Shown in pieces: positions 1 through 64,000 of a DNA stretch of 64,000 nucleotides. Below the pieces are notes generated by a model. The model searched no databases. It was not told the DNA's origin and saw only the letters and a program-made list of their open reading frames with translations. The position numbers and the translations under genes are program-made. Every line of letters begins with the position of its first letter. Positions within the stretch are counted from its first letter, which is position 1. The DNA is from an uncultured Thermomicrobiales bacterium (lineage in GTDB: Bacteria > Chloroflexota > Chloroflexia > Thermomicrobiales > UBA6265): assembly GCA_902806335.1 (NCBI GenBank), contig CADCWG010000014.1:1-64000 (forward strand), written 5' to 3'.

Positions 1-467
1 CGGACGAGGTAGGCGGGCTGACCGTTGGTAGCCGCGTCGAGGTCGTGGCGGGTGGGGTGCCGGCCGGTGTCGAGCCGGGTGTCGTCGTAGCCGCGGCCGA
101 GCAGCCAGCCGTCGGGGCCACGGCCCGGCCCGTCGCCGGCCGCCGCGGCCCGAAACCCGGCCTGGAGGTCGGCCAGGGTGAGGGCCGCTCGCGGCGTGGC
201 GTCGACCCAGCCCAGCGACTGGCCGAAGGCCATGGGGTGGGTGTGGTTGTCGTTCAGGCCCGGCAGCAACGCCCGCCCGCCCAGGTCGACCGCGCGGGCG
301 CCCGGTCCCGCCGCGGCCCGCGCCTCGTCGAGGGATCCGACCCACGCGATCCGCTCGCCGACGACGGCGACCGCTTCGGCGGCGGGCGCCGCATCGTCGA
401 CGGTGATGATCGGCCCACCGCTGAAGAGCAGCCCGGGCTGCGCGGCGGGGTGACGGCGTGGGTCCAT
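1..467 (-). CDS. YtcJ-type metal-dependent amidohydrolase, N-terminal part (runs off the window)
   Basis: This is the first ~155 codons of an amidohydrolase-superfamily enzyme on the minus strand; the rest lies left of base 1, which is why it is absent from the ORF track. The start is the ATG at 467, giving MDPRRHPAAQPGLL. The N-terminal beta-sandwich pattern (LLFSGGPIITVDD, then AVAVVGERIAWVG) leads to the metal-binding HxH in LLPGLNDNHTHP and then LLGRGYDDTRLDTGRHPTR. The same landmarks occur in the complete paralogue at 4936-6546, so both are YtcJ-like enzymes hydrolysing amide or cyclic-amide bonds, with unknown substrates. It starts 38 nt after the DoxX-like gene's stop and is probably co-transcribed with it. 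Confidence 0.8.
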   Translation of the reverse strand, partial: MDPRRHPAAQPGLLFSGGPIITVDDAAPAAEAVAVVGERIAWVGSLDEARAAAGPGARAVDLGGRALLPGLNDNHTHPMAFGQSLGWVDATPRAALTLADLQAGFRAAAAGDGPGRGPDGWLLGRGYDDTRLDTGRHPTRHDLDAATNGQPAYLV

Positions 468-504
468 GCTGGGGCATCCCTGTGGTCGTGGGCGGCGCCG
501 CCAC

Positions 505-1629
505 TCATGGCGCCGCGTCGCCCTGGTCCTGGCCGTCCCAGTGTTGGCGCGGCGCGCGGTCGCCTCCCGTCGGTCGGTCTCCCCGGAGGGTACCACCGCC
601 GTCCTCCCGTGGCGCCGGCGATGACGGCCCCGCGTCGGACCACCGCGCCGCCCCGACCAGGATGTCCCGCTCGGGCGCGAGCCGGCGCCGGTCCGCGTCC
701 TCCACCGGCGGCTGATGCGGACGCGCCGGCGGGCGTGGCGGGATCGCCTCGTCCCACGCGGCCCAGGCGAAGTCGTCGAACGGGAGCGGCGGGGCGGCCG
801 GCCCGGACGGGACCGTGCGGAGGAACACGATCGCCGACCACGCCGCCGCCATCGCACCCAGAACGGCGAGGATGACGGCCGGGTCATGGACGCTGCCGGC
901 CGGGTCCCAGCGCTCAACGTGGGGCAACGCGTAGAGCGCCAGCGCCAGTGACAGTCCGGCCGTCGCCGCCAGCCAGGCTCGACCGACCGCCGGTCCGCCA
1001 CCTGCCGAGGCCCGCCGGGCCGCGAGGAGCGGGTGCCGGGACGTGGCTCCGGCCCTGCCGTCCATCCCCAGGATGGCGCCGGCGTTGGTCAGCAGGAGGG
1101 CAGCCTGGATCACGATGTAGAACGCGCTGGGGTCCGGCACCCCGGCGAGGACGAAGTTGAGGTTCATGAAGATGCCGCCGAGCAGGGCGGCGTTGGTCAT
1201 CGTTCCGGTCAGGATCGCTAGCCCGGCGAGGAGCTGACCCAGGATGACGATCCAGCCCAGCGCCGTGGCCGCCGGGAGGAAGGCGCCTCGGGTCATCGAC
1301 TCGTAGGCGGGGAGGGCGATCGTCCCGTCGCCGAGCCGGGCGTCGAGGAAGCGGGAGAGGCTCGTCCCGTCCCACCAGCCGGGATCGGTGATCTTCTCCG
1401 CCGAGGCGCGGAGCCAGCCGAGGCCGATGAAGGCCCGGACCGGCACCAGGTGGATGCCGTCCGACGCGGCCTCGGCCCGGACCACCGCCGCGGTCCGTCG
1501 GAGCCGGGGGAGAACCCTTCCGGAGGTCTCCGCTCGCTGGCGTCGTGCCCTGGCAGTGGCGGGAGCGAGGGGCCCGGGTGTCACCCGAGGGGCGTCGGGC
1601 CGGGTGGCGGCTGGCAGACGCTGGGTCAT
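505..1629 (-). CDS. DoxX/DoxD-like integral membrane protein
   Basis: This 374-residue protein has the DoxX-family layout. A basic, Ala/Arg-rich N-terminus (~1-60) precedes HLVPVRAFIGLGWLRASAEK, the usual first-helix signature. Hydrophobic segments follow (ALGWIVILGQLLAGLAILTG; NAALLGGIFMNLNFVLAG; FYIVIQAALLLTNAGAILG) and two further helices lie near residues 215-275. The last ~90 residues are hydrophilic and Pro/Arg-rich, longer than in most DoxX proteins (~140-200 aa). Some relatives (DoxD) are subunits of thiosulfate:quinone oxidoreductase, but many DoxX proteins have no assigned role and I do not assign one. AGGAGA precedes the ATG by about 11 nt. A four-fold 11-bp repeat lies ~140 bp upstream, suggesting control by an OmpR-type regulator. 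Confidence 0.75.
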   Translation of the reverse strand: MTQRLPAATRPDAPRVTPGPLAPATARARRQRAETSGRVLPRLRRTAAVVRAEAASDGIHLVPVRAFIGLGWLRASAEKITDPGWWDGTSLSRFLDARLGDGTIALPAYESMTRGAFLPAATALGWIVILGQLLAGLAILTGTMTNAALLGGIFMNLNFVLAGVPDPSAFYIVIQAALLLTNAGAILGMDGRAGATSRHPLLAARRASAGGGPAVGRAWLAATAGLSLALALYALPHVERWDPAGSVHDPAVILAVLGAMAAAWSAIVFLRTVPSGPAAPPLPFDDFAWAAWDEAIPPRPPARPHQPPVEDADRRRLAPERDILVGAARWSDAGPSSPAPREDGGGTLRGDRPTGGDRAPRQHWDGQDQGDAAP

Positions 1630-1768
1630 CGGTCGTGCGATCTCCTGTCGACGTGGCCGAGTCGGGACGGTGGGACGTGGCCGCGGCCGGCGCGCCAGAC
1701 CCGCGCCGGCGGGTCGTCGGCGATGCCCCGGTAACCATGGTCGGTGTCCCCCCTGACGGTCGCCTCTC

Positions 1769-1812
1769 GGTTCGCTGAGGAGGTGCTGAGGCCTGTCTGA
1801 GGGTTCGCTGAA
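1769..1812 (-). promoter_or_regulatory. Four tandem 11-bp direct repeats, OmpR/PhoB-type regulator box
   Basis: Read on the minus strand, four contiguous 11-mers follow each other without gaps: TTCAGCGAACC, CTCAGACAGGC, CTCAGCACCTC and CTCAGCGAACC. The outer two differ at one base and all share YTCAG in register. Head-to-tail 11-bp repeats, one per helical turn, are the usual site architecture of winged-helix OmpR/PhoB response regulators. The array lies 140 bp upstream of the DoxX-like gene. A regulator of that family is encoded at 4046-4816; the link between the two is inference. Confidence 0.6.
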
Positions 1813-2182
1813 CGCCGACGGGGGGACGCGCGGTCGTCACCCGGTCGGGGACGCAACGGGCCGGGGCGGCCCTGGGATCGGACTTGCCCCTGAGGTTGGG
1901 ACGATCAGAGAGCCCGTGAGCGCCCTCGAGAAGACATAACATCGACACCCCGAACGAGTGGACGGCGCTCGAGCCGGGCCCGGGTCCCTGGCTTTCCGGC
2001 GGCGGACTGGCGGTGTTAGGGCCGGGGCTGGCGCGGAAGGTGGAGGGGAGGGCGGACGGATCGCGGCGGCTCGGGGGCGTGACCAGTGGAACGAGACGTC
2101 GGCCGGACCGGGTCGCGAGCTGTCCAGTGCGCGGGCGCAGCAGTCCCGCGACGAGCACCCGTGGACCCCCACAGCGAACCAC
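1813..2182. other. Non-coding stretch with no recognisable feature
   Basis: The frames here give only short, Arg/Pro/Gly-rich translations typical of shadow ORFs in G+C-rich DNA. I see no tRNA, hairpin with a T-run, or convincing promoter. It separates the four-fold 11-bp repeat from repeat copy A. Confidence 0.5.
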
Positions 2183-2329
2183 GGTGATCGCTGGACCGTC
2201 GCTCAACGGGAGTGCAGCCGGCTTCGGTCGGCTTCGTCCCTGAGTCTCTGACCTCGGGGCTTGCCCCGGGCGGGCCGAGCCCCCGATCCCCCGGATATCA
2301 CCGCTGATCGGCCGGGTCCGGTCTCGGCC
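2183..2329. repeat. Dispersed ~150-bp intergenic repeat, copy A
   Basis: One of four related copies in the window. Shared landmarks in order are GGTGATCGC, GCCGGCTTCGG exactly 34 nt later (as in copy C), the core TGAGTCTCTGAC at 2241-2252, a GGGGC-TTG-CCCC hairpin followed by GGGCGGGCC, and a degenerate right end (GGTCCGGTCTCGGCC) matching GGATTCGGTATCAGGCC of copy C. It lies 62 bp past the stop of the histidine kinase gene, in the same orientation relative to a minus-strand 3' end as copy C. Confidence 0.65.
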
Positions 2330-2391
2330 GGCACGAGCGGCAACCGTCCGTCGACCGCGGTCCTTTCCGGGGGGCGTGGCGCCGGGCGGCG

Positions 2392-4044
2392 CTAGGGATC
2401 GGCCCGCGCCGGATCGGCGTCGGCCGCCGCCGAGATGGCGTCGGGGGAGGAGATGGCCGGCAGGGTGACGCCGAACGTGCTCCCGACCCCCAGCGTGCTG
2501 GTGACCTCGATCGTGCCGCCGTGGGCACGGACGATCTCGTCGGCGATCGCCAGCCCCAGGCCCGCCCCGCCGGTCGCCCGGGTCCGTGCCCGGTCGGCGC
2601 GCCAGAAGCGCTCGAACAGGTGCGGCAGGGCCTCCGGCGCGATGCCCTCGCCGGTGTCGCGCACCTCGAGGCGAACCTTCCCCGCTCCGTCTGAGCCGAC
2701 CGAGACGACCACGTCGCCGCCCGCCGCCGTGTAGCGCAGCGCGTTGTCGACCAGGATCAGCACCAGCTGCAGCAGTTGGTCGGCGTCCCCGGCCACCAGG
2801 ACCGGCGTGTCGGCGTCCACGGTCAGAGCCTGGCCGCGGGCGAGTGCCCGGGCGGTTGGCAGCGCGTCCTGGGCGACCAGGTCGAGTCGGACCGGTCCCG
2901 GCCGTCGCGGCACCAGGGCGGCCGGGGCGTCGGCGCGGGCGAGGAGGAGGAGATCGTCGAGGAGGCGACCCATCCGCGCGCCCTCGCGCTCCATGTCGTC
3001 GAGCGCGCCCGCCAGGTCGTCGCTGCCGAGGCGCAGGTCGCCCGACGCGACGCGGTCGAGCAGCAGCTCGATGTTGCCGCGCAGCGCCGTCAGCGGGGTG
3101 CGGAGCTCGTGCGAGGCGTCGGCGACGAAGCGCCGCTGAGCCATGAAGCTGCCTTCCAGACGCTCCAGCATCGCGTTAAACGTTGCCGCCAGCCGCGCGA
3201 TCTCGTCGCCGGTGGCCGGGACCGCGAGCCGGTTGGCGAGCGCCGCCGGGGAGCCGTCGCTGGCGGCGATCGCCGCGGCGGCGGAGGTGACCCGATCGAC
3301 CGGGCGCAGCGCGCGGCCGGCCAGCAGCCAGCCGCCGGCCACCGTCAGCGTCAGGCCGACGGCCGCGGCGCCGAGCAGGATCCGGCGGAGCAGCCCGACC
3401 GACCGCTGGATCGACGCCAGCGACTCGCCGACGACCACCGAGCCGTAGAGCCGCTTGCCGTCGGTGTCCTTGTCGACGACGTAGATCGGAACCCTGACCG
3501 CCCGGATATCCTCGTCGTCGACCGACGCGGTGTGCTCGGTCGTGCCGCTCCGTCCGGAGACTGACGTGTCCGGGAGCCAGTCCTCGTCGAACGGCGGGGA
3601 GTAGGCGCTGTTCGAGCTCCCGACGACGGTGCCCGCGGTGTCGAGGACTTTGATACCGATGCCGGACGAGGCGAACGCGTTCAGGTCCGGGAGGTCGCCG
3701 CCGTCCAGGGTGCCCGTCTGCTTCTCCGAACGACCGTCGTCGAGCTTGGACTGGACCTCCTTCGCCACCTGGCGGGCGGTCGCGGTCAATCGCCCGTCGA
3801 CGTCTTCGCGAAGTGAGCGGGCGAGGAGGCTCGGCAGCGCGAGTCCGAGACCGAGGAGCACGGCTGCCAGGAGCAGCGAGGAGAGCGCCGCCACCCGGAA
3901 CCGGAGCGAGCCGACCGCCGGGCGCCAGCGCCGCGCCGGGAGGTGCCCGGCCGTGGGCCGAGCGGCCGTCCGCTCGCCGTCGATCGCGCCACCGCGACGG
4001 TCCGGTCGAGTAGGGGCGGTCTCGATCCGCGTCGGCGCGGCCAC
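2392..4044 (-). CDS. Sensor histidine kinase (HAMP-HisKA-HATPase_c)
   Basis: This is a 550-residue membrane sensor kinase. After a basic N-terminus comes the first membrane helix (LSSLLLAAVLLGLGLALPSLL, ~50-72), an extracytoplasmic sensor region (~75-205), a second helix (LLGAAAVGLTLTVAGGWLLAG) and a HAMP domain beginning RALRPVDRV. The phospho-acceptor H-box is FVADASHELRTPLTAL. ATPase motifs are N-box LVDNALRYT, G1 DTGEGIAPEAL, F-box FERFWR and G2 GGAGLGLAIADEIV. The start is a GTG one base after the response regulator's TGA (TGA-C-GTG), so the pair is translationally coupled. The kinase should phosphorylate that regulator; the stimulus is not evident. Confidence 0.92.
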   Translation of the reverse strand: MAAPTRIETAPTRPDRRGGAIDGERTAARPTAGHLPARRWRPAVGSLRFRVAALSSLLLAAVLLGLGLALPSLLARSLREDVDGRLTATARQVAKEVQSKLDDGRSEKQTGTLDGGDLPDLNAFASSGIGIKVLDTAGTVVGSSNSAYSPPFDEDWLPDTSVSGRSGTTEHTASVDDEDIRAVRVPIYVVDKDTDGKRLYGSVVVGESLASIQRSVGLLRRILLGAAAVGLTLTVAGGWLLAGRALRPVDRVTSAAAAIAASDGSPAALANRLAVPATGDEIARLAATFNAMLERLEGSFMAQRRFVADASHELRTPLTALRGNIELLLDRVASGDLRLGSDDLAGALDDMEREGARMGRLLDDLLLLARADAPAALVPRRPGPVRLDLVAQDALPTARALARGQALTVDADTPVLVAGDADQLLQLVLILVDNALRYTAAGGDVVVSVGSDGAGKVRLEVRDTGEGIAPEALPHLFERFWRADRARTRATGGAGLGLAIADEIVRAHGGTIEVTSTLGVGSTFGVTLPAISSPDAISAAADADPARADP

Positions 4045-4045
4045 G

Positions 4046-4816
4046 TCAGCCCGCCGCCCGGAGCACGTAGCCGACGCCGCGGACGGTCTGGATCAGGCGC
4101 GGCTCGCCGCCGGCCTCGAGCGCCCGGCGGAGGTTGGCGACGAGGACCTCGAGCACGTTCGAGTCGCCGAAGAAGTCGGAGCCCCAGATCCGCTCCATCA
4201 GCAGCGCGCGGGGCAGCACCTGGTTGGGGTGGCGCAGGAACAGCGTCAGCAGGTTGAACTCGCGCGTCGTCAGGCGGACCGGGCGGCCGGCGCGGCTGGC
4301 CGTCCGCCGGGCGAGGTCGAGCACCAGGTCCGCGAAGGAGAGGACCTCCGCCGGGGGCACATCGGCGGTCGCCGGCTGCGACCGCCGCAGGAGGGCGCGG
4401 ATCCGCGCCGCGAGTTCCTTGAGCGCGAACGGCTTGACCAGGTAGTCGTCGGCGCCCACCTCCAGCCCGTCGACCCGATCCTCGACCGCGTCGCGGGCGG
4501 TTAGCATCAGGATCGGCACACTTGGGCCGCCCTCGGCCCGCTCGGCGCGGCGGATCCGTCTCGCGACCTCCAGCCCATCGACCCCGGGCAGCATCACGTC
4601 GAGGACGACCACGTCGGGGGGGCGGTCGCGGACCGCGTCGAGGGCCGCCAGGCCGTGCCCGACGACATCGACGGCAAAGCCCTCGTAGATCAGCCCCCGG
4701 CGGACGAAGCTGGCGATGCTCGGCTCGTCCTCGACCACGAGCACGCGCGCGGACGGAGCGTCGGACCAGACGAGACGATCGGTGGTGCCGGCACCCTGGG
4801 AGCCCGTCGACGTCAT
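4046..4816 (-). CDS. OmpR/PhoB-family response regulator
   Basis: A receiver domain opens with VLVVEDEPSIASFV (acidic pocket), has the phosphorylated Asp in VVVLDVMLPGVDGLEV, the switch Thr in PILMLTARD and the Lys in DDYLVKPF. It is followed by an OmpR-type winged-helix domain (LTTREFNLLTLFLRHPNQVL; NVLEVLVANLRRAL; IQTVRGVGYVLR). The track's ORF begins at 4876, but I prefer the ATG at 4816 (MTSTGSQGAG, 256 aa): it sits nearer the receiver domain and has a GAGGG just upstream. It is the cognate partner of the kinase that follows after one base and is a candidate binder of the 11-bp repeats at 1769-1812. Confidence 0.92.
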   Translation of the reverse strand: MTSTGSQGAGTTDRLVWSDAPSARVLVVEDEPSIASFVRRGLIYEGFAVDVVGHGLAALDAVRDRPPDVVVLDVMLPGVDGLEVARRIRRAERAEGGPSVPILMLTARDAVEDRVDGLEVGADDYLVKPFALKELAARIRALLRRSQPATADVPPAEVLSFADLVLDLARRTASRAGRPVRLTTREFNLLTLFLRHPNQVLPRALLMERIWGSDFFGDSNVLEVLVANLRRALEAGGEPRLIQTVRGVGYVLRAAG

Positions 4817-4935
4817 GGCCCGCCCTCGCACACCGCGCCCGCCCGGTCCTGGCCAACCGCCCCGTGGGCTCGCCACGGCCCTCGGCGGTGCCCGGTTCGC
4901 CTCTAGCGTAGCCGACGCCGCGCCACGGAGGCGGG

Positions 4936-6546
4936 TCAGTCCCCGCCGTAGACCACCTCGCCGCCCAGGATCGTGAGGTCGATGCCGACCCCGCCGATGT
5001 CTCCGGGCGCGACCTGGGAGAGGTCGGCCCCGAAGACCGTCACGTCGCCGAGCATTCCCGGCGCGAGCGTCCCCTTCGACCGCTCCTCGAAGGTGGCGTG
5101 GGCGCCGTGGACGGTGTAGGCGCGGAGGGCGTCCTCGAGGCCGACCGTCTCCTCGTGCCAGATCGGATCGCCGGCGGCGTCGCGGCGGGTCATCATCGTC
5201 TGGAGCCCGACCGTGGCGCTGGTCGGTACGACCGGCGCGTCGGTGCTGGCGGCGGCGACGATGCCGTGCCGGAGGTAGCTGGCCATGCCGTAGGCGTAGC
5301 GGAGGCGATCGAGCCCCAGGTTCTCCGTGTAGGCCGGGCGGAAGTGGTAGAGGAAGGACGTGCCGGGGATCGGGATCACGCCGAGGCGGGCGATCCGGGC
5401 GAGGATCCGCTCGTCGACGATCGAGCAGTGCTCGATCCGGTGGCGGGGGTCGGGCCGCGGGTCGGCCGCCATCGCCGCCTCGTAGGCGTCGAGGACGAGG
5501 TCGATCGCCGCGTCGCCGATCGCGTGGATCGCGACCTGGAAGCCGGCGCGGTGGGCGCGGAGCACCCTGGCCTTCAGGTCGTCCGGCGGCATCATCCAGA
5601 GCCCGACGTTACCGTCGGCCGGTTCGCCCTCGTAGGGCCGGTGCATCCGCGCCGTCCGCCCGCCGATGCTGCCGTCGGAGAAGAGCTTTGCGGGGCCGAT
5701 CCGGAGCCGGTCGTCGCCCCAGCCGGTCCGGATGCCGAGCGCCTCCAGGGGCTCCAGCGTCTCGTCGATCAGCATCATCAGGGTGGTGCGCACCGGTAGC
5801 CGGCCGGCCCGCCAGAGGTCCTGGTAGGCCCGCAGCTGGTCGGCGTTGGCGATCCCCGCCTCGGCGGTGCTGGTCACGCCGCTGGCGAGGAACGCCCGTC
5901 CACCCCGCTCGAGCGCCGCCGCCAGGTCGGCGACGGTCGGCGGCGGGATCGCGGCCTGGACCAGACCGAGCGCGGTCTCCCGGACCACGCCGGTGGGGGC
6001 GCCGTGCTCGTCCCGGTCGATCGCGCCGCCGGGCGGGTCGGGCGTGCCGGGGCCGATGCCGGCGAGGGCCAGCGCGCGGCCGTTGGCGACGCCGACGTGA
6101 TGGCACGCCCGGATCAGCAGCACCGGGTGGTCGGGGCTGACCGGGTCGAGGTCGTGCCGGGTCGGGTGGCGGTGGTCGGCCAGCCGCGCGTCGTCGTAGC
6201 CGCGGCCGATCACCCAGCTCCCCGGCGGCCGACCGGGCGCCGCCGCCGCGACCAGGCCGGCGAGGTCGGCCACGCCGCCGTTCGGCGGGGAGGAGAGGTT
6301 TAGGTCGCCGAGCGCCTGGCCGACGAGGAACGGGTGGCTGTGGGCGTCGTTGAGCCCCGGTGTGGCGGTCCGCCCCCGCAGGTCGACGTGGGGCGAGCCG
6401 GGCGCGGCCGCCGCGCTCGCCTCCCGGTCGTCGCCGACGGCGGCGACCCGGCCGCCACGGATCGCGACCGCGGTCGCCGCGGGCCGCCCCGGGTCCATCG
6501 TCATCACCCGTCCGTTGGTCAGCAGCAGGTCTCCGGTGGCGGGCAT
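4936..6546 (-). CDS. YtcJ-type metal-dependent amidohydrolase
   Basis: This complete 536-residue amidohydrolase-superfamily protein has an N-terminal beta-sandwich (LLLTNGRVMTMDPGRPAATA), the metal-binding HxH in TPGLNDAHSHPF, a central barrel with FQVAIHAIGDAAID and HRIEHCSIV supplying the two later His ligands, and the catalytic Asp region AASTDAPVVPTS. It ends with the short beta-sandwich return GTLAPGMLGDVTVFG...GVGIDLTILGGEVVY. That pattern is the YtcJ group of predicted amidohydrolases, whose substrates are mostly unknown. The fragment at 1-467 is a paralogue. It precedes the two-component genes on the same strand by 119 bp, and a perfect TATAAT box lies 49 bp upstream of its ATG. Confidence 0.88.
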   Translation of the reverse strand: MPATGDLLLTNGRVMTMDPGRPAATAVAIRGGRVAAVGDDREASAAAAPGSPHVDLRGRTATPGLNDAHSHPFLVGQALGDLNLSSPPNGGVADLAGLVAAAAPGRPPGSWVIGRGYDDARLADHRHPTRHDLDPVSPDHPVLLIRACHHVGVANGRALALAGIGPGTPDPPGGAIDRDEHGAPTGVVRETALGLVQAAIPPPTVADLAAALERGGRAFLASGVTSTAEAGIANADQLRAYQDLWRAGRLPVRTTLMMLIDETLEPLEALGIRTGWGDDRLRIGPAKLFSDGSIGGRTARMHRPYEGEPADGNVGLWMMPPDDLKARVLRAHRAGFQVAIHAIGDAAIDLVLDAYEAAMAADPRPDPRHRIEHCSIVDERILARIARLGVIPIPGTSFLYHFRPAYTENLGLDRLRYAYGMASYLRHGIVAAASTDAPVVPTSATVGLQTMMTRRDAAGDPIWHEETVGLEDALRAYTVHGAHATFEERSKGTLAPGMLGDVTVFGADLSQVAPGDIGGVGIDLTILGGEVVYGGD

Positions 6547-6594
6547 CGGCGGGCGGTCCTCTCAGCGGCGGTTCGGCGGCCAGGCACTCGGCCG

Positions 6595-6600
6595 ATTATA
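6595..6600 (-). promoter_or_regulatory. Candidate -10 box for the amidohydrolase gene
   Basis: A perfect TATAAT on the minus strand lies 49 bp upstream of the ATG at 6546. No good -35 hexamer stands 16-18 bp further upstream, so this is only a candidate. I see nothing else in the remaining ~240 bp up to the next gene. Confidence 0.4.
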
Positions 6601-6842
6601 GGAGCCGGCCTCCGAGCTTGGGCCGGGCGCCCCCCGTCATCACGGCACGGGCCACCGGTTCGGCCGTGGGGTGGCGGGGCGCCCGTCGCGCCGTGTGCCG
6701 TCGGCAGGCCCTCGGGTCGCCCGACGACGGACCCAGGAGGACGATCCTCCCCGAGCAGGCCCGCCGGGCCGGTTGCCATGACCGACGGAGCCGACCGGCC
6801 GGGGCGCCGTGGCCGCCGACGCTCGAGCTGGGGAACCGCGGG

Positions 6843-8048
6843 TCAGGCGGTCGACGCCGCGTGGGCCAGCTCGCCGATCGCGGCGACGAGGGCGTCGATC
6901 TCGTCCTCGGTGTTCCACCACCCGCACGACACCCGGGCGACCGACGGGCCCGGCGGGTAGACCACGTACCGGATGGTCATGCCCTGCTCGTAGAGCCTCG
7001 CGGTGACGTCTGGCGGGGCCATGCCGGCGACCTGGAAGCAGACCAGGCCGGCCATCCGGTCGGCGGGCGAGGCCACGGTGACGCCGCCCAGGGCGGCGAG
7101 ACCGGCGCGGCAGCGCTGGCCGAGCGCCGCGACCCGCGCGTAGGCCCAGTCCAGCCCCACCTCGTCCCGCTGCCACAGGAGCGACGCCTCGAGGGCCAGC
7201 ACGGCCGGACCGTAGAACTCGCCGATCTCGTAGCGCTGCGCGCCGGCCCACGGGGTGAGGAAGCCGCTGACGTCATACGTGGCGTACCGGAGGTACGTCG
7301 GCTTCACGTCGGCGAGGCGATCGCGGCGGAGGAAGAGGGCGCCGGTCGCCTCCGGCCCGCAGAGCCACTTCTGGCCCGGCATCGCGTAGGCGTCGATGCC
7401 CGACGCGTGGAGGTCGAGCGCCACCTGGCCCGTGCCCTGGGCACCGTCGACCACCGAGAGGACGCCGCGACGTCGGGCCATCGCCCCCACCTCGGCCAGC
7501 GGCACCACCGCGCCGGTCGACCACATGACGTGGGAGAGGGCCACGGCGCGGGTGCGCGGCCCAACGTGGGCTTCGAGCGCGCCGGGGACGTCCCCCCCGC
7601 CATCGCCGATGTCCGCCATCCGGACGATCACGCCGAATCGGTGGGCAAGCAGCATCAGCGGCGCGAAGAGCCCCGGGTGCTCCAGCTGGGTGGTGACGAC
7701 CTCGTCGCCCCGCTGCCAGTCGATGCCCATCAGGACCGCGTTGAGACCCTCGTTGGTGCTGTGGGTCAGCGCGAGCTCGTCGGCGTCGGCGCCGACCATC
7801 CCGGCCAGAACCCCCTTGACCCGCGCGTTGCGCTCCCAGCCGCCCTCGTAGACCCCTGGCACGATCCGGCCGACCTCGAGCTCCTTGCTCGCCGCCGCGA
7901 CCAGGGCGTCCTGGGCGACCCGTGGCAGTGGCCCGTTGGTGCCGGCGTTGAAGTAGGCCGTGCGCGCGGTGGCCGGCAGTTGCGCCCGCAGCGCCGCCAC
8001 CTTCGCGGCGTCCACCGTGGTCGCCGCGCTCTCGAGAGTGGTCGCCAT
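6843..8048 (-). CDS. PLP-dependent class V aminotransferase (isopenicillin-N epimerase / cysteine desulfurase-like)
   Basis: This 401-residue protein has the class V fold-type I pattern. YFNAGTNGPLPRVAQDA is the substrate-binding N-terminal loop, LALTHSTNEGLNAVLMG the PLP phosphate loop, and LSVVDGAQGTGQVALDL contains the PLP-contacting Asp and Gln. The Schiff-base Lys is in YAMPGQKWLCGPEATGALF. I see no desulfurase-type mobile Cys loop, so it resembles the isopenicillin-N-epimerase-like branch more than IscS/SufS. The true reaction is not predictable from neighbours. A 12-bp palindrome lies ~130 bp upstream. It ends 296 bp before the start of the amidohydrolase gene on the same strand. Confidence 0.85.
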   Translation of the reverse strand: MATTLESAATTVDAAKVAALRAQLPATARTAYFNAGTNGPLPRVAQDALVAAASKELEVGRIVPGVYEGGWERNARVKGVLAGMVGADADELALTHSTNEGLNAVLMGIDWQRGDEVVTTQLEHPGLFAPLMLLAHRFGVIVRMADIGDGGGDVPGALEAHVGPRTRAVALSHVMWSTGAVVPLAEVGAMARRRGVLSVVDGAQGTGQVALDLHASGIDAYAMPGQKWLCGPEATGALFLRRDRLADVKPTYLRYATYDVSGFLTPWAGAQRYEIGEFYGPAVLALEASLLWQRDEVGLDWAYARVAALGQRCRAGLAALGGVTVASPADRMAGLVCFQVAGMAPPDVTARLYEQGMTIRYVVYPPGPSVARVSCGWWNTEDEIDALVAAIGELAHAASTA

Positions 8049-8496
8049 CGTTCCTCCGAAGCGGTGCGCCGTTGGCCGGTCGCCACGGGCGGTCGGCGCT
8101 CCTCGCGTGTGTCAAGCCCCGTGATCCACCGGGCACCCTCGCCGATCCACCCTCTGACCGCGTGTCTCGAGCGAGCACGATCGTGCCCGGGCGCCACGCT
8201 CCACCTATTCGCGCTCGAGCGACATGGCCCACGGTGACGCCGGGCGAGACCCAGGCAAGGTACCCCTGGGGGCCGGGCGAGTCTAGGGGCGGTCGGGACG
8301 GCGGTCAATCGCGCCGTCCTGGCGGACGCGCCGCGGAACTCCCCCTGTTTCCATCTTCAGACCCCTCAGGGTATTGACAGAACAGACGATCGGGTGTGTG
8401 CTGGGCATAACGATCTCTTGACGCTTCCGATCTGCTGCTGCTCGACCCGCCTCTGGCGGGAGGGCCGCTGCCGTCGTGCAGCCGGGGAGTGGTCTC
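8049..8496. other. Divergent intergenic region (aminotransferase / PAP2 phosphatase)
   Basis: This gap lies between the divergent aminotransferase and PAP2 genes. It contains a perfect 12-bp palindrome (listed separately) and an isolated consensus TTGACA at 8374-8379. The TTGACA has only a poor partner at -10 (TGTGCT, 17-bp spacer), so I do not call a promoter from it. No coding sequence or RNA gene is visible. Confidence 0.5.
8175..8186. promoter_or_regulatory. 12-bp perfect palindrome, possible operator
   Basis: GCACGATCGTGC is a perfect even palindrome in the divergent gap, ~127 bp upstream of the aminotransferase start. Dimeric regulators bind such sites, but palindromes of this length also occur by chance in G+C-rich DNA. 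Confidence 0.3.
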
Positions 8497-9387
8497 ATGC
8501 CGATCGCCCGTGGGAGCGCGAGGCGCCCCCTGCCGGTGCTGGGTGCCGTCCGTCCTCCCGGCCGGACCCTTGTTGGTCTCGCCGCGGCAGGCGTGTTCCT
8601 GGCGACGCTGGTGGACGCGCTGCGCCATCCCCCCGCCGGCTGGGAGCTCAGCGTGCTCAAAGCCGCGCAGCGCGTCGAGCCGCCGGGCATCGGCGAGGCC
8701 CTCGAAGCGTCGGACCTGCTCACGGACTCCTCCGGGGCGGTCGTGATGTGGGCGATCGTCTCGCTCGCGTTCGCCGCGGCGCGGTGGTGGTGGCCGCTGA
8801 TCGCGGCGCTGGCGCTGCCGCTCGGTGGCGTCGTCAACGAGGGGATCGGGATCTGGCTGGTGACCCGCGCCCGGCCGCACTCGCCCGAGCTTGCCCGCGG
8901 CAGCCTGAACTGGGAAGAGCGTTCCTACCCCAGTGGGCACGTCACCGGCGCGGTCTTGCTCTACGGGCTGCTCTTCCTGGTCGCGGGTCGGCTCCGCCGC
9001 CGCTGGCAGCGGGTCGCGGTGCGGTCGGCGTCCGCGGTGGTGATGGCGGTCACCGGCTTCGATCGGCTCTGGGGCGGTGCCCACTGGCCCACCGACGTCC
9101 TCGGTTCCTACGCGCTCGGCACGTTGCTGCTGGTGTTCCTGGTGGTGGGCTGCGCCCGGCTGCGGCGCGAGGTCCCGCTCCTCGCCGCCGTCGCCGCCGC
9201 GATCGCCATTCGTCTCGCGTCCGCACCCGCAGGAGCCGTCGAGAGTCGGCGCGTGACCCCGACCCTGGCTGCCAGCGCACGGCTGGCCGCCCGCGGCCTG
9301 GCGTTGCTCGCGGCGGACCCGCCCCTGGCAGCGGCGTCAACTGGGTCGGTGCGCCAGCGGGTCCCCGCCGTCTCGTCCGCCGCCTAG
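8497..9387 (+). CDS. PAP2-family membrane phosphatase (undecaprenyl-diphosphatase-like)
   Basis: The three phosphatase motifs of the PAP2 superfamily are present: RARPHSP (motif 1 region), SYPSGHVTGAVLLYG (motif 2, PSGH) and GFDRLWGGAHWPTDVLGSYA (motif 3, with catalytic His and Asp). Several hydrophobic helices surround them (VMWAIVSLAFAAARWWW; AVLLYGLLFLVAG; GTLLLVFLVVGC), as expected for a membrane lipid-phosphate phosphatase recycling undecaprenyl diphosphate or phosphatidic acid. The last ~70 residues form an Ala-rich extension. The track's ORF begins at a GTG at 8476; I prefer the ATG at 8497 (MPIARGS, 296 aa) because GGGGAG stands at ideal spacing before it. Confidence 0.88.
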   Translation: MPIARGSARRPLPVLGAVRPPGRTLVGLAAAGVFLATLVDALRHPPAGWELSVLKAAQRVEPPGIGEALEASDLLTDSSGAVVMWAIVSLAFAAARWWWPLIAALALPLGGVVNEGIGIWLVTRARPHSPELARGSLNWEERSYPSGHVTGAVLLYGLLFLVAGRLRRRWQRVAVRSASAVVMAVTGFDRLWGGAHWPTDVLGSYALGTLLLVFLVVGCARLRREVPLLAAVAAAIAIRLASAPAGAVESRRVTPTLAASARLAARGLALLAADPPLAAASTGSVRQRVPAVSSAA

Positions 9388-9432
9388 GCCCGCTCGCGGA
9401 GCGGTGCTGCGGCGGGGCCGGGTGGCCACGGT

Positions 9433-9461
9433 TTGACACCCCCCGGTCTCGGTCCTAGAGT
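9433..9461 (+). promoter_or_regulatory. Promoter of the M14 carboxypeptidase gene
   Basis: A consensus TTGACA at 9433-9438, a 17-bp spacer and TAGAGT at 9456-9461 form a sigma-70-type promoter. Transcription would begin ~84 bp upstream of the ATG at 9552. Confidence 0.6.
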
Positions 9462-9551
9462 CGCCGGACGCCGCCGGCGCCGACCTCGGCGCCGCTCGAC
9501 CGCGACGCGCCTTCCCTCGCCGAGGAGGCACCAGGACGGAGAGATCGCCCC

Positions 9552-11297
9552 ATGGCCCAGCCGGCCGTCGGAAAAGCGAACGAGACCCCTGATCGCTACG
9601 TCGCCCCCTCCGCCGAGTTCCGCGCCGACCGCTACTACCGCTACGCGGAGTTGACCGATCTGCTCCACAGCTGGGCCGCGGCATACCCGGAGCTGGCCGC
9701 GGTCGAGAGCATCGGCAAGAGCTACGAGGGGCGCGACATCTGGGCCCTCACCCTGACCAACCGCGCGACGGGGCCCGACGCCGAGAAGCCGGCCTACTAC
9801 GTCGACGCGAACATCCACGCCGGCGAGGTGACCGGCTCGGCGGTGGCGCTCTTCACCGCCCACCACCTGCTCACCGGGTACGGCGACGACCCGCGGGCGA
9901 CGCGCCTGCTCGATGAGACCGCCCTCTACGTCGTCCCGCGGATCGGCGTCGACGGGGCCGAGCGCTACCTCGCCTCGCCGGAGCAGATGCGCTCCTCCGT
10001 CCGGCCCTGGCCCGAGCCGGAGCCGCAGGACGGCGTCCAGCGGGAGGATCTCGACGGCGACGGCTGGGTAACCCAGATGCGCGTCCGCGACCCCCACGGG
10101 CCGTGGAAGGTCTCGACCAGGGACCCGCGCCTGATGGTCCGCCGCGGTCCGGACGAGACCGGCGGCGAGTACTACTTCGTCTTCCCCGAGGGGACGATCA
10201 AGGATTACGACGGCGGCGAGGTCAAGGTCGCGCCGCCGCTCTGGGGGCTGGACAACAACCGCAACTTCCCGGCGCGCTGGGGACCCGAGTGGGAGCAGCG
10301 CGGGGCCGGCGCCTACCCGCTCTCGGAGCCGGAGACGCGGGCGGTCGCCGACTTCATGCTCGCCCACCCCAACATCCACGGCACCCAGCATTACCACACC
10401 TTCTCGGGCGTGATCCTCCGCGCCTCGGCGCTGCGCGCCGACGAGGACCTCGCGAAGGCCGACCTCAAGACCTACAAGGCCCTCGCCGAGCTGGGGACCG
10501 AGGAGACCGGCTACCGGGTCGTCTCGATCTTCCACGACTTCGCCTACGACAAGAAGAAGCCGATGATGGGCAACCACCTCGACTGGGTCTTCGACTCGCT
10601 CGGCTGCTTCGGCTTCGCGACCGAGCTCTGGAGCTTGCCGGCGAAGGCGGGGATCGAGGTCGTCGACTTCCTCAAGTTCTTCGACGAGCGGTCCGAAGAC
10701 GACGACCTCGCGATGCTGAAGGTGCTCGACCAGCAGCTGGGCGGCAGCGGGTACAAGCCCTGGGTGCCGTTCGAGCACCCGCAGCTGGGTCCGGTCGAGA
10801 TCGGGGGCTGGGAGTTCAAGTTCACCTTCCAGAATCCCCCCGGGCCGTTCCTCGAGGAGGAGTGCCGCCGGAACGCCGGCTTCACCCTCCGCGCGATGGG
10901 CACCGCGCCGCGCCTCGAGTTGGTCGAGGCCTCGACCGAGCCGCTCGGGGGCGACCTCCACAAGGTGGCGGCGGTGGTCGGGAACGCCGGATTCCTCCCC
11001 ACCTACGTCAGCGAGTCGGGTAAGGCGACGGGAAGGATCAAGCCGGTCAGCGCCACGCTCGGGCTCGGCGACGGGATGGCCCTGGTCGGCGGCGAGGAGG
11101 AGACGGAACTCGGCCACCTGATGGGTCGCGCCGACCAGTACGAGGCCTTCAGCGTCTTCCCGGCCTACGGCAACAGCACGCGGCGCCGGGTCGAGTGGAT
11201 CGTCCGCGCCCCCGACGCCGGGACGGTAACGGTGACCGCCACCTCGCCCAAGGGCGGGGTCGTCCGGCGGGAGTTGACGCTGGGGACGGTGGGCTGA
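9552..11297 (+). CDS. Zinc carboxypeptidase, peptidase M14 family
   Basis: This 581-residue protein has an M14 carboxypeptidase core at the N-terminal half. YAELTDLLHSWAAAYPELAAVESIGKSYEGRDIWAL is the typical entry, the zinc-binding HxxE is in DANIHAGEVTGSA, and a later zinc His lies in NIHGTQHYHTFSG. The Glu in GCFGFATELWSLP is a candidate catalytic general base. The C-terminal ~200 residues form a beta-rich domain that starts GPVEIGGWEFKFTFQNPPGP and ends VTVTATSPKGG. No signal peptide is visible, so it is predicted cytoplasmic. GGAGAG precedes the ATG. It should remove C-terminal residues from peptides; specificity is unknown. Confidence 0.9.
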   Translation: MAQPAVGKANETPDRYVAPSAEFRADRYYRYAELTDLLHSWAAAYPELAAVESIGKSYEGRDIWALTLTNRATGPDAEKPAYYVDANIHAGEVTGSAVALFTAHHLLTGYGDDPRATRLLDETALYVVPRIGVDGAERYLASPEQMRSSVRPWPEPEPQDGVQREDLDGDGWVTQMRVRDPHGPWKVSTRDPRLMVRRGPDETGGEYYFVFPEGTIKDYDGGEVKVAPPLWGLDNNRNFPARWGPEWEQRGAGAYPLSEPETRAVADFMLAHPNIHGTQHYHTFSGVILRASALRADEDLAKADLKTYKALAELGTEETGYRVVSIFHDFAYDKKKPMMGNHLDWVFDSLGCFGFATELWSLPAKAGIEVVDFLKFFDERSEDDDLAMLKVLDQQLGGSGYKPWVPFEHPQLGPVEIGGWEFKFTFQNPPGPFLEEECRRNAGFTLRAMGTAPRLELVEASTEPLGGDLHKVAAVVGNAGFLPTYVSESGKATGRIKPVSATLGLGDGMALVGGEEETELGHLMGRADQYEAFSVFPAYGNSTRRRVEWIVRAPDAGTVTVTATSPKGGVVRRELTLGTVG

Positions 11298-11342
11298 CGT
11301 CGCCGGTCGCGACAGTCACGCCGGCGGCACCGGGCGGCCCCG

Positions 11343-12311
11343 ATGCCGATCCCGGCGTCCATGCGTAAGCCGGACGTCGATCCCGCCGCCGTCCGCGCCG
11401 TCCTCGGCCGCGTCTTCGGCTCGGCGGATGGGCTCATTATCGCGCGCACGCCGGACGGCACCTCGACCAAGGTCTATCGCGTCCAGCGGGGCGAGGAGAC
11501 GTTCTATCTCCGGGGCGCCGAGACCGAGTGCGCGAGCCTGGCGCTGGAGGCCCTGGCCCACCGGCTACTGCGGGCGCACGGGGTCAGGGTGCCCGAGGTC
11601 GTGCACCTCGAACCGTTCGACGCGGGGCTCCGCCGCTCGGTGATGGTGACCACTGCGATCCCCGGTCAGGCGCTGGCGCGGTTGCCGCCGGGGCGTCCCG
11701 TCGGGTCGATCCTGGCCGAGGCGGGACGGGACCTCGCGCTCCTCAACGGCGTCCCGGTCGCCGGGTTCGGCTGGGTGCGCCGGGACGACCCTGCGGCGAC
11801 CTCACTGCGTGCCGAGTTGCCGTCCCTCGCGGCCTTCGCCCTGGGCGGCCTCGACGATCAGCTCCGTCGGGTGCGCGGCCGCTTCTTCCCCCCTGCCGAG
11901 GTCGCGGCGATTGGGCGCGCGGTGGCCGCCCACCGCGCGCTCCTCGATCTCGAAGCCGGAGTTGGATCGCTCGCGCATGGCGACCTCGACCTTACCCACG
12001 TCTTTCAGCGTGACGGCGTCTACACCGGCCTGATCGACCTGGGCGAGATCCGCGGCGCCGAGCCGACCTACGACCTGGGGCACGTCGCCCTCCACGACGG
12101 CGAGACGCTCCCGGTCCCGGGTCTCCCCGCGCTGCTCGCCGGCTACCGGGAGGTCTCGCCGCTCTCGGATGACCACCTTCGGCGGATCCACCTCTCCGCG
12201 CTGCTGATCGGCGTCCGGGCCCTGGCCCGGGCCTCGGAGCGGCCGCCCGCCGCGCACCACCGAGGGAACGTCGCGGCGACGAGGCGGATGCTCGCGGCAC
12301 TCGCCGCCTGA
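11343..12311 (+). CDS. APH-fold phosphotransferase family protein
   Basis: This 322-residue kinase-like protein belongs to the aminoglycoside-phosphotransferase/choline-kinase fold. An N-lobe with TKVYRVQRGEETFYLRGAE is followed by the catalytic loop LAHGDLDLTHVF and the metal-binding Asp region GLIDLGEIRGAEPTYDLGHVAL. The usual Asn of the catalytic loop (HGDxxxxN) is His here, a substitution seen in some other members, so activity is plausible but the substrate is unknown. Resistance to an aminoglycoside should not be assumed. A second ATG six codons in (11361) is equally likely as start. It converges with the ECF41 gene, 12 bp away. Confidence 0.75.
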   Translation: MPIPASMRKPDVDPAAVRAVLGRVFGSADGLIIARTPDGTSTKVYRVQRGEETFYLRGAETECASLALEALAHRLLRAHGVRVPEVVHLEPFDAGLRRSVMVTTAIPGQALARLPPGRPVGSILAEAGRDLALLNGVPVAGFGWVRRDDPAATSLRAELPSLAAFALGGLDDQLRRVRGRFFPPAEVAAIGRAVAAHRALLDLEAGVGSLAHGDLDLTHVFQRDGVYTGLIDLGEIRGAEPTYDLGHVALHDGETLPVPGLPALLAGYREVSPLSDDHLRRIHLSALLIGVRALARASERPPAAHHRGNVAATRRMLAALAA

Positions 12312-12323
12312 CCGCGCCGCGGG

Positions 12324-13220
12324 TCAGCCGACGTCCTCGGGCACGTCGCCCGAGACGGCCCCCAGCTTGTCGGGGTTGACCACCAGGCGGATGCCGACGA
12401 TCCGCTCGCCGGCGAAGTCGAGCGTTACCGCCCCGAACGGCATCCCCTCGACGACGGAGACGAAGCCAGCCTGACCGTTGAGGCGGGTCGGGAGCGACGA
12501 GATCGGAACCTTCGCGCTGGACGCGAGACCGACCAGGGCTCGTGCGACCCGGTCGGCTCCGGTGATCGGGCGCCGGGGGGCAGGGGCGCGTCCGCCGCCG
12601 TCCGACCAGAACGTCACATCGTCGGCGAGGAGGGTTCGGAGCGCGTCGAGGTCGCCGGACGTGCAGGCCCGGATGAACGACGCGGTCAGGCGCTCGGCGG
12701 CGGCCGGCGGCGGCGCGAAGCGGGGCCGACGCTCGGCGATCCGCGCCCGGGCTCGCCGGGCGAGTTGGCGGCAGGTGGACTCCGGCATGCCTACCACGTC
12801 GGCCACCTCCGCGTACGGGTAGGCGAAGACGTCGTGGAGGAGGAAGGCGGCCCGCTCGGTCGGCGTCAGCGTCTCGAGCAGGACGAGGAAGGCCACCGAG
12901 AGCGACTCGGCCAGCGCCACCGACTCGCCGGGGTCGAGCGCCGCTTCGCCGTCGGTGGCCACCGGCTCCGGGAGCCAGGGGCCGACGTAGGTCTCCCGCC
13001 GGACCCGCGCGTCCCGCAGCACGTCGATCGCCAGCCGGGTGGTGACCGTCGTCAGCCAGGCCCGCGGCTCGCGGACCTCCGTGCCTTCCGCGATCGCGGT
13101 GGACCAGCGGACGAACGCTTCCTGGACGACGTCTTCCGCCTCGGCGGCGCTGCCGAGCATCCGGTAGGCGATCGCGAACAGCCGGCCGCGGTTCTCGGCG
13201 TAGGTCTCTTCCGTGGTCAT
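12324..13220 (-). CDS. ECF41-type RNA polymerase sigma factor with fused SnoaL-like domain
   Basis: This 298-residue extracytoplasmic-function sigma factor has region 2 at the N-terminus (AYRMLGSAAEAEDVVQEAFVRW), region 4 around residues 120-175 (LETLTPTERAAFLLHDVFAY...VADVVGMPESTCRQLARRARARI) and a C-terminal SnoaL-like domain. Three motifs used to recognise the ECF41 group are present: WLPEP between regions 2 and 4, DGGGR at the start of the extension and NPDKL near the C-terminus. In this group the fused domain, not a separate anti-sigma factor, controls activity. ECF41 genes usually sit beside an oxidoreductase or carboxymuconolactone-decarboxylase-like target; none is adjacent here. A TGTCAC/CGTC promoter candidate lies ~215 bp upstream. 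Confidence 0.93.
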   Translation of the reverse strand: MTTEETYAENRGRLFAIAYRMLGSAAEAEDVVQEAFVRWSTAIAEGTEVREPRAWLTTVTTRLAIDVLRDARVRRETYVGPWLPEPVATDGEAALDPGESVALAESLSVAFLVLLETLTPTERAAFLLHDVFAYPYAEVADVVGMPESTCRQLARRARARIAERRPRFAPPPAAAERLTASFIRACTSGDLDALRTLLADDVTFWSDGGGRAPAPRRPITGADRVARALVGLASSAKVPISSLPTRLNGQAGFVSVVEGMPFGAVTLDFAGERIVGIRLVVNPDKLGAVSGDVPEDVG

Positions 13221-13434
13221 CGGGCCTCCAGGTCGTCCATCGGGAATGGCGAAGTTCCGCTCGCCACGCGGCGGGCTCGTGCCGGTTCGGCCGCCCTGCC
13301 GTCCGAATAGTCACGGGCGCCGGTCAGACGCGCGCAGCCGCCCCCGCTTCGAGGCCAGTGGTGTCCAGCAGCCGTTCGCGCCGGCGGCCGGCGGGACCGG
13401 AGAAGGTGCGGGGGCCGAAGTTGCCGAAAGTAGA

Positions 13435-13461
13435 GACGGACGAACCGGTGCCGGCGTGACA
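13435..13461 (-). promoter_or_regulatory. Candidate ECF41 autoregulatory promoter
   Basis: On the minus strand TGTCACG (13461-13455) is followed after exactly 16 bp by CGTC (13438-13435). The reported ECF41 target consensus is close to TGTCACA in the -35 and CGTC in the -10 region. The site points toward the sigma factor gene, leaving a leader of ~210 nt before the start at 13220, which is long. Confidence 0.4.
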
Positions 13462-13473
13462 GCGTCCCGCGAA

Positions 13474-13497
13474 GCGCCCAGGCGCCCAGGCGCCCGG
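13474..13497. repeat. Short tandem repeat, 8 bp x 3
   Basis: Three contiguous copies of GCGCCCAG (the third GCGCCCGG) stand just upstream, on the minus strand, of the candidate ECF41 promoter. I assign no function. Confidence 0.6.
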
Positions 13498-13768
13498 GCG
13501 TGAACGGGCGGGGTGATCTGGGTGCTGGTCATCACGCGTCCCATCGCGACTGGACCGACGCCTCAGGAGGTCCTGACGAGTAGGATCGATGGCGACCCTT
13601 CGAGGCTTCGTCGGGATGGAGCACGGTGTGGAATGCGTCGCCGCGGATGCCCGACCGCGGGACTGCGGCATGGCAGGTGCGACCCCGGACCTACGGACGG
13701 CGCGGTCCCGGTGCGGTGAGAGGCCCAGTCCCCAAGGGACGGCCGATGTGGCATGCGAGGGACAGCGA
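13498..13768. other. Upstream region of the ADP-ribosylglycohydrolase gene
   Basis: The track extends the downstream ORF to 13589, but the 60 extra residues look like translated spacer. The stretch holds a perfect inverted repeat, TCAGGA-GG-TCCTGA, at 13563-13576, which could be an operator. No promoter pair is convincing and no other gene is visible. Confidence 0.4.
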
Positions 13769-14833
13769 ATGGACGCGGTACGACCTGGTCCGGATCAACC
13801 CAACTACTCGGCGGCCAACGAGGACCGGTTTCTCGGCGGGCTGCTCGGACTGGCTATCGGCGACGCGCTCGGGATGCCGGTCGAAGGCTGGTCGCGAGAC
13901 CGCATCGCGGCCGAGTTCGGCCGGATCGAGGGCTACCACCCGCGCCGCCAGCCGGGGCGCGACGAGGTCGCGGCGGGCGAGTTCACCGACGAGACCGAGT
14001 TCGCGCTCTGCGTGGTCGAGTCGGTCACCACCAACCGCGGCACGATCGACGTCGACAACATCGGCGCCCGGCTGCTGTACCTGGCTCGGGGCGAGTCGCG
14101 GCGCTGGCTCGGCGCGGCGACCGCGGCCGCGCTGGACCGCGCCGACGAGACGGGCGAGTTCCGGGTCGCACTTGACGAGGACGGCCCCGCGACCGGTGAC
14201 GTCGCCACCCGTGGCGTGCCGATCGGACTCCTCCACGCGGTCGGCCGCTTCGACGCGGCGTCGCTGCGGGCAGCCGCCGAGGTCGTCACCCGCCTCACCC
14301 ACGGCAGCCCGGCGGCGATCGCGGCCACGACCGCCGTTGCCTACGGGGTCAACCTGGCCGCGCGCGGCGAGGTGCCCCCGACCCGGTGGGCCCGGGACAC
14401 CGCCGAGTTCCTGGGCGGCGGCGCGCTGAGCGAGTCCCTCGCCCAGGCGGCGGACCTCGCGGACGCGACGACGCCGGTGGCCGATGCGCTGGCCGCCCTT
14501 GGCACGGGCGAGGACGCGCGGGAGTCCGTCGCCGCCGGGTTCTACGCGGCGATCGTGGCGCCGGTCTTCGAGGCGGCGGTCTTCACCGCGGTCGAGGCGG
14601 GCGGCGATACCGACACCGTCGCCGCCGTCGCCGGGGCCCTGGCGGGCTCGACGCGGGGCGCGAGCGGGATCCCCCAGGGGCTGATCGACGGGCTCGGGGG
14701 GCGGATCTACGTCTCGCTCGCCGCGCCCTGGTTCCACCGCACGGCGCTCGGCCGGGCCGGCCTGATCATCGACCTCCGGCCCGAGGACGCCACCAGTCCC
14801 CCGCCCCGCCCCGATCTGCCGCCGCGGTACTGA
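13769..14833 (+). CDS. ADP-ribosylglycohydrolase (DraG/ARH family)
   Basis: This enzyme should remove ADP-ribose from modified proteins or small molecules, using two magnesium ions. The family signature GGLLGLAIGDALGMPVEG opens the domain, the first metal site is FTDETEFALCV, and the second is GGDTDTVAAVAGALAGS near residue 280. The first site reads TDET rather than the common TDDT. The preferred start is the ATG at 13769 (MDAVRPGPDQ, 354 aa), preceded by GAGGGA at normal spacing, not the track's 13589. No ADP-ribosyltransferase is encoded nearby, so its target cannot be inferred. Confidence 0.85.
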   Translation: MDAVRPGPDQPNYSAANEDRFLGGLLGLAIGDALGMPVEGWSRDRIAAEFGRIEGYHPRRQPGRDEVAAGEFTDETEFALCVVESVTTNRGTIDVDNIGARLLYLARGESRRWLGAATAAALDRADETGEFRVALDEDGPATGDVATRGVPIGLLHAVGRFDAASLRAAAEVVTRLTHGSPAAIAATTAVAYGVNLAARGEVPPTRWARDTAEFLGGGALSESLAQAADLADATTPVADALAALGTGEDARESVAAGFYAAIVAPVFEAAVFTAVEAGGDTDTVAAVAGALAGSTRGASGIPQGLIDGLGGRIYVSLAAPWFHRTALGRAGLIIDLRPEDATSPPPRPDLPPRY

Positions 14834-14975
14834 CCGGGGCGGCGGGTCGGATCTGGGGAGGAGACGGGCAGGGGAGAGCCGGGCCGGCCCCGTTGGACCG
14901 GGACGAGCGGTCGGCCGAGTCGCGTCCCGGATGCGGCGCGTGGGGAGTTCCTCCCCGTCGGCTGTCTTGTCGCCC

Positions 14976-15587
14976 CTACTCGTCAGCGAACCGTTCTTCC
15001 CGCCAGGGGTCGGCGCTGTTGCTGTAGCCGTAGCGCTCCCAGAACCCCTGGCGATCCTCGGCCAGGAACTCGACGCCACGGACCCACTTCGCGCTCTTCC
15101 AGCCGTAGCGCTTGGGGACGACCACCCGCACGGGGTAGCCGTGCTCGGGCGTCAGCACCGCGCCGTCGTGCTTTAGGGCGAAGAGCACGTCGTCGTCTTC
15201 GAAGACCGCCAGCGGGATGTTGGCGGTGTAGCCGCCGTCGCAGTGGAAGACGACGAACCGCGCCGCCGGCCTCACCCCGGCCGCCTCCGCGACGGATCGA
15301 CCGGAGACGCCCTCCCAGTCGTTGTCGAGCTTGCTCCAGCGCGTCACGCAGTGCATGTCGGCGTGGACCGTCGTCCGGGGCAGGGCCTGGAAGGCCGCCC
15401 AGTCGTAGCGGAGCTCGCGCTCGACCACGCCGAAGACCCGGAAGTCCCAGGTGGTCGGGTCGAACGCGGGGATGTCACCGTAGTGGAGAACGGGCCAGCG
15501 CCGGGTGAGGTGCTGGCCGGGCGGCGTCCGCTCTGCCAGCTCCGGGTCGACCTGCGGGCGCTTGAGGCCCATCGAGCGGAAGACCAT
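14976..15587 (-). CDS. Sulfite-oxidase-fold molybdopterin-dependent oxidoreductase
   Basis: A compact 203-residue protein consists of just the oxidoreductase molybdopterin-binding domain. GDIPAFDPTTWDFRVFGVVE begins the fold, and the molybdenum-ligating Cys is in DMHCVTRWSKLDNDWEGV. GYPVRVVVPKRYGWKSAKWVRGVEFL is the conserved pterin-pocket region. There is no Tat signal and no dimerisation domain, so it is probably cytoplasmic, like the small sulfite oxidase-like (COG2041) proteins; the substrate is unknown. The track ORF begins at 16430, but the ATG at 15587 with GGAGG 9 nt before it is clearly the start. The upstream part of that ORF is dnaJ in antisense. Confidence 0.88.
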   Translation of the reverse strand: MVFRSMGLKRPQVDPELAERTPPGQHLTRRWPVLHYGDIPAFDPTTWDFRVFGVVERELRYDWAAFQALPRTTVHADMHCVTRWSKLDNDWEGVSGRSVAEAAGVRPAARFVVFHCDGGYTANIPLAVFEDDDVLFALKHDGAVLTPEHGYPVRVVVPKRYGWKSAKWVRGVEFLAEDRQGFWERYGYSNSADPWREERFADE

Positions 15588-15778
15588 CGGGAACAACCTC
15601 CGGGCGGAGCCGTGGATTCGGACGGGGGAGGAACCAGGGAGGAAGCATCGGGAGCCGCCCGGCCGCATCGCCGCCCAGCCGTGCCCCGCACGGGAGCATG
15701 AGGCATGCCAGTCTGCGGGCCGTGGTGGCTGGGACGACCGTGCCCCGGACCAAGGCGCGACGGCCCAGCGAGGCTGCT

Positions 15779-15805
15779 CTAGCACTCTCGCGACGAGAGT
15801 GCCAG
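15779..15805. promoter_or_regulatory. CIRCE operator (HrcA-binding) upstream of dnaJ
   Basis: CTAGCACTC, nine bases (tcgcgacga) and GAGTGCCAG match the CIRCE consensus TTAGCACTC-N9-GAGTGCTAA at 15 of 18 positions with the exact 9-bp spacer. CIRCE is bound by the heat-shock repressor HrcA. It ends 6 bp before the -35 box of the dnaJ promoter, a position that would block polymerase binding. hrcA itself is not in the window. Confidence 0.85.
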
Positions 15806-15811
15806 CCGCGC

Positions 15812-15839
15812 TTGACGGGGTAGGGGCGGCCGCTATACT
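15812..15839 (+). promoter_or_regulatory. Promoter of dnaJ
   Basis: TTGACG (15812-15817), a 16-bp spacer and TATACT (15834-15839) form a vegetative promoter immediately downstream of the CIRCE element, ~118 bp before the dnaJ start. Confidence 0.75.
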
Positions 15840-15956
15840 TCGGGAACCGGCTCCGCGCGCCGCCGCGACGAGGGGGGAAGCCTCCGCGCGGCACGGCCGC
15901 GTGTCCCGCGCCACCCAGCCCTCGCCGCCCCGGCGGCCCCCAGCGACCGAACCGTC

Positions 15957-17114
15957 ATGCCCACCGACCAGGACACCATGAGCGAGAAGCGCGACTACTA
16001 CGACGTGCTCGGCGTGGCCCGCGCCGCCACGGCCGACGAGATCAAGCGTGCCTACCGCGCCCTCGCTCGTCAGTACCACCCCGACGTCAACCGCGAGGAC
16101 GGCGCCGAGGAGCGATTCAAGGAGATCAACGAGGCCTACGAGGTCCTCGCCGACGGCGACCGTCGGGCCGTCTACGATCGCTTCGGGCACGCCGCGGCCG
16201 GCATGAACGGCGGGGGCGGCGACCCGTTCGGCGGCTTCGGGGCCTCCCCGTTCGGCGACCTGTTCGAGACCTTCTTCGGCGGCACCGCCGCCGGTCCCCA
16301 GCGGCGGCGGGCCGCCCCGGCACGCGGGGCGGACCTCGAGGTTGCGGTCACGCTGACGTTCGAGGAGGCGGTCTTCGGCGCCGCGAAGGACGTCGAGCTG
16401 ACCCGCTTCGAGACCTGCGAGGCCTGCCACGGGTCACGGATGCGCGACGGCCAGACGCCCCCGCGCTGCCAGACGTGCGGTGGCTCGGGCGAGGTGCGGC
16501 GGGTCCAGCAGACCATCCTCGGCCAGTTCATGACCTCCGCGCCGTGCTCCACCTGCCGCGGCGAGGGCGTGACCATCACCGACCCCTGCCCCTCCTGCAA
16601 GGGGCGGGGCCGCTCGTCCCACGCGCGGTCGATCACCGTCACGATCCCGCCCGGGATCGACGAGAGCGCCACGCTTCGACTCAGCGGCCAGGGCGAGGCG
16701 AGCGCCCAGGGTGGCCCGGCGGGCAACCTGTACGTCAAGGTCCGGGTCCAGCCGCACCCGCTGTTTACCCGGAACAACAAGACCATCCAGCTCGAGGTCG
16801 GGGTCAACGTCGCCCAGGCCGCGCTCGGCGACGAGATCGAGGTCGAGACGCTCGATGGCCCGGTGGCGCTTCGGGTCCCCGCCGGGACGCAGTCGGGGCA
16901 GCAGTTCCGCCTCCGCGGCCGGGGCGTGCCCGACCTCCGCGGCGGCGACCGTGGCGACCAGCTGGTCACGGTCCAGGTGATGACGCCGCGCGACCTGACC
17001 GACGAGCAGCGCGAACTGTTCGAGGCGCTGGCCGACAGCCTGGGCAGCGAGGTGACCCAGCAGCCGGTGCACCGCGGCTTCTTCGACAAGGTCAAGGACG
17101 TCCTCGGCGTCTAG
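15957..17114 (+). CDS. dnaJ: Chaperone protein DnaJ (type I)
   Basis: DnaJ stimulates the ATPase of DnaK and delivers unfolded proteins to it. The J domain (residues ~12-75) contains the essential HPD in RQYHPDVNREDG. A Gly/Phe-rich linker (GGGGDPFGGFGASPFGDLF) follows. The zinc region has four Cys pairs: CEACHGSR, CQTCGGSG, CSTCRGEG and CPSCKGRG; the first departs slightly from CxxCxGxG. The C-terminal substrate-binding domains follow (VTIPPGIDESATLRLSGQGE; LRGRGVPDLRGGDRGDQLV). At 385 residues it is full length. A second ATG at 15978 could be the start. dnaK and grpE are not adjacent, so this is a stand-alone dnaJ under CIRCE control. Confidence 0.97.
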   Translation: MPTDQDTMSEKRDYYDVLGVARAATADEIKRAYRALARQYHPDVNREDGAEERFKEINEAYEVLADGDRRAVYDRFGHAAAGMNGGGGDPFGGFGASPFGDLFETFFGGTAAGPQRRRAAPARGADLEVAVTLTFEEAVFGAAKDVELTRFETCEACHGSRMRDGQTPPRCQTCGGSGEVRRVQQTILGQFMTSAPCSTCRGEGVTITDPCPSCKGRGRSSHARSITVTIPPGIDESATLRLSGQGEASAQGGPAGNLYVKVRVQPHPLFTRNNKTIQLEVGVNVAQAALGDEIEVETLDGPVALRVPAGTQSGQQFRLRGRGVPDLRGGDRGDQLVTVQVMTPRDLTDEQRELFEALADSLGSEVTQQPVHRGFFDKVKDVLGV

Positions 17115-17232
17115 CGGCGCCGGTCGCGAAGGGGCCGCCCCTGGGCCGGCCGGGGAGCGACTTGTGCCTTCGACCTTCCCGCCCGACCCCGGGCGGAACG
17201 CCCCAACGGGACCGTACGAACGCGCCTCCGGC

Positions 17233-17262
17233 TTGACAGCCCGGTCGGCGCGACCGTAGCAT
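17233..17262 (+). promoter_or_regulatory. Promoter of tRNA-Gln
   Basis: Consensus TTGACA at 17233-17238, an 18-bp spacer and TAGCAT at 17257-17262 end 20 bp before the mature 5' end of the tRNA. Confidence 0.65.
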
Positions 17263-17282
17263 GACGTTGATCATAGGACCGA

Positions 17283-17353
17283 TGGCGGGTGGTGAAATGG
17301 TATCACAAGGGTCTTTGGAACCTTTGTTTCAGGTTCGAATCCTGGCCCGCCAG
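17283..17353 (+). tRNA. tRNA-Gln, anticodon UUG
   Basis: The sequence folds as a 71-nt cloverleaf. The acceptor stem is TGGCGGG/CCCGCCA, the D stem GTGA/TCAC, the anticodon stem AGGGT/ACCTT with loop CTTTGGA (anticodon TTG), and the T arm carries the invariant TTCGAAT. The 5' U and G discriminator are typical of bacterial tRNA-Gln. The 3' CCA is not encoded (CCC follows) and must be added after transcription. Confidence 0.95.
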
Positions 17354-17391
17354 CCCGCCATTGCATATGTGGCCGTCGCCCCAGAGTCACA

Positions 17392-18948
17392 GTGTCGGAT
17401 GCCCCTCCCGGTGACCGTACCCCGGCCGACAATCTCATGACCTTGCCCCATTCGTCGTCGCGACCGCCGTCCACTCCCGCTGTCCCGGGAGGCGCGGACC
17501 CGCTCGCCCTGGTCGTCCTCGCGGCGGGCGGTGGCACCCGGATGCGGTCCCTGCTGCCCAAGCCCCTCCACCCCGTCGCCGGGCTGCCGATGGCGAGCCA
17601 TGTGCTCCGAGCCGGCGCGGCCGCGAACCCGGCGACCACGGTCCTCGTCGTGGGCAACGCCGCGCCGGACCTCGCCGACCGCCTCGGCGTCGGCGACACG
17701 GTCGTCAGCGTGCGGCAGGATCCGCCCCGTGGCACCGGCGACGCCGTCGCCCGTGCGCTGGCCGCGGTCGGGCGGGCCCGGTGGGTGCTGGTCCTCTACG
17801 CCGATCATCCCCTGCTCGACGCCGGGACGGTCACGGCGCTCGTCGCCGGCGCCCGAGCGGCCGAGGCGCGGGTCACGGTCCTCACCTGCGCCCTCCCCGA
17901 TGCCGGGTCCTACGGGCGGATGGTGCGGGACGGGGCCGGTCGGGTGACGGGAATCGTCGAGAAGGCCGACGACGACCCGGACGCCCGGCGGGGCGCGGCC
18001 GAGATCAACAGCGGGATGATGGTCCTCGACGCGGCCTGGGCACGGGAGGCGCTGGCCGGTCTGGCGCCGAGCCCGGCGACCGGCGAGTACTACCTGACCG
18101 ACCTCGTCGGCCTGGCGGTGGCCGGCCACGCCAAGGGCGAGCCGTGGCCGGTGGCGACCGTCGCCGCGCCGCCGGAGGTCGCCACCGGCGTCAACGACCT
18201 GACCCAGCTCGCGGCCGCCGAGGCGGTGGTCCTTGCCCGGGTCCGGCGCCGGCTGATGCTCGGCGGGGTCACGCTGCGCGGGCCGGAGACGATCTTCGTC
18301 GACGAGGATGTGGTCGTCGGGCCCGACACGACCATCCTGCCCTTTACCACCCTGCTCGGGGGGACCCGGATCGGCGCCGGGTGCACGGTCGGCCCCCACG
18401 CGACGCTGGAGCGGTCCACCCTCGGTGACGGGGTGACGGTCCGGGCCTCGACGCTGACCGACGCGACGGTCGCCGATGGGGCGGACGTCGGGCCCTACGC
18501 CCACCTCCGGGCCGGGGCGGTGATCGGGCCGCGGGCGCACATCGGCAACTACGCCGAGTTGAAGAACGCCCGGGTCGGCGCGGCGGCCAAGATCGGCCAC
18601 GTCAGCTACGTTGGCGACGCGTCGGTCGGCGAGCGCGCCAACATCGGCGCCGGCACGATCGTCGCCAACTACGACGGCCGGGCCAAGCACCACACCGAGA
18701 TCGGCGACGACGCCTTCATCGGCAGCAACACCGTGCTCCGGGCGCCGGTCCGGGTCGGCGCCCGGAGCACGACCGGCGCAAGTTCCTTCGTCAACCGCGA
18801 CGTTCCGGACGACACGCTCGTCGTCGGCGTTCCGGCCCGGCCCGCGCGCCGGGTGCGCTCGGCGCCGCCCGACGGCGACGGCCACGCCACGGCACACGGC
18901 ACGACCGCGGCAGCGGTCGACGAGACATCGGTGGAGGGCAACACCTAG
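17392..18948 (+). CDS. glmU: Bifunctional GlmU: glucosamine-1-phosphate acetyltransferase / GlcNAc-1-phosphate uridylyltransferase
   Basis: GlmU makes UDP-GlcNAc for peptidoglycan. The uridylyltransferase half starts with LVVLAAGGGTRMRSLLPKPLHPVAG, the nucleotide-binding signature, with the metal Asp in VLYADHPLL. The acetyltransferase half is a left-handed beta-helix of hexapeptide repeats. It includes KNARVGAAAKIGHVSYVGDASVGERANIGAGTIVANYDG and the acetyl-CoA site around HTEIGDDAFIGSNTVLRAPV. The protein is slightly longer than usual (518 residues from the GTG at 17392; an ATG at 17437 is an alternative start). It begins 38 bp after the tRNA and its stop abuts the prs ATG, the common glmU-prs pairing. 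Confidence 0.96.
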   Translation: MSDAPPGDRTPADNLMTLPHSSSRPPSTPAVPGGADPLALVVLAAGGGTRMRSLLPKPLHPVAGLPMASHVLRAGAAANPATTVLVVGNAAPDLADRLGVGDTVVSVRQDPPRGTGDAVARALAAVGRARWVLVLYADHPLLDAGTVTALVAGARAAEARVTVLTCALPDAGSYGRMVRDGAGRVTGIVEKADDDPDARRGAAEINSGMMVLDAAWAREALAGLAPSPATGEYYLTDLVGLAVAGHAKGEPWPVATVAAPPEVATGVNDLTQLAAAEAVVLARVRRRLMLGGVTLRGPETIFVDEDVVVGPDTTILPFTTLLGGTRIGAGCTVGPHATLERSTLGDGVTVRASTLTDATVADGADVGPYAHLRAGAVIGPRAHIGNYAELKNARVGAAAKIGHVSYVGDASVGERANIGAGTIVANYDGRAKHHTEIGDDAFIGSNTVLRAPVRVGARSTTGASSFVNRDVPDDTLVVGVPARPARRVRSAPPDGDGHATAHGTTAAAVDETSVEGNT

Positions 18949-19887
18949 ATGGACGGCCGGCTCCAGGTCTTCGCGGGCAATTCTCACCCACGGCTGGCCG
19001 CCCAGATCATGGAGACGCTGGAGGCCCCCCTCGGGCGGGCCGTGGTCGGCACCTACCGCAACGGCGAGACGCGGGTCAAGCTCGACGAGAACGTGCGGGG
19101 CTCGGACTGCTTCGCGATCCAGTCGATCTGTGCCCCGTACGACCACCACCTGATGGAACTACTGCTGATGTGCGACGCGCTGCGGCGCGCCTCGGCCGCT
19201 CGGATCACGGCGGTGATTCCCTACTACGGCTACGCGAAGCAGGAGAAGAAGACGACCGGCCGCGAGCCGATCTCGGCCAAGCTGGTGGCGAACCTGCTCT
19301 GCACCGCGGGGGTCGACCGGGTGCTGACCGTCGACCTCCACGCGCCGGCGATCGAAGGCTTCTTCGATATCCCGGTCGACCACCTGCGGGCGACCCCGCT
19401 GCTGGCCCGCCACTTTCGGCGGGAGGTGATGGAATCGGCCGTGGTGGTCAGCCCCGACTCGGGCGGCGTGGCCCGGGCCGAGGACTTCCGGGTCCGCGCC
19501 GGCGGGGCGCTGGCGATCATCTCCAAGCGGCATCCCGAGCCCGACGCGACCGAGACGCTGGAGATGGTCGGCGATGTCGACGGCAAGGTGGCGGTGATCG
19601 TCGACGACATGATCTCGACCGGCGGCACGCTGGTCGCCGCGGCGGAGCTGCTGAAGGAGCGCGGCGCCGCGGAGATCCACGCGGCCGCCTCCCACGGGAT
19701 CTTCGCGGGCGACGCCCTCAACGCGCTCGCGGCCTCGCCGGTCTCGCGGCTCTTCCTCTGCGACACGATCCCGCTCCCCGATGCCGCGCCGCGGCAGAAG
19801 CTGGAGACGATCACCGTCGCCCCCCTCCTCGCGGAGGCGATCATGCGGATCCACAAGGATCTCAGCATCAGCGCCCTGTTCACGTGA
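18949..19887 (+). CDS. prs: Ribose-phosphate pyrophosphokinase (PRPP synthetase)
   Basis: The enzyme makes PRPP from ribose 5-phosphate and ATP for nucleotide, His and Trp synthesis. Landmarks are the catalytic-loop region GYAKQEKKTTGREPISAKL, VLTVDLHAPAIEGFFDIPVDHL, VVVSPDSGGVARAEDF and the PRPP-binding loop VIVDDMISTGGTLV. Its 312 residues match the class I family. The ATG follows the glmU stop codon (TAG) directly, so the two are co-translated. UDP-GlcNAc and PRPP synthesis are commonly paired this way in bacteria. Confidence 0.97.
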   Translation: MDGRLQVFAGNSHPRLAAQIMETLEAPLGRAVVGTYRNGETRVKLDENVRGSDCFAIQSICAPYDHHLMELLLMCDALRRASAARITAVIPYYGYAKQEKKTTGREPISAKLVANLLCTAGVDRVLTVDLHAPAIEGFFDIPVDHLRATPLLARHFRREVMESAVVVSPDSGGVARAEDFRVRAGGALAIISKRHPEPDATETLEMVGDVDGKVAVIVDDMISTGGTLVAAAELLKERGAAEIHAAASHGIFAGDALNALAASPVSRLFLCDTIPLPDAAPRQKLETITVAPLLAEAIMRIHKDLSISALFT

Positions 19888-20041
19888 GCCGACCGGGGCG
19901 GCCAGGGACGCGGGGGGGACCGATGGGATCCGACGAGCGGGAATCGCTGGCTCACTGGCCGCGCCCCGCGGGCCGTCGGCCCGCGGACCAAGCCGCCCGG
20001 ACCCCCGGCCGGTCGACGCGCCTCGGACACCCGGCGGCCTC

Positions 20042-21412
20042 ATGAGCGGCGAGTCCTGGGGCGAGTTGGCGCTCGCGCTGCTGATGGTCGGGGTCGTCAC
20101 GGCGGCCGCGGCGCTGGACACCCTGTCGGCGCTGGTCAGCCGGCAACGACTCCGCCAGCTGGCCGACGGCGGCAGCCGGCGGCGGTCGGTCCAGGCGCTG
20201 CTTGACCCGCGGCGCCTGCTCTCCGCCTCCCTGCTGACCGTGCAGGTGGCCGCCGTCGCGGCGGGGGCGAGCCTGCTCACGACCACCATCCGGCGGGAGC
20301 TCGGCGCCTTCGACCATCTGCTCAGCGTGGTGGCGATCGTCCTCGCCTTCCTGGTGCTCGGCCAGGCGCTGCCGCGGGCGCTGGCCCGGAACCGGCCGGA
20401 CGCGACGGCGGACGTGGTCCTGGCGGCGGCCGGGTGTGTCGCCCTTCTGGTGCGGCCGTTCGGCGCCGCGGTCGAGGCGATCGGCCGCCTCTTCGACCGC
20501 CTCCTCCCCGGCTCGCCCGACGACCCGATGCCCGCGGGCACGGAGGAGGAGTTGCGGACGATCACCCTCGACGACACCGACTCCGGGGTGATCGAGGCGG
20601 ACGAGCGGGAGATGATCGACGGCGTCCTCCACCTCGAAGAGATCCGCGTTCGCGACATCATGGTGCCGCGGGTCGACATCGTCGCGGTCGAGCGCTCGGT
20701 GCCGCCCCGTGAGCTGCTGGAGACGATCGTCGGCAAGGGGCACTCCCGGATCCCGGTCTACCAGGAGACCATCGACCGGATCATCGGCGTCGTCTACGCC
20801 AAAGACTTGCTCCAGTTCGTGATCGGCACCACGGAGGCGCTGCCGCTCGTGAGCCTCCTCCGTCCGCCCTACGTGGTGCCGGAGTCGAAGCGGATCGACG
20901 ACCTGCTGAAGGAGCTGCGGCGGGCCAAGGTCCACATCGCGATCGTCGCCGACGAGTACGGCGGCACCGCGGGCCTGGTGACCATCGAGGACATCCTCGA
21001 GGAGATCGTCGGCGAGATCCAGGACGAGTACGACACCGAGGTCCCGCTCTTCGAGATCGTCGGCCCGGGCGAGTTGGTCGCCGACGGCCGGCTCGCGCTG
21101 GAGGACGTCGAGGACAGCCTCGAGGTCGCGTTCGAGGAAGACGACTACGGGACCCTCGGCGGGTTCGTCCAGAAGCACCTCGGCCGGCTGCCCGAACAGG
21201 GCGACCGGTTCGAGGCCGAAGGCGTGGCCGTGGCCATCCTCGAGGTGGAGCGCCACCGGGTCCGCCGGCTCCGCGTGACCAAGCTCGCCCCGTCGTCGCC
21301 TGAGGGGGCCGCCGACGGCGACCATAGCGGCGAGCCGCTGCCGCTGGTCGTCGGCGATATCGACCGCCCCGCCCCCGCCGAGGTCTCCCCGGGGCGGGAA
21401 CCGGGCGCGTGA
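20042..21412 (+). CDS. CNNM/CBS-domain membrane protein (HlyC/CorC-type, putative magnesium/cobalt efflux)
   Basis: The protein starts with a DUF21/CNNM membrane region (LALALLMVGVVTAAAALDTLSALV; LSVVAIVLAFLVLGQALPRALARN). It continues with the helical linker GVIEADEREMIDGVLHLEEIRVRDIMVPRVDIVAV and a pair of CBS domains (RIPVYQETIDRIIGVVYAKDLLQF; IAIVADEYGGTAGLVTIEDILEEIVGEIQDEYD). The transporter-associated CorC_HlyC domain closes it (YGTLGGFVQKHLGRLPEQGD). Family members act in divalent-cation (Mg, Co) homeostasis; the haemolysin name is historical. The true start is the ATG at 20042 (456 aa), not the track's 19781. Its TGA overlaps the GTG of birA. Confidence 0.9.
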   Translation: MSGESWGELALALLMVGVVTAAAALDTLSALVSRQRLRQLADGGSRRRSVQALLDPRRLLSASLLTVQVAAVAAGASLLTTTIRRELGAFDHLLSVVAIVLAFLVLGQALPRALARNRPDATADVVLAAAGCVALLVRPFGAAVEAIGRLFDRLLPGSPDDPMPAGTEEELRTITLDDTDSGVIEADEREMIDGVLHLEEIRVRDIMVPRVDIVAVERSVPPRELLETIVGKGHSRIPVYQETIDRIIGVVYAKDLLQFVIGTTEALPLVSLLRPPYVVPESKRIDDLLKELRRAKVHIAIVADEYGGTAGLVTIEDILEEIVGEIQDEYDTEVPLFEIVGPGELVADGRLALEDVEDSLEVAFEEDDYGTLGGFVQKHLGRLPEQGDRFEAEGVAVAILEVERHRVRRLRVTKLAPSSPEGAADGDHSGEPLPLVVGDIDRPAPAEVSPGREPGA

Positions 21413-22287
21413 GCCGCGAGCCGCGGCGGGCCCTCGTCCCGGACCCCTCCCCCGGACACCGGGGAGGGACGAAGGACGGAGGTGATGTCAGGGCGCCAGC
21501 CACGGCGTCGCCCCTGGGGCGCACTCACCTCGTGCCGCTTCGGTGGCGCGTCGGCTGGCGGGGTGTCGTCGCGAGCACGATGGACGAGGTCGCCGCGCTC
21601 GCGGCGGGCGGGGCGCCGGAGGGGACGGTCGTCGTGGCCGACCACCAGACCGCCGGCCGCGGGCGGGCGGGCCGCGGCTGGTCGGCGCCGCCGGGATCGG
21701 CGCTGCTGCTCTCGGCGCTGCTGCGGCCGCCGCTGCCCCCGGACCGGTTCGGGCCGCTTCCTCTGGTGGTCGGCGTCGCGGTCGCCGAGGCGCTCGAGGC
21801 CGTCGCCCCGGTGACCTGCCGCCTGAAGTGGCCGAACGACGTCTGGATCGGTGACGCCAAGGTCGCGGGGATCCTCGCCGCCGCCCGCACCGGGGACGGC
21901 ACCGAACCGGCTCGCCTCGTCCTCGGCATCGGCGTGAACCTAACGACACCGCCGGCCGACCTGCCGGGCGGCGCGACCAGCCTCGCCACCGCGACCCCGG
22001 GCGCCCCCCCACCCGACCGCGAGGCGGTGCTCGCGGCGCTACTCCCCCGGCTCGGTGACCAGTACGCGGACTTCTTGGGGACCGGTGGCCGCCCCGACCT
22101 CTCACCCTGGCGGGAACGGGCGGCCCTGCTCGGTGAGGCGGTCGCGGTGGTAGACCGTGGGGAGCGTCGCGAGGGACGCTTCGTTGGGGTGGACGACGAC
22201 GGCACCCTGCTGCTCGAGCACGACGATGGCGCCGTTGTCCGCGTCGTGGCCGGCGACCTCACGCGCGGGCCCGCGCCCCTCGGCTGA
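21409..22287 (+). CDS. birA: Biotin--[acetyl-CoA-carboxylase] ligase, monofunctional
   Basis: The ligase attaches biotin to carboxylase carrier domains. The biotinyl-AMP loop is HQTAGRGRAGRGWSAPPGSALLLS, followed by LKWPNDVWIGDAKVAGILAAAR with the catalytic Lys, and a small C-terminal SH3-like domain (VAVVDRGERREGRFVGVDDDGTLLLEHDDG). There is no N-terminal winged helix, so it is the ligase-only class without repressor function. The start GTG overlaps the previous TGA by GTGA, implying translational coupling; the first ~40 residues are low-complexity, so a later start cannot be excluded. Confidence 0.93.
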   Translation: MSREPRRALVPDPSPGHRGGTKDGGDVRAPATASPLGRTHLVPLRWRVGWRGVVASTMDEVAALAAGGAPEGTVVVADHQTAGRGRAGRGWSAPPGSALLLSALLRPPLPPDRFGPLPLVVGVAVAEALEAVAPVTCRLKWPNDVWIGDAKVAGILAAARTGDGTEPARLVLGIGVNLTTPPADLPGGATSLATATPGAPPPDREAVLAALLPRLGDQYADFLGTGGRPDLSPWRERAALLGEAVAVVDRGERREGRFVGVDDDGTLLLEHDDGAVVRVVAGDLTRGPAPLG

Positions 22288-22620
22288 CCCACCACTCGTC
22301 AGGGAGCGGCGGTCGCCCCACGGTCCTTGCTCTCCTGATCTTGGTCCCACGACGCGCCGGTCGCCGCCGGGGCAGTCGCTGAGGAGGGCTGGGAGCGGCG
22401 TCGCTCGTCGGCTGCCGACACCGCGCCCCGCCGCACGGTCCAGAGGGCGGTCGTGCCGACGTCGTCCCGCGGTCTCCGCGTTCCACCGGCGCACGGCGCC
22501 GGGGTGTCGCTTCCAGACGACCCCCGGGGGGCGCGATCCTCTATACTCCCGCACCTTGACGGCGACGATGACCTCGACAGCGCGGCGGTCCCGCGCGCCC
22601 GGTGGAAGGTGCCCCAGACG
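22288..22620 (+). promoter_or_regulatory. Intergenic region upstream of the beta-oxidation cluster, with a candidate -10 box
   Basis: No gene is visible. A TATACT box stands at 22542-22547, 73 bp before the acyl-CoA dehydrogenase start, but there is no recognisable -35 hexamer at 16-18 bp. If this is the promoter it probably needs an activator. No terminator for the birA operon is obvious. Confidence 0.35.
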
Positions 22621-23841
22621 ATGAACTTCGAGCTCACCGACGAGCAGGTCCAGGTCCGGGACATGGTGCGGGAGTTCGCCCGGCGCGAGGTCGCCCCCCA
22701 CATCCAGGAGTGGGACGCCAAGGGCGAGTTCCACCGCGAGGTGCTCACCAAGATGGGGGAGCTCGGCATCCTCGGGCTGCCGATCCCCGAGGAGTACGGC
22801 GGGTCGGGCTTCGACTACGTCAGCCTGGCGCTGGCCTGCGAGGAGCTCGAGTACGTCGACACCTTCCTCCGGGTGATCATGAGCGTCCACGTCGGGCTGA
22901 ACAGCCTGGCCCTCCTCCAGTGGGGGACGGACGAGCAGAAGCGGCGCTGGCTGGTCCCGCAGGCGCTCGGCGAGAAGATCGCGACCTTCGGCCTGACCGA
23001 GCCGAACGCCGGCTCCGATGCCGGCGCGATCGAGACGACGGCGACCCTGGACGGCGACGAGTACGTCCTCAACGGCGCCAAGATGTGGATCTCGCTCGCC
23101 GATGTCGCCGACCACTTCCTCGTCTTCGCCAGCGTCGACCGCGGTCTGAAGCACAAGGGCCTGACCGCCTTCGTCGTCGAGCGGGGGATGGAGGGCTTCA
23201 CCACCGCGAGCATCAAGGGCAAGCTCGGCGTCCGCGCCGGCAACACCGGCGAGCTGGCCTTCAGCAACGTCCGCGTCCCCGCCTTCAACCGGATCGGCGA
23301 GGAGGGCGAAGGCTTCAAGATCGCGATGAGCTGCATCGACCAGGGCCGGTTCACCGTCGGTGCCGGCGCGGTCGGCCTGACGCGGGCCTGCCTCGACGCG
23401 AGCGTCAAGTACGCCAACGAGCGGCAGACATTCGGCGTCCCGATCGGCAAGCACCAGCTCGTCCAGCAGATGGTCGCCAAGATGGTGGCCGGCCTCGAGG
23501 CCTCCCGGCTGCTGACGATGCAGGCGGCGGAGTGCAAGAACCGCGGCGGCCGCAACACCCGCGAGACGTCGCTGATGAAGTGGTACGCCTGCGACGTGGC
23601 GCTGCAGTCCGCCGACGACGCGATCCAGGTCCACGGTTCCTACGGGTTCTCCAACGAGTACCCGGTCGAGCGCTTCTGGCGCAACGCCCGCGGCGCGGTG
23701 ATCTACGAGGGGACCCGGGAGGTCCACACGATCCTCCAGGCCGAGTACGCCCTCGGCTTCCGGGAGGACCGGCCGCTGCGCTGCCCGCAGCCGCCCGCGG
23801 TCGGCTACGAGCCGGCCGAGGACCTGGTCGCCGCCGGGTGA
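22621..23841 (+). CDS. Acyl-CoA dehydrogenase
   Basis: This flavoprotein oxidises acyl-CoA to trans-2-enoyl-CoA and passes electrons to ETF. The N-terminal helical domain starts MNFELTDEQVQVRDMVREFA. The FAD/substrate signature is FGLTEPNAGSDAGAIETTA, followed by the beta domain (YVLNGAKMWISLADVADHFLVFA). The helical C-terminal domain has RQTFGVPIGKHQLVQQMVAKM and ends with the catalytic Glu in VIYEGTREVHTILQAEYALG. The ATG at 22621 (406 aa) is the natural family start; the track's extension to 22453 is upstream spacer. ETF subunits and an ETF-quinone oxidoreductase follow in the same cluster. Chain-length specificity cannot be read from the sequence. Confidence 0.95.
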   Translation: MNFELTDEQVQVRDMVREFARREVAPHIQEWDAKGEFHREVLTKMGELGILGLPIPEEYGGSGFDYVSLALACEELEYVDTFLRVIMSVHVGLNSLALLQWGTDEQKRRWLVPQALGEKIATFGLTEPNAGSDAGAIETTATLDGDEYVLNGAKMWISLADVADHFLVFASVDRGLKHKGLTAFVVERGMEGFTTASIKGKLGVRAGNTGELAFSNVRVPAFNRIGEEGEGFKIAMSCIDQGRFTVGAGAVGLTRACLDASVKYANERQTFGVPIGKHQLVQQMVAKMVAGLEASRLLTMQAAECKNRGGRNTRETSLMKWYACDVALQSADDAIQVHGSYGFSNEYPVERFWRNARGAVIYEGTREVHTILQAEYALGFREDRPLRCPQPPAVGYEPAEDLVAAG

Positions 23842-23994
23842 CGGCCGACCGTTCGGGGTGGCGGCGGGCAGGACGGCCGGGGTGGTTCGCCGCCCCGGCC
23901 GTCGTCGGAGAGGCGCCCGCTATCGCGACGGCCGGCCATGTGCCGCGCCGGACGCTGATCCGCCGCGCGGCGCGCTGAGGGAGTAGGAGCTGCG

Positions 23995-25221
23995 GTGGGA
24001 CAGGCAAAGGCACAGGGTCAGGGCCGGGACCGGACGGTGATCCTGGGTGGGGCGCGGACGCCGATCGGCAAGCTCAACGGCTCGCTCGGCAGCAAGACGG
24101 CGGTCGAGCTCGGCGCCCACGCGATCGGCTGCGCGCTCGACCGGGCGGGTGTCGCCGCGGAGGACGTCGAGCACGTCGTCATGGGCCAGGTGCTCCAGGC
24201 GGGTGCCGGTCAGGTTCCCGCGCGCCAGGCCGCCTTCGCCGCCGGGCTCGCCCACACCGTGACCGCCGAGACCGTGAACCGGGTCTGCGGCTCGGGCTCG
24301 CGGGCGGTCGAGGTGGCCGACCTGCTGATCGGCGCCGGCCACCACCGGGTCGTCGTCGCCGGCGGCATGGAGAGCATGACCAACGCCCCCTACCTGCTCC
24401 GCAAGGCGCGCGGCGGCTACCGGATGGGCGACGGCGTGCTCGAGGACGCGATGCTCACCGACGGCCTCACCTGGCCCGTCGCGGGCGGGCACGGCGAGCG
24501 GATCCACATGATCATCCAGAGCGGCCAGGTCGCCGCCCAGGAGGGCGTCGGCCGGGAGGAGCAGGACGCCTGGGCGCTGCGCTCCCACGAGCGCTACTTC
24601 GCCAGCAAGGCCCGCGACGTCCCGCAGGAGGAGATCGCCCCGGTCCAGATCAAGAACCGGAAGGGCGACGCGGTCATCGACCGCGACGAGGCGCCGCGGC
24701 GCGACACGAGCATGGAGGCGCTGGCCGGCCTCAAGCCGGTGATGGACCCGACCGGCACCGTCACCGCCGGCAACGCCTCCGGCGTCAACGACGGCGCCGC
24801 GGCGATGGTCCTGGCCTCCGCCGCGTGGGCCGAGCAGCGGGGGCTGCGGCCGCTGGCGACTGTGCTCGGACACGGCAGCGCCGCCTGGGAGGTGCCCTAC
24901 CTGGCATACACCCCCGAGCTCGCCTCACGGGTCGCGCTGGCGCGGGCCGGGCTCGCGGTCGAGGACGTCGACGTCTGGGAGATCAACGAGGCGTTCGCGA
25001 GCGTTCCCTTGATCGCGGCGCGGCGGCTCGGCGTCGACCCCGAACGGGTGAATATCAACGGCGGGGCGGTCGCGCTCGGCCACCCGATCGGCGCCAGCGG
25101 CGCCCGCCTGGTGCTCTCCCTCGCGCTCGAGTTGCGGCGCCGTGGCGGGGGCATCGGCTGCGCGGCGATCTGCTCCGGCGGCGGCCAGGGCGACGCGATC
25201 GTGCTCCGGGTCGAGGGTTAG
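23995..25221 (+). CDS. Acetyl-CoA acetyltransferase / 3-ketoacyl-CoA thiolase
   Basis: Thiolases cleave 3-ketoacyl-CoA with CoA or condense two acetyl-CoA. The nucleophilic Cys is in ETVNRVCGSGSRAVEVA, the catalytic His in INGGAVALGHPIGASGARLV and the second active-site Cys in GCAAICSGGGQGDAIVLRVE. WEINEAFASVPLIA is the NEAF motif. Its 408 residues are typical. It starts with GTG, preceded by TAGGAG at a suitable distance. It follows the acyl-CoA dehydrogenase by 153 bp and the next gene begins 3 bp after its stop, fitting a fatty-acid degradation operon. Confidence 0.95.
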   Translation: MGQAKAQGQGRDRTVILGGARTPIGKLNGSLGSKTAVELGAHAIGCALDRAGVAAEDVEHVVMGQVLQAGAGQVPARQAAFAAGLAHTVTAETVNRVCGSGSRAVEVADLLIGAGHHRVVVAGGMESMTNAPYLLRKARGGYRMGDGVLEDAMLTDGLTWPVAGGHGERIHMIIQSGQVAAQEGVGREEQDAWALRSHERYFASKARDVPQEEIAPVQIKNRKGDAVIDRDEAPRRDTSMEALAGLKPVMDPTGTVTAGNASGVNDGAAAMVLASAAWAEQRGLRPLATVLGHGSAAWEVPYLAYTPELASRVALARAGLAVEDVDVWEINEAFASVPLIAARRLGVDPERVNINGGAVALGHPIGASGARLVLSLALELRRRGGGIGCAAICSGGGQGDAIVLRVEG

Positions 25222-25224
25222 GCG

Positions 25225-25869
25225 GTGGCGGATACGGGTGCTCCCGCGACCGTGGGGGCGCCGGCGGGGCTCGCCCCGCTCGTGCTGGCCTACGGCGGCC
25301 AGATGCCGCGGATCGCCGAGGACGTCTTTCTGGCCCCCGGCGCGGTGGTCGTGGGCGACGTCGAGATCGGGTCCGGTTCCAGCGTCTGGTTCCACGCCGT
25401 GATCCGGGGCGATGTCGCGCCGGTCCGGATCGGGGCCCGGACCAACGTCCAGGACGGGGCCGTGATCCACGTCGATGCCGGGTCACCGTGCTACGTCGGC
25501 GACGACGTGACCATCGGCCACCGGGCGATCGTCCACGGCTGCACCGTCGGCGACGGGGCGACGATCGGGATGGGAGCGACGGTGATGTCGAAGGCCCGCG
25601 TCGGCCACCGGGCGGTCGTCTCGGCCGGCGCGGTGGTGGTCGGCGGCGCCGAGATCCCGCTCGGCACGCTGGCCCTCGGGGTGCCGGCCCGGGTGCGCCA
25701 GACCCTCGACCCGGCCCGGCAGCAGGCCGCCGTCGCGGGCGCGGCGCGGTACGTGGGCTATGCCGCCAGGTACAGGACGGCGCTGGCCCGCCATGGTCGG
25801 CCCGACCCGATCGCGGAGCCCGAGTCCGCCGACGCCTACGAGCCCGGGGATGACGCCGATGCCGATTGA
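25225..25869 (+). CDS. Gamma-carbonic-anhydrase-like hexapeptide-repeat protein
   Basis: This is a left-handed beta-helix protein of 214 residues. The helix starts at PRIAEDVFLAPGAVVVGDVEIGSGSSVWFHAVIRGD. The three zinc-ligand His of gamma-class carbonic anhydrases appear in order: GAVIHVD, then IGHRAIVHGC with two. Relatives such as YrdA/PaaY often lack strong anhydrase activity, and PaaY is a thioesterase-like helper in phenylacetate degradation. A role linked to acyl-CoA metabolism is therefore as likely as CO2 hydration. The start is a GTG 3 bp after the thiolase stop, and its 3' end overlaps the enoyl-CoA hydratase start. Confidence 0.85.
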   Translation: MADTGAPATVGAPAGLAPLVLAYGGQMPRIAEDVFLAPGAVVVGDVEIGSGSSVWFHAVIRGDVAPVRIGARTNVQDGAVIHVDAGSPCYVGDDVTIGHRAIVHGCTVGDGATIGMGATVMSKARVGHRAVVSAGAVVVGGAEIPLGTLALGVPARVRQTLDPARQQAAVAGAARYVGYAARYRTALARHGRPDPIAEPESADAYEPGDDADAD

Positions 25870-26641
25870 CGTCGACCGCGACGACGCGGTCGCGACCGTC
25901 ACGATCAACCGCCCGCAGGCACTCAATGCCTTCGACGACGCCCAGTTGCGAGACCTGCTGGACGCGCTCCGCGCGCTCCGGGACGACCGATCGGTGCGCT
26001 CGGTCGTCCTGACCGGGGCGGGAGACCGCGCGTTCGCCGCGGGGGCCGATATCAAAGCGATGGCGATGATGGGGCGGCCGGAGGCGCTGGCCTTCGGGCG
26101 GCGTGGCCACGCGGTCGCCTCAGCGCTGGAGGCGCTCCCGCAGCCGGTGATCGCCGCGATCAACGGCTTCGCGTTCGGCGGCGGCTGCGAGCTGGCGCTG
26201 GCCTGCGACCTCCGGCTGGCATCGGAGCGGGCCGTCTTCGCCCAGCCGGAGGTCTCGCTCGGGATCCCGCCGGGTTGGGGCGGGACGCAGCGGCTGCCTC
26301 GCCTGGTCGGGCCGGGGCTCGCCGCCGACCTGATCTTCACCGGTCGCCGGGTCGCGGCCGAGGAGGCGCTCCGGATCGGCCTGGTCAACGCCGTCTACCC
26401 GCCCGACCGGCTCCTGCCGGAGGCGCTAGCCCTGGCCGGGCGGATCGCGGCTAACAGCCCGACCGCGCTCGCGGCGTCCAAGCGGGCGCTGACCCTCGCG
26501 CTCGCGGGTCATCCCGACGCGGGGCTGGCGGCGGAGGTCGAGCTCTTCGCCGACGCCTTCGGCACGCCCGACCAACGCGAAGGGATGGCGGCCTTCGTCG
26601 AGAAGCGGCCGCCCGTCTTCGGCGCGGCGGGCGGCGCGTAG
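25850..26641 (+). CDS. Enoyl-CoA hydratase/isomerase (crotonase family)
   Basis: The enzyme hydrates trans-2-enoyl-CoA in beta-oxidation. The CoA-binding and oxyanion-hole segments are AFAAGADIKAMAMMG and INGFAFGGGCELALACDLRLAS. Both catalytic Glu positions are kept: the E of GGGCELAL and the E of QPEVSLGIPPGWGGTQRL. The start is the ATG at 25850 (MTPMPIDVDRDD) or nine bases later at 25859, overlapping the previous gene by 11-20 nt, so it is translationally coupled. The track's 25760 start would overlap more and lacks support. No 3-hydroxyacyl-CoA dehydrogenase gene is in the cluster. Confidence 0.93.
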   Translation: MTPMPIDVDRDDAVATVTINRPQALNAFDDAQLRDLLDALRALRDDRSVRSVVLTGAGDRAFAAGADIKAMAMMGRPEALAFGRRGHAVASALEALPQPVIAAINGFAFGGGCELALACDLRLASERAVFAQPEVSLGIPPGWGGTQRLPRLVGPGLAADLIFTGRRVAAEEALRIGLVNAVYPPDRLLPEALALAGRIAANSPTALAASKRALTLALAGHPDAGLAAEVELFADAFGTPDQREGMAAFVEKRPPVFGAAGGA

Positions 26642-26705
26642 ACAAGCCGGCGGGCGGCTGACACTCCGGCACGGGCCACGAGAGCCGAGGAGACGAACCC
26701 AGGAT

Positions 26706-27473
26706 ATGGCGCTCACCATTGCCGTGCTGATCAAGCAGGTTCCGGACATGGGCACGGTCAAGATCGACCGCGCCACCGGCCGGCCGAGCTTCGGCGGCCA
26801 GCAGGTTGTCAGCTCTTACGACGAGATCGCCGTCGAGGAGGCGATCCGTCTCAAGGAGGCCCACGGCGGCGAGGTGGTGGTCCTCTGCGCGGGCGGACCC
26901 TCCGCCAAGGACGCGATCACCCGGTCGCTGGCGATGGGCGCCGACCGCGGCGTCCACCTCGCCCTGGCCGACCCGAACGCCGCCGACACGCTCACCGTCG
27001 CCGGCGTGCTCGCCGCCCAGCTGCGGGCGCTGTCTCCCTCCCCGGACGTCGTGCTCGCCGGCCAGGCGTCGGACGACTACGCGACGGGCCAGGTCGGCGC
27101 CCAGGTCGCCGAGCTGCTGGGGTGGCCGCACCTCTCGGCGGTGACCGATGTCGCGGTGGCCGACGGCGAGCTGACCGTGGAGCGCGACACCGAGGACGGC
27201 AAGCAGGTCTGCGCCGTCGCCCCGCCGGTTGTGCTGCTGGCGCTGACCGGGCTCAACGAGCCGCGGCTGCCGTCCCTGAAGGGCATCATGGCCGCGAAGC
27301 GGAAGCCGGTCGAGGCCGTCACGCCGCCCGCGCCGCCGGCCGAGGACCGCGTTAATTGGGACGACCCCTACGTGCCCGAGCGGGGCGCCGCAGGGGTCAT
27401 CGTCCAGGACGTCCCGCCGGCCGAGGCCGCCGAGCGCCTCGTCGCGTGGCTCCGCGAGCAGCGGCTGGTGTAG
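26706..27473 (+). CDS. etfB: Electron transfer flavoprotein, beta subunit
   Basis: EtfB binds AMP and, with EtfA, carries electrons from acyl-CoA dehydrogenases. The start MALTIAVLIKQVPDMGTVKIDRATG is characteristic. The family signature region is DVVLAGQASDDYATGQVGAQVAELLGWP, followed by GLNEPRLPSLKGIMAAKRKPVE, the conserved C-terminal part that includes the recognition-loop area. Length (255) is standard. It lies 64 bp after the enoyl-CoA hydratase and ~208 bp before the real etfA start. Confidence 0.96.
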   Translation: MALTIAVLIKQVPDMGTVKIDRATGRPSFGGQQVVSSYDEIAVEEAIRLKEAHGGEVVVLCAGGPSAKDAITRSLAMGADRGVHLALADPNAADTLTVAGVLAAQLRALSPSPDVVLAGQASDDYATGQVGAQVAELLGWPHLSAVTDVAVADGELTVERDTEDGKQVCAVAPPVVLLALTGLNEPRLPSLKGIMAAKRKPVEAVTPPAPPAEDRVNWDDPYVPERGAAGVIVQDVPPAEAAERLVAWLREQRLV

Positions 27474-27481
27474 GACGAGGC

Positions 27482-27508
27482 GTCAGCGGTCAGCGGTCAG
27501 CGCTCAGC
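27482..27508 (+). repeat. 7-bp tandem repeat between etfB and etfA
   Basis: Three exact tandem copies of GTCAGCG are followed by the variant CTCAGC. It begins 9 bp after the etfB stop. Similar (GGTCAGC)n runs occur in intergenic DNA of several bacteria; no function is assigned. Confidence 0.6.
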
Positions 27509-27681
27509 TAACTGTGGTCGGGCTATTGGTGTGGGAGACCGGGACGGGCGTGGCTCGTCCCGCTCGGGCGCCAGGTTCCGGGGGCGGGGCGGTGACGATG
27601 CCGGGCGGGCGCCCGCGCACCGTGGTCGAAGGCCAACAGAGCCCGCCGAGGGTACGCGAACCAAGCGCGAGAGGAGCGACT

Positions 27682-28683
27682 GTGGCTGAGGCCGGAACCG
27701 GTGGGGTCCTGATCGTCGGGGAGATGGCCGCGGCCTCGGCGGGAGGCGGGCTCCGACCGGCGGCGTTCGAACTGGTCACCGCCGGGCGGGCGGTCGCCGC
27801 GGGGCTGGGAACGTCCCTGATCGGGCTGCTGTTCGGCACGGGCGCCGGTGACGCGGCGCGGGCCTGGGGTGCGGCGGGAATCGACCGGGTGCTCGTGGTC
27901 GAGGACGACCGGCTCGACGGCGCCCCCGCCCAGGCGGCGACGGTCGCGGTCGCCCGGGCGGTGGCGGAGACCCAGCCGCGGGTCGTGCTGATCCCGGGCA
28001 CCACCGCTGGGCGCGATTACGCGCCGCGCCTCGCCGCCCGGCTCGACGTCGGACTCGCGGCCGACTGCATCGCCCTCGCCGTCGACGCCAGCGGTCTGGT
28101 GGCCACCCGCCCCATCTTCGGCGGGCGGGTGCAGACCGATGTCCGGTTCCCCGAGAGTCGGCCGCAGGTCGCGACGGTGCGACCCGGCAGCTTCGACAAG
28201 GCGGATGCCTCCGCGGGCGCCGGGCCCGAGCCCGAGCCGCTCGACGTCGAGCTCGGGCCCGACGACCTTCACGTCACGATCCGCGAGTTGCGGGCGGCGG
28301 ACCGCGGGGCGGCTGGACTGGCCGACGCCCGGACCGTCGTCGCGGGTGGACGGGGGCTCAAGGAGCCCGACAACTTCCGGCTGGTCGAAGACCTGGCCGG
28401 GGTGCTGGGCGCGGCGGTCGGCGCGTCGCGGGCGGTGGTCGACGCTGGCTGGCGGCCGCACCACGAGCAGGTCGGCCAGACCGGGCAGACGGTCGCGCCA
28501 CGCCTCTACGTCGCGGTCGGCATCAGCGGCGCCGTCCAGCACCTGGTCGGGATGCAGGGCGCCGACTACATCGTGGCGGTCAACCGCGATCCGGACGCCC
28601 CGATCTTCAAGACCGCGTCGTTCGGCATCGTGGGCGACCTGTTCGAGGTCGTCCCGGCGATCACCCAGGCGCTGCGGGGATAG
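27682..28683 (+). CDS. etfA: Electron transfer flavoprotein, alpha subunit
   Basis: EtfA binds the FAD of ETF. The N-terminal domain runs from GGVLIVGEMAAASAGGGLRPAAFELVTAGR. The C-terminal FAD domain contains GRGLKEPDNFRLVEDLAGVLGAAVGASRAVVDAGW, then GQTGQTVAPRLYVAVGISGAVQHLVGMQGADYIVAVN. These are the hallmark FAD-binding motifs. I place the start at the GTG at 27682 (VAEAGTGG, 333 aa) because GAGAGGAG sits 5 nt upstream. The track's extension back to 27514 would add 56 atypical residues. Confidence 0.95.
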   Translation: MAEAGTGGVLIVGEMAAASAGGGLRPAAFELVTAGRAVAAGLGTSLIGLLFGTGAGDAARAWGAAGIDRVLVVEDDRLDGAPAQAATVAVARAVAETQPRVVLIPGTTAGRDYAPRLAARLDVGLAADCIALAVDASGLVATRPIFGGRVQTDVRFPESRPQVATVRPGSFDKADASAGAGPEPEPLDVELGPDDLHVTIRELRAADRGAAGLADARTVVAGGRGLKEPDNFRLVEDLAGVLGAAVGASRAVVDAGWRPHHEQVGQTGQTVAPRLYVAVGISGAVQHLVGMQGADYIVAVNRDPDAPIFKTASFGIVGDLFEVVPAITQALRG

Positions 28684-28771
28684 CCTTCCCACGCGACCAC
28701 GTCGTGGAGCGTCAGCACGGCAGAGACGAGTCCCGGCGCGCGGTCGTCGGCTCGGTGGATGAGGAGACGGG

Positions 28772-30070
28772 ATGGCCGACGGCGACCGGATGGACGCGAT
28801 CGTGGTCGGGGCCGGGCCGGCCGGGGTGACCGCGGCGCGCGAGCTGGCCGGGGCCGGGCTCGCGGTGGTCGTGCTCGAGCGCGGGCCCTACCCCGGCGCC
28901 AAGAACGTCTGGGGCGGCATCCTCTACCACCGGCCGACCGAGGACCTGCTGCCGGGCTACGCCGATCAGGCGCCCCTCGAGCGCCCGATCATCGAGCAGC
29001 GCTACCAGGTGCTCACCGACGACGCGCTGCTGGGGGTCACCTACCGCTCGCAGCGCTTCGCCGAGCCGCCCCACAACGCCTATTCGGTCCTCCGCGCGGA
29101 GTTCGACCGCTGGCACGCGGGGACCGCCGAGGCCGCCGGCGCGGAGGTCTACCCCGAGTTCACCGTCACCGACCTCCTCTGGGAGGACGGCCGCGTCGTC
29201 GGCGTGACCACCGGCGATCCAGAGGGCGAGCTCTACGCCAACGTGGTCGTGCTTGCCGACGGCGCCAACTCGCTGCTGGCGCAGAAGGTCGGGCTGCACC
29301 GGGAGTGGGCGCCGCTCGAGCAGGCCCTGATCGCCAAGGAGCTGATCGCGCTCCCCCCCGGCACGATCGAGGACCGCTTCAACCTGCCCACGGGGATGGG
29401 CTCCGCGCTCGAGATCTTCGGCGAGTCGACCTGGGGACTGCTCGGCTACGGGTTCATCTACACCAACAAGGAGAGCCTCTCGGTCGGCACCGGCGCCCTC
29501 CTCCACGACCTGATCGACAGCGGTCGCAACGTCAATGACATGCTCGACCGCTTCAAGCGCCACCCGGCGATCGCGCCCCTGCTGGCGGGGGGCGAGACCG
29601 TCGAGTACTCCGCCCACCTGATCCCCGAGGGCGGCTACAACCGGATGCCCCAGGTCTACGCCGACGGCGTGGTGGTGGTCGGCGACGCCGCCGGGTTCGT
29701 CAACCCGCTCAACCGTGAGGGGGTCAACCTGGCGATGCTCTCGGGGAAGTTCGCCGCCCAGGCGATCGCCGAGGCGACCGAGCGCGACGACTTCTCGGCC
29801 GCCTCGCTGGCGCGGTACCGGGAGTTGCTCGACGAGAGCATCGTGATCCAGGACCTCTACAAGATCCGCAACGTGACCGACTTCGCCCACGCGCGACCGC
29901 ACCTGCTCCGCGACTACCCGGCCCTCGCATCGGACATGGCCCGCGAGTACCTGTCGGTGGACGGGCTGTCGAAGAAGGAGAAGCAGCGCAAGATGGCCCG
30001 GATGGCCCGCGGGCTGCCGAAGGGGCGGCTCCTCCGCGATGCCGTCGGCGCGCTGCGGGCGCTGACCTAG
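28772..30070 (+). CDS. fixC: FixC-like ETF-quinone oxidoreductase (FAD-dependent)
   Basis: FixC proteins accept electrons from ETF and reduce quinone at the membrane. The dinucleotide-binding fingerprint is DAIVVGAGPAGVTAARELAGAGLAVVVLERG. It is followed by the geranylgeranyl-reductase/FixC signature YPGAKNVWGGILYHRPTEDL and the second FAD motif YADGVVVVGDAAGFVNPLNREGVNLAMLSG. The 432 residues equal FixC length and, unlike full ETF-QO, lack a C-terminal 4Fe-4S domain. The small ferredoxin FixX usually encoded next door is absent. It follows etfA by 88 bp, closing the beta-oxidation cluster, and converges with the LLM oxidoreductase gene. Confidence 0.9.
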   Translation: MADGDRMDAIVVGAGPAGVTAARELAGAGLAVVVLERGPYPGAKNVWGGILYHRPTEDLLPGYADQAPLERPIIEQRYQVLTDDALLGVTYRSQRFAEPPHNAYSVLRAEFDRWHAGTAEAAGAEVYPEFTVTDLLWEDGRVVGVTTGDPEGELYANVVVLADGANSLLAQKVGLHREWAPLEQALIAKELIALPPGTIEDRFNLPTGMGSALEIFGESTWGLLGYGFIYTNKESLSVGTGALLHDLIDSGRNVNDMLDRFKRHPAIAPLLAGGETVEYSAHLIPEGGYNRMPQVYADGVVVVGDAAGFVNPLNREGVNLAMLSGKFAAQAIAEATERDDFSAASLARYRELLDESIVIQDLYKIRNVTDFAHARPHLLRDYPALASDMAREYLSVDGLSKKEKQRKMARMARGLPKGRLLRDAVGALRALT

Positions 30071-30088
30071 GGCGACGCCAGCCGCCCG

Positions 30089-31021
30089 TTACGCCTGCCC
30101 CGGGTGCGTCAGGCGCGCTCGCACGGCGGGCGCGACCTCGCGGGCGAAGCGCTCGATCTGGGCCCGCTCGTCGCCGGCGACGGGCCAGAAGGTGAACGTG
30201 TCCTGCCGGTAGTCCTCGTAGAAGCGGACGATCTCGTCCACCCAGCGCCCCGCCGGGCCGACGATCATCCCCGGCCGGCGCGACCGGACCCGCCCCTCCC
30301 CCGTGCCCGTCTCCAGAACTCCCATCAGGTTGTAGCCCCGGCGGATGGCCGACGGCGCACGGCCCGCCGCCGCCGCGCCCTCGTCGACCAGCCGATTGAT
30401 CTCGGGGAGTTGGTCCGTCGGGACGTAGCTGGAGGAGATGAGGAGCCCGTCGGCCACCGCGCCGGTCAGGCGGAGGGCCCGTGGCCCGAGGACGCCCGTC
30501 CAGATCCGGATCGGGTGGGCCGGGGATGGTCCGAAGGTCGCGCCGTCGATCTGGTGGAACTCCCCCACGAACGTGAAGGGCTGGCCGCCGCTCGCCCAGA
30601 GCCCGCGGATGACCTCGATCGACTCCCGGAACGCGCGGAAGCGCTCGCCCGGGTCGACGAGTCGTGGGCCGCCGAGGGCCGCGATGCCCTCCGGCGAGGC
30701 GCCCGCGCCGAGCCCCAGTTCGACCCGGCCGCCGGTGAGGACGTCCAGCGAGGCGGCCGCCTTGGCCAGCATCGCCGGGGGGTGGAGGGGAGTCGAGAGG
30801 ACGTTGGCGCCGACGTGGACACGTTGGGTGCTCGCGCCGAGCGCGGCGAGCAGGGTCCAGGTGTCGAGGAAGTCAGGGTTATAGGGGTGGTCCTGGACCG
30901 CGACCAGGTCGAGCCCGTGCTCGTCCGCCAGCCGCGCCCGGGCGAACGCCTCGTCGATGTTCGCCACACCCGGGTCGATGTTGGCCCCGAACAGGGGGGC
31001 GAGTCGGGCACCGTCGTCCAT
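30089..31021 (-). CDS. LLM-class flavin-dependent oxidoreductase (F420- or FMN-dependent)
   Basis: This is a luciferase-like TIM-barrel oxidoreductase. Landmarks are LAPLFGANIDPGVANIDEAFARARLADEHGLDLVAVQDHPYN at the start, the HVGANVLSTPLHPPAMLAKAAASLDVLTGGRVELGLGAG region typical of F420-dependent members, and PIRIWTGVLGPRALRLTGAVADG. The ATG at 31021 (MDDGARLAPL, 310 aa) is preceded by GGAGGA at ideal spacing and is preferred to the track's 31132. A sigma-70-type promoter with an overlapping palindrome lies 65-105 bp upstream, indicating repressor control. The substrate is unknown. Confidence 0.9.
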   Translation of the reverse strand: MDDGARLAPLFGANIDPGVANIDEAFARARLADEHGLDLVAVQDHPYNPDFLDTWTLLAALGASTQRVHVGANVLSTPLHPPAMLAKAAASLDVLTGGRVELGLGAGASPEGIAALGGPRLVDPGERFRAFRESIEVIRGLWASGGQPFTFVGEFHQIDGATFGPSPAHPIRIWTGVLGPRALRLTGAVADGLLISSSYVPTDQLPEINRLVDEGAAAAGRAPSAIRRGYNLMGVLETGTGEGRVRSRRPGMIVGPAGRWVDEIVRFYEDYRQDTFTFWPVAGDERAQIERFAREVAPAVRARLTHPGQA

Positions 31022-31086
31022 CGTTTCCTCCAACGAGTCCCACCGCGGAAGACAGGCACGCCCCTCTCGGCGGGCATGGCCAATCA

Positions 31087-31127
31087 TTACGATTCGTAAG
31101 TATAGGGATCGATCGTTTCGGTGTCCC
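31087..31127 (-). promoter_or_regulatory. Promoter and overlapping 13-bp palindromic operator of the LLM oxidoreductase gene
   Basis: On the minus strand GGGACA (31127-31122), a 17-bp spacer and TATACT (31104-31099) form a promoter. TTACGA-T-TCGTAA, a perfect inverted repeat at 31087-31099, abuts and overlaps the end of the -10 box, so a bound dimer would cover the transcription start. That is the layout of a repressor-controlled gene. No regulator gene adjoins it. Confidence 0.6.
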
Positions 31128-31163
31128 GGCACCCGGCCAGGTATGGTCGTCCCACCCTGGACC

Positions 31164-31275
31164 CGGTGATCGCCGCGCCTCGGCCCGGCGGGCCATCAGC
31201 CGGCTCAAGCCGGCTTCGAGCCTGAGCCTCTGACAAGGGGGTCTGCCCCGGGCGGGTCAGTCCGCCCGCGTCCCT
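31164..31275. repeat. Dispersed ~150-bp intergenic repeat, copy B
   Basis: Landmarks shared with copies A and C are GGTGATCGCC, GCCGGCTTCGAGCC, the core TGAGCCTCTGAC (31222-31233) and TGCCCCGGGCGGG. The right end is diverged after about 31265. It lies between the divergent LLM oxidoreductase and nuclease-helicase genes. Confidence 0.6.
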
Positions 31276-31629
31276 CATCCACTACGGACCGGTCGTGTTC
31301 CAGTTCGCACGGTTCCGCACGGTCTGCCCCTTTGCCGCCTGCCGTCGGGCGAGTGCATCGAACACCGGCGGTTGACCGCCCTCCGCTGTGACGCGGCCAA
31401 GCCAGGACAGGTGTGCTAGAGGAGGCGAGAGCAGTGTCTCCCCGAAGCAGCGCAACTCCCGCTGGGTGCCGGAATCGAGTACTGTTCGCGCGACACGTGA
31501 CATTCGACGAAATGTGCTCGGCGCCGCCTGGCTCCCGGCGATGAGGTCCCGACCCCGGGGCTCCCGCTGGTGTCCCGCCGGCGGCCGGCGAGACGGACGG
31601 CGGCGGGGTAGGTCGCCGGGGGACAGGCG
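31276..31629. other. Upstream region of the nuclease-helicase gene
   Basis: No gene or clear promoter is visible. A weak inverted repeat, ACATT-N6-AATGT, stands near 31500. Base composition is somewhat less G+C-rich than the neighbouring genes. Confidence 0.4.
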
Positions 31630-34600
31630 ATGGGGCAGGTCGCGGGTGGTGCTCTTGGTCCGGCGGGCGACGTGCTGACCGTGCCGCCGGACGGACACGG
31701 CGTCCGGCGTCTCTCGCCGACCGACGTCTCGCAGTTCGTCCGGCTGGAGCAGTGCCGGCGCTACCTCCGGCTCCGTCTCCACGAGCGGGCGGTGGGTCGC
31801 GATTTCCTCTCCGACCTCGGCGTCACGGCGCAGGCCATTCCGCCGCTGCTGACCCGCTCGGGCGTCGAGTACGAGCGGCGGATCGAGACCGCCGTCGCCC
31901 GCCGCTACCCGGTCTGGGACTTCGGTGGCGAAGGCAAGGCGTCCAAGACGCGCACCGACGACAACGCCGAGCTGGTCGAGGCCGCCGTCGACCTGCCGCC
32001 CGGGGCCTCGATCGTTCTCCTCCAGCCCCGCCTTCGCGTCCAGCTCGACGGGTGGCTGGTGGTCGGCGACGTGGACCTGCTCCGCCTGGAGCGCGACCGC
32101 GAGGGGACCCTTCGGGCGCTGGTGGCGGACGTCAAGAGTTCGAACTCGGCCAAGGTCGAGCACCGGCTCCAGGTCGCCTTCTACCAGGCGATGCTGGCCG
32201 CCCTCTTCGCGGAGTCCGGCGTCGCCTGCGCGGAGATCGCCCTGTCGATCCTCTACCGGGGGCCGCTCAGCGACCCGGAACCGGCCGACGCCGCCGACGT
32301 CGCGCGCCTCGCCGCCGAGCGGGCCGCTGCGCTGGATCACTTTGGCGTCGACGAGGGGTACCTCGAGATCGTCGCGGACCCCGACGCCTACGCCGGGGCG
32401 GTCCACGACCTGGTCACGGGACCGACGTCGGTCGCCCGGACCGCCGCCGAGGCCCCGTTCGAGGCCATCCCCTTCCACCTCACCTACAAGTGCGATGGCT
32501 GCCTCTACAACGAGTTCTGCATGAAGCGGAGCGTCGAGGGGGACGACCTCTCGCTACTGCCGCACCTGGCCGAGCAGGAGAAGGCGGCGCTGCGCCGGGC
32601 GGGGATCGAGACCACCAGGGACCTCGCGGCGTTGAAGGTTCTCCGCCAGCCGGGCGCCGGTGGTGCGACGCCGGGCCCGACCGAAGCCGACGACCCGCCC
32701 GAGTTGGGACGCTCCAGGCGGAGCTGGGATCTCGTGCCGGCGCCCGGTCGGGAAGCCGACGTGCGCGCCCTCGCGGGCACGTGGCGGCTCGGGCCACGGC
32801 TCGACACGCTGGTCCACCGGGCCCACCGCTACCGCAAGTACCTGGGTGAGCCGGTCGAGGCCCCGCCGTGGATCCCGGGGACGGGCTACTCGTCGCTGCC
32901 CTACACCGACGCCGAGCACGACCCGAACCTGGTCCGCGTCTACCTGGACGCCCAGCACGACCACCTCACCGACCGGGTCTACCTCCTCGGGGCGCTCGTC
33001 GTCGGCTGCGAGGGCGGGCGCGAGGTGCCCACCCGGCGGCGGTCGGTCGTCCGCATGGCCGACGGCGCGCCCGACGCCGCGGCCGAGGCCGCGCTCTTCC
33101 TCCGCTGGGTCTGGGACACGCTCCGGGCGATCAACGACGTCGCCGCCCCGGACGCGGCCGGGCAGCCACGGGCGCCGATCCACCTGATCTTCGCGCGCGA
33201 CGTCGAGCAGCGCCGCCTCCTCGACGGCCTGGCCCGGCACGCTGGCGAAGTCCTGGGTGCGACGCCCCTCTACGACTTCGTGACCCAGCTCGCCGGGTTC
33301 GACTCGTCGCTCGTCTCCTACCTCGACCAGGAGGTCCGCGACCACAAGAACCTGCCGATCGTCTGCCAGTCGCTCTATTCCGTGTCGGCCCACCTTGGCT
33401 TCCAGTGGAACCAGCCGGAGCCCTTCCGCCGGGTCTTCCGGGAGCGCATCTTCGACTCGCAGGGCCGGCTCGACGGGACCGCCGGTTCGGTCGCGCCCGA
33501 CGACGGCGCCGTCTGGTACACCCGCCGGGCGCGGTTCGATAGCCAGCTCCCTCTGGAGTACGCCTACGCTTCCTGGGGCGACCTCGGTCCCCCACGGCAC
33601 GGGGCGAAGGACGACCTCGCGCCGTACCGGGAGGTGACCCGCGACCAGCTCGTGGCCTTCGAGGCCCGGCGCCTCGAGGCGATAGAGCACATCGCGCGTC
33701 AGTTCAAGGGCAACCGGGACACGAGCAAGACCCCCTTCCTGCTTCCCGACCTCGCCACGTTCGACGGCCGCGCGCGTTCCCTCGCGGGCGCGCTCGACGA
33801 GTTCCTGACCATCGAGCGGCACGTCGCCCTCCAGGCCTGGAAGCGTCTGCGCCTCGCGGCTCCCGAGCGGCGCGTTCTCGCCGGGCAGACGCTGATCGTC
33901 CGCTACCACGAGGCCGATCAGGATCCCGAGGTCGTCGAGCGCAACCGGGACAATCTCGAGCGGCAGGCTCAGCGGGACGCCTTCTATGCCGAGACCGCCG
34001 CCGGTCCGGACGGCAAGGTGAAGCTCTCCAAAGAGGACAGGGACGCCACCAGGTGGAGCCAGGAGGGGATGGCGGTCCGGCTGCGCCTCGACGTCTCCGG
34101 CGTCGACTGTGGCCTGGAGGAGACCGTTGCTCTCTCCACGCTTCGACCGGGCGATTCCCTGATCCTGTTTCCGCGCACAACCGTTGACCGCCGCCTGCCG
34201 CGCGAAGAGCAGGTGCCAAAGATGCCGACCGCCAAGCAGCTCCTGCATGGGGCGCGCGCTTGGCTGACTAGGATCTCGGTCGAGACCGACCCATCGGGTG
34301 CGCGCGTCGCGTTCGCCGAGGTGAGACTCGGCCGCGAGAACGGGCACACCGACTCGCGCGGGTACACGTTCGGTCCGACCTTCACCGCCCCGCTCCACGC
34401 CGAGGAGTGCTACACCCTCGACGAGGACCCGAACGACTACTACGGCTTCTGGCAGGCCAAGGTGGTCGACGGGCTCACCGCCGGCGGCGCGTTGAACGCG
34501 GTCTACGCCCGGCTGACCGGCGCCGCTCCCGGTCGTGCCGACTGGCCCGCGGTCGCCGCCGCCGGCCAGAGCCAGTTCCTCGCCGGGCTCGACGCCCTCA

Positions 34601-36129
34601 AGGCGGCGGGAGCGGCGCCGGGATTCGAGCCGGGCAAGCGGGCATTCATCGGGGGCCACGGCGAGACGCCGACCCTGCTCGTCCAGGGGCCGCCGGGCAC
34701 CGGCAAGAGCTACACGACCGCGTTCGCGGTGCTGGCCCGGCTCCAGGGGGCGATGGCCGCGGGGCGCGACCTCCGGGTCGTGGTCGGTTGCAAGACCCAC
34801 GCGGCCACCGACGTCCTGCTTGCCAAGATCGCCGACGTCCAGGCGGATCTCCGGCGGCAGAAGGCCGCCCACCCCGCCATCTGGGCCGCCCACTTCGACG
34901 ACCGCCTCCTCGACGTCCCCCTCTATCGGCTCCGGCCCCGGGGCGAGCCTCCCGCCGGCACCCGCCCGCTCGTGTTCCGCGACGACCCCGAGACCGACGG
35001 TCGTAAGGTCGTCGAGGTCCTTCGCGGCCATGCGCACGTCGTCGTTGGCGCCACGCCGGGTGGGGTCTACAAGGCGGTCAAGGAGGGCTGGACCAGGGGG
35101 CTCCACGGCCATCACCTCGTCGACTGCGTGGTGCTCGACGAGGCGTCCCAGATGGGGCTGCCGGAGGCGGTGATGGCGGCGCTGCTGCTCCGCCCCGACG
35201 GCCAGCTCGTCGTCGTCGGTGACCACCGCCAGATGCCGCCGATCGTCCAGCACGCCTGGGAGGACGAGCCGCGGCGGACCTTCCAGGAGTATCAGGCCTT
35301 CGCGTCGCTGTTCGAGGCGCTCCAGGGCATCAAGGCACCCACGATCCGGTTCGCCGAGAGCTTCCGCCTCCACGCCGACCTCGCCGAGGTGCTGCGAAGG
35401 GAGATCTACCGGCACGACGGGATCGCCTACCACTCCCGGCGCAGGGACCTGCTGCCCCCGGTCGAGGCCGCCGATCCCTTCGTCGCGGCGACGCTGACCC
35501 CCGAGCACCCGCTCGTCGTCGTGGTCCACGGCGAGGCGTCCAGCCAGCAGCGCAACCCCTTCGAGCAGGACCTGATCGTGCCCCTCCTCGACGCGATGTC
35601 GGGGGGACTGGGGCTCGACCCGAAGGACGGCATGGGGGTGGTCGTGCCCCACCGCGCCCAGCGGGCCGCCCTCCAGGCGGCGCTGCCGCACCTGACGGTC
35701 CTCGACCCGCTCACGGGCGAGCCGGGCCGGTCGGCCGTCGACACCGTCGAGCGCTTCCAGGGTGGGGAGCGGGACGCGATCGTGGTCGGGGCGACCGAGA
35801 GCGACCCGGGGTACCTGCTCCTCGCGGGCGACTTCCTGCTCGACCCGCGGCGGCTGACCGTCGCCCTCAGCCGCGCGAAGCGGAAGATGGTGGTGGTCGC
35901 CGCGCGGTCGGTCTTCTCGCTCTTCAGCGCCGACGAGACGACGTTTGCCCACGCCCAGATGTGGAAGAACCTGCTCCGGCGGACCTGCACCGTGCCGCTC
36001 TGGTCGGGTGAGCGCGACGGGGTGCCGGTCGAGGTCTGGGGGAATGATCCGGCGCTGACGCCGCCGGCGCCACCCGTGCCCGCCGAACCGCCGGCCTCGG
36101 CGGAGAGGCCGGCGGTGCTTGCCCGATAG
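31630..36129 (+). CDS. TM0106-type Fe-S RecB-like nuclease fused to an SF1 (Dna2/Upf1-like) helicase
   Basis: This 1499-residue multidomain protein starts with an Fe-S PD-(D/E)xK nuclease (~28-300). It has first Cys EQCRRYL (C42), acidic residue VVGDVDLL, core LVADVKSSNSAK, the QxxxY motif RLQVAFYQAML and the Cys cluster KCDGCLYNEFC, as in TM0106/Cas4/Dna2 enzymes. An RNase-H-like segment (~430-610, VYLDAQHDHLTDRVYLLG) follows; its first motif reads DxQ, not DxE. A ~350-residue linking region separates this from the SF1 helicase: Walker A GPPGTGKSYTT (~1020), Walker B VVLDEASQMGLPEA, motif III VVVGDHRQMPP, motif IV AESFRLH and motifs V/VI ERFQGGERDAIVV and TVALSRAKRKM. A role in DNA repair, replication-fork processing or phage defence is possible. 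It stands alone, converging with the ABC transporter operon. Confidence 0.88.
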   Translation: MGQVAGGALGPAGDVLTVPPDGHGVRRLSPTDVSQFVRLEQCRRYLRLRLHERAVGRDFLSDLGVTAQAIPPLLTRSGVEYERRIETAVARRYPVWDFGGEGKASKTRTDDNAELVEAAVDLPPGASIVLLQPRLRVQLDGWLVVGDVDLLRLERDREGTLRALVADVKSSNSAKVEHRLQVAFYQAMLAALFAESGVACAEIALSILYRGPLSDPEPADAADVARLAAERAAALDHFGVDEGYLEIVADPDAYAGAVHDLVTGPTSVARTAAEAPFEAIPFHLTYKCDGCLYNEFCMKRSVEGDDLSLLPHLAEQEKAALRRAGIETTRDLAALKVLRQPGAGGATPGPTEADDPPELGRSRRSWDLVPAPGREADVRALAGTWRLGPRLDTLVHRAHRYRKYLGEPVEAPPWIPGTGYSSLPYTDAEHDPNLVRVYLDAQHDHLTDRVYLLGALVVGCEGGREVPTRRRSVVRMADGAPDAAAEAALFLRWVWDTLRAINDVAAPDAAGQPRAPIHLIFARDVEQRRLLDGLARHAGEVLGATPLYDFVTQLAGFDSSLVSYLDQEVRDHKNLPIVCQSLYSVSAHLGFQWNQPEPFRRVFRERIFDSQGRLDGTAGSVAPDDGAVWYTRRARFDSQLPLEYAYASWGDLGPPRHGAKDDLAPYREVTRDQLVAFEARRLEAIEHIARQFKGNRDTSKTPFLLPDLATFDGRARSLAGALDEFLTIERHVALQAWKRLRLAAPERRVLAGQTLIVRYHEADQDPEVVERNRDNLERQAQRDAFYAETAAGPDGKVKLSKEDRDATRWSQEGMAVRLRLDVSGVDCGLEETVALSTLRPGDSLILFPRTTVDRRLPREEQVPKMPTAKQLLHGARAWLTRISVETDPSGARVAFAEVRLGRENGHTDSRGYTFGPTFTAPLHAEECYTLDEDPNDYYGFWQAKVVDGLTAGGALNAVYARLTGAAPGRADWPAVAAAGQSQFLAGLDALKAAGAAPGFEPGKRAFIGGHGETPTLLVQGPPGTGKSYTTAFAVLARLQGAMAAGRDLRVVVGCKTHAATDVLLAKIADVQADLRRQKAAHPAIWAAHFDDRLLDVPLYRLRPRGEPPAGTRPLVFRDDPETDGRKVVEVLRGHAHVVVGATPGGVYKAVKEGWTRGLHGHHLVDCVVLDEASQMGLPEAVMAALLLRPDGQLVVVGDHRQMPPIVQHAWEDEPRRTFQEYQAFASLFEALQGIKAPTIRFAESFRLHADLAEVLRREIYRHDGIAYHSRRRDLLPPVEAADPFVAATLTPEHPLVVVVHGEASSQQRNPFEQDLIVPLLDAMSGGLGLDPKDGMGVVVPHRAQRAALQAALPHLTVLDPLTGEPGRSAVDTVERFQGGERDAIVVGATESDPGYLLLAGDFLLDPRRLTVALSRAKRKMVVVAARSVFSLFSADETTFAHAQMWKNLLRRTCTVPLWSGERDGVPVEVWGNDPALTPPAPPVPAEPPASAERPAVLAR

Positions 36130-36219
36130 CGGCCCGCTGTCTCGTCCCGTCGTTGGCTCCGTCTCCTGGACGGCGGGTCCGGACCGGATGCCAGGACTCT
36201 CGGCTCACGCGGGGGCCGC

Positions 36220-37170
36220 TCAGGCGCGCTCCTCGCGGACGTAGGCCTGGCCGAGCGCCGCGGGGGCGCCGATCCGCCGCCGGGCGGCGGGGCGGGACGC
36301 GAGGACGAGCGCCGCGACCGTGAACAGGTAGGGCAGCATGTTCAGGAAGAACGACGAGATCGGCACCCCGGCGCCCTGGAGTCGGAACTGCCCCGCCTCC
36401 ACCGCGCCGAAGAGGTAGGCTCCGAAGGCCGCCCGCAAGGGGTTCCAGCCCGCGAAGATCACCAGGGCGACCGCAATGTAGCCCCGACCGGCGGTCACGT
36501 TCTCGGTCCACCCCGGGTTGGTCGCGAGCGAGATCACCGCGCCGCCGAGCCCCGCGAGGGCCCCGCCCGCCACGACGTAGGCGACGCGGAGCGCCGCCAC
36601 CGGCAGGCCGAGCGCGTCCGCGGTCCCCGGGTTCTCCCCGAGTGCCCGCAGGTGCAGCCCCGGGCGGGTGCGGTAGACGAAGAACCAGAGGGCCGGCACC
36701 AGGGCGTAGGAGAGATAGACCAGCGCGTTTTGCCGAAAGAGGATCGGCCCGAGTTCGGGGAGGTCGCCAAGCAGGGGAACGTGGAGCCGGCCGAAGCTGT
36801 CCGGCGCCGCCCGCCCGACCAGGTCGCGCCCCAGGAACGCCGAGAGGCCGGCCCCGAACAGCGTCAGCGCCAGGCCGCTGACGACCTGGTTCGCGCCGAT
36901 CGGGACCGTCAGCACGGCGTGGAGCGCTCCGAAGGCGGCGCCGATCCCGAGCGCCGCCAGGGCGCCGAGCCAGGCCCGGTCGGTCCAGACGGTGACGGCG
37001 AACCCGCCGAGGGCCCCCATCAGCATCATGCCCTCGACGCCCAGGTTGAGGATCCCGGCCCGCTCGCAGAGCAGCTCGCCGAGGCAGGCGTAGAGGATCG
37101 CCGTCGCGGCGGGGATCGCCGCGGCCAGCACCGACGTCAGGAACGCCAGCGAGGTGACGTCGTCCAACAC
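36220..37170 (-). CDS. BMP-type ABC transporter permease (COG1079/YufQ-like)
   Basis: This 316-residue protein has about eight to nine membrane segments, starting LAFLTSVLAAAIPAATAILYACLGE. The branched-chain/nucleoside permease signature CERAGILNLGVEGMMLMGALGGF comes next, and VPIGANQVVSGLALTLFGAGLSAFLG follows. It is the second permease of a nucleoside-type ABC importer of the BMP/Yuf class. It starts 18 bp after the first permease's stop and is the last gene of the nine-gene purine operon. The window shows no clear terminator in the 90-bp convergent gap with the helicase gene. Confidence 0.92.
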   Translation of the reverse strand: MLDDVTSLAFLTSVLAAAIPAATAILYACLGELLCERAGILNLGVEGMMLMGALGGFAVTVWTDRAWLGALAALGIGAAFGALHAVLTVPIGANQVVSGLALTLFGAGLSAFLGRDLVGRAAPDSFGRLHVPLLGDLPELGPILFRQNALVYLSYALVPALWFFVYRTRPGLHLRALGENPGTADALGLPVAALRVAYVVAGGALAGLGGAVISLATNPGWTENVTAGRGYIAVALVIFAGWNPLRAAFGAYLFGAVEAGQFRLQGAGVPISSFFLNMLPYLFTVAALVLASRPAARRRIGAPAALGQAYVREERA

Positions 37171-37188
37171 TCCTCCTAGCCCGGTTCG

Positions 37189-38307
37189 CTAGCCCGGCTC
37201 GACGACGGGTGCCGGTCCGCCGGGGATCGGCGTGGGTCGGCGCCACGTGACCCGGTAGCGGGCAAGCGCCTCACCGCCGAGGAGAAAGAAGAGGATCGCG
37301 CCCTGGAGCATCGGGGCGACGGCGGCCGGCAGCCCCAGCTCCATCTGGAGCGCGTCGCCGCCGACCAGGAGCCCGGCGAGGAGGAACGCGACGAGGGCGA
37401 CCCCGCCCGGGTGGAGGCGTCCGACCCAGGCGACGATGATCGCGGTGTAGCCGTAGCCGGGGGAGAAGCTGCGCTGCAGCTGGTGCCCGATGCCCGCCAC
37501 CTCGCTCATCCCGGCCAGGCCGGCGAGGGCCCCGCTGAGGGCCATCACGAGCAGGATGTTGCGCGCCGTGGGGAGGCCGGCGTACCTGGCCGCCCTCGCG
37601 TTCGTCCCGGCCACCGCGATCTCGTAGCCCCACCGGGTCCGTCCGAGCACGAGCCAGAGGATCCCCGCCGCGGCGAGGCCGAACGCTAGGCCGAGATGGA
37701 CGCGGGTGGTCCCCCACTGGGGCAGCTCGGCGGCGTCGGGGAAGCGGGGGGTCCCCGGGAAGCCGAATCCGACCGGGTCGCGCCACGGGCCGTGGACCAG
37801 GTACTCCGCGAAGAGGATCGCCACGTAGTTGAGCATCAGGCTGGTGATGATCTCGTTGACCTGGAGGCGGGCGCGGAGAAGCGCCGGCACGGCGGCCCAG
37901 ACGGCACCGCCCGCCATCCCGGCCAGGATCATCGCCGGGATCAGCACCGCGGCGGGGGCGTCTGGCAGGACGTAGAGGGCCGTGCCGGACGCGGCGACGG
38001 CACCGAGGTAGAGCTGCCCCTCGGCGCCGATGTTCCAGAGCCGCATCCGGAACGCGACCGCCACGCCGAGCCCGGCGAGGAGCAGCGGGATCGTCTTGAC
38101 CAGGGTCTCGGCGACCCCGTCTCGGGAGCCAACGGCCCCGTCGAGCATCGCCCGGTAGACGGCGACCGGCGGCTCCCCTGCCGCCCAGAGCACGATCCCG
38201 CCGGCCACCAGGGCCAGCGCGACCGCGACGAACGGCACCACCGCCGAGGCCACCGCCGATGGCGCCGCGCGACGCTCCAGGCGGGGGGACGGGATCGCGC
38301 TAGCCAT
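37189..38307 (-). CDS. BMP-type ABC transporter permease (COG4603/YufP-like)
   Basis: This 372-residue membrane protein starts with a helix (VVPFVAVALALVAGGIVLWAAGEPP) and the family-typical VYRAMLDGAVGSRDGVAETLVKTIPLLLAGLGVAVAFR. The conserved LWNIGAEGQLYLGAVAA and VNEIITSLMLNYVAILFAEYLVHGPWRDP follow. These are characteristic of the first permease of BMP/Yuf nucleoside importers. Its start overlaps the ATPase stop by 8 nt, indicating translational coupling. Confidence 0.93.
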   Translation of the reverse strand: MASAIPSPRLERRAAPSAVASAVVPFVAVALALVAGGIVLWAAGEPPVAVYRAMLDGAVGSRDGVAETLVKTIPLLLAGLGVAVAFRMRLWNIGAEGQLYLGAVAASGTALYVLPDAPAAVLIPAMILAGMAGGAVWAAVPALLRARLQVNEIITSLMLNYVAILFAEYLVHGPWRDPVGFGFPGTPRFPDAAELPQWGTTRVHLGLAFGLAAAGILWLVLGRTRWGYEIAVAGTNARAARYAGLPTARNILLVMALSGALAGLAGMSEVAGIGHQLQRSFSPGYGYTAIIVAWVGRLHPGGVALVAFLLAGLLVGGDALQMELGLPAAVAPMLQGAILFFLLGGEALARYRVTWRRPTPIPGGPAPVVEPG

Positions 38308-39892
38308 CGGCCGCGAGCCCTATCGGTACCCCGTCGAACCCCGCCCGCTCCGTGCCCGGTTGTCCCGTCACGCCGGCCATCAGGAGCCCGAGCTGCTCGT
38401 GGTCGGCCGTGGCCGACTCGACCTCCCCGACGACGCGACCCTCGAAGAGGACGGCGATCCGGTCGCTCAGCGCGAGCAACTCGTCCAGGTCCTCCGAGAT
38501 CAGCAGGGTCGCCGCGCCCGCCGCGCGCTGCTCGCGGAGCAGGCGGTGGATAGTCTCGGTGGCACCGACGTCGACGCCGCGGGCGGGGTGGACGGCGACG
38601 ACGAGCCGTGGCCGGCCGTCGAGCTCCCGCCCGAGCAGCAGCTTCTGCTGGTTGCCGCCGGAGAGCCGGCCCGCCGGCGTCGATCGACCCGGCGCCTGGA
38701 CATCGTTCGCGTCCAGGAGGCGATCGGTGAAGCGGGCGATCGCCCGCCCGGCGAGCAGCGGACCTCGGGTCAGGGGACGGACGCGGTAGCCGCGCAGGAT
38801 CGCGTTCGCCGCCAGGTCCAGACCCCCGACGAGCCCCGTCGCCAGGCGGTCCTCGGGGATGTGGGCGACCCCGGCGGCGGCGACCGCCCGGGGCGAGCGG
38901 TTGGTCAGGTCCTGGCCGCCGATCACGACCCGGCCAGCGGTCGCGCGGCGCAGTCCCGTGACCACCTCGGCGAGCTCGCGCTGGCCGTTGCCCGCCACGC
39001 CGGCGATGCCGAGGCTCTCACCCGCGCCAACCCGGAGGTCGACCCCGTCCAGCGCGGGGCGCCCCCGGTCGCCCTCGGCGCGGAGCCCGACGACCTCGAG
39101 GACGGTCTCCCGCGCCGGGGTGCCCGCGGTCGGCGTCAGCCGACGGTCTTCGGGCAGCAGCTCTCGCCCGACCATCAGGCGGGCCAGCGATCGGCGGTCG
39201 GTCGCTGCGGCGTCGACGGTGCCCACTGAGCGGCCGCGACGAAGGACGGTGACCTGGTCGGCCAGGGCCAGCACCTCGTCGAGCTTGTGGGAGATGAAGA
39301 CGACGCAGAGGCCCTCGTCGGCCAGTCCGCGCAGCGCCGCCGCGAGGCCGGCCGCCTCCCGCGGGGTGAGGACCGCCGTCGGCTCGTCGAGGATCAGGAT
39401 CCGCGCGCCCCGGTGGAGGACGCGGAGGATCTCGACCCGCTGCTGCTCGCCGACCGAGAGCTGCCAGATCCGGGCGCGGGGGTCGACCCGCAACCCGTGC
39501 CGCTCGCCGAGCGCGTCGAGCTCCCGCTCGACGGTCGACGTGTCGAGCCGGAACCCCTGGCCCTGACGCCCCAGGAGGACGTTCTCGGCGACGGTCAGCG
39601 AGTCGACCAGCGTGAAGTGCTGGTGGACCATCCCGATCCCGGCGTCGATGGCGTCGCGGGGGGAGCGGAAGCGGACCGGCCGACCGTCGATCGCGACCGT
39701 GCCTGTGTCCGGGCGGTAGAGGCCGGTGAGCACGCTCATCAGGGTGCTCTTGCCGGCGCCGTTCTCGCCGACGAGCGCGTGCACCTCTCCCGACCGCGCG
39801 GCGAAGTCGACGCCGGCGTTGGCCACGACCTCCCCGAAGCGCTTCGTGATCCCCCGCATCTCCACCGCGGGTGGGGCGGCGTCCCTCGTCAT
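38300..39892 (-). CDS. BMP-type ABC transporter ATP-binding protein, two ABC domains
   Basis: This 530-residue protein carries tandem ABC domains, as in RbsA and YufO. Domain 1 has a full Walker A (GENGAGKSTLMSVL), signature LSVGEQQRVEILRVL and Walker B RILILDEPTAVLT. Domain 2 has a degenerate P-loop (GIAGVAGNGQRELAEV) but a good signature (LSGGNQQKLLLGREL), with RLVVAVHPARGVDVG in place of the usual Walker B/D-loop. One active and one degenerate site is normal for this class. It energises uptake by the two permeases that follow. It starts 42 bp after the binding-protein gene. Confidence 0.94.
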   Translation of the reverse strand: MTRDAAPPAVEMRGITKRFGEVVANAGVDFAARSGEVHALVGENGAGKSTLMSVLTGLYRPDTGTVAIDGRPVRFRSPRDAIDAGIGMVHQHFTLVDSLTVAENVLLGRQGQGFRLDTSTVERELDALGERHGLRVDPRARIWQLSVGEQQRVEILRVLHRGARILILDEPTAVLTPREAAGLAAALRGLADEGLCVVFISHKLDEVLALADQVTVLRRGRSVGTVDAAATDRRSLARLMVGRELLPEDRRLTPTAGTPARETVLEVVGLRAEGDRGRPALDGVDLRVGAGESLGIAGVAGNGQRELAEVVTGLRRATAGRVVIGGQDLTNRSPRAVAAAGVAHIPEDRLATGLVGGLDLAANAILRGYRVRPLTRGPLLAGRAIARFTDRLLDANDVQAPGRSTPAGRLSGGNQQKLLLGRELDGRPRLVVAVHPARGVDVGATETIHRLLREQRAAGAATLLISEDLDELLALSDRIAVLFEGRVVGEVESATADHEQLGLLMAGVTGQPGTERAGFDGVPIGLAADG

Positions 39893-39934
39893 GCGGTCCC
39901 CGGTGGTGGACTGGCCGCGGTCGCGCTGGGGCCG

Positions 39935-41119
39935 CTACGGAGCCGGGTCGCCCTCGACGCCCTGGACGAACCAGTTCATGTCGGTCCCGAGCAGCTGCTC
40001 GGCGGTGAGGGCGGTACCCGCCGGTACCTTCTCTGCTCCGGCCTGGTCGAGGATCGGGCCGGTGAAGATCGTGAAGATGTCCTTCTCACCGGCCTTGAAC
40101 CGGGCGATCTCCGCCTCGGCCTCGGCGCGCACGGCCTCGGGCACCATCGGTCCGATCGGCGCGAGGTCGACGGTGCCGTCCTTCCAGCCGCCCCAGTACT
40201 GGCCCGCCTCCCAGCTGCCGGCCTGGACCTGCTGGACCGTCTGGACGTAGAAGCCGCCCCAGGTCCAGATCGGCCCGGTCAGCACCGCCTGGGGAGCGAG
40301 CGGGGCCATGTCGGCGTTGTAGCCGACCGCGAGGCGGCCCCGGTCCTGGGCGGCCTGGGCGATGCCCGCGGAGTCCTGGTGCTGGGCGAGTACGTCGGCG
40401 CCGCGGTCGAGGAGGGCTTCGGCGGCCGCCCGCTCTTTAGGGGGGTCGAACCAGGTGTTGGTCCAGATGACCTCGACCGTTGCCGCCGGGTTGGCGGCGC
40501 GGACCCCGAGCGCGAAGGCGTTGATGCCGCGGATCACCTCGGGGATCGGAAAGGCGGCCACGTAACCGAGCCGGTTGGCGGTGCTCATCCGGCCCGCGAT
40601 CAGGCCGGAGACGTAGCGCGGCTCCTCGATCTTGCCGAAGCCGGTGCCCACGTTCTCGGCGGTCTTGTAGCCGGAGATGTGGACGAAGACCGTGTCTGGA
40701 AAGTCCTCGGCGACGCTGATCGTCGGCTCCATGTAGCCGAAGGAGGTCGTGAAGACCACCTTCGCGCCGTCCTGGGCGAAGCCACGGATCACCCGCTCGG
40801 CGTCACCCGGGTTCTCCGGCACGTTCTCCTGGTAGACCGTCTCGACGTTCGGCATCTGCTGGGAGAGGAACAGGCGGCCCTGGTCGTGGGCGTAGGTCCA
40901 GCCGAGGTCACCGACGGGGCCAACGTAGACGAACGCGACCTTGATCGGCGGGCCCGCCGCCGGGGAGGCGTCCTGGGCCCGCGCGTCCCGCGGGCCGAGT
41001 CCGACGGCGAGGGCGAGGCTGGCCGTCGCCGCGCCGCGGAGCAGGTCGCGCCGCGACTGGCGCGCGGCACTTGCCGTCGAGGTCACGTCCCGGTCCGAGC
41101 CAGCCGCCACGTCGCCCAT
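39935..41119 (-). CDS. BMP-family ABC transporter substrate-binding protein (Tat-exported)
   Basis: BMP-family binding proteins (PnrA/BmpA type) capture nucleosides or purines outside the cell. A Tat signal is visible: SRRDLLRGAATASLALAVGLGPRDARAQ. The mature domain starts IKVAFVYVGPVGDLGWTYAHDQG, a BMP signature, and continues KVVFTTSFGYMEPTISVAEDFPDTVFVHISGYK and RGINAFALGVRAANPAATVEVIWTNTWFDPPKE. The ATG at 41119 (MGDVAAGSDRD, 394 aa) has GGGAGG at ideal spacing and is preferred to the track's 41266. Placement directly after xanthine dehydrogenase genes suggests a purine such as xanthine, urate or a nucleoside as ligand. Confidence 0.93.
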   Translation of the reverse strand: MGDVAAGSDRDVTSTASAARQSRRDLLRGAATASLALAVGLGPRDARAQDASPAAGPPIKVAFVYVGPVGDLGWTYAHDQGRLFLSQQMPNVETVYQENVPENPGDAERVIRGFAQDGAKVVFTTSFGYMEPTISVAEDFPDTVFVHISGYKTAENVGTGFGKIEEPRYVSGLIAGRMSTANRLGYVAAFPIPEVIRGINAFALGVRAANPAATVEVIWTNTWFDPPKERAAAEALLDRGADVLAQHQDSAGIAQAAQDRGRLAVGYNADMAPLAPQAVLTGPIWTWGGFYVQTVQQVQAGSWEAGQYWGGWKDGTVDLAPIGPMVPEAVRAEAEAEIARFKAGEKDIFTIFTGPILDQAGAEKVPAGTALTAEQLLGTDMNWFVQGVEGDPAP

Positions 41120-41288
41120 CGTCGCCTCCCTCACCATCGCGTCCATCGTCAGACGTGTCGCCGCGCCCCCGTCCGGTCGGCAGTCGTCACCGACGCTCTG
41201 CCAGACGGGATCCTGGCGCGGTCTCCCTCGGGTTCCCGGCGTCGGGCCGCCGCGCCCGCCAGCCACGGCGCGCGGATCGGCCCCGGCG

Positions 41289-43637
41289 TCAGCTCCCGTC
41301 GTCGCTGCTGGTCGCGGGCGAGGGTGTACGGACTCTAGCAGACGTGCCGGGGGAGTCGTCTAGGGCGAATTGCACACGTTCGGGGGTGAAAGGTTGGTCG
41401 GTCAGCCAAACGCCGACCGCGTCGTGGATCGCGGCGGCGACGGCGGGGAGGAACGGCACTAGCGGCAGCTCGGCCATCCCCCGGGCACCGAACGGGCCGT
41501 TCGGGTCGGCCGTCTCGAGGACGAGGGGCACGATCTCGTCCGGGACGTCGAGCGCGGTCGGGAGGAGGTAGTCGTCCCAGGTCCGGGTGAGGACGAAGCC
41601 GTCGGCCATCCGGAAGTCTTCGAGCAGCGCGTAGCCGAGCGCCTGGGCGACCCCGCCCTCGACCTGACCCTCGATCGCCCGCGGGTTGATCGCTCGCCCG
41701 ACGTCGTGGGCGCTGACGACGCCGAGCACGCGGACCACCCCCGTCGCGGGGTCGACCTCGACCTCGACCGCCTGGGCGGCGTAGCCGTAGCAGTAGTTTG
41801 GGGTTCCCTCCCCCGTGATCGGATCGAGCGGGGTGGTGGCCGGCGGCCGGTAGGTGACGGTCGCCTCGACCCGCTCGTCGTCCGTTTCGGGCCACTTCGC
41901 CCGGGCGGCGGCCACGGCGTCGTGGACGGCTCGGCCCGCGACTAGCGTCAGCCGGGAAGCGGAAGCGCTGCCGGCGTCCGGCGCCTCGGCGCTGTCGTCG
42001 GCGACCAGCGCGACCGCCGCGAGCGGCAGGCGGAGCCCGTCGGCGGCGATCTGGCGCAGGGCGAGGTGGACACCCTGGCCGACGTCGGCCGCGCCGATCC
42101 GGACGGTCGCCCGCTCGACCTCGCCGCGGCCGTAGAGCTCGACGGTGGCGGTCGCCCGCTCGGGGAACCCGAAGGAGTAGCCGAGGTTCTTGATCCCGCA
42201 GGCGATCCCCACCCCCCGCCGCGGCCGTTTCCGGGCTATGCCATCGGTGCCGGCCGACGGCACAGCCTCTCCGGCCTGACGGGGAGCGGAGGACGCACCC
42301 GGGACGCGACCGAGCCCATCCCAGCCGATGCCGAACCGGCGCCGTGCTTCGGCGGCGCAGGCCTCGAGTGTCGCCAGGGCGCCGACGCCCGCCGGCAGCG
42401 GCCGCCCGGTCGGCTCGAGGTCGCCTTCCCGGTAGAGGTTGCGCTGGCGGAACGCGACCGGGTCGTCGCCGATCGCCTCGGCGAGGCGAGCGACCATCGA
42501 CTCGGCCGCGAACTGGGCCTGCGGCGCGCCGAAGCCGCGGAACGCCCCGGTCGGCACGTTGTTCGTCAGCACCGCCCGGCCGTGGAGAGCTACGTTCGGC
42601 ACCCGATAGGCGCCGGTCAGCAGGAGCGTCGCGGCCTTGACGACCTCCTGGCTGGTCGACGCGTAGGCCCCGGCGTCGGCGGTCAGGTCGGCCTCGACGC
42701 CACGGATCCGCCCGTCGCCGTCGACGCCCCAGCGCGCGCGGATGGACATGGGGTGGCGCTTCGGGTGGCCGAGCATCGACTCGGTGCGGTCCCAGACCAG
42801 CGCGACCGGGCGCCGCAGCGTCCAGGCGGCGAGCGCGAGCAGGGGCTGGACCGTGAGGTCCTCCCGCCCGCCAAAGGCGCCGCCGATCGCGGCGTAGCGG
42901 ATCACGACCTGCTCGTCGGGGAGGCCAAGGGTGCTGGCGACCTCGCGGCGGTCGTCGTGGGCCCACTGTCCGGCCGTCTCGACGACGACGCGCCCGTCGT
43001 CCTCGACCCAGGCGACCCCGGCCTCGGGCTGGAGAAAGGCGTGCTCCTGCCAGGTCGTGGTGAAGGTGGCCTCGAGCACCGTCGCCGCCCCGGCGAGCGC
43101 CCCGGCGGCGTCGCCCCGCCGGATCCGCACCTCGGTCAGCAGGTTCCCGTCCGGCCGCCCGGGCTGAACCAGCGGCGTGCCGGGGGCAAGCGCCGTGGCC
43201 GGGTCGGCGACGACGGGCAGGTCCTCGTAGGTGACCTCGACGAGGCGTGCACCCGTGGCGGCCGCCTCCCGCGTCTCGGCGGCGACGAGCGCGACGCGCT
43301 CGCCGACCCAGCGGACGACGCCTTCCGCCAGCACCGGCTGGTCGTCCTCGATCAGGCCGAAGCGGTTGCGTGGGACGTCGGCGGCGGTCAGGACCGCGAC
43401 CACCCCCGGGTGGGCCAGGGCGGGACGCGCGTCGACCCCGAGGATCCGGGCGTGTGGCCGCCCGGCGAGCACCGCCCACAGGTGGAGTTGGCCGGGGCGG
43501 GAGAGGTCGCCCGGGTAACGAGCGGCGCCGGTGACCTTGGCGAGCGCGTCGGGGCGCGGCGGCGACGTGCCGACGACGTCTCGCGGCGCCGGCGGCATCC
43601 CGGCGCGCCGGTGTCCGAGGGTAAGCATTCCCATCAC
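41289..43637 (-). CDS. Xanthine dehydrogenase, molybdopterin-binding subunit
   Basis: This 782-residue catalytic subunit belongs to the xanthine oxidase family. The small domain starts RPDALAKVTGAARYPGDLSRPGQLHLWAVLAGRPHARI. The Moco-binding domains contain IGGAFGGREDLTVQPLLALAAW and the GAFRGFGAPQAQFAAE motif, as in true xanthine dehydrogenases rather than CO dehydrogenases. The catalytic Glu lies in GARGMAELPLVP, where the usual GxGE reads GMAE. Its ATG overlaps the previous gene's TGA (ATGA). With the neighbouring FAD/2Fe-2S subunit it should oxidise hypoxanthine and xanthine to urate. Alternative Met starts lie at residues 2 and 4. No XdhC-type maturation protein is in the operon. Confidence 0.9.
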   Translation of the reverse strand: MMGMLTLGHRRAGMPPAPRDVVGTSPPRPDALAKVTGAARYPGDLSRPGQLHLWAVLAGRPHARILGVDARPALAHPGVVAVLTAADVPRNRFGLIEDDQPVLAEGVVRWVGERVALVAAETREAAATGARLVEVTYEDLPVVADPATALAPGTPLVQPGRPDGNLLTEVRIRRGDAAGALAGAATVLEATFTTTWQEHAFLQPEAGVAWVEDDGRVVVETAGQWAHDDRREVASTLGLPDEQVVIRYAAIGGAFGGREDLTVQPLLALAAWTLRRPVALVWDRTESMLGHPKRHPMSIRARWGVDGDGRIRGVEADLTADAGAYASTSQEVVKAATLLLTGAYRVPNVALHGRAVLTNNVPTGAFRGFGAPQAQFAAESMVARLAEAIGDDPVAFRQRNLYREGDLEPTGRPLPAGVGALATLEACAAEARRRFGIGWDGLGRVPGASSAPRQAGEAVPSAGTDGIARKRPRRGVGIACGIKNLGYSFGFPERATATVELYGRGEVERATVRIGAADVGQGVHLALRQIAADGLRLPLAAVALVADDSAEAPDAGSASASRLTLVAGRAVHDAVAAARAKWPETDDERVEATVTYRPPATTPLDPITGEGTPNYCYGYAAQAVEVEVDPATGVVRVLGVVSAHDVGRAINPRAIEGQVEGGVAQALGYALLEDFRMADGFVLTRTWDDYLLPTALDVPDEIVPLVLETADPNGPFGARGMAELPLVPFLPAVAAAIHDAVGVWLTDQPFTPERVQFALDDSPGTSARVRTPSPATSSDDGS

Positions 43638-45100
43638 CGGCGGCTATCCCCGGCAGGCAGAACGTCGTGCCCGTGGCTGACTGGGCCGCCCGGTCCGGCG
43701 CCGCCGGCCTGACCGGCCGCGACCACGGCGTCGACGACCTTGCGGTAGCCGGTGCAGCGGCAGATGTTGCCCGCGAGCGCCTGCCGCACCGTGGTCCGGT
43801 CGGGGCTGGGGTCGGTCGCCAGCAGACCCGCGGCGGCCATCAGCAGTCCCGGCGTGCAGTAGCCGCACTGGACCGCGCCGTGCTCGACGAAGGCACGCTG
43901 GAGCGGGTGGAGCCCATCGTCGGCGGCCCCAGGGGACGACCCGGCCAGGCCCTCGACCGTGACGACCGGGACCCCGTGGGCCTGCGCCGCGGGGACGAGG
44001 CAGCTCAGGACCGCCCGGCCGCCGAGCAGGACCGTGCAGGCGCCGCAGCGGCCGTGGGCACAGCCGTTCTTGGTGCCGGTCAGCCCGAGGTCCTCCCGCA
44101 GCGCGTCGAGCAGCGTCCTGGTGCCGGCACCCGCCAGCGTTCGCGCTTGGCCGTTGACGACGGTGTCGACGCTGCCGTCGTAGGGCGCGAGCGCCGCCGG
44201 TCGCGCCGTGGGCCGCCCAAGCCGAGGCGGAGCGGCCGGCGCGGCGGCGTGTCCCTTCGCCAGGTCGGCGAGCGCGCGCGTCGCGAGCGCCGCCAGCACG
44301 CGCCGCCGGTACCGCTCCGTACCCCGGAGGTCGTCGCCCGCGGGCACGGCGGCCGCCATGTGGTCGGCCACGACGTCGGCGCGTTCGCGACTGAGGGGAC
44401 CGCCGACGAGCGACGCCTCGGCGGCGGGCACCCGCACCGCGAGGGGACCCGGCCCGCCGACGGCCACCCGCGCGTCGACCACGAGTTCGCCGTCGAACGC
44501 GAGCAACACGGCGAGGTTGGCGACCGAGGTCGTCGCCGCGGCGCGGAGCCCGAGCCGCAGGAAACGCCCCCGCCAGGACGCCCCGAGCATTGGCACCCGG
44601 ACGCCGACGATCAACGCTCCGGGGCGAAGCGGCGGGCGCGCCGCGGCCGCCAGGTCGGCGACCGGCAGGACCCGTTGGCCGCCGCTGGAGGCGACGATCG
44701 CCCGGGCGCCGAGCGCGACCAGCGGGGTCGTCGGGTCCCGGACGGGGTACCGGGCCACCAGGCTCCCAACGAGTGTCGCCCGGCTCCGGACCAGCGGCGA
44801 GCCGACGCCGGCGCAGGCTTCGGCGAGCGGCGCGGCCCGCTCCCGGACGAGGGGCGCCGACGCGACATCGTCGTGGGTGACTAGGGCCCCGATGAGCAGG
44901 GCATCGCCGTCGGCGCGGATCCCTCCGAGGTCGGGCAGCCGGCCGAGGTCGACCAGTTCGGCGCGAGGCGGCAGCGCGCCACGCCGGGCGTCGATCAGCA
45001 CGCCCGTCCCCCCGGCGACGGGCACGCCACGCGGCCCGAGCATGGTGAGCAGGTCGAGGGCGTCGCCGAGGTCAGTGGGCTGGTGGAAGGTGTCCCACAT
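43634..45100 (-). CDS. Xanthine dehydrogenase FAD-binding domain fused to the 2Fe-2S subunit (FAD first)
   Basis: One 488-residue polypeptide carries both electron-transfer domains. Residues ~1-285 are the FAD domain of molybdenum hydroxylases (TDLGDALDLLTMLGPRGVPVAGGTGVLIDARRG; LAEACAGVGSPLVRSRATLVGSLV). Residues ~320-488 are the CoxS-type domain with both clusters: NGCAHGRCGACTVLL (plant-type 2Fe-2S) and [11 protein letters not shown]...NICRCTGYRKVV. In ordinary xanthine dehydrogenases the 2Fe-2S domain precedes FAD, so the order is reversed. I use the ATG at 45100 (MWDTFHQPTDL), at the usual domain start; the Shine-Dalgarno sequence is weak. It overlaps the next gene by 4 nt. Confidence 0.9.
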   Translation of the reverse strand: MWDTFHQPTDLGDALDLLTMLGPRGVPVAGGTGVLIDARRGALPPRAELVDLGRLPDLGGIRADGDALLIGALVTHDDVASAPLVRERAAPLAEACAGVGSPLVRSRATLVGSLVARYPVRDPTTPLVALGARAIVASSGGQRVLPVADLAAAARPPLRPGALIVGVRVPMLGASWRGRFLRLGLRAAATTSVANLAVLLAFDGELVVDARVAVGGPGPLAVRVPAAEASLVGGPLSRERADVVADHMAAAVPAGDDLRGTERYRRRVLAALATRALADLAKGHAAAPAAPPRLGRPTARPAALAPYDGSVDTVVNGQARTLAGAGTRTLLDALREDLGLTGTKNGCAHGRCGACTVLLGGRAVLSCLVPAAQAHGVPVVTVEGLAGSSPGAADDGLHPLQRAFVEHGAVQCGYCTPGLLMAAAGLLATDPSPDRTTVRQALAGNICRCTGYRKVVDAVVAAGQAGGAGPGGPVSHGHDVLPAGDSRR

Positions 45101-45215
45101 GGTGTTTGTTCTCGCGATCTCCGCCTCCGCCAACAATCCTCGGGCGGAGGCCCGTTGGACCACGGCGGCCCAAGGCGATTCGGATCGGCGGGCCGTGGGC
45201 GAGGGGCGGCGCGGA

Positions 45216-47921
45216 TCAGGCCGACTGGCGACGGTCCGGTCGGAGCAGGCGACCGATTGGCGGTCCGACCGGCTCGTTCTTGCGGGCGACGGTGATGCCG
45301 CGGAGGACCGTGCGAACCACCCGACCGCGGAACCGGGTCCCGACGAACGGGCTCAGGCGGTGCCGCGACCGGAGGTCCTCGGCCGTGAGATCCCACGCGG
45401 CGCCGAGGTCGACGAGGGCGAAGTCGGCGTCCTGGCCGACGGCGAGCGCACCCTTGCCCGGGAGACAGAAGCGGCGGGCGGCGGCGCCGGACGTGAGGGA
45501 GGCGATGGCGCGGAGCGGGAGCCTACGGCCGTGGTGCCCGGCCGTCAACAGCGCCGGCAGCAGCGTCTGGCAGCCGCCGATGCCACCCCAGGCGGCGAAC
45601 CAGTCGCGACCCGCCTTGAGATCGGCCGGCGACGGGGAGTGGTCGGAGGCGACCCAGTCGATGTCGCCGGCCGCCAGCGCCGCCCAGAGCGCCGCGACCT
45701 CCGCGGCGGGGCGGAGCGGGGGGGCGCACTTGGCGAGCGTGCCGAGGCGCACCGCGTCGTCTTCGTCCAGCAGGAGGTAGTGGGGGCAGGTCTCGCAGGT
45801 GACGTCGACCCCGCGAGCCCGCGCGGCGGCGACGAGCGCGACGCCGGCGCCGGTGCTGACGTGGACGACGTGGAGCGCGCAGCCGGTCTCCTCGGCCAGC
45901 GCGATCGCCCTCGCGATCGCCGTGATCTCGGCCTCCGCCGGCCGCGACGCCCCGTAGTCCCGGGCGCCCGTCCGGCCGGCGGCGACAGCCGCCGCCGCGA
46001 GCCGGCGCGTGAGGCCGTCGTCTTCAGCGTGGACGGCGACGGGCATCCCGAGGCGGGCGGCGCGCTCCATCCCGCGGTGGAGCGTGCGCTCGTCGGCCGC
46101 CGGAAACTCGGGCACGCCGCTGTCGGACATGAAGGCCTTGAAGCCGACCACGCCCCGCTCGGCCAGTTCGTCCAGGCGGTCGAGGTCGCCGGGGACCAGC
46201 CCGCCCCAGAGCGCGAGGTCGATCCGGGCGCCGCCCGCGATGGCCGCCGCCTTGGCGTCGAAGGCCGCCCCGTCCACCGTCGGCGGGAGGCTGTTGAGCG
46301 GCATGTCGCAGGCGGTCGTCGCCCCGCCCGCCGCCAGCGCGGCGGTGCCCGGCGAGATGCCTTCCCAGTCGGCCCGACCGGGGTCGTTCAGGTGGACGTG
46401 GGCGTCGACAACGCCGGGGAAGACGTGGAGGCCCGACGCGTCCACCTCCTCGCGCGCCGGCCCGGCGAGGTCGGGTCCAAGCGCAATCACCCGGCCGTCG
46501 AGCGCGGCGAGGTCGCCCCGCACCGTGCGGTCGGCCAGGACGAGCGTGCCGCCGCGGACGAGCAGGTCGAAGGTCGCCATGCGGGGCTCCGGTGGTCGGC
46601 GAGGGCTGGTTGACGGGGCGCGGCCGCGTCGGGGCGCCGCGGCGAGGTCGGCGAGGAAGCGGTCGGCGACGCCGAGCGCGATGGCGATGTCGGGCGTTGC
46701 GACGTGCTCGGCGGGATGGTGGCTGACACCCCCGGCGCAGCGGACGAAGAGCATCGCGACCGGGCAGATCCCCGCGAGGGCGACCGCGTCGTGGCCGGCA
46801 CCGCTCGGCAGCCGGTGGGCCGGGAGCCCGAGGGACGTCACCGCCGCGGCGAGGCGGTCGGTGAGCCCGGGGTCGCAGGCGACGGCCGGGGCCCGCTGGA
46901 CGACCTCCCACGCCACCGCCACCGCGCGCCGATCCCCGATCGCGCGGGCGGCCTCCCGGAGCGTGGCGACGAGCGTCTCCCGCCCCCGGTCGTCGGGGGC
47001 ACGCGCGTCGAGAGTCAGCGCGACGGAGCCGGGCACCACGTTGCTCGCCCCCGGCGCGACGGCGAGTTGGCCGACCGTCGCGACCAGACCGCGGTCGGCG
47101 CCGTCGGCGGCGGCGGTCTCCACCGCGAGCACAAACTCGGCGGCGGCGCAGAGCGCGTCGCGGCGGGAGCCCATCGGGACCGTCCCCGCGTGGCCGGCCT
47201 CCCCGGCGAAGCGGACCGCGATCCGGCTCTGGCCGGCGATCGCCGAGACCACCCCGACCGGTGCCCCGAGCCGCTCGAGCACGGGGCCCTGCTCCAGGTG
47301 GACCTCGACGTAGCCGATGATGCCCGCCGGTTCGCGCCGGGCCGTCGCCAGCCCAGCCGGAGACGGGTCCCCGCCGTAGTCCCGGATCGCCTCCGCCACC
47401 GACCGGCCCGAGGCGTCCTCGAGCGCCAGCATCGCCGCGTCGATGGTGCCGGCGAGCGCGCGGCTGCCGAGATACGCCGACCGGAACCGGAGTCCCTCCT
47501 CGTCGGCGAACGCCACGACCTCGACCGCGAACGGGCGCCTCACGTCGAGGCGGAGGCGCTCGACGGCGGCGATCGCGAGAAGGACGCCGAGCGCGCCGTC
47601 GAACCGGCCGGCGTCGCGGACGGTGTCGAGGTGGCTCCCCAGGAGAAGTGTCGGCGCGGCCGCCCCGGCGGGGTCACCCGCGTCGACCCGTCCGATCAAG
47701 TTGCCGACCGTGTCGCGCCGGGTCGCCATGCCGGCGGCGCCCATCCAGGCGGCGACCATGTCCCGGGCGGCGCGCAGGGCCGGGCCGCCGTAGGGCCGCG
47801 ACAGGCGGCCCGGCTCGTCGCTCAGCGCCGCCAGCGCTTCGCACCGGGCCGCGACCATTTCGGCGCGGGCGGACGTGTCCCCGGGCCCAGCCGCTTCCGG
47901 CGGCGGATCGGTCCGCGTCAC
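45216..47921 (-). CDS. Fusion: M20 allantoate amidohydrolase-type enzyme + allantoinase
   Basis: A single open frame of ~901 codons encodes two enzymes of allantoin breakdown. Residues ~20-430 are an M20 amidohydrolase of the allantoate amidohydrolase/carbamoylase type, with metal ligands in GSHLDTVRDAGRFDGALG, FADEEGLRF, YVEVHLEQGP and GVSHHPAEH. A Pro/Arg/Ser-rich linker (~431-447) follows. Residues 448-900 are an allantoinase/dihydroorotase-fold enzyme with HVHL, the carboxylated Lys in VVGFKAFMSDSG, VAVHAEDDG, LHVVHVSTG and DWVASDHSPSPADLK. Both metal sites look complete. An internal ATG at 46580 with CGGAG before it could also yield free allantoinase. I take the GTG at 47921, ten bases past the HIU hydrolase stop; the ATG at 47858 is an alternative. 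Confidence 0.88.
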   Translation of the reverse strand: MTRTDPPPEAAGPGDTSARAEMVAARCEALAALSDEPGRLSRPYGGPALRAARDMVAAWMGAAGMATRRDTVGNLIGRVDAGDPAGAAAPTLLLGSHLDTVRDAGRFDGALGVLLAIAAVERLRLDVRRPFAVEVVAFADEEGLRFRSAYLGSRALAGTIDAAMLALEDASGRSVAEAIRDYGGDPSPAGLATARREPAGIIGYVEVHLEQGPVLERLGAPVGVVSAIAGQSRIAVRFAGEAGHAGTVPMGSRRDALCAAAEFVLAVETAAADGADRGLVATVGQLAVAPGASNVVPGSVALTLDARAPDDRGRETLVATLREAARAIGDRRAVAVAWEVVQRAPAVACDPGLTDRLAAAVTSLGLPAHRLPSGAGHDAVALAGICPVAMLFVRCAGGVSHHPAEHVATPDIAIALGVADRFLADLAAAPRRGRAPSTSPRRPPEPRMATFDLLVRGGTLVLADRTVRGDLAALDGRVIALGPDLAGPAREEVDASGLHVFPGVVDAHVHLNDPGRADWEGISPGTAALAAGGATTACDMPLNSLPPTVDGAAFDAKAAAIAGGARIDLALWGGLVPGDLDRLDELAERGVVGFKAFMSDSGVPEFPAADERTLHRGMERAARLGMPVAVHAEDDGLTRRLAAAAVAAGRTGARDYGASRPAEAEITAIARAIALAEETGCALHVVHVSTGAGVALVAAARARGVDVTCETCPHYLLLDEDDAVRLGTLAKCAPPLRPAAEVAALWAALAAGDIDWVASDHSPSPADLKAGRDWFAAWGGIGGCQTLLPALLTAGHHGRRLPLRAIASLTSGAAARRFCLPGKGALAVGQDADFALVDLGAAWDLTAEDLRSRHRLSPFVGTRFRGRVVRTVLRGITVARKNEPVGPPIGRLLRPDRRQSA

Positions 47922-47931
47922 GACGGGAAGC

Positions 47932-48324
47932 TCACGAGCCACGGTAGGTCGAATAGGCCCAGGGCGAGACGAGCAGCGGCACGTGATAGTGCGCCGCGTC
48001 GGCGACCCCGAAGCGGACCACGACGTCGCCGAGGAAGGGGGGATCCGACACGGCAATGTCGTGGGCGGCGAAGTAGGCGCCGACCCTGAAGGTTAGCTCG
48101 TAGATGCCGGGCTGGAGGCCCTCCGGGGCCAGTGTCCCACGGGAGATCCGCCCGTCGCCGTCGGTCTCCGCCCGGCCGATCGGCGAGCGCCGCCAGCCGA
48201 CCGGGGAGCCGTCATCCCCGCCGGGGAAGACGCGGGCGAGGGCCACCTCGACGCCGGCGGCGGGGCGACCGGCCGCGGTGTCGAGCACGTGGGTCGAGAC
48301 GGTCGCGGTTCGGTGCTCAACCAT
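47932..48324 (-). CDS. uraH: 5-hydroxyisourate hydrolase (transthyretin-like)
   Basis: The enzyme opens 5-hydroxyisourate, the product of urate oxidase, to OHCU. Family motifs are complete: the N-terminal VSTHVLDTAAGRPAAGVEV, the middle YELTFRVGAYFAAHDI, and HYHVPLLVSPWAYSTYRGS with the diagnostic C-terminal YRGS. The ATG at 48324 (MVEHRTATVSTHVLD, 130 aa) gives the normal length; the track's upstream extension is spacer. It lies 76 bp after pucL in the same direction and 10 bp before the M20-allantoinase fusion. Confidence 0.95.
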   Translation of the reverse strand: MVEHRTATVSTHVLDTAAGRPAAGVEVALARVFPGGDDGSPVGWRRSPIGRAETDGDGRISRGTLAPEGLQPGIYELTFRVGAYFAAHDIAVSDPPFLGDVVVRFGVADAAHYHVPLLVSPWAYSTYRGS

Positions 48325-48400
48325 CAGTGAGGCTGGCCGTCGCCACGGCCGCCGTCGGGCCGGCCGAGCGCCGTGACGCGTGGCGGATCGCCCCGGCCCG

Positions 48401-49942
48401 TCATGCGCTGACCCCCGTTCGCGACATAACAAGGGTTATCAGGCCGTAAGCCGGGAAGGGATCGGTGTAGACCCTCGGGCCGTCGGGGACGGCGTCCGCG
48501 TCCCCGGCGACCGGGTCGCGGGTCCGGTTCTCGGCGGCGAAGCCGACCTCGGCCAACTGCGGAAAGCGGGCCAGCAGGGCGACGCCCATCTCGTGGACCA
48601 GGTGCTGGATCGACTCGCTGACGAGGCGGTGGAAGACCGCCCGGCAGAGGTCGCCGACCTGCTCGGCGGGGACGTACCGAGCGTGGTCGTGGCCGAGCGC
48701 GTCGCCGGGGTCGGCGTAGCGCCAGTGGACGTCGAGCAGCACGAAGAGGGGCCGGTCGACGCGGTCGGGGAGGGTGGTGTTGCCGTCGCGGACGAAGCGG
48801 GTGAAGGCGCTGCCCGTCGTCTTGAGCAGCTCGATGCCGACTATTCCGCACCGGTGGGTCCGGACCGAGATCTCGCCGCCGTCGCTGGTCGTCTCCAGCT
48901 CGACGACGCTCCGGTCGCCGTGGCCGCGGGCGTAGAGGACGCCGCTCGTCGCGAAGCCGCCGCCCTCGGTCGGAACCGTGACCGGCGCGAAGGGCAGCTC
49001 CCGCGCCTCCAGCCGGAGGTGACGGAGCTGGGTGTAGGCGGCGCCGAAGCGGCGGGCCAGGTGGGCCAGCAGTGCTTCGAGCGTGGCGCCCTCGAACGCC
49101 AGCGCCTCGCGCAGCACCAGATTCTTGATCGAGTCCGTGGCGACAAGCCCGGCGTTGTCGCCGTGGGTGTAGGCGCGCAGCGGACCGTCGCCGAGGACCT
49201 CGACCGTGACCTCGGCGGCGAGGAGCGTGTTGTCCCGGCTGACGAACGGCGACTCCGGGATCGGCGGCACGCCGTGGAGCGGCGCGGCCCGCACCCGATA
49301 GAGCGGCACGGCGCGCTTGCCGTACGAGATCTGGTACCGCACGGCCGGCCCCGCTTCGCCGCCCTCGTCGGCAGCGGTCGGACTCTGCGCCGGTGATGCC
49401 CCGGCCTCCGATCCGAGGAGATCCTGGAGGCGGTAGCGGGTGATCCTGTCGATTTCCGCCAGCGCCGTCGCGAGTTCCTCGCCCTCGGCGTTCCCCAGGC
49501 GCCGCTCGAGGCCGGCGAGGACGCTGTCCCGGTCGCTCTCTCGGGCGCAGACGACGAACGGGAAGCCGAAGCGCTCGCGGTAGGCGGCGTTGAGGCGGTC
49601 GAAGGTCGCCGCGGCCTCGGGCGCGATCCGGTCGGGCGCGAGGCCGGCCGCGGCCTGCTCCGCTCTGGACGCCGCCGAGACCTCTGCGCTGCGCGCCGCC
49701 CGGCCCGCGAGGTCCGGGTGGGCGCGGACGAGGGAGAGCTGCCGGTCGCGGTCGCCCGCCAGGACGGCCGCCGCGAGGGCGGCGCGCAGGTCCTCGCCGG
49801 ACGCGAAGGGGCGCGCGTCCCAGGCCGCGGCGGCGGCCCAGGTCTGACCCTCGTGGAGTGGCGCGAGCGCCGCCGCGAAGGCGTCCCGGTCGAGGAGGTT
49901 CAGGTCGGCGAGGGTCGGGGTCGAGGATGCGACCGTGGCCAT
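48401..49942 (-). CDS. pucL: PucL-type fusion: OHCU decarboxylase + urate oxidase
   Basis: This 513-residue bifunctional enzyme matches the arrangement known in Bacillus PucL. Residues ~1-170 are 2-oxo-4-hydroxy-4-carboxy-5-ureidoimidazoline decarboxylase, with LVRAHPDLAGRAARSAEVSA and NAAYRERFGFPFVVCARESD. After a linker rich in Ala/Gly/Glu, residues ~215-513 are urate oxidase: RYQISYGKRAVPLYRVRA (active-site Lys region), YTHGDNAGLVATDSIKNLVLREAL (catalytic Thr region) and ESIQHLVHEMGVALLARFPQLAEVGFAAENRT. It turns urate into HIU and OHCU into S-allantoin; the intermediate step is the next gene. The ATG at 49942 has a purine-rich GGGGG upstream. It is the first gene of the operon. Confidence 0.95.
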   Translation of the reverse strand: MATVASSTPTLADLNLLDRDAFAAALAPLHEGQTWAAAAAWDARPFASGEDLRAALAAAVLAGDRDRQLSLVRAHPDLAGRAARSAEVSAASRAEQAAAGLAPDRIAPEAAATFDRLNAAYRERFGFPFVVCARESDRDSVLAGLERRLGNAEGEELATALAEIDRITRYRLQDLLGSEAGASPAQSPTAADEGGEAGPAVRYQISYGKRAVPLYRVRAAPLHGVPPIPESPFVSRDNTLLAAEVTVEVLGDGPLRAYTHGDNAGLVATDSIKNLVLREALAFEGATLEALLAHLARRFGAAYTQLRHLRLEARELPFAPVTVPTEGGGFATSGVLYARGHGDRSVVELETTSDGGEISVRTHRCGIVGIELLKTTGSAFTRFVRDGNTTLPDRVDRPLFVLLDVHWRYADPGDALGHDHARYVPAEQVGDLCRAVFHRLVSESIQHLVHEMGVALLARFPQLAEVGFAAENRTRDPVAGDADAVPDGPRVYTDPFPAYGLITLVMSRTGVSA

Positions 49943-50005
49943 GGGTGCCCCCGTCTGCGAGGCGCCGCGACGCGCCCGAGGAGCCGCCCCGCTCGGGGAG
50001 GCGGG

Positions 50006-50011
50006 ATCATA
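50006..50011 (-). promoter_or_regulatory. Candidate -10 box of the purine operon
   Basis: TATGAT on the minus strand stands 63 bp upstream of the pucL ATG. No good -35 hexamer is present at 16-19 bp, consistent with an activator-dependent promoter. Confidence 0.4.
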
Positions 50012-50062
50012 CCGGACGGCACCCCGCGGCGTTGACGCACTCCATCCCGCGTCGAGAGCCCT

Positions 50063-50077
50063 CACGATCGGATCGTG
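50063..50077. promoter_or_regulatory. 15-bp palindrome, candidate operator of the purine control region
   Basis: CACGATC-G-GATCGTG is a perfect 7-bp inverted repeat around one base, the size of a site for a dimeric GntR-, IclR- or LysR-type regulator. It lies ~50 bp upstream of the pucL -10 box, where an activator would bind, in the gap between two divergent catabolic gene sets. Confidence 0.45.
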
Positions 50078-50276
50078 CTCGGCGGGGCGGAGTACTGAGG
50101 CCGGGCTCCGCCCGTGTCCCCGTGCGCCGGTTGACGCCGCTGGACCCATGATGAAGGGACGAGTCCCGGCGGAGAGGTCATCGTGACCGCGATCTGACGT
50201 TCCCGTGGCGCCCGCGGCGGCCGCCGTGGCGTCGCGGGCCGGGAGCGGCTAGCATCGCCGCTCCGGCGGCGGGCCG

Positions 50277-51551
50277 GTGGGGATGCGGCGGGGGTGCGGG
50301 GTGGAGGACGGGGAACACGGGGCGATACGGATCGCGCCCGACGAGGTCGCGGGCCCGATCGCCGAGCTGGCGCGGTTCGGCGCCCACGGGGAGACCGGCG
50401 TCTGGCGCACGGTCTACTCCCCGGAGTGGGTCGCCGCCGCCGACTGGTACGCCGCCCAGGCCGAGGCGGCCGGGCTCGCGGTCCGCCGCGACGCCGTCGG
50501 CAACGTCTGGGCGCGTCTGGACGGGACCGAGGACGGCAAGTCGATCGCGACCGGGTCGCACCTCGACTCGCAGCGCCCGGGCGGGCAGTACGACGGCGCG
50601 CTGGGCGCCATCGGCGGCCTCGTCGCCCTGCGCAAGCTTCGCGAGCGCTTCGGCCAGCCGCGGCGGACGCTGGAGGCCGTTGCCCTCTGCGAGGAGGAGG
50701 CGAGCCGCTTCCCGACCGCCAACTTCTGGGGCAGCCGGGCGATCATCGGCCAGATCGCGCCCGGCGACCCGGAGGCGACGATCGGCTACGACGGCGAGAC
50801 GATCGCGGCGGCGATGCGCGCGATCGGGCTCGACCCCGACCGCTGCGGCGAGGCCCGGCGGGACGACCTCGACACGTTCGTCGAGCTCCACATCGAGCAG
50901 GGTCCCCTGCTCGAGCAGCAGGGGCTGCCGGTCGGGGTCGTCTCCGCGATCACGGGCCTGCGCCACTACGCGGTCACGCTCCACGGCACCGCCAACCACG
51001 CCGGCGCCTTCCCGATGGACCTCCGGCGCGACCCGATGGCCGGCGCGGCGGAGATCATCTCCGGCGTCGTCAACACCGCCCACCGGATGGGCCGCCCGGC
51101 CGTGACCACGGTCGGCCGGCTGGCCGTCGAGCCGAACGGCGCGGCGATCGTCCCCGAGCGCGTGACCTTCACGGTCGACGCGCGCCACCCCGACCCCGCC
51201 GCCCGCGCCCGGCTCTACGCCAAGCACGAGGCGCTGATCGCCGAGGTCGCCGCCCGCCGCGACCTCGACGTCTCCTGGGAGATCACCCACGAGCAGGACC
51301 CCTGCGTCTGCGACGCGGCCACGGTGGCGACCCTGGAAGCCGCGGCCCGCGCGCTGGGGGTGCCGTTCACGACCATGACCAGCGGCGCGGTCCACGACAC
51401 CCAGCAGATGGCGGCGGTGGCCAAGGTTGCGATGGTCTTTATCCAGAGCCGCGACGGGCGCAGCCACACCCCGGAGGAGTACTCGTCGCCGGAGCACCTC
51501 GCCGCCGGCGTCGAGGTGCTGACCGAGGCGCTGCGGCGGCTCGCCTACTGA
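50277..51551 (+). CDS. M20-family Zn-dependent amidohydrolase (allantoate/ureidoglycolate amidohydrolase or carbamoylase type)
   Basis: This 424-residue stand-alone hydantoinase/carbamoylase-family peptidase M20 has bimetal ligands in [57 protein letters not shown] and [15 protein letters not shown]. The dimerisation-domain His is in [19 protein letters not shown]. It is a distant paralogue of the N-terminal half of the 45216-47921 fusion. If the fusion hydrolyses allantoate, this one may act on ureidoglycine or ureidoglycolate, since plant AAH and UAH are likewise M20 paralogues; a carbamoylase role is equally possible. The start is uncertain (GTG 50277, ATG 50283 or GTG 50301). Confidence 0.85.
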
Positions 51552-51671
51552 CGTCCGGACGCCATTCCAACCCTATAGCCTCCCGGGGACCGGCGGTCGT
51601 GGAGGCGACGCCGCGGGTCGCCCGAATGGTCCTCCACCGCGCCGTCGCGTCCACCGGGCATGGACCGGCCG

Positions 51672-51677
51672 TATACT
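51672..51677 (+). promoter_or_regulatory. Candidate -10 box upstream of coxS
   Basis: TATACT, the hexamer also used by the dnaJ and LLM promoters, stands 90 bp before the coxS-like ATG. No -35 match is seen. Confidence 0.35.
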
Positions 51678-51767
51678 GCGGCGCATCCGAATCTGGCGTC
51701 CCAGAGGAGCCCCCGGCGACGGCGCCGCGGCGTGAGGCAGCGATCGAGCGAAGGAGACCCGGCGACG

Positions 51768-52295
51768 ATGGCGGACACGATGGCGGCCCCGGCGAAGGTG
51801 GCGATCACGCTCACCGTCAACGGCGAGCAGCGGACCGGCCAGGTCGAGCCCCGGACGCTGCTCGTCCACTTTCTGCGCGAGGGGCTCGGCCTGACCGGCG
51901 CCCACGTCGGCTGCGACACCAGCCAGTGCGGCTCCTGCGTGGTCGAGCTCAACGGCGCCAGCGTGAAGAGCTGCACGGTGCTGGCGGTCCAGGCCGACGG
52001 CGCCGAGGTGCTGACGATCGAGGGGCTCGGGCGCGACGGCGCCTACCACCCGATCCAGGAAGGGTTCTGGGAGAAGCACGGGCTCCAGTGCGGGTACTGC
52101 ACCCCGGGCATGATCATGTCGGCCTATGGGCTGCTCAAGCGGAACCCCGACCCCTCCGAGGACGAGATCCGCCACGCCCTCGACGGCAACCTCTGCCGCT
52201 GCACGGGCTACCAGAACATCGTCCGCTCGATCCAGTACGCCGCCCAGCTGATGAAGGACGGCCCCACCGCCCCGGTCGCGACCTCCGCCGACTAG
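51768..52295 (+). CDS. 2Fe-2S subunit of a xanthine oxidase-family molybdenum hydroxylase (CoxS-like)
   Basis: This 175-residue electron-transfer subunit has the plant-type 2Fe-2S motif [20 protein letters not shown] followed by a fourth Cys (KSCTVLA). The second cluster motifs are [19 protein letters not shown] and [18 protein letters not shown]. The ATG at 51768 ([11 protein letters not shown]) has AGGAG 11 nt upstream; the track's 51660 start adds an Arg-rich translated leader. It starts an S-L-M gene set on the plus strand. Confidence 0.92.
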
Positions 52296-52436
52296 CCACC
52301 ACGCGCGCCCGCCCTCGGAGGCGGTGCGCCGCATCCCCATGGGACCCTGCGAACACGAACCCGCCGCCGGCGAAGGCGGCGGGCCGCCAGGTGAGCGTCA
52401 CGGCGGGCCACGCCGGCCCGCGCAGGAGCCGACCCC

Positions 52437-54863
52437 ATGAGCGCCACCCTCGACGCCGCGGCCCCGGTCAAGCTCGTCGGCCAGCCCCTCAAGCGGCGCG
52501 AAGACCCCCGGCTGATCACCGGCGCCGGCGCGTTCCTCGACGACGTCAGACTGCCCGGGCTCTGTCACCTCGGCGTGGTCCGCTCCCCCTATGGCCATGC
52601 CAGGATCCTGGGCATCGACACCACCCGGGCCGCGGCGATGCCCGGCGTGCTCGGGGTCTTCACCGGCGACGACTTCCTCGACCTCAACCCGCTGCCCTGC
52701 GCCTGGCAGGCCGGCAAAGTCCAGAACAACGTCAACACCCCGCGGGTGCTGGCGGTCGGCGAGGTCCACCACGTCGGCGACCCGGTCGCGGTGGTCGTCG
52801 CCGAGACGCCGTCGCAGGCGGTCGACGCCGCCGAGGCGATCGACGTCGAGTACGAGGAGCTGCCGGTCGTCGTCGACGCCCGCAGGGCGACCGAACCCGG
52901 GGCGCCGCAATTGCACGAGAACGCGCCGAACAACGTGGTGCTGCGCTGGTCGTGCGGCAAGGAGGCGGCCGAGGTCGACGCCGCCCTGGCGGCGGCCGAG
53001 GTTCGGATCGACCAGCCGATCGTCAACCAGCGGCTGCTGCCGACCCCCATGGACACCCGCGGCTCGATCGGGCGCTACGACCCGGGTACGGGGGAGTACA
53101 CCCTCTGGGCCACGTCCCAGGCGCCCCACGTCATGCGGCTGCTGATCGCGGCCTTCGTGATGGGGGTGCCGGAGCAGAACATCCGGGTGATCGCGCCGGA
53201 TGTCGGCGGCGGGTTCGGCCAGAAGATCTTCCTCTACTTCGACATGCCGCTGGTGCTCGCGCTCTCGAAGAAGCTCGGTGGCCGCCCGGTCAAGTTCTAC
53301 GAGGACCGCTCCGAGAACTACCTGAGCGCGACCCACGGCCGCGACCACCTGACCGACGTGGCGATCGGCGCGACCCGCGACGGCCAGATCACCGCGCTCA
53401 AGGTCGACACCCACGCCAACCTGGGCGGCTACCTCTCGACGATCGCGCCGGGCATCCCGACCACCCTCTACGCTCGGATGATCGCCGGCTGCTACAAGAT
53501 CCCCAACATCCGCGTCGACGTCACCGGCGTCTACACCAACACGGCGATGGTCGACGCCTACCGCGGCGCCGGCCGGCCGGAGGCGGCCTTCGTCATCGAG
53601 CGGGTCTGCGACCTGGTCGCCGACGCCACCGGGCTGGACCCGGCCGAAGTGCGGCGGCGGAACTTCATCCAGCCGAGCGACTTCCCGTACGACACCGGGA
53701 TCGGCATGCTGCCCTACGACAGCGGCAACTACGAGCCGACCCTCGACCGCGCGCTCGAGCTCGTCGGCTACGACGACCTCAAGGCGGAGCAGGCCGCGCG
53801 GCGCGCCCGCGGCGACCGCAAGCTGCTCGGGATCGGCCTCTCCTCCTACGTCGAGGTCTGCGGCGTGGCGCCGTCGAAGTGGATCGGGCTGCCCGGCGAG
53901 GGCTGGGGCGCCGGACTCTGGGAGAGCGCGAACGTCAAGGTCCACCTCACCGGCAAGGTCGTGGTCACGACCGGCACGCTGCCGCACGGCCAGGGGCACG
54001 AGACCACCTTCGCCCAGCTCGTCGCCGACGAGCTCGGCGTGCCCTACGACGACATCCAGGTCCGGCACTCCGACACGCTCGGGACCCCCTTCGGCTTCGG
54101 CTCCTACGGCAGCCGGTCGCTCTCGGTCGGCGGCACCGCCATCTACAAGAGCGTCGCCAAGGTGCGGGAGAAGGCGAAGCGACTCGCGGCGCACATGCTG
54201 GAGGCCGCGCCCGAGGACATCGTTTGGGAGGACGGCAAGGCGCACGTCCGGGGCGCGCCGGCCAGCCTGAAGACGCTTGGCGAGATCGCGCTCCAGGCGT
54301 CGGTCGCCTACGATCTCCCGGAGGGCATGGAGCCGTACCTCGACGAGACGACCTACTACGACCCGCCGAACTGCACCTTCCCCTTCGGCACCCACGTCTG
54401 CGTGGTCGAGATCGACCGCGAGACCGGCGCCGTCGAGCCGGTCCGCTACGTCGCCGTCGACGACGTCGGCAACGTGGTCAACCCGCTGATCGTCGACGGC
54501 CAGATCCACGGCGGGATCGCCCAGGGTCTGGCCCAGGCACTGTACGAGGCCGCGGTCTACAGCGACGACGGCGAGCTCGTGACCGGCACGCTCAACGACT
54601 ACGCGATCCCCAAGGCGTCGATGGTGCCGACCTACGAGCTGGACCGGACGGTCACCCCGTCGCCGACCAACCCGATGGGCGTCAAGGGGGCCGGCGAGGC
54701 GGGCACGATCGCCTCGACGCCGGCCGTCGCCAACGCCGTGATCGACGCCGTCTCCCACCTCGGCGTTCGCCACCTCGACATGCCGCTCACGCCCGAGCGC
54801 GTCTGGCGCGCGATGCGTGACGCCGAGCGCTCGGACCCGGGCGTCGCGGCGGCGGCGGACTAG
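52437..54863 (+). CDS. Form II CoxL-like molybdopterin-binding large subunit (aerobic CO dehydrogenase family)
   Basis: This 808-residue catalytic subunit starts [30 protein letters not shown], the usual CoxL entry. The Moco domain has [20 protein letters not shown]. The active-site loop reads AYRGAGR, the form II signature; form I CO dehydrogenases have AYxCSFR with the Cu-binding Cys, so there is no evidence for true CO oxidation. The catalytic Glu is in [14 protein letters not shown]. Form II enzymes oxidise varied aldehydes, N-heterocycles or unknown substrates. Location beside purine catabolism makes an N-heterocycle plausible, but this is inference. Confidence 0.9.
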
Positions 54864-54946
54864 CGGGTGTGGGTGTCAGCACGGCGCCCCCCTCCCTCCC
54901 TGATTCGTCTCTAGCGTGGCCGCGGGCCAGCGACAGGAGCAAGCGC

Positions 54947-55810
54947 GTGTTTCCGAACCAGTTCGCTTACCACCGCCCGTCGACGCTCGAGGAGGCGGTG
55001 GGCCTGCTCGCCGCCGATCCCGACGCCAAGGTCCTCGCCGGCGGCCACTCGCTGCTGCCGGCGATGAAGCTGCGGCTCGCGGCGCCGGGCGCCCTTGTCG
55101 ACCTCGCCAGCATCGAGGGGCTGCGCGGCATCTCCGCCGACGGGGCGGTGACCATCGGCGCGATGACGACCTACAACCAACTCGTCGACTCGGACGAGCT
55201 GCGCGCGCGGCTGCCGGTGGTGGCCGAGGTGGCCGCCGGCGTGGGCGATCCCCAGGTCCGCTCCCTCGGCACCCTCGGCGGCTCGCTCGCCCACAACGAC
55301 CCCGCGGCGGACTTCACGGCCCTGATGCTCGCGCTCGGCGCCGACGTCACCGCGGTCGGGTCGCAGGGCGAGCGGACCATCCCCGCCGACGAGTTCTTCC
55401 TCGACATCCTGACCACCGCCCTCGGGCCCGACGAGATCCTGACCGCTGTCCGGATCCCGGTCCCGGCCGGCCGGGTCGGGATGGCCTACCAGAAGCACGA
55501 GCACCCGGCCTCGGGCTACGCGGTGGTCGGCATCGCGGCCGTGCTCGCGCTTGGCGACGACGGCACCTGCCGGTCGGCCCGGGTGGCGGTCACCGGCTGC
55601 GCCCCGACCGCCACCCGCGCCGCGGCGGCCGAAGCGGCGCTGGTCGGCCAGGCGCTCACGCCCGAGACCATCGCCGCCGCGGCCCAGGCGGCGCCAGGCG
55701 GCCTCGAGATCACCGGCGACCTCTACGCCTCCGCCGAGTACCGAAGCCACCTCGTGACCGTGGTCGGCCGGCGCGTGCTCGAGCAGGCGGCGGCCCGCGC
55801 CCGGGGCTAG
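54947..55810 (+). CDS. FAD-binding subunit of a molybdenum hydroxylase (CoxM-like)
   Basis: This 287-residue subunit has the FAD-binding motifs AGGHSLLPAMKLRL and TLGGSLAHNDPAADF, with DEILTAVRIPVP and the C-terminal CO-dehydrogenase flavoprotein domain (YAVVGIAAVLAL...ARVAVTGCAPTATRA). I take the GTG at 54947 (VFPNQFAYHRP) because AGGAG stands 7 nt upstream and it begins at the usual family N-terminus; the track's 54869 is spacer. It completes the S-L-M set and is followed by a strong hairpin. Confidence 0.93.
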   Translation: MFPNQFAYHRPSTLEEAVGLLAADPDAKVLAGGHSLLPAMKLRLAAPGALVDLASIEGLRGISADGAVTIGAMTTYNQLVDSDELRARLPVVAEVAAGVGDPQVRSLGTLGGSLAHNDPAADFTALMLALGADVTAVGSQGERTIPADEFFLDILTTALGPDEILTAVRIPVPAGRVGMAYQKHEHPASGYAVVGIAAVLALGDDGTCRSARVAVTGCAPTATRAAAAEAALVGQALTPETIAAAAQAAPGGLEITGDLYASAEYRSHLVTVVGRRVLEQAAARARG

Positions 55811-55815
55811 CGCGC

Positions 55816-55868
55816 CACCGAGCGGGGGCGGGCGGCGAACTCGGCCCGCCGCCCGCCCCCGCTCGGTG
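55816..55868 (+). terminator. Strong hairpin terminator after the coxSLM-like genes
   Basis: A near-perfect inverted repeat with a stem of about 22 bp (ACCGAGCGGGGGCGGG and its complement) around a 9-base loop begins 6 bp after the stop codon. No long T-run follows, which is common in G+C-rich genomes. It separates this set from the P450 gene. Confidence 0.7.
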
Positions 55869-55907
55869 TGAGATCGGTCCCGTCGGGGGCCGGGACGGAG
55901 CCCGCCC

Positions 55908-57134
55908 GTGACGGAAGCCTTGCCCGTGGGGACGGCGCCGATCTTCCACGACCCCTACCCCGAGTACCACGCGATGCGGGCGGAGGCTCCGCTCCGCTAC
56001 GAGCCGGGCTGGAACGGGTGGTCGGCGACCGGCTACCGCGAGGTCGCCGCGCTGCTGCGGGAGCCCCGGCTGAAGGCCGACCGCTCCGAGCTCTTCTTCG
56101 ACCACCTGGACGACGCTCGGCGGGCGGCGCTCGAGCCGCTCGCCCGCGCCCACGCCGGGATGATGCTCTTCGCGGACCCACCCCGGCATACCCGCCTCCG
56201 TGGGCTGGTCAACCGTGCCTTCACCCCGCGGGTGGTCGATGCGCTCCGCGGGCGCGTCCAGGCCGTGATCGATGGCCTGCTGGACGCGGTCGTCCCGGCG
56301 GGCAGGATGGACGTGGTCGCCGACCTGGCCTATCCCCTGCCCACGGTCGTGATCGCCGAACTGCTCGGCGTGCCGGCCGCGGACCGCGACCTCCTCAAGG
56401 CGTGGTCGGACGACTTCGCCGCGTTCATCGGCGGGCAGGCGGGGGCGCCGGAGATCGCCGAGCGCGCCAACGCCAGCGTCGTCGCCTGGACGTCCTACTT
56501 CCATGCGGTCGTCGAGGAACGTCGCCGGGCGCCGGGGCCGGACCTGATCAGCGCCCTCCTGGCGGCGAGCGAGCGCGGTGACGTGCTCGACGAGGACGAA
56601 CTCGTCGCCACGGCGCTGCTGGTGCTGGTCGCCGGCCACGAGACGACGACCAACCTGATCGGCAACGGGCTGCTCGCGCTGCTCCACCAGCCCAACCAGC
56701 TCGCCCTCGTCCGCGACGACCCCGCCCTCCTCCGCGGTGCGGTCGAGGAGCTGCTCCGGTACGACAGCCCGGTCCAGGTCACCTCGCGGATGGCCGGGGA
56801 GGACTTCGCCTGGGAGGGCCACGGGTTCCGGGCCGGCCAGTTCGTCGACCTCTGGCTGGGGGCGGCCAACCGGGACCCGGCCCAGTTCCCGAACCCAGAC
56901 CGGCTCGACGTGCGGCGCGAGGAGGTCCGGCACCTCGCGTTCGGCTACGGGGCGCACTTCTGCGTCGGCGCGCCGCTGGCCCGGCTGGAAGGGCAGATGG
57001 CGCTCGGGACGCTGCTGCGCCGTTGCCCGGACGTCGCCCTCGACGCGGCCTCGGACGCGCTGACCCACCACGAGACGACGGTCTTCCGGGCGCTCCGGTC
57101 GCTGCCGGTCGTGTTCACCCCGCCCACCGGCTGA
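55908..57134 (+). CDS. Cytochrome P450 (bacterial class I type)
   Basis: This is a 408-residue soluble P450. The I-helix oxygen-activation motif is VAGHETTTN, the K-helix ExxR is in AVEELLRYDSPV, and the haem-binding loop is HLAFGYGAHFCVGAPLARLEGQ with the Cys thiolate ligand. HPRHTRLRG-type residues appear as DPPRHTRLRGLVNRAFTPR. It resembles the CYP107-like group that hydroxylates small hydrophobic compounds. It needs a ferredoxin and reductase; neither is encoded nearby. The GTG start at 55908 follows the terminator by 39 bp and the gene stands alone. Confidence 0.93.
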   Translation: MTEALPVGTAPIFHDPYPEYHAMRAEAPLRYEPGWNGWSATGYREVAALLREPRLKADRSELFFDHLDDARRAALEPLARAHAGMMLFADPPRHTRLRGLVNRAFTPRVVDALRGRVQAVIDGLLDAVVPAGRMDVVADLAYPLPTVVIAELLGVPAADRDLLKAWSDDFAAFIGGQAGAPEIAERANASVVAWTSYFHAVVEERRRAPGPDLISALLAASERGDVLDEDELVATALLVLVAGHETTTNLIGNGLLALLHQPNQLALVRDDPALLRGAVEELLRYDSPVQVTSRMAGEDFAWEGHGFRAGQFVDLWLGAANRDPAQFPNPDRLDVRREEVRHLAFGYGAHFCVGAPLARLEGQMALGTLLRRCPDVALDAASDALTHHETTVFRALRSLPVVFTPPTG

Positions 57135-57145
57135 CCGCCGGCCCA

Positions 57146-57167
57146 GGCGCGGCGCGCTCGCCGCGCC
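57146..57167 (+). terminator. Hairpin between convergent P450 and phosphodiesterase genes
   Basis: GGCGCGGCG-CGCT-CGCCGCGCC is a perfect 9-bp stem with a 4-base loop, 12 bp after the P450 stop. There is no T-run. It could serve both directions. Confidence 0.5.
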
Positions 57168-57273
57168 AATCCGTTCCGGAAGGGTCTGCGGACGGCGAAC
57201 CGAGATGGCCGGGGTCGAGTCGCCGCGCGTCGTCGCGCCCGTGCCGGGCGGCGGACCACACGCGGGTTGGGCA

Positions 57274-57954
57274 CTAGCCGGCGGCGAGGCCGGCGATGAT
57301 CTGCGCCGGGGAGTCGGTGCAGAGCACCGAGCAGCCGTGGAGACGGGCGAGGCGGGCGTCCTCGACCCGGTTCACGGTCCAGACCGCAAGGTCGAGGTCG
57401 GCGGCGAAGCAGCGCCGGGCCACCTCGGGCGTGACCGCCTGGCCGGGCAGCGAGAGGGTCGTCGCCTCGACCTCGGCGCAGAGCGCGAACGCCTCGTCCG
57501 AGGGCTGGACGGCGACCAGCCAGAGCTCGGCATTCGGGGCCGCGCCGCGGGCGGAGCGCAGGGTACCGTGGTCCGACGAGGCGAGCGCCCAGTTGGCCTG
57601 CGGGTAGCGCGCCAGCGCGGCGAGGACGGGCCGCTCGGCGCCCTCCTGCTTGACCTCGACCGCGAGCAGAACCTGCCCGGCGAGGAGGTCGAGCGCCGCC
57701 GTCAGGGTCGGCACCCGTTCGCCCTGGCCGGCGTCGAGGGCCGCGATCCGATCGAGCGGCAGCTGGTCGACGTCACCCCAACCGTCCGTGGTCCGCGCCA
57801 GCTCGCGGTCGCGGATGACGACGGGGACGCCGTCGGCGGTGAGGCGCACGTCGAGGGTCACCCCATCCGCGCCGTCGCTCACGGCCCGGGCGAAGGCGAG
57901 GAGGGTGTTCTCGGGCGCGACCGCGGAGGAGCCGCGGTGGGCGTAGACCAGCAC
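57274..57954 (-). CDS. Glycerophosphodiester phosphodiesterase family protein with altered active site
   Basis: This 226-residue TIM-barrel GDPD-like protein starts VLVYAHRGSSAVAPENTLLAFARAVSDGADG. The catalytic HR and PENT are present, as is the LLAVEVKQEG strand with Glu and Lys. Two normally conserved positions differ. The metal Glu before LDV is Thr (GVTLDVRLTADG), and the catalytic HD after the next strand is RD (VVIRDREL). The family would release glycerol 3-phosphate from deacylated lipids, but these changes question that activity. The start is the GTG at 57954 with AGGAG 7 nt upstream. The huge 57274-61302 ORF of the track is this gene extended through antisense of hspR-clpB. Confidence 0.8.
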   Translation of the reverse strand: MLVYAHRGSSAVAPENTLLAFARAVSDGADGVTLDVRLTADGVPVVIRDRELARTTDGWGDVDQLPLDRIAALDAGQGERVPTLTAALDLLAGQVLLAVEVKQEGAERPVLAALARYPQANWALASSDHGTLRSARGAAPNAELWLVAVQPSDEAFALCAEVEATTLSLPGQAVTPEVARRCFAADLDLAVWTVNRVEDARLARLHGCSVLCTDSPAQIIAGLAAG

Positions 57955-58075
57955 GTCGGTGCTCCTGTCCGTCTGGCGAGGCGGCCGTGCCGCTGAAGGC
58001 TCGGCGTCGGCGATTGTAGGGTCCGCCGGAGGGGAGGGTGACGGCCCGGACAACGCCGACCGGAGCGGCTCTTTG

Positions 58076-58104
58076 TTGACATGATCTGTATCAATGTTTA
58101 TCAT
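58076..58104 (+). promoter_or_regulatory. Promoter of hspR-clpB
   Basis: Consensus TTGACA (58076-58081), an exact 17-bp spacer and TATCAT (58099-58104) form the best-matching vegetative promoter in the window, 30 bp before the hspR ATG. The stretch is strikingly A+T-rich for this genome. Confidence 0.8.
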
Positions 58105-58119
58105 GGCGACGGTACAGAT
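58084..58119. promoter_or_regulatory. Inverted repeat across the hspR promoter, candidate HspR site
   Basis: ATCTGTA (58084-58090) and its exact complement TACAGAT (58113-58119) flank the -10 box with 22 bp between. HspR represses its own operon in other bacteria through the HAIR element (CTTGAGT-N7-ACTCAAG). This sequence is not a HAIR match, so it would be a lineage-specific operator if real. Confidence 0.4.
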
Positions 58120-58134
58120 TGTGGAGGCAGCGGT

Positions 58135-58599
58135 ATGACACCCCGGTACAGCGAGCCCCTCTTCGTGATCAGCGTGGCGGCGCGCCTGGTCGAGATGCAC
58201 CCCCAGACGCTCCGCAAGTACGAGCGGGAGGGGCTGGTCGCGCCGTCGCGGACGACCGGCAACCTCCGCCTGTACTCCGACCGTGACATCGAGCGGCTGC
58301 GGCAGGTCAAGTACCTCGTCGAGGAGCGGGGGCTGAACCTGGCAGGCGTCCAGCTCGCCCTCGACCTGACCGCCCAGATCCGCGACCTGCGGAAGCGGAT
58401 CGTGCCGGGGACGGGGACGCCGGGCAACGGTGCGGCCCGCGGCGGCGATGGCGCGATCCGCGGCTCGGGCGATGCCACCGTCGCCCTCCGGCGCGAACTC
58501 GACGGTGTCCTGGCGATGCTCGGCTACGTCGAGGAAGCCGATGTCCGCGCGGTGCGCGAGGCCCAGGCCGGGCGACCCCAGCAGCCCGCGGGGGACTGA
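58135..58599 (+). CDS. hspR: HspR, MerR-family heat-shock repressor
   Basis: This 154-residue protein has an N-terminal MerR winged helix (LFVISVAARLVEMHPQTLRKYEREGLVAPSRTTGNLRLYSDRDIERL), which is the HspR consensus. A short coiled region follows (YLVEERGLNLAGVQLALDLTAQIRDL). There is no metal- or drug-binding Cys domain. HspR represses chaperone operons and senses free chaperone. The ATG at 58135 has GGAGG 7 nt upstream and is preferred to the track's 58081, which lies inside the promoter. It is followed 99 bp later by clpB, evidently its target. Confidence 0.93.
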   Translation: MTPRYSEPLFVISVAARLVEMHPQTLRKYEREGLVAPSRTTGNLRLYSDRDIERLRQVKYLVEERGLNLAGVQLALDLTAQIRDLRKRIVPGTGTPGNGAARGGDGAIRGSGDATVALRRELDGVLAMLGYVEEADVRAVREAQAGRPQQPAGD

Positions 58600-58698
58600 C
58601 CTGGTCGCGTCCCGGCGCCCGAACCTTCCTGCGCCATCGGCCGGTGCCACCGGCTCACCGATGCTGTTCAGCCCTATCGACCTTTCTTGAGGATGCCC

Positions 58699-61335
<2,637 letters not shown>

Positions 61336-61368
61336 ACCCGGGGCTCACGGTCGAACCAGGTCTCGTCC

Positions 61369-61412
61369 AGCGCGAACGGCGGCGGGGTATCACCCCGCCG
61401 CCGTTCGCGCTT
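61369..61412 (+). terminator. Strong terminator after clpB
   Basis: A perfect 19-bp stem (AGCGCGAACGGCGGCGGGG and its complement) with the 5-base loop TATCA begins 34 bp after the clpB stop and is followed by TTCCCCC. The perfect arms imply selection for the hairpin. Confidence 0.8.
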
Positions 61413-61581
61413 CCCCCTGGGCCGCCGAATCCGTCGCTCGGAACCCTGCCCCGTTGGCGGTAGGCGCCGGTCGAGCCCCGGCGGATCGCCGCCGCCAGGG
61501 GTGCCCGGCGAGGGCCGGCGTCAACGTCGTCACCAGCCGACGGTGCGGACGGGGACCGACGGGGATGTGCCGGACGGGTCG

Positions 61582-61735
61582 GGCCTGATACCCAATCCGG
61601 GCGATCGCCAGCGCGTCCCCCGCCGGTCCGAGCCGGCCCCGTACCCGAGCCTCCGACCCCAGGGCTCGCCCCGGGCAAAAACGGGGACGACCGAGCGGCC
61701 GATGCCTCCAGCGATGACCCAGATCCGGGACGACG
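61582..61735. repeat. Dispersed ~150-bp intergenic repeat, copy D (left unit of a tandem pair)
   Basis: It starts with GGCCTGATACCCAATCC (61582-61598), the inverted complement at 16 of 17 positions of the right end of copy C. It continues with GGGCGATCGCCAGCGC, the core CGAGCCTCCGAC (61647-61658) and GGGCTCGCCCCGGGC. It is the most diverged copy. No gene lies between the clpB terminator and the end of the CvpA-like gene apart from copies D and C. Confidence 0.55.
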
Positions 61736-61751
61736 TCTCATATCGGATCCG

Positions 61752-61897
61752 GGTGATCGCCGGCGCTTCGGCCGGCGGGATCGCGGCCGGCTTCGGCCGG
61801 GTTCGTCCCTGAGCCTCTGACCGCGGGGCTCGGCCCCGGGCGGGCCGTCCCGGCGCCCCCGGGACCACCACCGATCAGCCGGATTCGGTATCAGGCC
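61752..61897. repeat. Dispersed ~150-bp intergenic repeat, copy C (right unit of a tandem pair)
   Basis: Best-preserved copy. It runs GGTGATCGCCGGCGCTTCGG, GCCGGCTTCGG, TTCGTCCCTGAGCC with the core TGAGCCTCTGAC (61810-61821), GGCCCCGGGCGGGCC, and the right end GGATTCGGTATCAGGCC (61881-61897). The spacing from GGTGATCGC to GCCGGCTTCGG is identical to copy A. The stop codon of the leftward CvpA-like gene lies within its right end. Confidence 0.65.
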
Positions 61898-63132
61898 CTG
61901 GGGTTCGGCGTGCCGCAGACCGGGCAGGCGCGGTCCACGCGGGCGAGCGCTTCGCCACAGATCCGGCAGCGCTCTCGCGGGCCATCGTTCCCGTTGCCGC
62001 TCGACGACGGCTCCTCGCCGTGGGGGACGTCGGCGTCGGTAGGGGCGTGCCGCGGGTGCCCGTCCCCCCATCGGTGGCTTGCATCGGGGTGCTCCGCGGG
62101 CCGGGTTCCGGCTGCCGCCCGCCGGAGCCAGTCGTCCAGCACCGTCCCCCCTTCGCGCGGTTCATCCTGAGGCCCTGTCTCGTCTCGGGGACGGGACGAA
62201 CGCGCGGGCGGTTCGTCTCCCGTGAGAGCCCCTTCTCGTGTGGGCCCCCCGGGCTGCTCGGGTCGGCGGATCGATTGGGCCCAGGCCGTCTGCCAGCCCT
62301 CAGACCCGTGGGCGACGGGGGGTCGGTGCCCGGCGTCGGGACGCCACGGTCGCGCCCGGTCCTCATCGCCGGGAGACCGGTCCGACGACAGCGTCACCGG
62401 GACCGTCCCACGGGCGATCGGCACCCCACGCGGCGGGGCGGACCGGTCCGGCCGCTCGATCTTGCCCGCGTCGGCCTGGCGCGGGACCCGCACCGGCCGA
62501 GCGCGCGGCGCGACGTGGTCCGGCTCGCCCCGACGATCGGGGGCCGAGCCCCATCCCGACGGCGTCCCGGCGCCGACCGGGACGGGGACGGATGGGTCCT
62601 CGGCCGCGCCGGGGAGGAGGCGTCGGCCGAGCAGCCCGGCGGCGACGGCGATGCCGGCGGCGGTGGCTGTCGCGACCAGGACCCACCCTGTCCCGTGGAG
62701 CAGACCCCGACCGACGATGCCACGCTCGATCGCCTGCCGCGGCGCGCCCTCGAGCAGGAATCGGTCGAGCGCGCCGAGCATAAAGCTCAGCAGCAGCACG
62801 CCGTTGCAGGCGGCGAGGAACGCGCCCGCGGCCCGCTCGCGGAGCGTCGGCCGGTGGTGCCCGAGCAGCACGCCGCCCGGATAGCCGAGCGCGGCGACGG
62901 CGCCGAGCAGCAGTGCGGCCGCGACGAGGAAGCGGGCGGCCTGCGGACGGAGATCGGCAAGGGTGGCCAGGTCGTCGCCCCACGGGCGGGCCCAGGCGCC
63001 CATCAGCGTGGCACCGAGCAAAATCGAGGCGGAGACCACGATCTCGCGGGGACCGCCCCGCCAGGCACCCAGGGGCACCAGGAGCAGCAGCGCGACGAGG
63101 AGGAGGAGGTCGAGGGCGAGCGCGGCGGCCAT
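61891..63132 (-). CDS. CvpA-like membrane protein with C-terminal zinc ribbon
   Basis: This 413-residue protein has a membrane N-terminus of about four to five helices (ALDLLLLVALLLLVPLGAWRG; EIVVSASILLGATLMGAW; AARFLVAAALLLGAVAALG; AFLAACNGVLLLSFMLGAL; GWVLVATATAAGIAVAAGLLG). The GAWRGGPREI turn and overall pattern resemble CvpA/colicin V production proteins. A ~200-residue Pro/Arg/Asp-rich, apparently disordered region follows. The C-terminus is a four-Cys zinc ribbon, CRICGEALARVDRACPVCG. GGAGGG precedes the ATG at 63132. I cannot assign a role. Membrane topology places the ribbon probably in the cytoplasm. It may be transcribed divergently from the PHP-domain gene. Confidence 0.7.
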   Translation of the reverse strand: MAAALALDLLLLVALLLLVPLGAWRGGPREIVVSASILLGATLMGAWARPWGDDLATLADLRPQAARFLVAAALLLGAVAALGYPGGVLLGHHRPTLRERAAGAFLAACNGVLLLSFMLGALDRFLLEGAPRQAIERGIVGRGLLHGTGWVLVATATAAGIAVAAGLLGRRLLPGAAEDPSVPVPVGAGTPSGWGSAPDRRGEPDHVAPRARPVRVPRQADAGKIERPDRSAPPRGVPIARGTVPVTLSSDRSPGDEDRARPWRPDAGHRPPVAHGSEGWQTAWAQSIRRPEQPGGPTREGALTGDEPPARSSRPRDETGPQDEPREGGTVLDDWLRRAAAGTRPAEHPDASHRWGDGHPRHAPTDADVPHGEEPSSSGNGNDGPRERCRICGEALARVDRACPVCGTPNPRA

Positions 63133-63330
63133 GGGGCGAACCCTCCACCCGCGCCGGTTCGGTCGCGGCGGGGTTCGCCGGCCGCGCGGCCCGTGGACGT
63201 CGCGGCGGACCGGCGCGAGCCGGGACCGTTGGGCGTGGTTACCCTAAGGCTAGCACAGGGGAAGCGCGGCCCAGAGGCGCGGTTATGGTCAAGAGAAGAG
63301 TCCCATGTGCTACCATACTTCGCAAACGTT

Positions 63331-63347
63331 AGGCCACGTGGTGGCCT
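63331..63347. promoter_or_regulatory. Inverted repeat in the leader of the PHP-domain gene
   Basis: AGGCCAC-GTG-GTGGCCT is a perfect 7-bp inverted repeat with a 3-base centre, 55 bp before the likely translation start and directly before an in-frame ATG at 63348. It could be an operator or an RNA hairpin. CATACT at 63316-63321 may be a weak -10 box. Confidence 0.35.
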
Positions 63348-63401
63348 ATGGGCGTCGGCCGACGATACGTTGCGGTCGCGCCCAAAGAAAGGAGCGTTCC
63401 G

Positions 63402-64000
63402 ATTAGCGACACGCTTTCGCCCAACGGCCCCTCGACCGCCTCGTCGCGGTCCGGGGGGCGCCGCCCGCGTCCCGCACGCGCCCAGGACGCCCGGGCGACG
63501 ACCGCGCCGGTCGAGGCCACCGCCGCGCCGGCCGCGGACAGCCCGACGCGGGCCCCCCGTCCCGTCGCCGCCGCCGCTGTCTCCCAGCACCAGGCCGCGA
63601 CCCATACCTGGCGACGGATGGACCTCCACGTCCATACTCCGGCCTCGGTCGACTACCAGGAGCCTTCGGTCACGCCGCTGCGGCTGCTCCAGCAGGCGGA
63701 AGCCCGCGGGCTGGACATCGTGGCGTTCACCGACCACAACTCGATCCGCGGCTACGCCGACCTCTGGCGCGAGATCGAAGACTTGGAACTGCTCGAGTAC
63801 CTCAAGCGCCTCCAGCCCGTGGAAGAGGAGCGCCTGCGCGAGTACCGGCGCCTGCTCGGCAAGATCCTGCTCCTCCCGGGCTTCGAGTTCACCGCGACGT
63901 TTGGCTTCCACATCCTCGCGATCTTTCCCGAGAGCACGTCGGTGCGAAAGATGGAGCACCTGCTGCTCACGCTCGGCGTGCCCGAGGAGCGGTTCGGGTC
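63402..64000 (+). CDS. PHP-domain phosphoesterase-like protein, N-terminal part (runs off the window)
   Basis: An open frame continues to the right edge and is therefore missing from the track. A ~70-residue Pro/Ala/Arg-rich N-terminus precedes the PHP metal motifs: MDLHVHTPASVDYQ (HxH) and DIVAFTDHNSIRGYADL. GKILLLPGFEFTATFGFHILAIF follows, where the Glu and His fit later PHP ligands. PHP domains occur in phosphoesterases and DNA polymerases; the rest is needed to name it. AGGAG at 63390-63394 stands 7 nt before an in-frame ATT (63402), while the nearest in-frame ATG (63348) lacks a Shine-Dalgarno sequence and abuts an inverted repeat, so an ATT start is possible. Confidence 0.75.
   Translation, partial: MSDTLSPNGPSTASSRSGGRRPRPARAQDARATTAPVEATAAPAADSPTRAPRPVAAAAVSQHQAATHTWRRMDLHVHTPASVDYQEPSVTPLRLLQQAEARGLDIVAFTDHNSIRGYADLWREIEDLELLEYLKRLQPVEEERLREYRRLLGKILLLPGFEFTATFGFHILAIFPESTSVRKMEHLLLTLGVPEERFG

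Follow-up and report, generated by a model that had tools for sequence, protein, structure and literature searches.

Several families of bacterial MITEs have been described, such as Correia/NEMIS, RUP, Nezha, Chunjie and MITEAba12 (PMC10969869), and with the element reported here they have in common a length of 70-300 bp, a non-coding sequence, terminal inverted repeats (TIRs), short target duplications, a high copy number, a mostly intergenic location and the ability to fold. ERIC, whose copy number in Photorhabdus luminescens goes as high as 711 (PMC10969869), is likewise a short extragenic imperfect palindrome of very high copy number, and is likened to our element by description, not by sequence. 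The pneumococcal repeats BOX, RUP and SPRITE are likewise enriched between convergent genes, clustered and inserted into one another, and their convergent bias has been interpreted as a sign that parasitic insertions are tolerated when they lie downstream of genes (PMC3049150). The GTAG/CGTC REPs are also extragenic and lie between convergent or co-directional genes (PMC3733652), and the IS1031 and IS427 groups of the IS5 family share with our element a short target duplication of 3 bp (PMC2516522 for the 3-nt site).

Against this background, we present the analysis of a repeat noticed in a window of 64,000 nucleotides, which spans positions 1-64000 of contig C14 in a draft genome of 4.82 Mb. 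The repeat is almost certainly a non-autonomous DNA transposon (MITE) of about 150 bp, which carries no gene, is present in several hundred copies and lies mostly between convergent genes.

Copies in the window and in the genome

The initial annotation had named four loci of the window as copies of one repeat, and all four prove to be real. A profile made from other copies in the genome matches exactly these four and nothing else in the window (nhmmer; 2172-2324, E 1e-32; 31159-31299, E 1e-15; 61586-61730, E 5e-11; 61738-61893, E 5e-43), and chance is excluded, since the reversed 791-kb sequence of the contig sample gives no match even at E 10. In ungapped repeat finding, three of the four copies make up the largest direct-repeat family of the window; copies 1, 2 and 4 keep a common ungapped register over 126 nt, in which the latter two are 63% and 71% identical to copy 1. 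The claim that all four are intergenic is borne out by gene calls from codon usage. The boundaries are redrawn here from the terminal repeat and the alignment.

All four copies lie on the forward strand. Copy 1 (2172-2323) has decayed terminal repeats and the core TGAGTCTCTGAC at 2241-2252, and is supported by the alignment and a covariance model (128 bits) besides the profile. Copy 2 (31155-31304) is older, with both ends decayed and the core TGAGCCTCTGAC at 31223-31234, and is supported by profile, pattern and context; it sits between divergent genes, a setting found for only 4 copies in the 791 kb. A gene at 31672-36129, adjacent to this copy, encodes a protein of 1485 aa in which helicase-type AAA and PD-(D/E)XK nuclease domains occur. 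Copy 3 (61589-61730), placed by profile, alignment and ends, is also older and has the core CGAGCCTCCGAC at 61646-61657 and an internal deletion in the 5' hairpin, so that, if C denotes this third copy, the identical internal spacing that had been described for A and C does not hold. Copy 4 (61741-61890) is the best preserved and best defined in the window, with 93% identity to another copy in the genome. Its core, again TGAGCCTCTGAC, lies at 61810-61821, its left TIR TATCGGATCCGGGTGATC at 61741-61758 and its right TIR, on the minus strand and reading inward TACCGAATCCGGCTGATC, at 61873-61890. The target-site duplication TCA flanks it at 61738-61740 and 61891-61893, and the right one coincides with the stop codon (TGA) of the gene 61891-63132 on the minus strand. 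This gene, which has a weak Colicin V production domain, received copy 4 in its stop codon, and the stop codon stays intact thanks to the duplicated TCA (61738-61893).

The possibility raised at the outset that the genome holds no further copies is clearly contradicted by BLAST, covariance model and profile, all of which find many more. BLAST of the best copy against the genome gives at least 53 matches and the covariance model at least 150 copies, every one of the 150 candidates scored matching at E <= 6e-6. In 791 kb of contigs the profile gives 96 matches at E <= 1e-3, with none in the reversed control, or about one per 8 kb; part of this sample was picked for holding copies, and the six largest contigs alone give about one per 11 kb. 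Extrapolated from the sampled density, the genome probably has a total of about 450-600 copies. Among 95 full copies the pairwise identity has a median of 68% and a maximum of 96%, which suggests, as far as sequence divergence can tell, an amplification spread over a long time.

Terminal repeats, target duplications and nested insertions

The element is 136-164 bp long across the aligned copies, non-coding and outside the called genes, with imperfect terminal inverted repeats of about 18 bp at both ends (TACCGRATCCGGSTGATC). In the alignment it runs from the left end TACCGGATCCGGGTGATCGC through several G+C-rich hairpins and the core TGAGCCTCTGACC to the right end ACTGATCAGCCGGATTCGGTA, and the bounding pair can be written TACSGRATCCGG..CCGGATYCSGTA. 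With up to 3 mismatches the end motif has 152 matches in the genome, compared with 1 for the reversed motif, and every sampled TIR match that had seemed to lie outside the copies turned out to be inside one.

In 75 copies with clear ends, C-TNA precedes the element and TNA-G follows it, giving the consensus C-TNA-[element]-TNA-G. The variable middle base is the same on both sides in 50 of the 75 (24 expected, with a maximum of 38 in 5000 shuffles) and complementary in only 11; because it agrees and is not complementary, the flanks represent a direct target duplication and not an extended, paired stem. The insertion target is CTNAG, and the duplication is 3 bp (TNA). A perfect 3-bp duplication is kept in only 18 of the 75 copies (7 expected), and many copies are old.

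The core of the element itself contains CTGAG, and some copies do sit within another copy. Computational removal of the inner element together with one TNA lets the flanks rejoin into a continuous outer copy at the loci L125 (E 1e-18) and L124 (E 7e-16), and the outer copy is likewise restored after excision at C146:66881 (E 1e-11) and L026 (E 2e-9). At C146 the inner element lies between CGTCCCTGA and TGGGCCTCTGACC of the outer copy, with the insertion at the predicted site and one base changed in the second TNA. These nested insertions which restore the outer copy are the strongest evidence of mobility here. A recurrent composite is also seen at C63:4135-4444, C163:46843-47081 and C21:25098-25323 of the same genome, in which a 5' half-copy and a diverged copy whose end is GGACTCCGGGTGGTTGC are joined; a nested insertion may have given rise to it as a longer subfamily.

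Taken together, the TIRs, the TNA duplication and the nested insertions identify the element as a MITE. From the description of the repeat as REP/MITE-like, the MITE half is therefore retained, on these three features and the very high copy number, and the strict REP/REPIN half is given up, a TIR with a target duplication being a hallmark of DDE-type elements. As to how the copies came to their places, our best guess, made from the anatomy, is a DDE transposase with a 3-bp stagger. Provided in trans, this enzyme would have acted on the element by recognising its ends, cutting it and joining it at CTNAG across that stagger. Insertions in genes and promoters would then have been removed by selection, leaving the surviving copies downstream of genes.

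Genomic context and a possible role at transcript boundaries

Using a simple codon-usage gene caller, we find none of the 96 copies lying mostly within genes, compared with 78% of random boxes. The 72 occupied intergenic gaps comprise 46 convergent, 22 co-directional and 4 divergent ones, where the element-free length predicts 13, 40 and 19 respectively (chi-square p 5e-22), and of the 95 convergent gaps 46, or nearly half, contain a copy. Between co-directional genes the copies are mostly antisense to the genes, by 21:6 (p 0.006), or 16:5 when counted by gaps (p 0.03). A targeting of stop codons is rejected: of 42 insertions, 6 fall on a stop codon, but 14-16% of the non-coding CTNA/CTNAG sites are stop codons anyway, so that no enrichment is seen.

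The occupation of the convergent gaps and the antisense bias, together with the stable G+C-rich hairpins, are what speaks for a co-opted mobile element, the hairpin-rich copies acting as bidirectional terminators or RNA-decay barriers between convergent genes, with selection helping their retention. Such a reading is compatible with a MITE origin, and we consider it unlikely: convergent enrichment is also what tolerated parasitic insertions predict, and it is seen in pneumococcal repeats and in IS elements as well (PMC3049150), the structure is not kept in old copies, and the consensus has no T run after the hairpins. As judged from gene arrangement, the biases in convergent gaps and in orientation may still leave room for a secondary role of the MITE at transcript boundaries.

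Related ends in other genomes and the search for a transposase

In 60 other genomes of the order we do not find the body of the element: the best matches there reach 34 bits versus 173, and the weak matches mostly have the ends in common; nor does the body match a plasmid or phage. The searches brought up no further genome of its own genus. One 20-mer match in Streptomyces looks like chance, and the profile gives no match there. The ends are, by comparison, enriched in many genera of the family, with 154 matches versus 1 in the control for the genome G002, 66 versus 0 for G057 and 53 versus 0 for G009. In G002, which belongs to another genus, elements of 87-198 bp lie between such ends, their interiors being unrelated, and well-matched end pairs have an identical 3-bp duplication in 10 of 20 cases (3.9 expected, shuffled maximum 10). 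With the same ends and TNA duplications around different interiors in G002, what moves seems to be an end/target system whose interiors change, and the fact that it encloses other interiors in at least one further genus points to a transposition system which is probably old and family-wide, its transposase being now rare, unassembled or lost here.

The MITEs of G002 show two further features. Palindromes of the GTAG type are present inside them: at L164, L165, L172, L177 and L178 the same-ended MITEs enclose a GTAG-tagged palindrome GTAGCCGCCGGCCCTGTGCCGGCGG..CCGGCGGCTAC, which resembles a REP dimer carried within the MITE or inserted into it. A second subfamily of 194-198 bp has the same ends and an unrelated interior (L171:1005-1202, L164:579-776, L173:969-1166 and L174:882-1075).

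In the part of the genomes and the few transposase families covered, we found no autonomous element with these ends. The IS5-type fragments and remnants in the own genome are without them; none of 29 PF13340 loci of relatives in the family and none of 19 PF01609 loci in six end-rich genomes is flanked by them; G002, with its 154 end matches, has no PF13340 at all; and in 1.16 Mb of one relative no TIR pair 0.6-6 kb apart is convincing. Some IS5 groups have a TNA target, and IS5 TIRs have G-rich starts, unlike the TIR of the present element, which starts with TAC. On the whole, the IS5 family (IS1031/IS427 groups) is not supported as parent, as no DDE_Tnp_1/DUF4096 transposase, that is, neither PF13340 nor PF01609, was found with the ends of the element among the loci covered.

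These observations may be joined with those on context into a wider proposal, namely an old, family-wide system of interchangeable interiors that have only the ends and the CTNAG/TNA target in common, served by a transposase from outside the usual IS5 families. In this lineage one interior would have spread to several hundred copies and filled about half of the convergent gaps, its antisense-biased hairpins being transcription boundaries. Taken as a whole, we hold this proposal to be unlikely.

Structured-RNA and REP readings

It had also been suggested that the repeat is a conserved structured RNA. Such an RNA, or else a cis-regulatory RNA, would be kept in many copies for the use of its fold. 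Some signs of a fold do exist: two recent copies fold better than shuffles, the best one at z -3.6 and another at z -5.8, and in the 31 closest copies the covariation score of 0.129 exceeds 0.115 in column shuffles (0 of 500). This excess is marginal, as are the results of RNAalifold and pair counts on these copies. However, the diverged copy 1 folds no better than shuffles (z -0.85), the paired fraction in 95 divergent copies equals the expectation of column independence at nearly every one of the 55 pairs, and no consensus structure emerges from them in RNAalifold. With no base-pair covariation beyond chance across the 95 copies, the second of the two refuting outcomes named at the outset, a conserved structured RNA is not supported, and the reading is already largely refuted by this result. 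Rfam at gathering thresholds gives no match for the repeat, only a tRNA passing in the window, and the flanking target duplications and the nesting of copies also oppose an RNA; we thus regard this reading as highly improbable. Equally remote is the reading as a repeat of the REP/REPIN type, mobilised by a RAYT (HUH) transposase. This would agree with the extragenic, palindromic, clustered and very abundant copies downstream of genes, but not with a clear TIR of about 18 bp, a 3-bp target duplication, a length of about 150 bp and a consensus without the GTAG/CGTC tag, since REPs of that kind are tagged palindromes of 20-40 bp.

Comparison with known systems

Overall, the repeat represents a MITE family that is new and very abundant, within a well-known kind of element. 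What sets the family apart is chiefly its copy number, and that no mobilising enzyme was found; the collections searched do not recognise it. Its ends are common across genera, the interiors are unrelated and the transposase is not seen, which poses the question of which enzyme moves them. The copies also provide a data set on how such elements settle, with strict avoidance of genes and promoters, a strong bias to convergent gaps, a bias in orientation, and repeated self-insertion at the CTGAG core. Compared with the bacterial MITEs named at the beginning, the element is a new sequence family, with a 3-bp TNA duplication in CTNAG and no related IS found. It differs from ERIC in that terminal repeats and TNA duplications are demonstrated for it, and from BOX, RUP and SPRITE in its ends, target and host, and in the several hundred copies of one element. 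Its density of about one per 8-11 kb lies near the top of the range given for bacteria in a review (PMC10969869).
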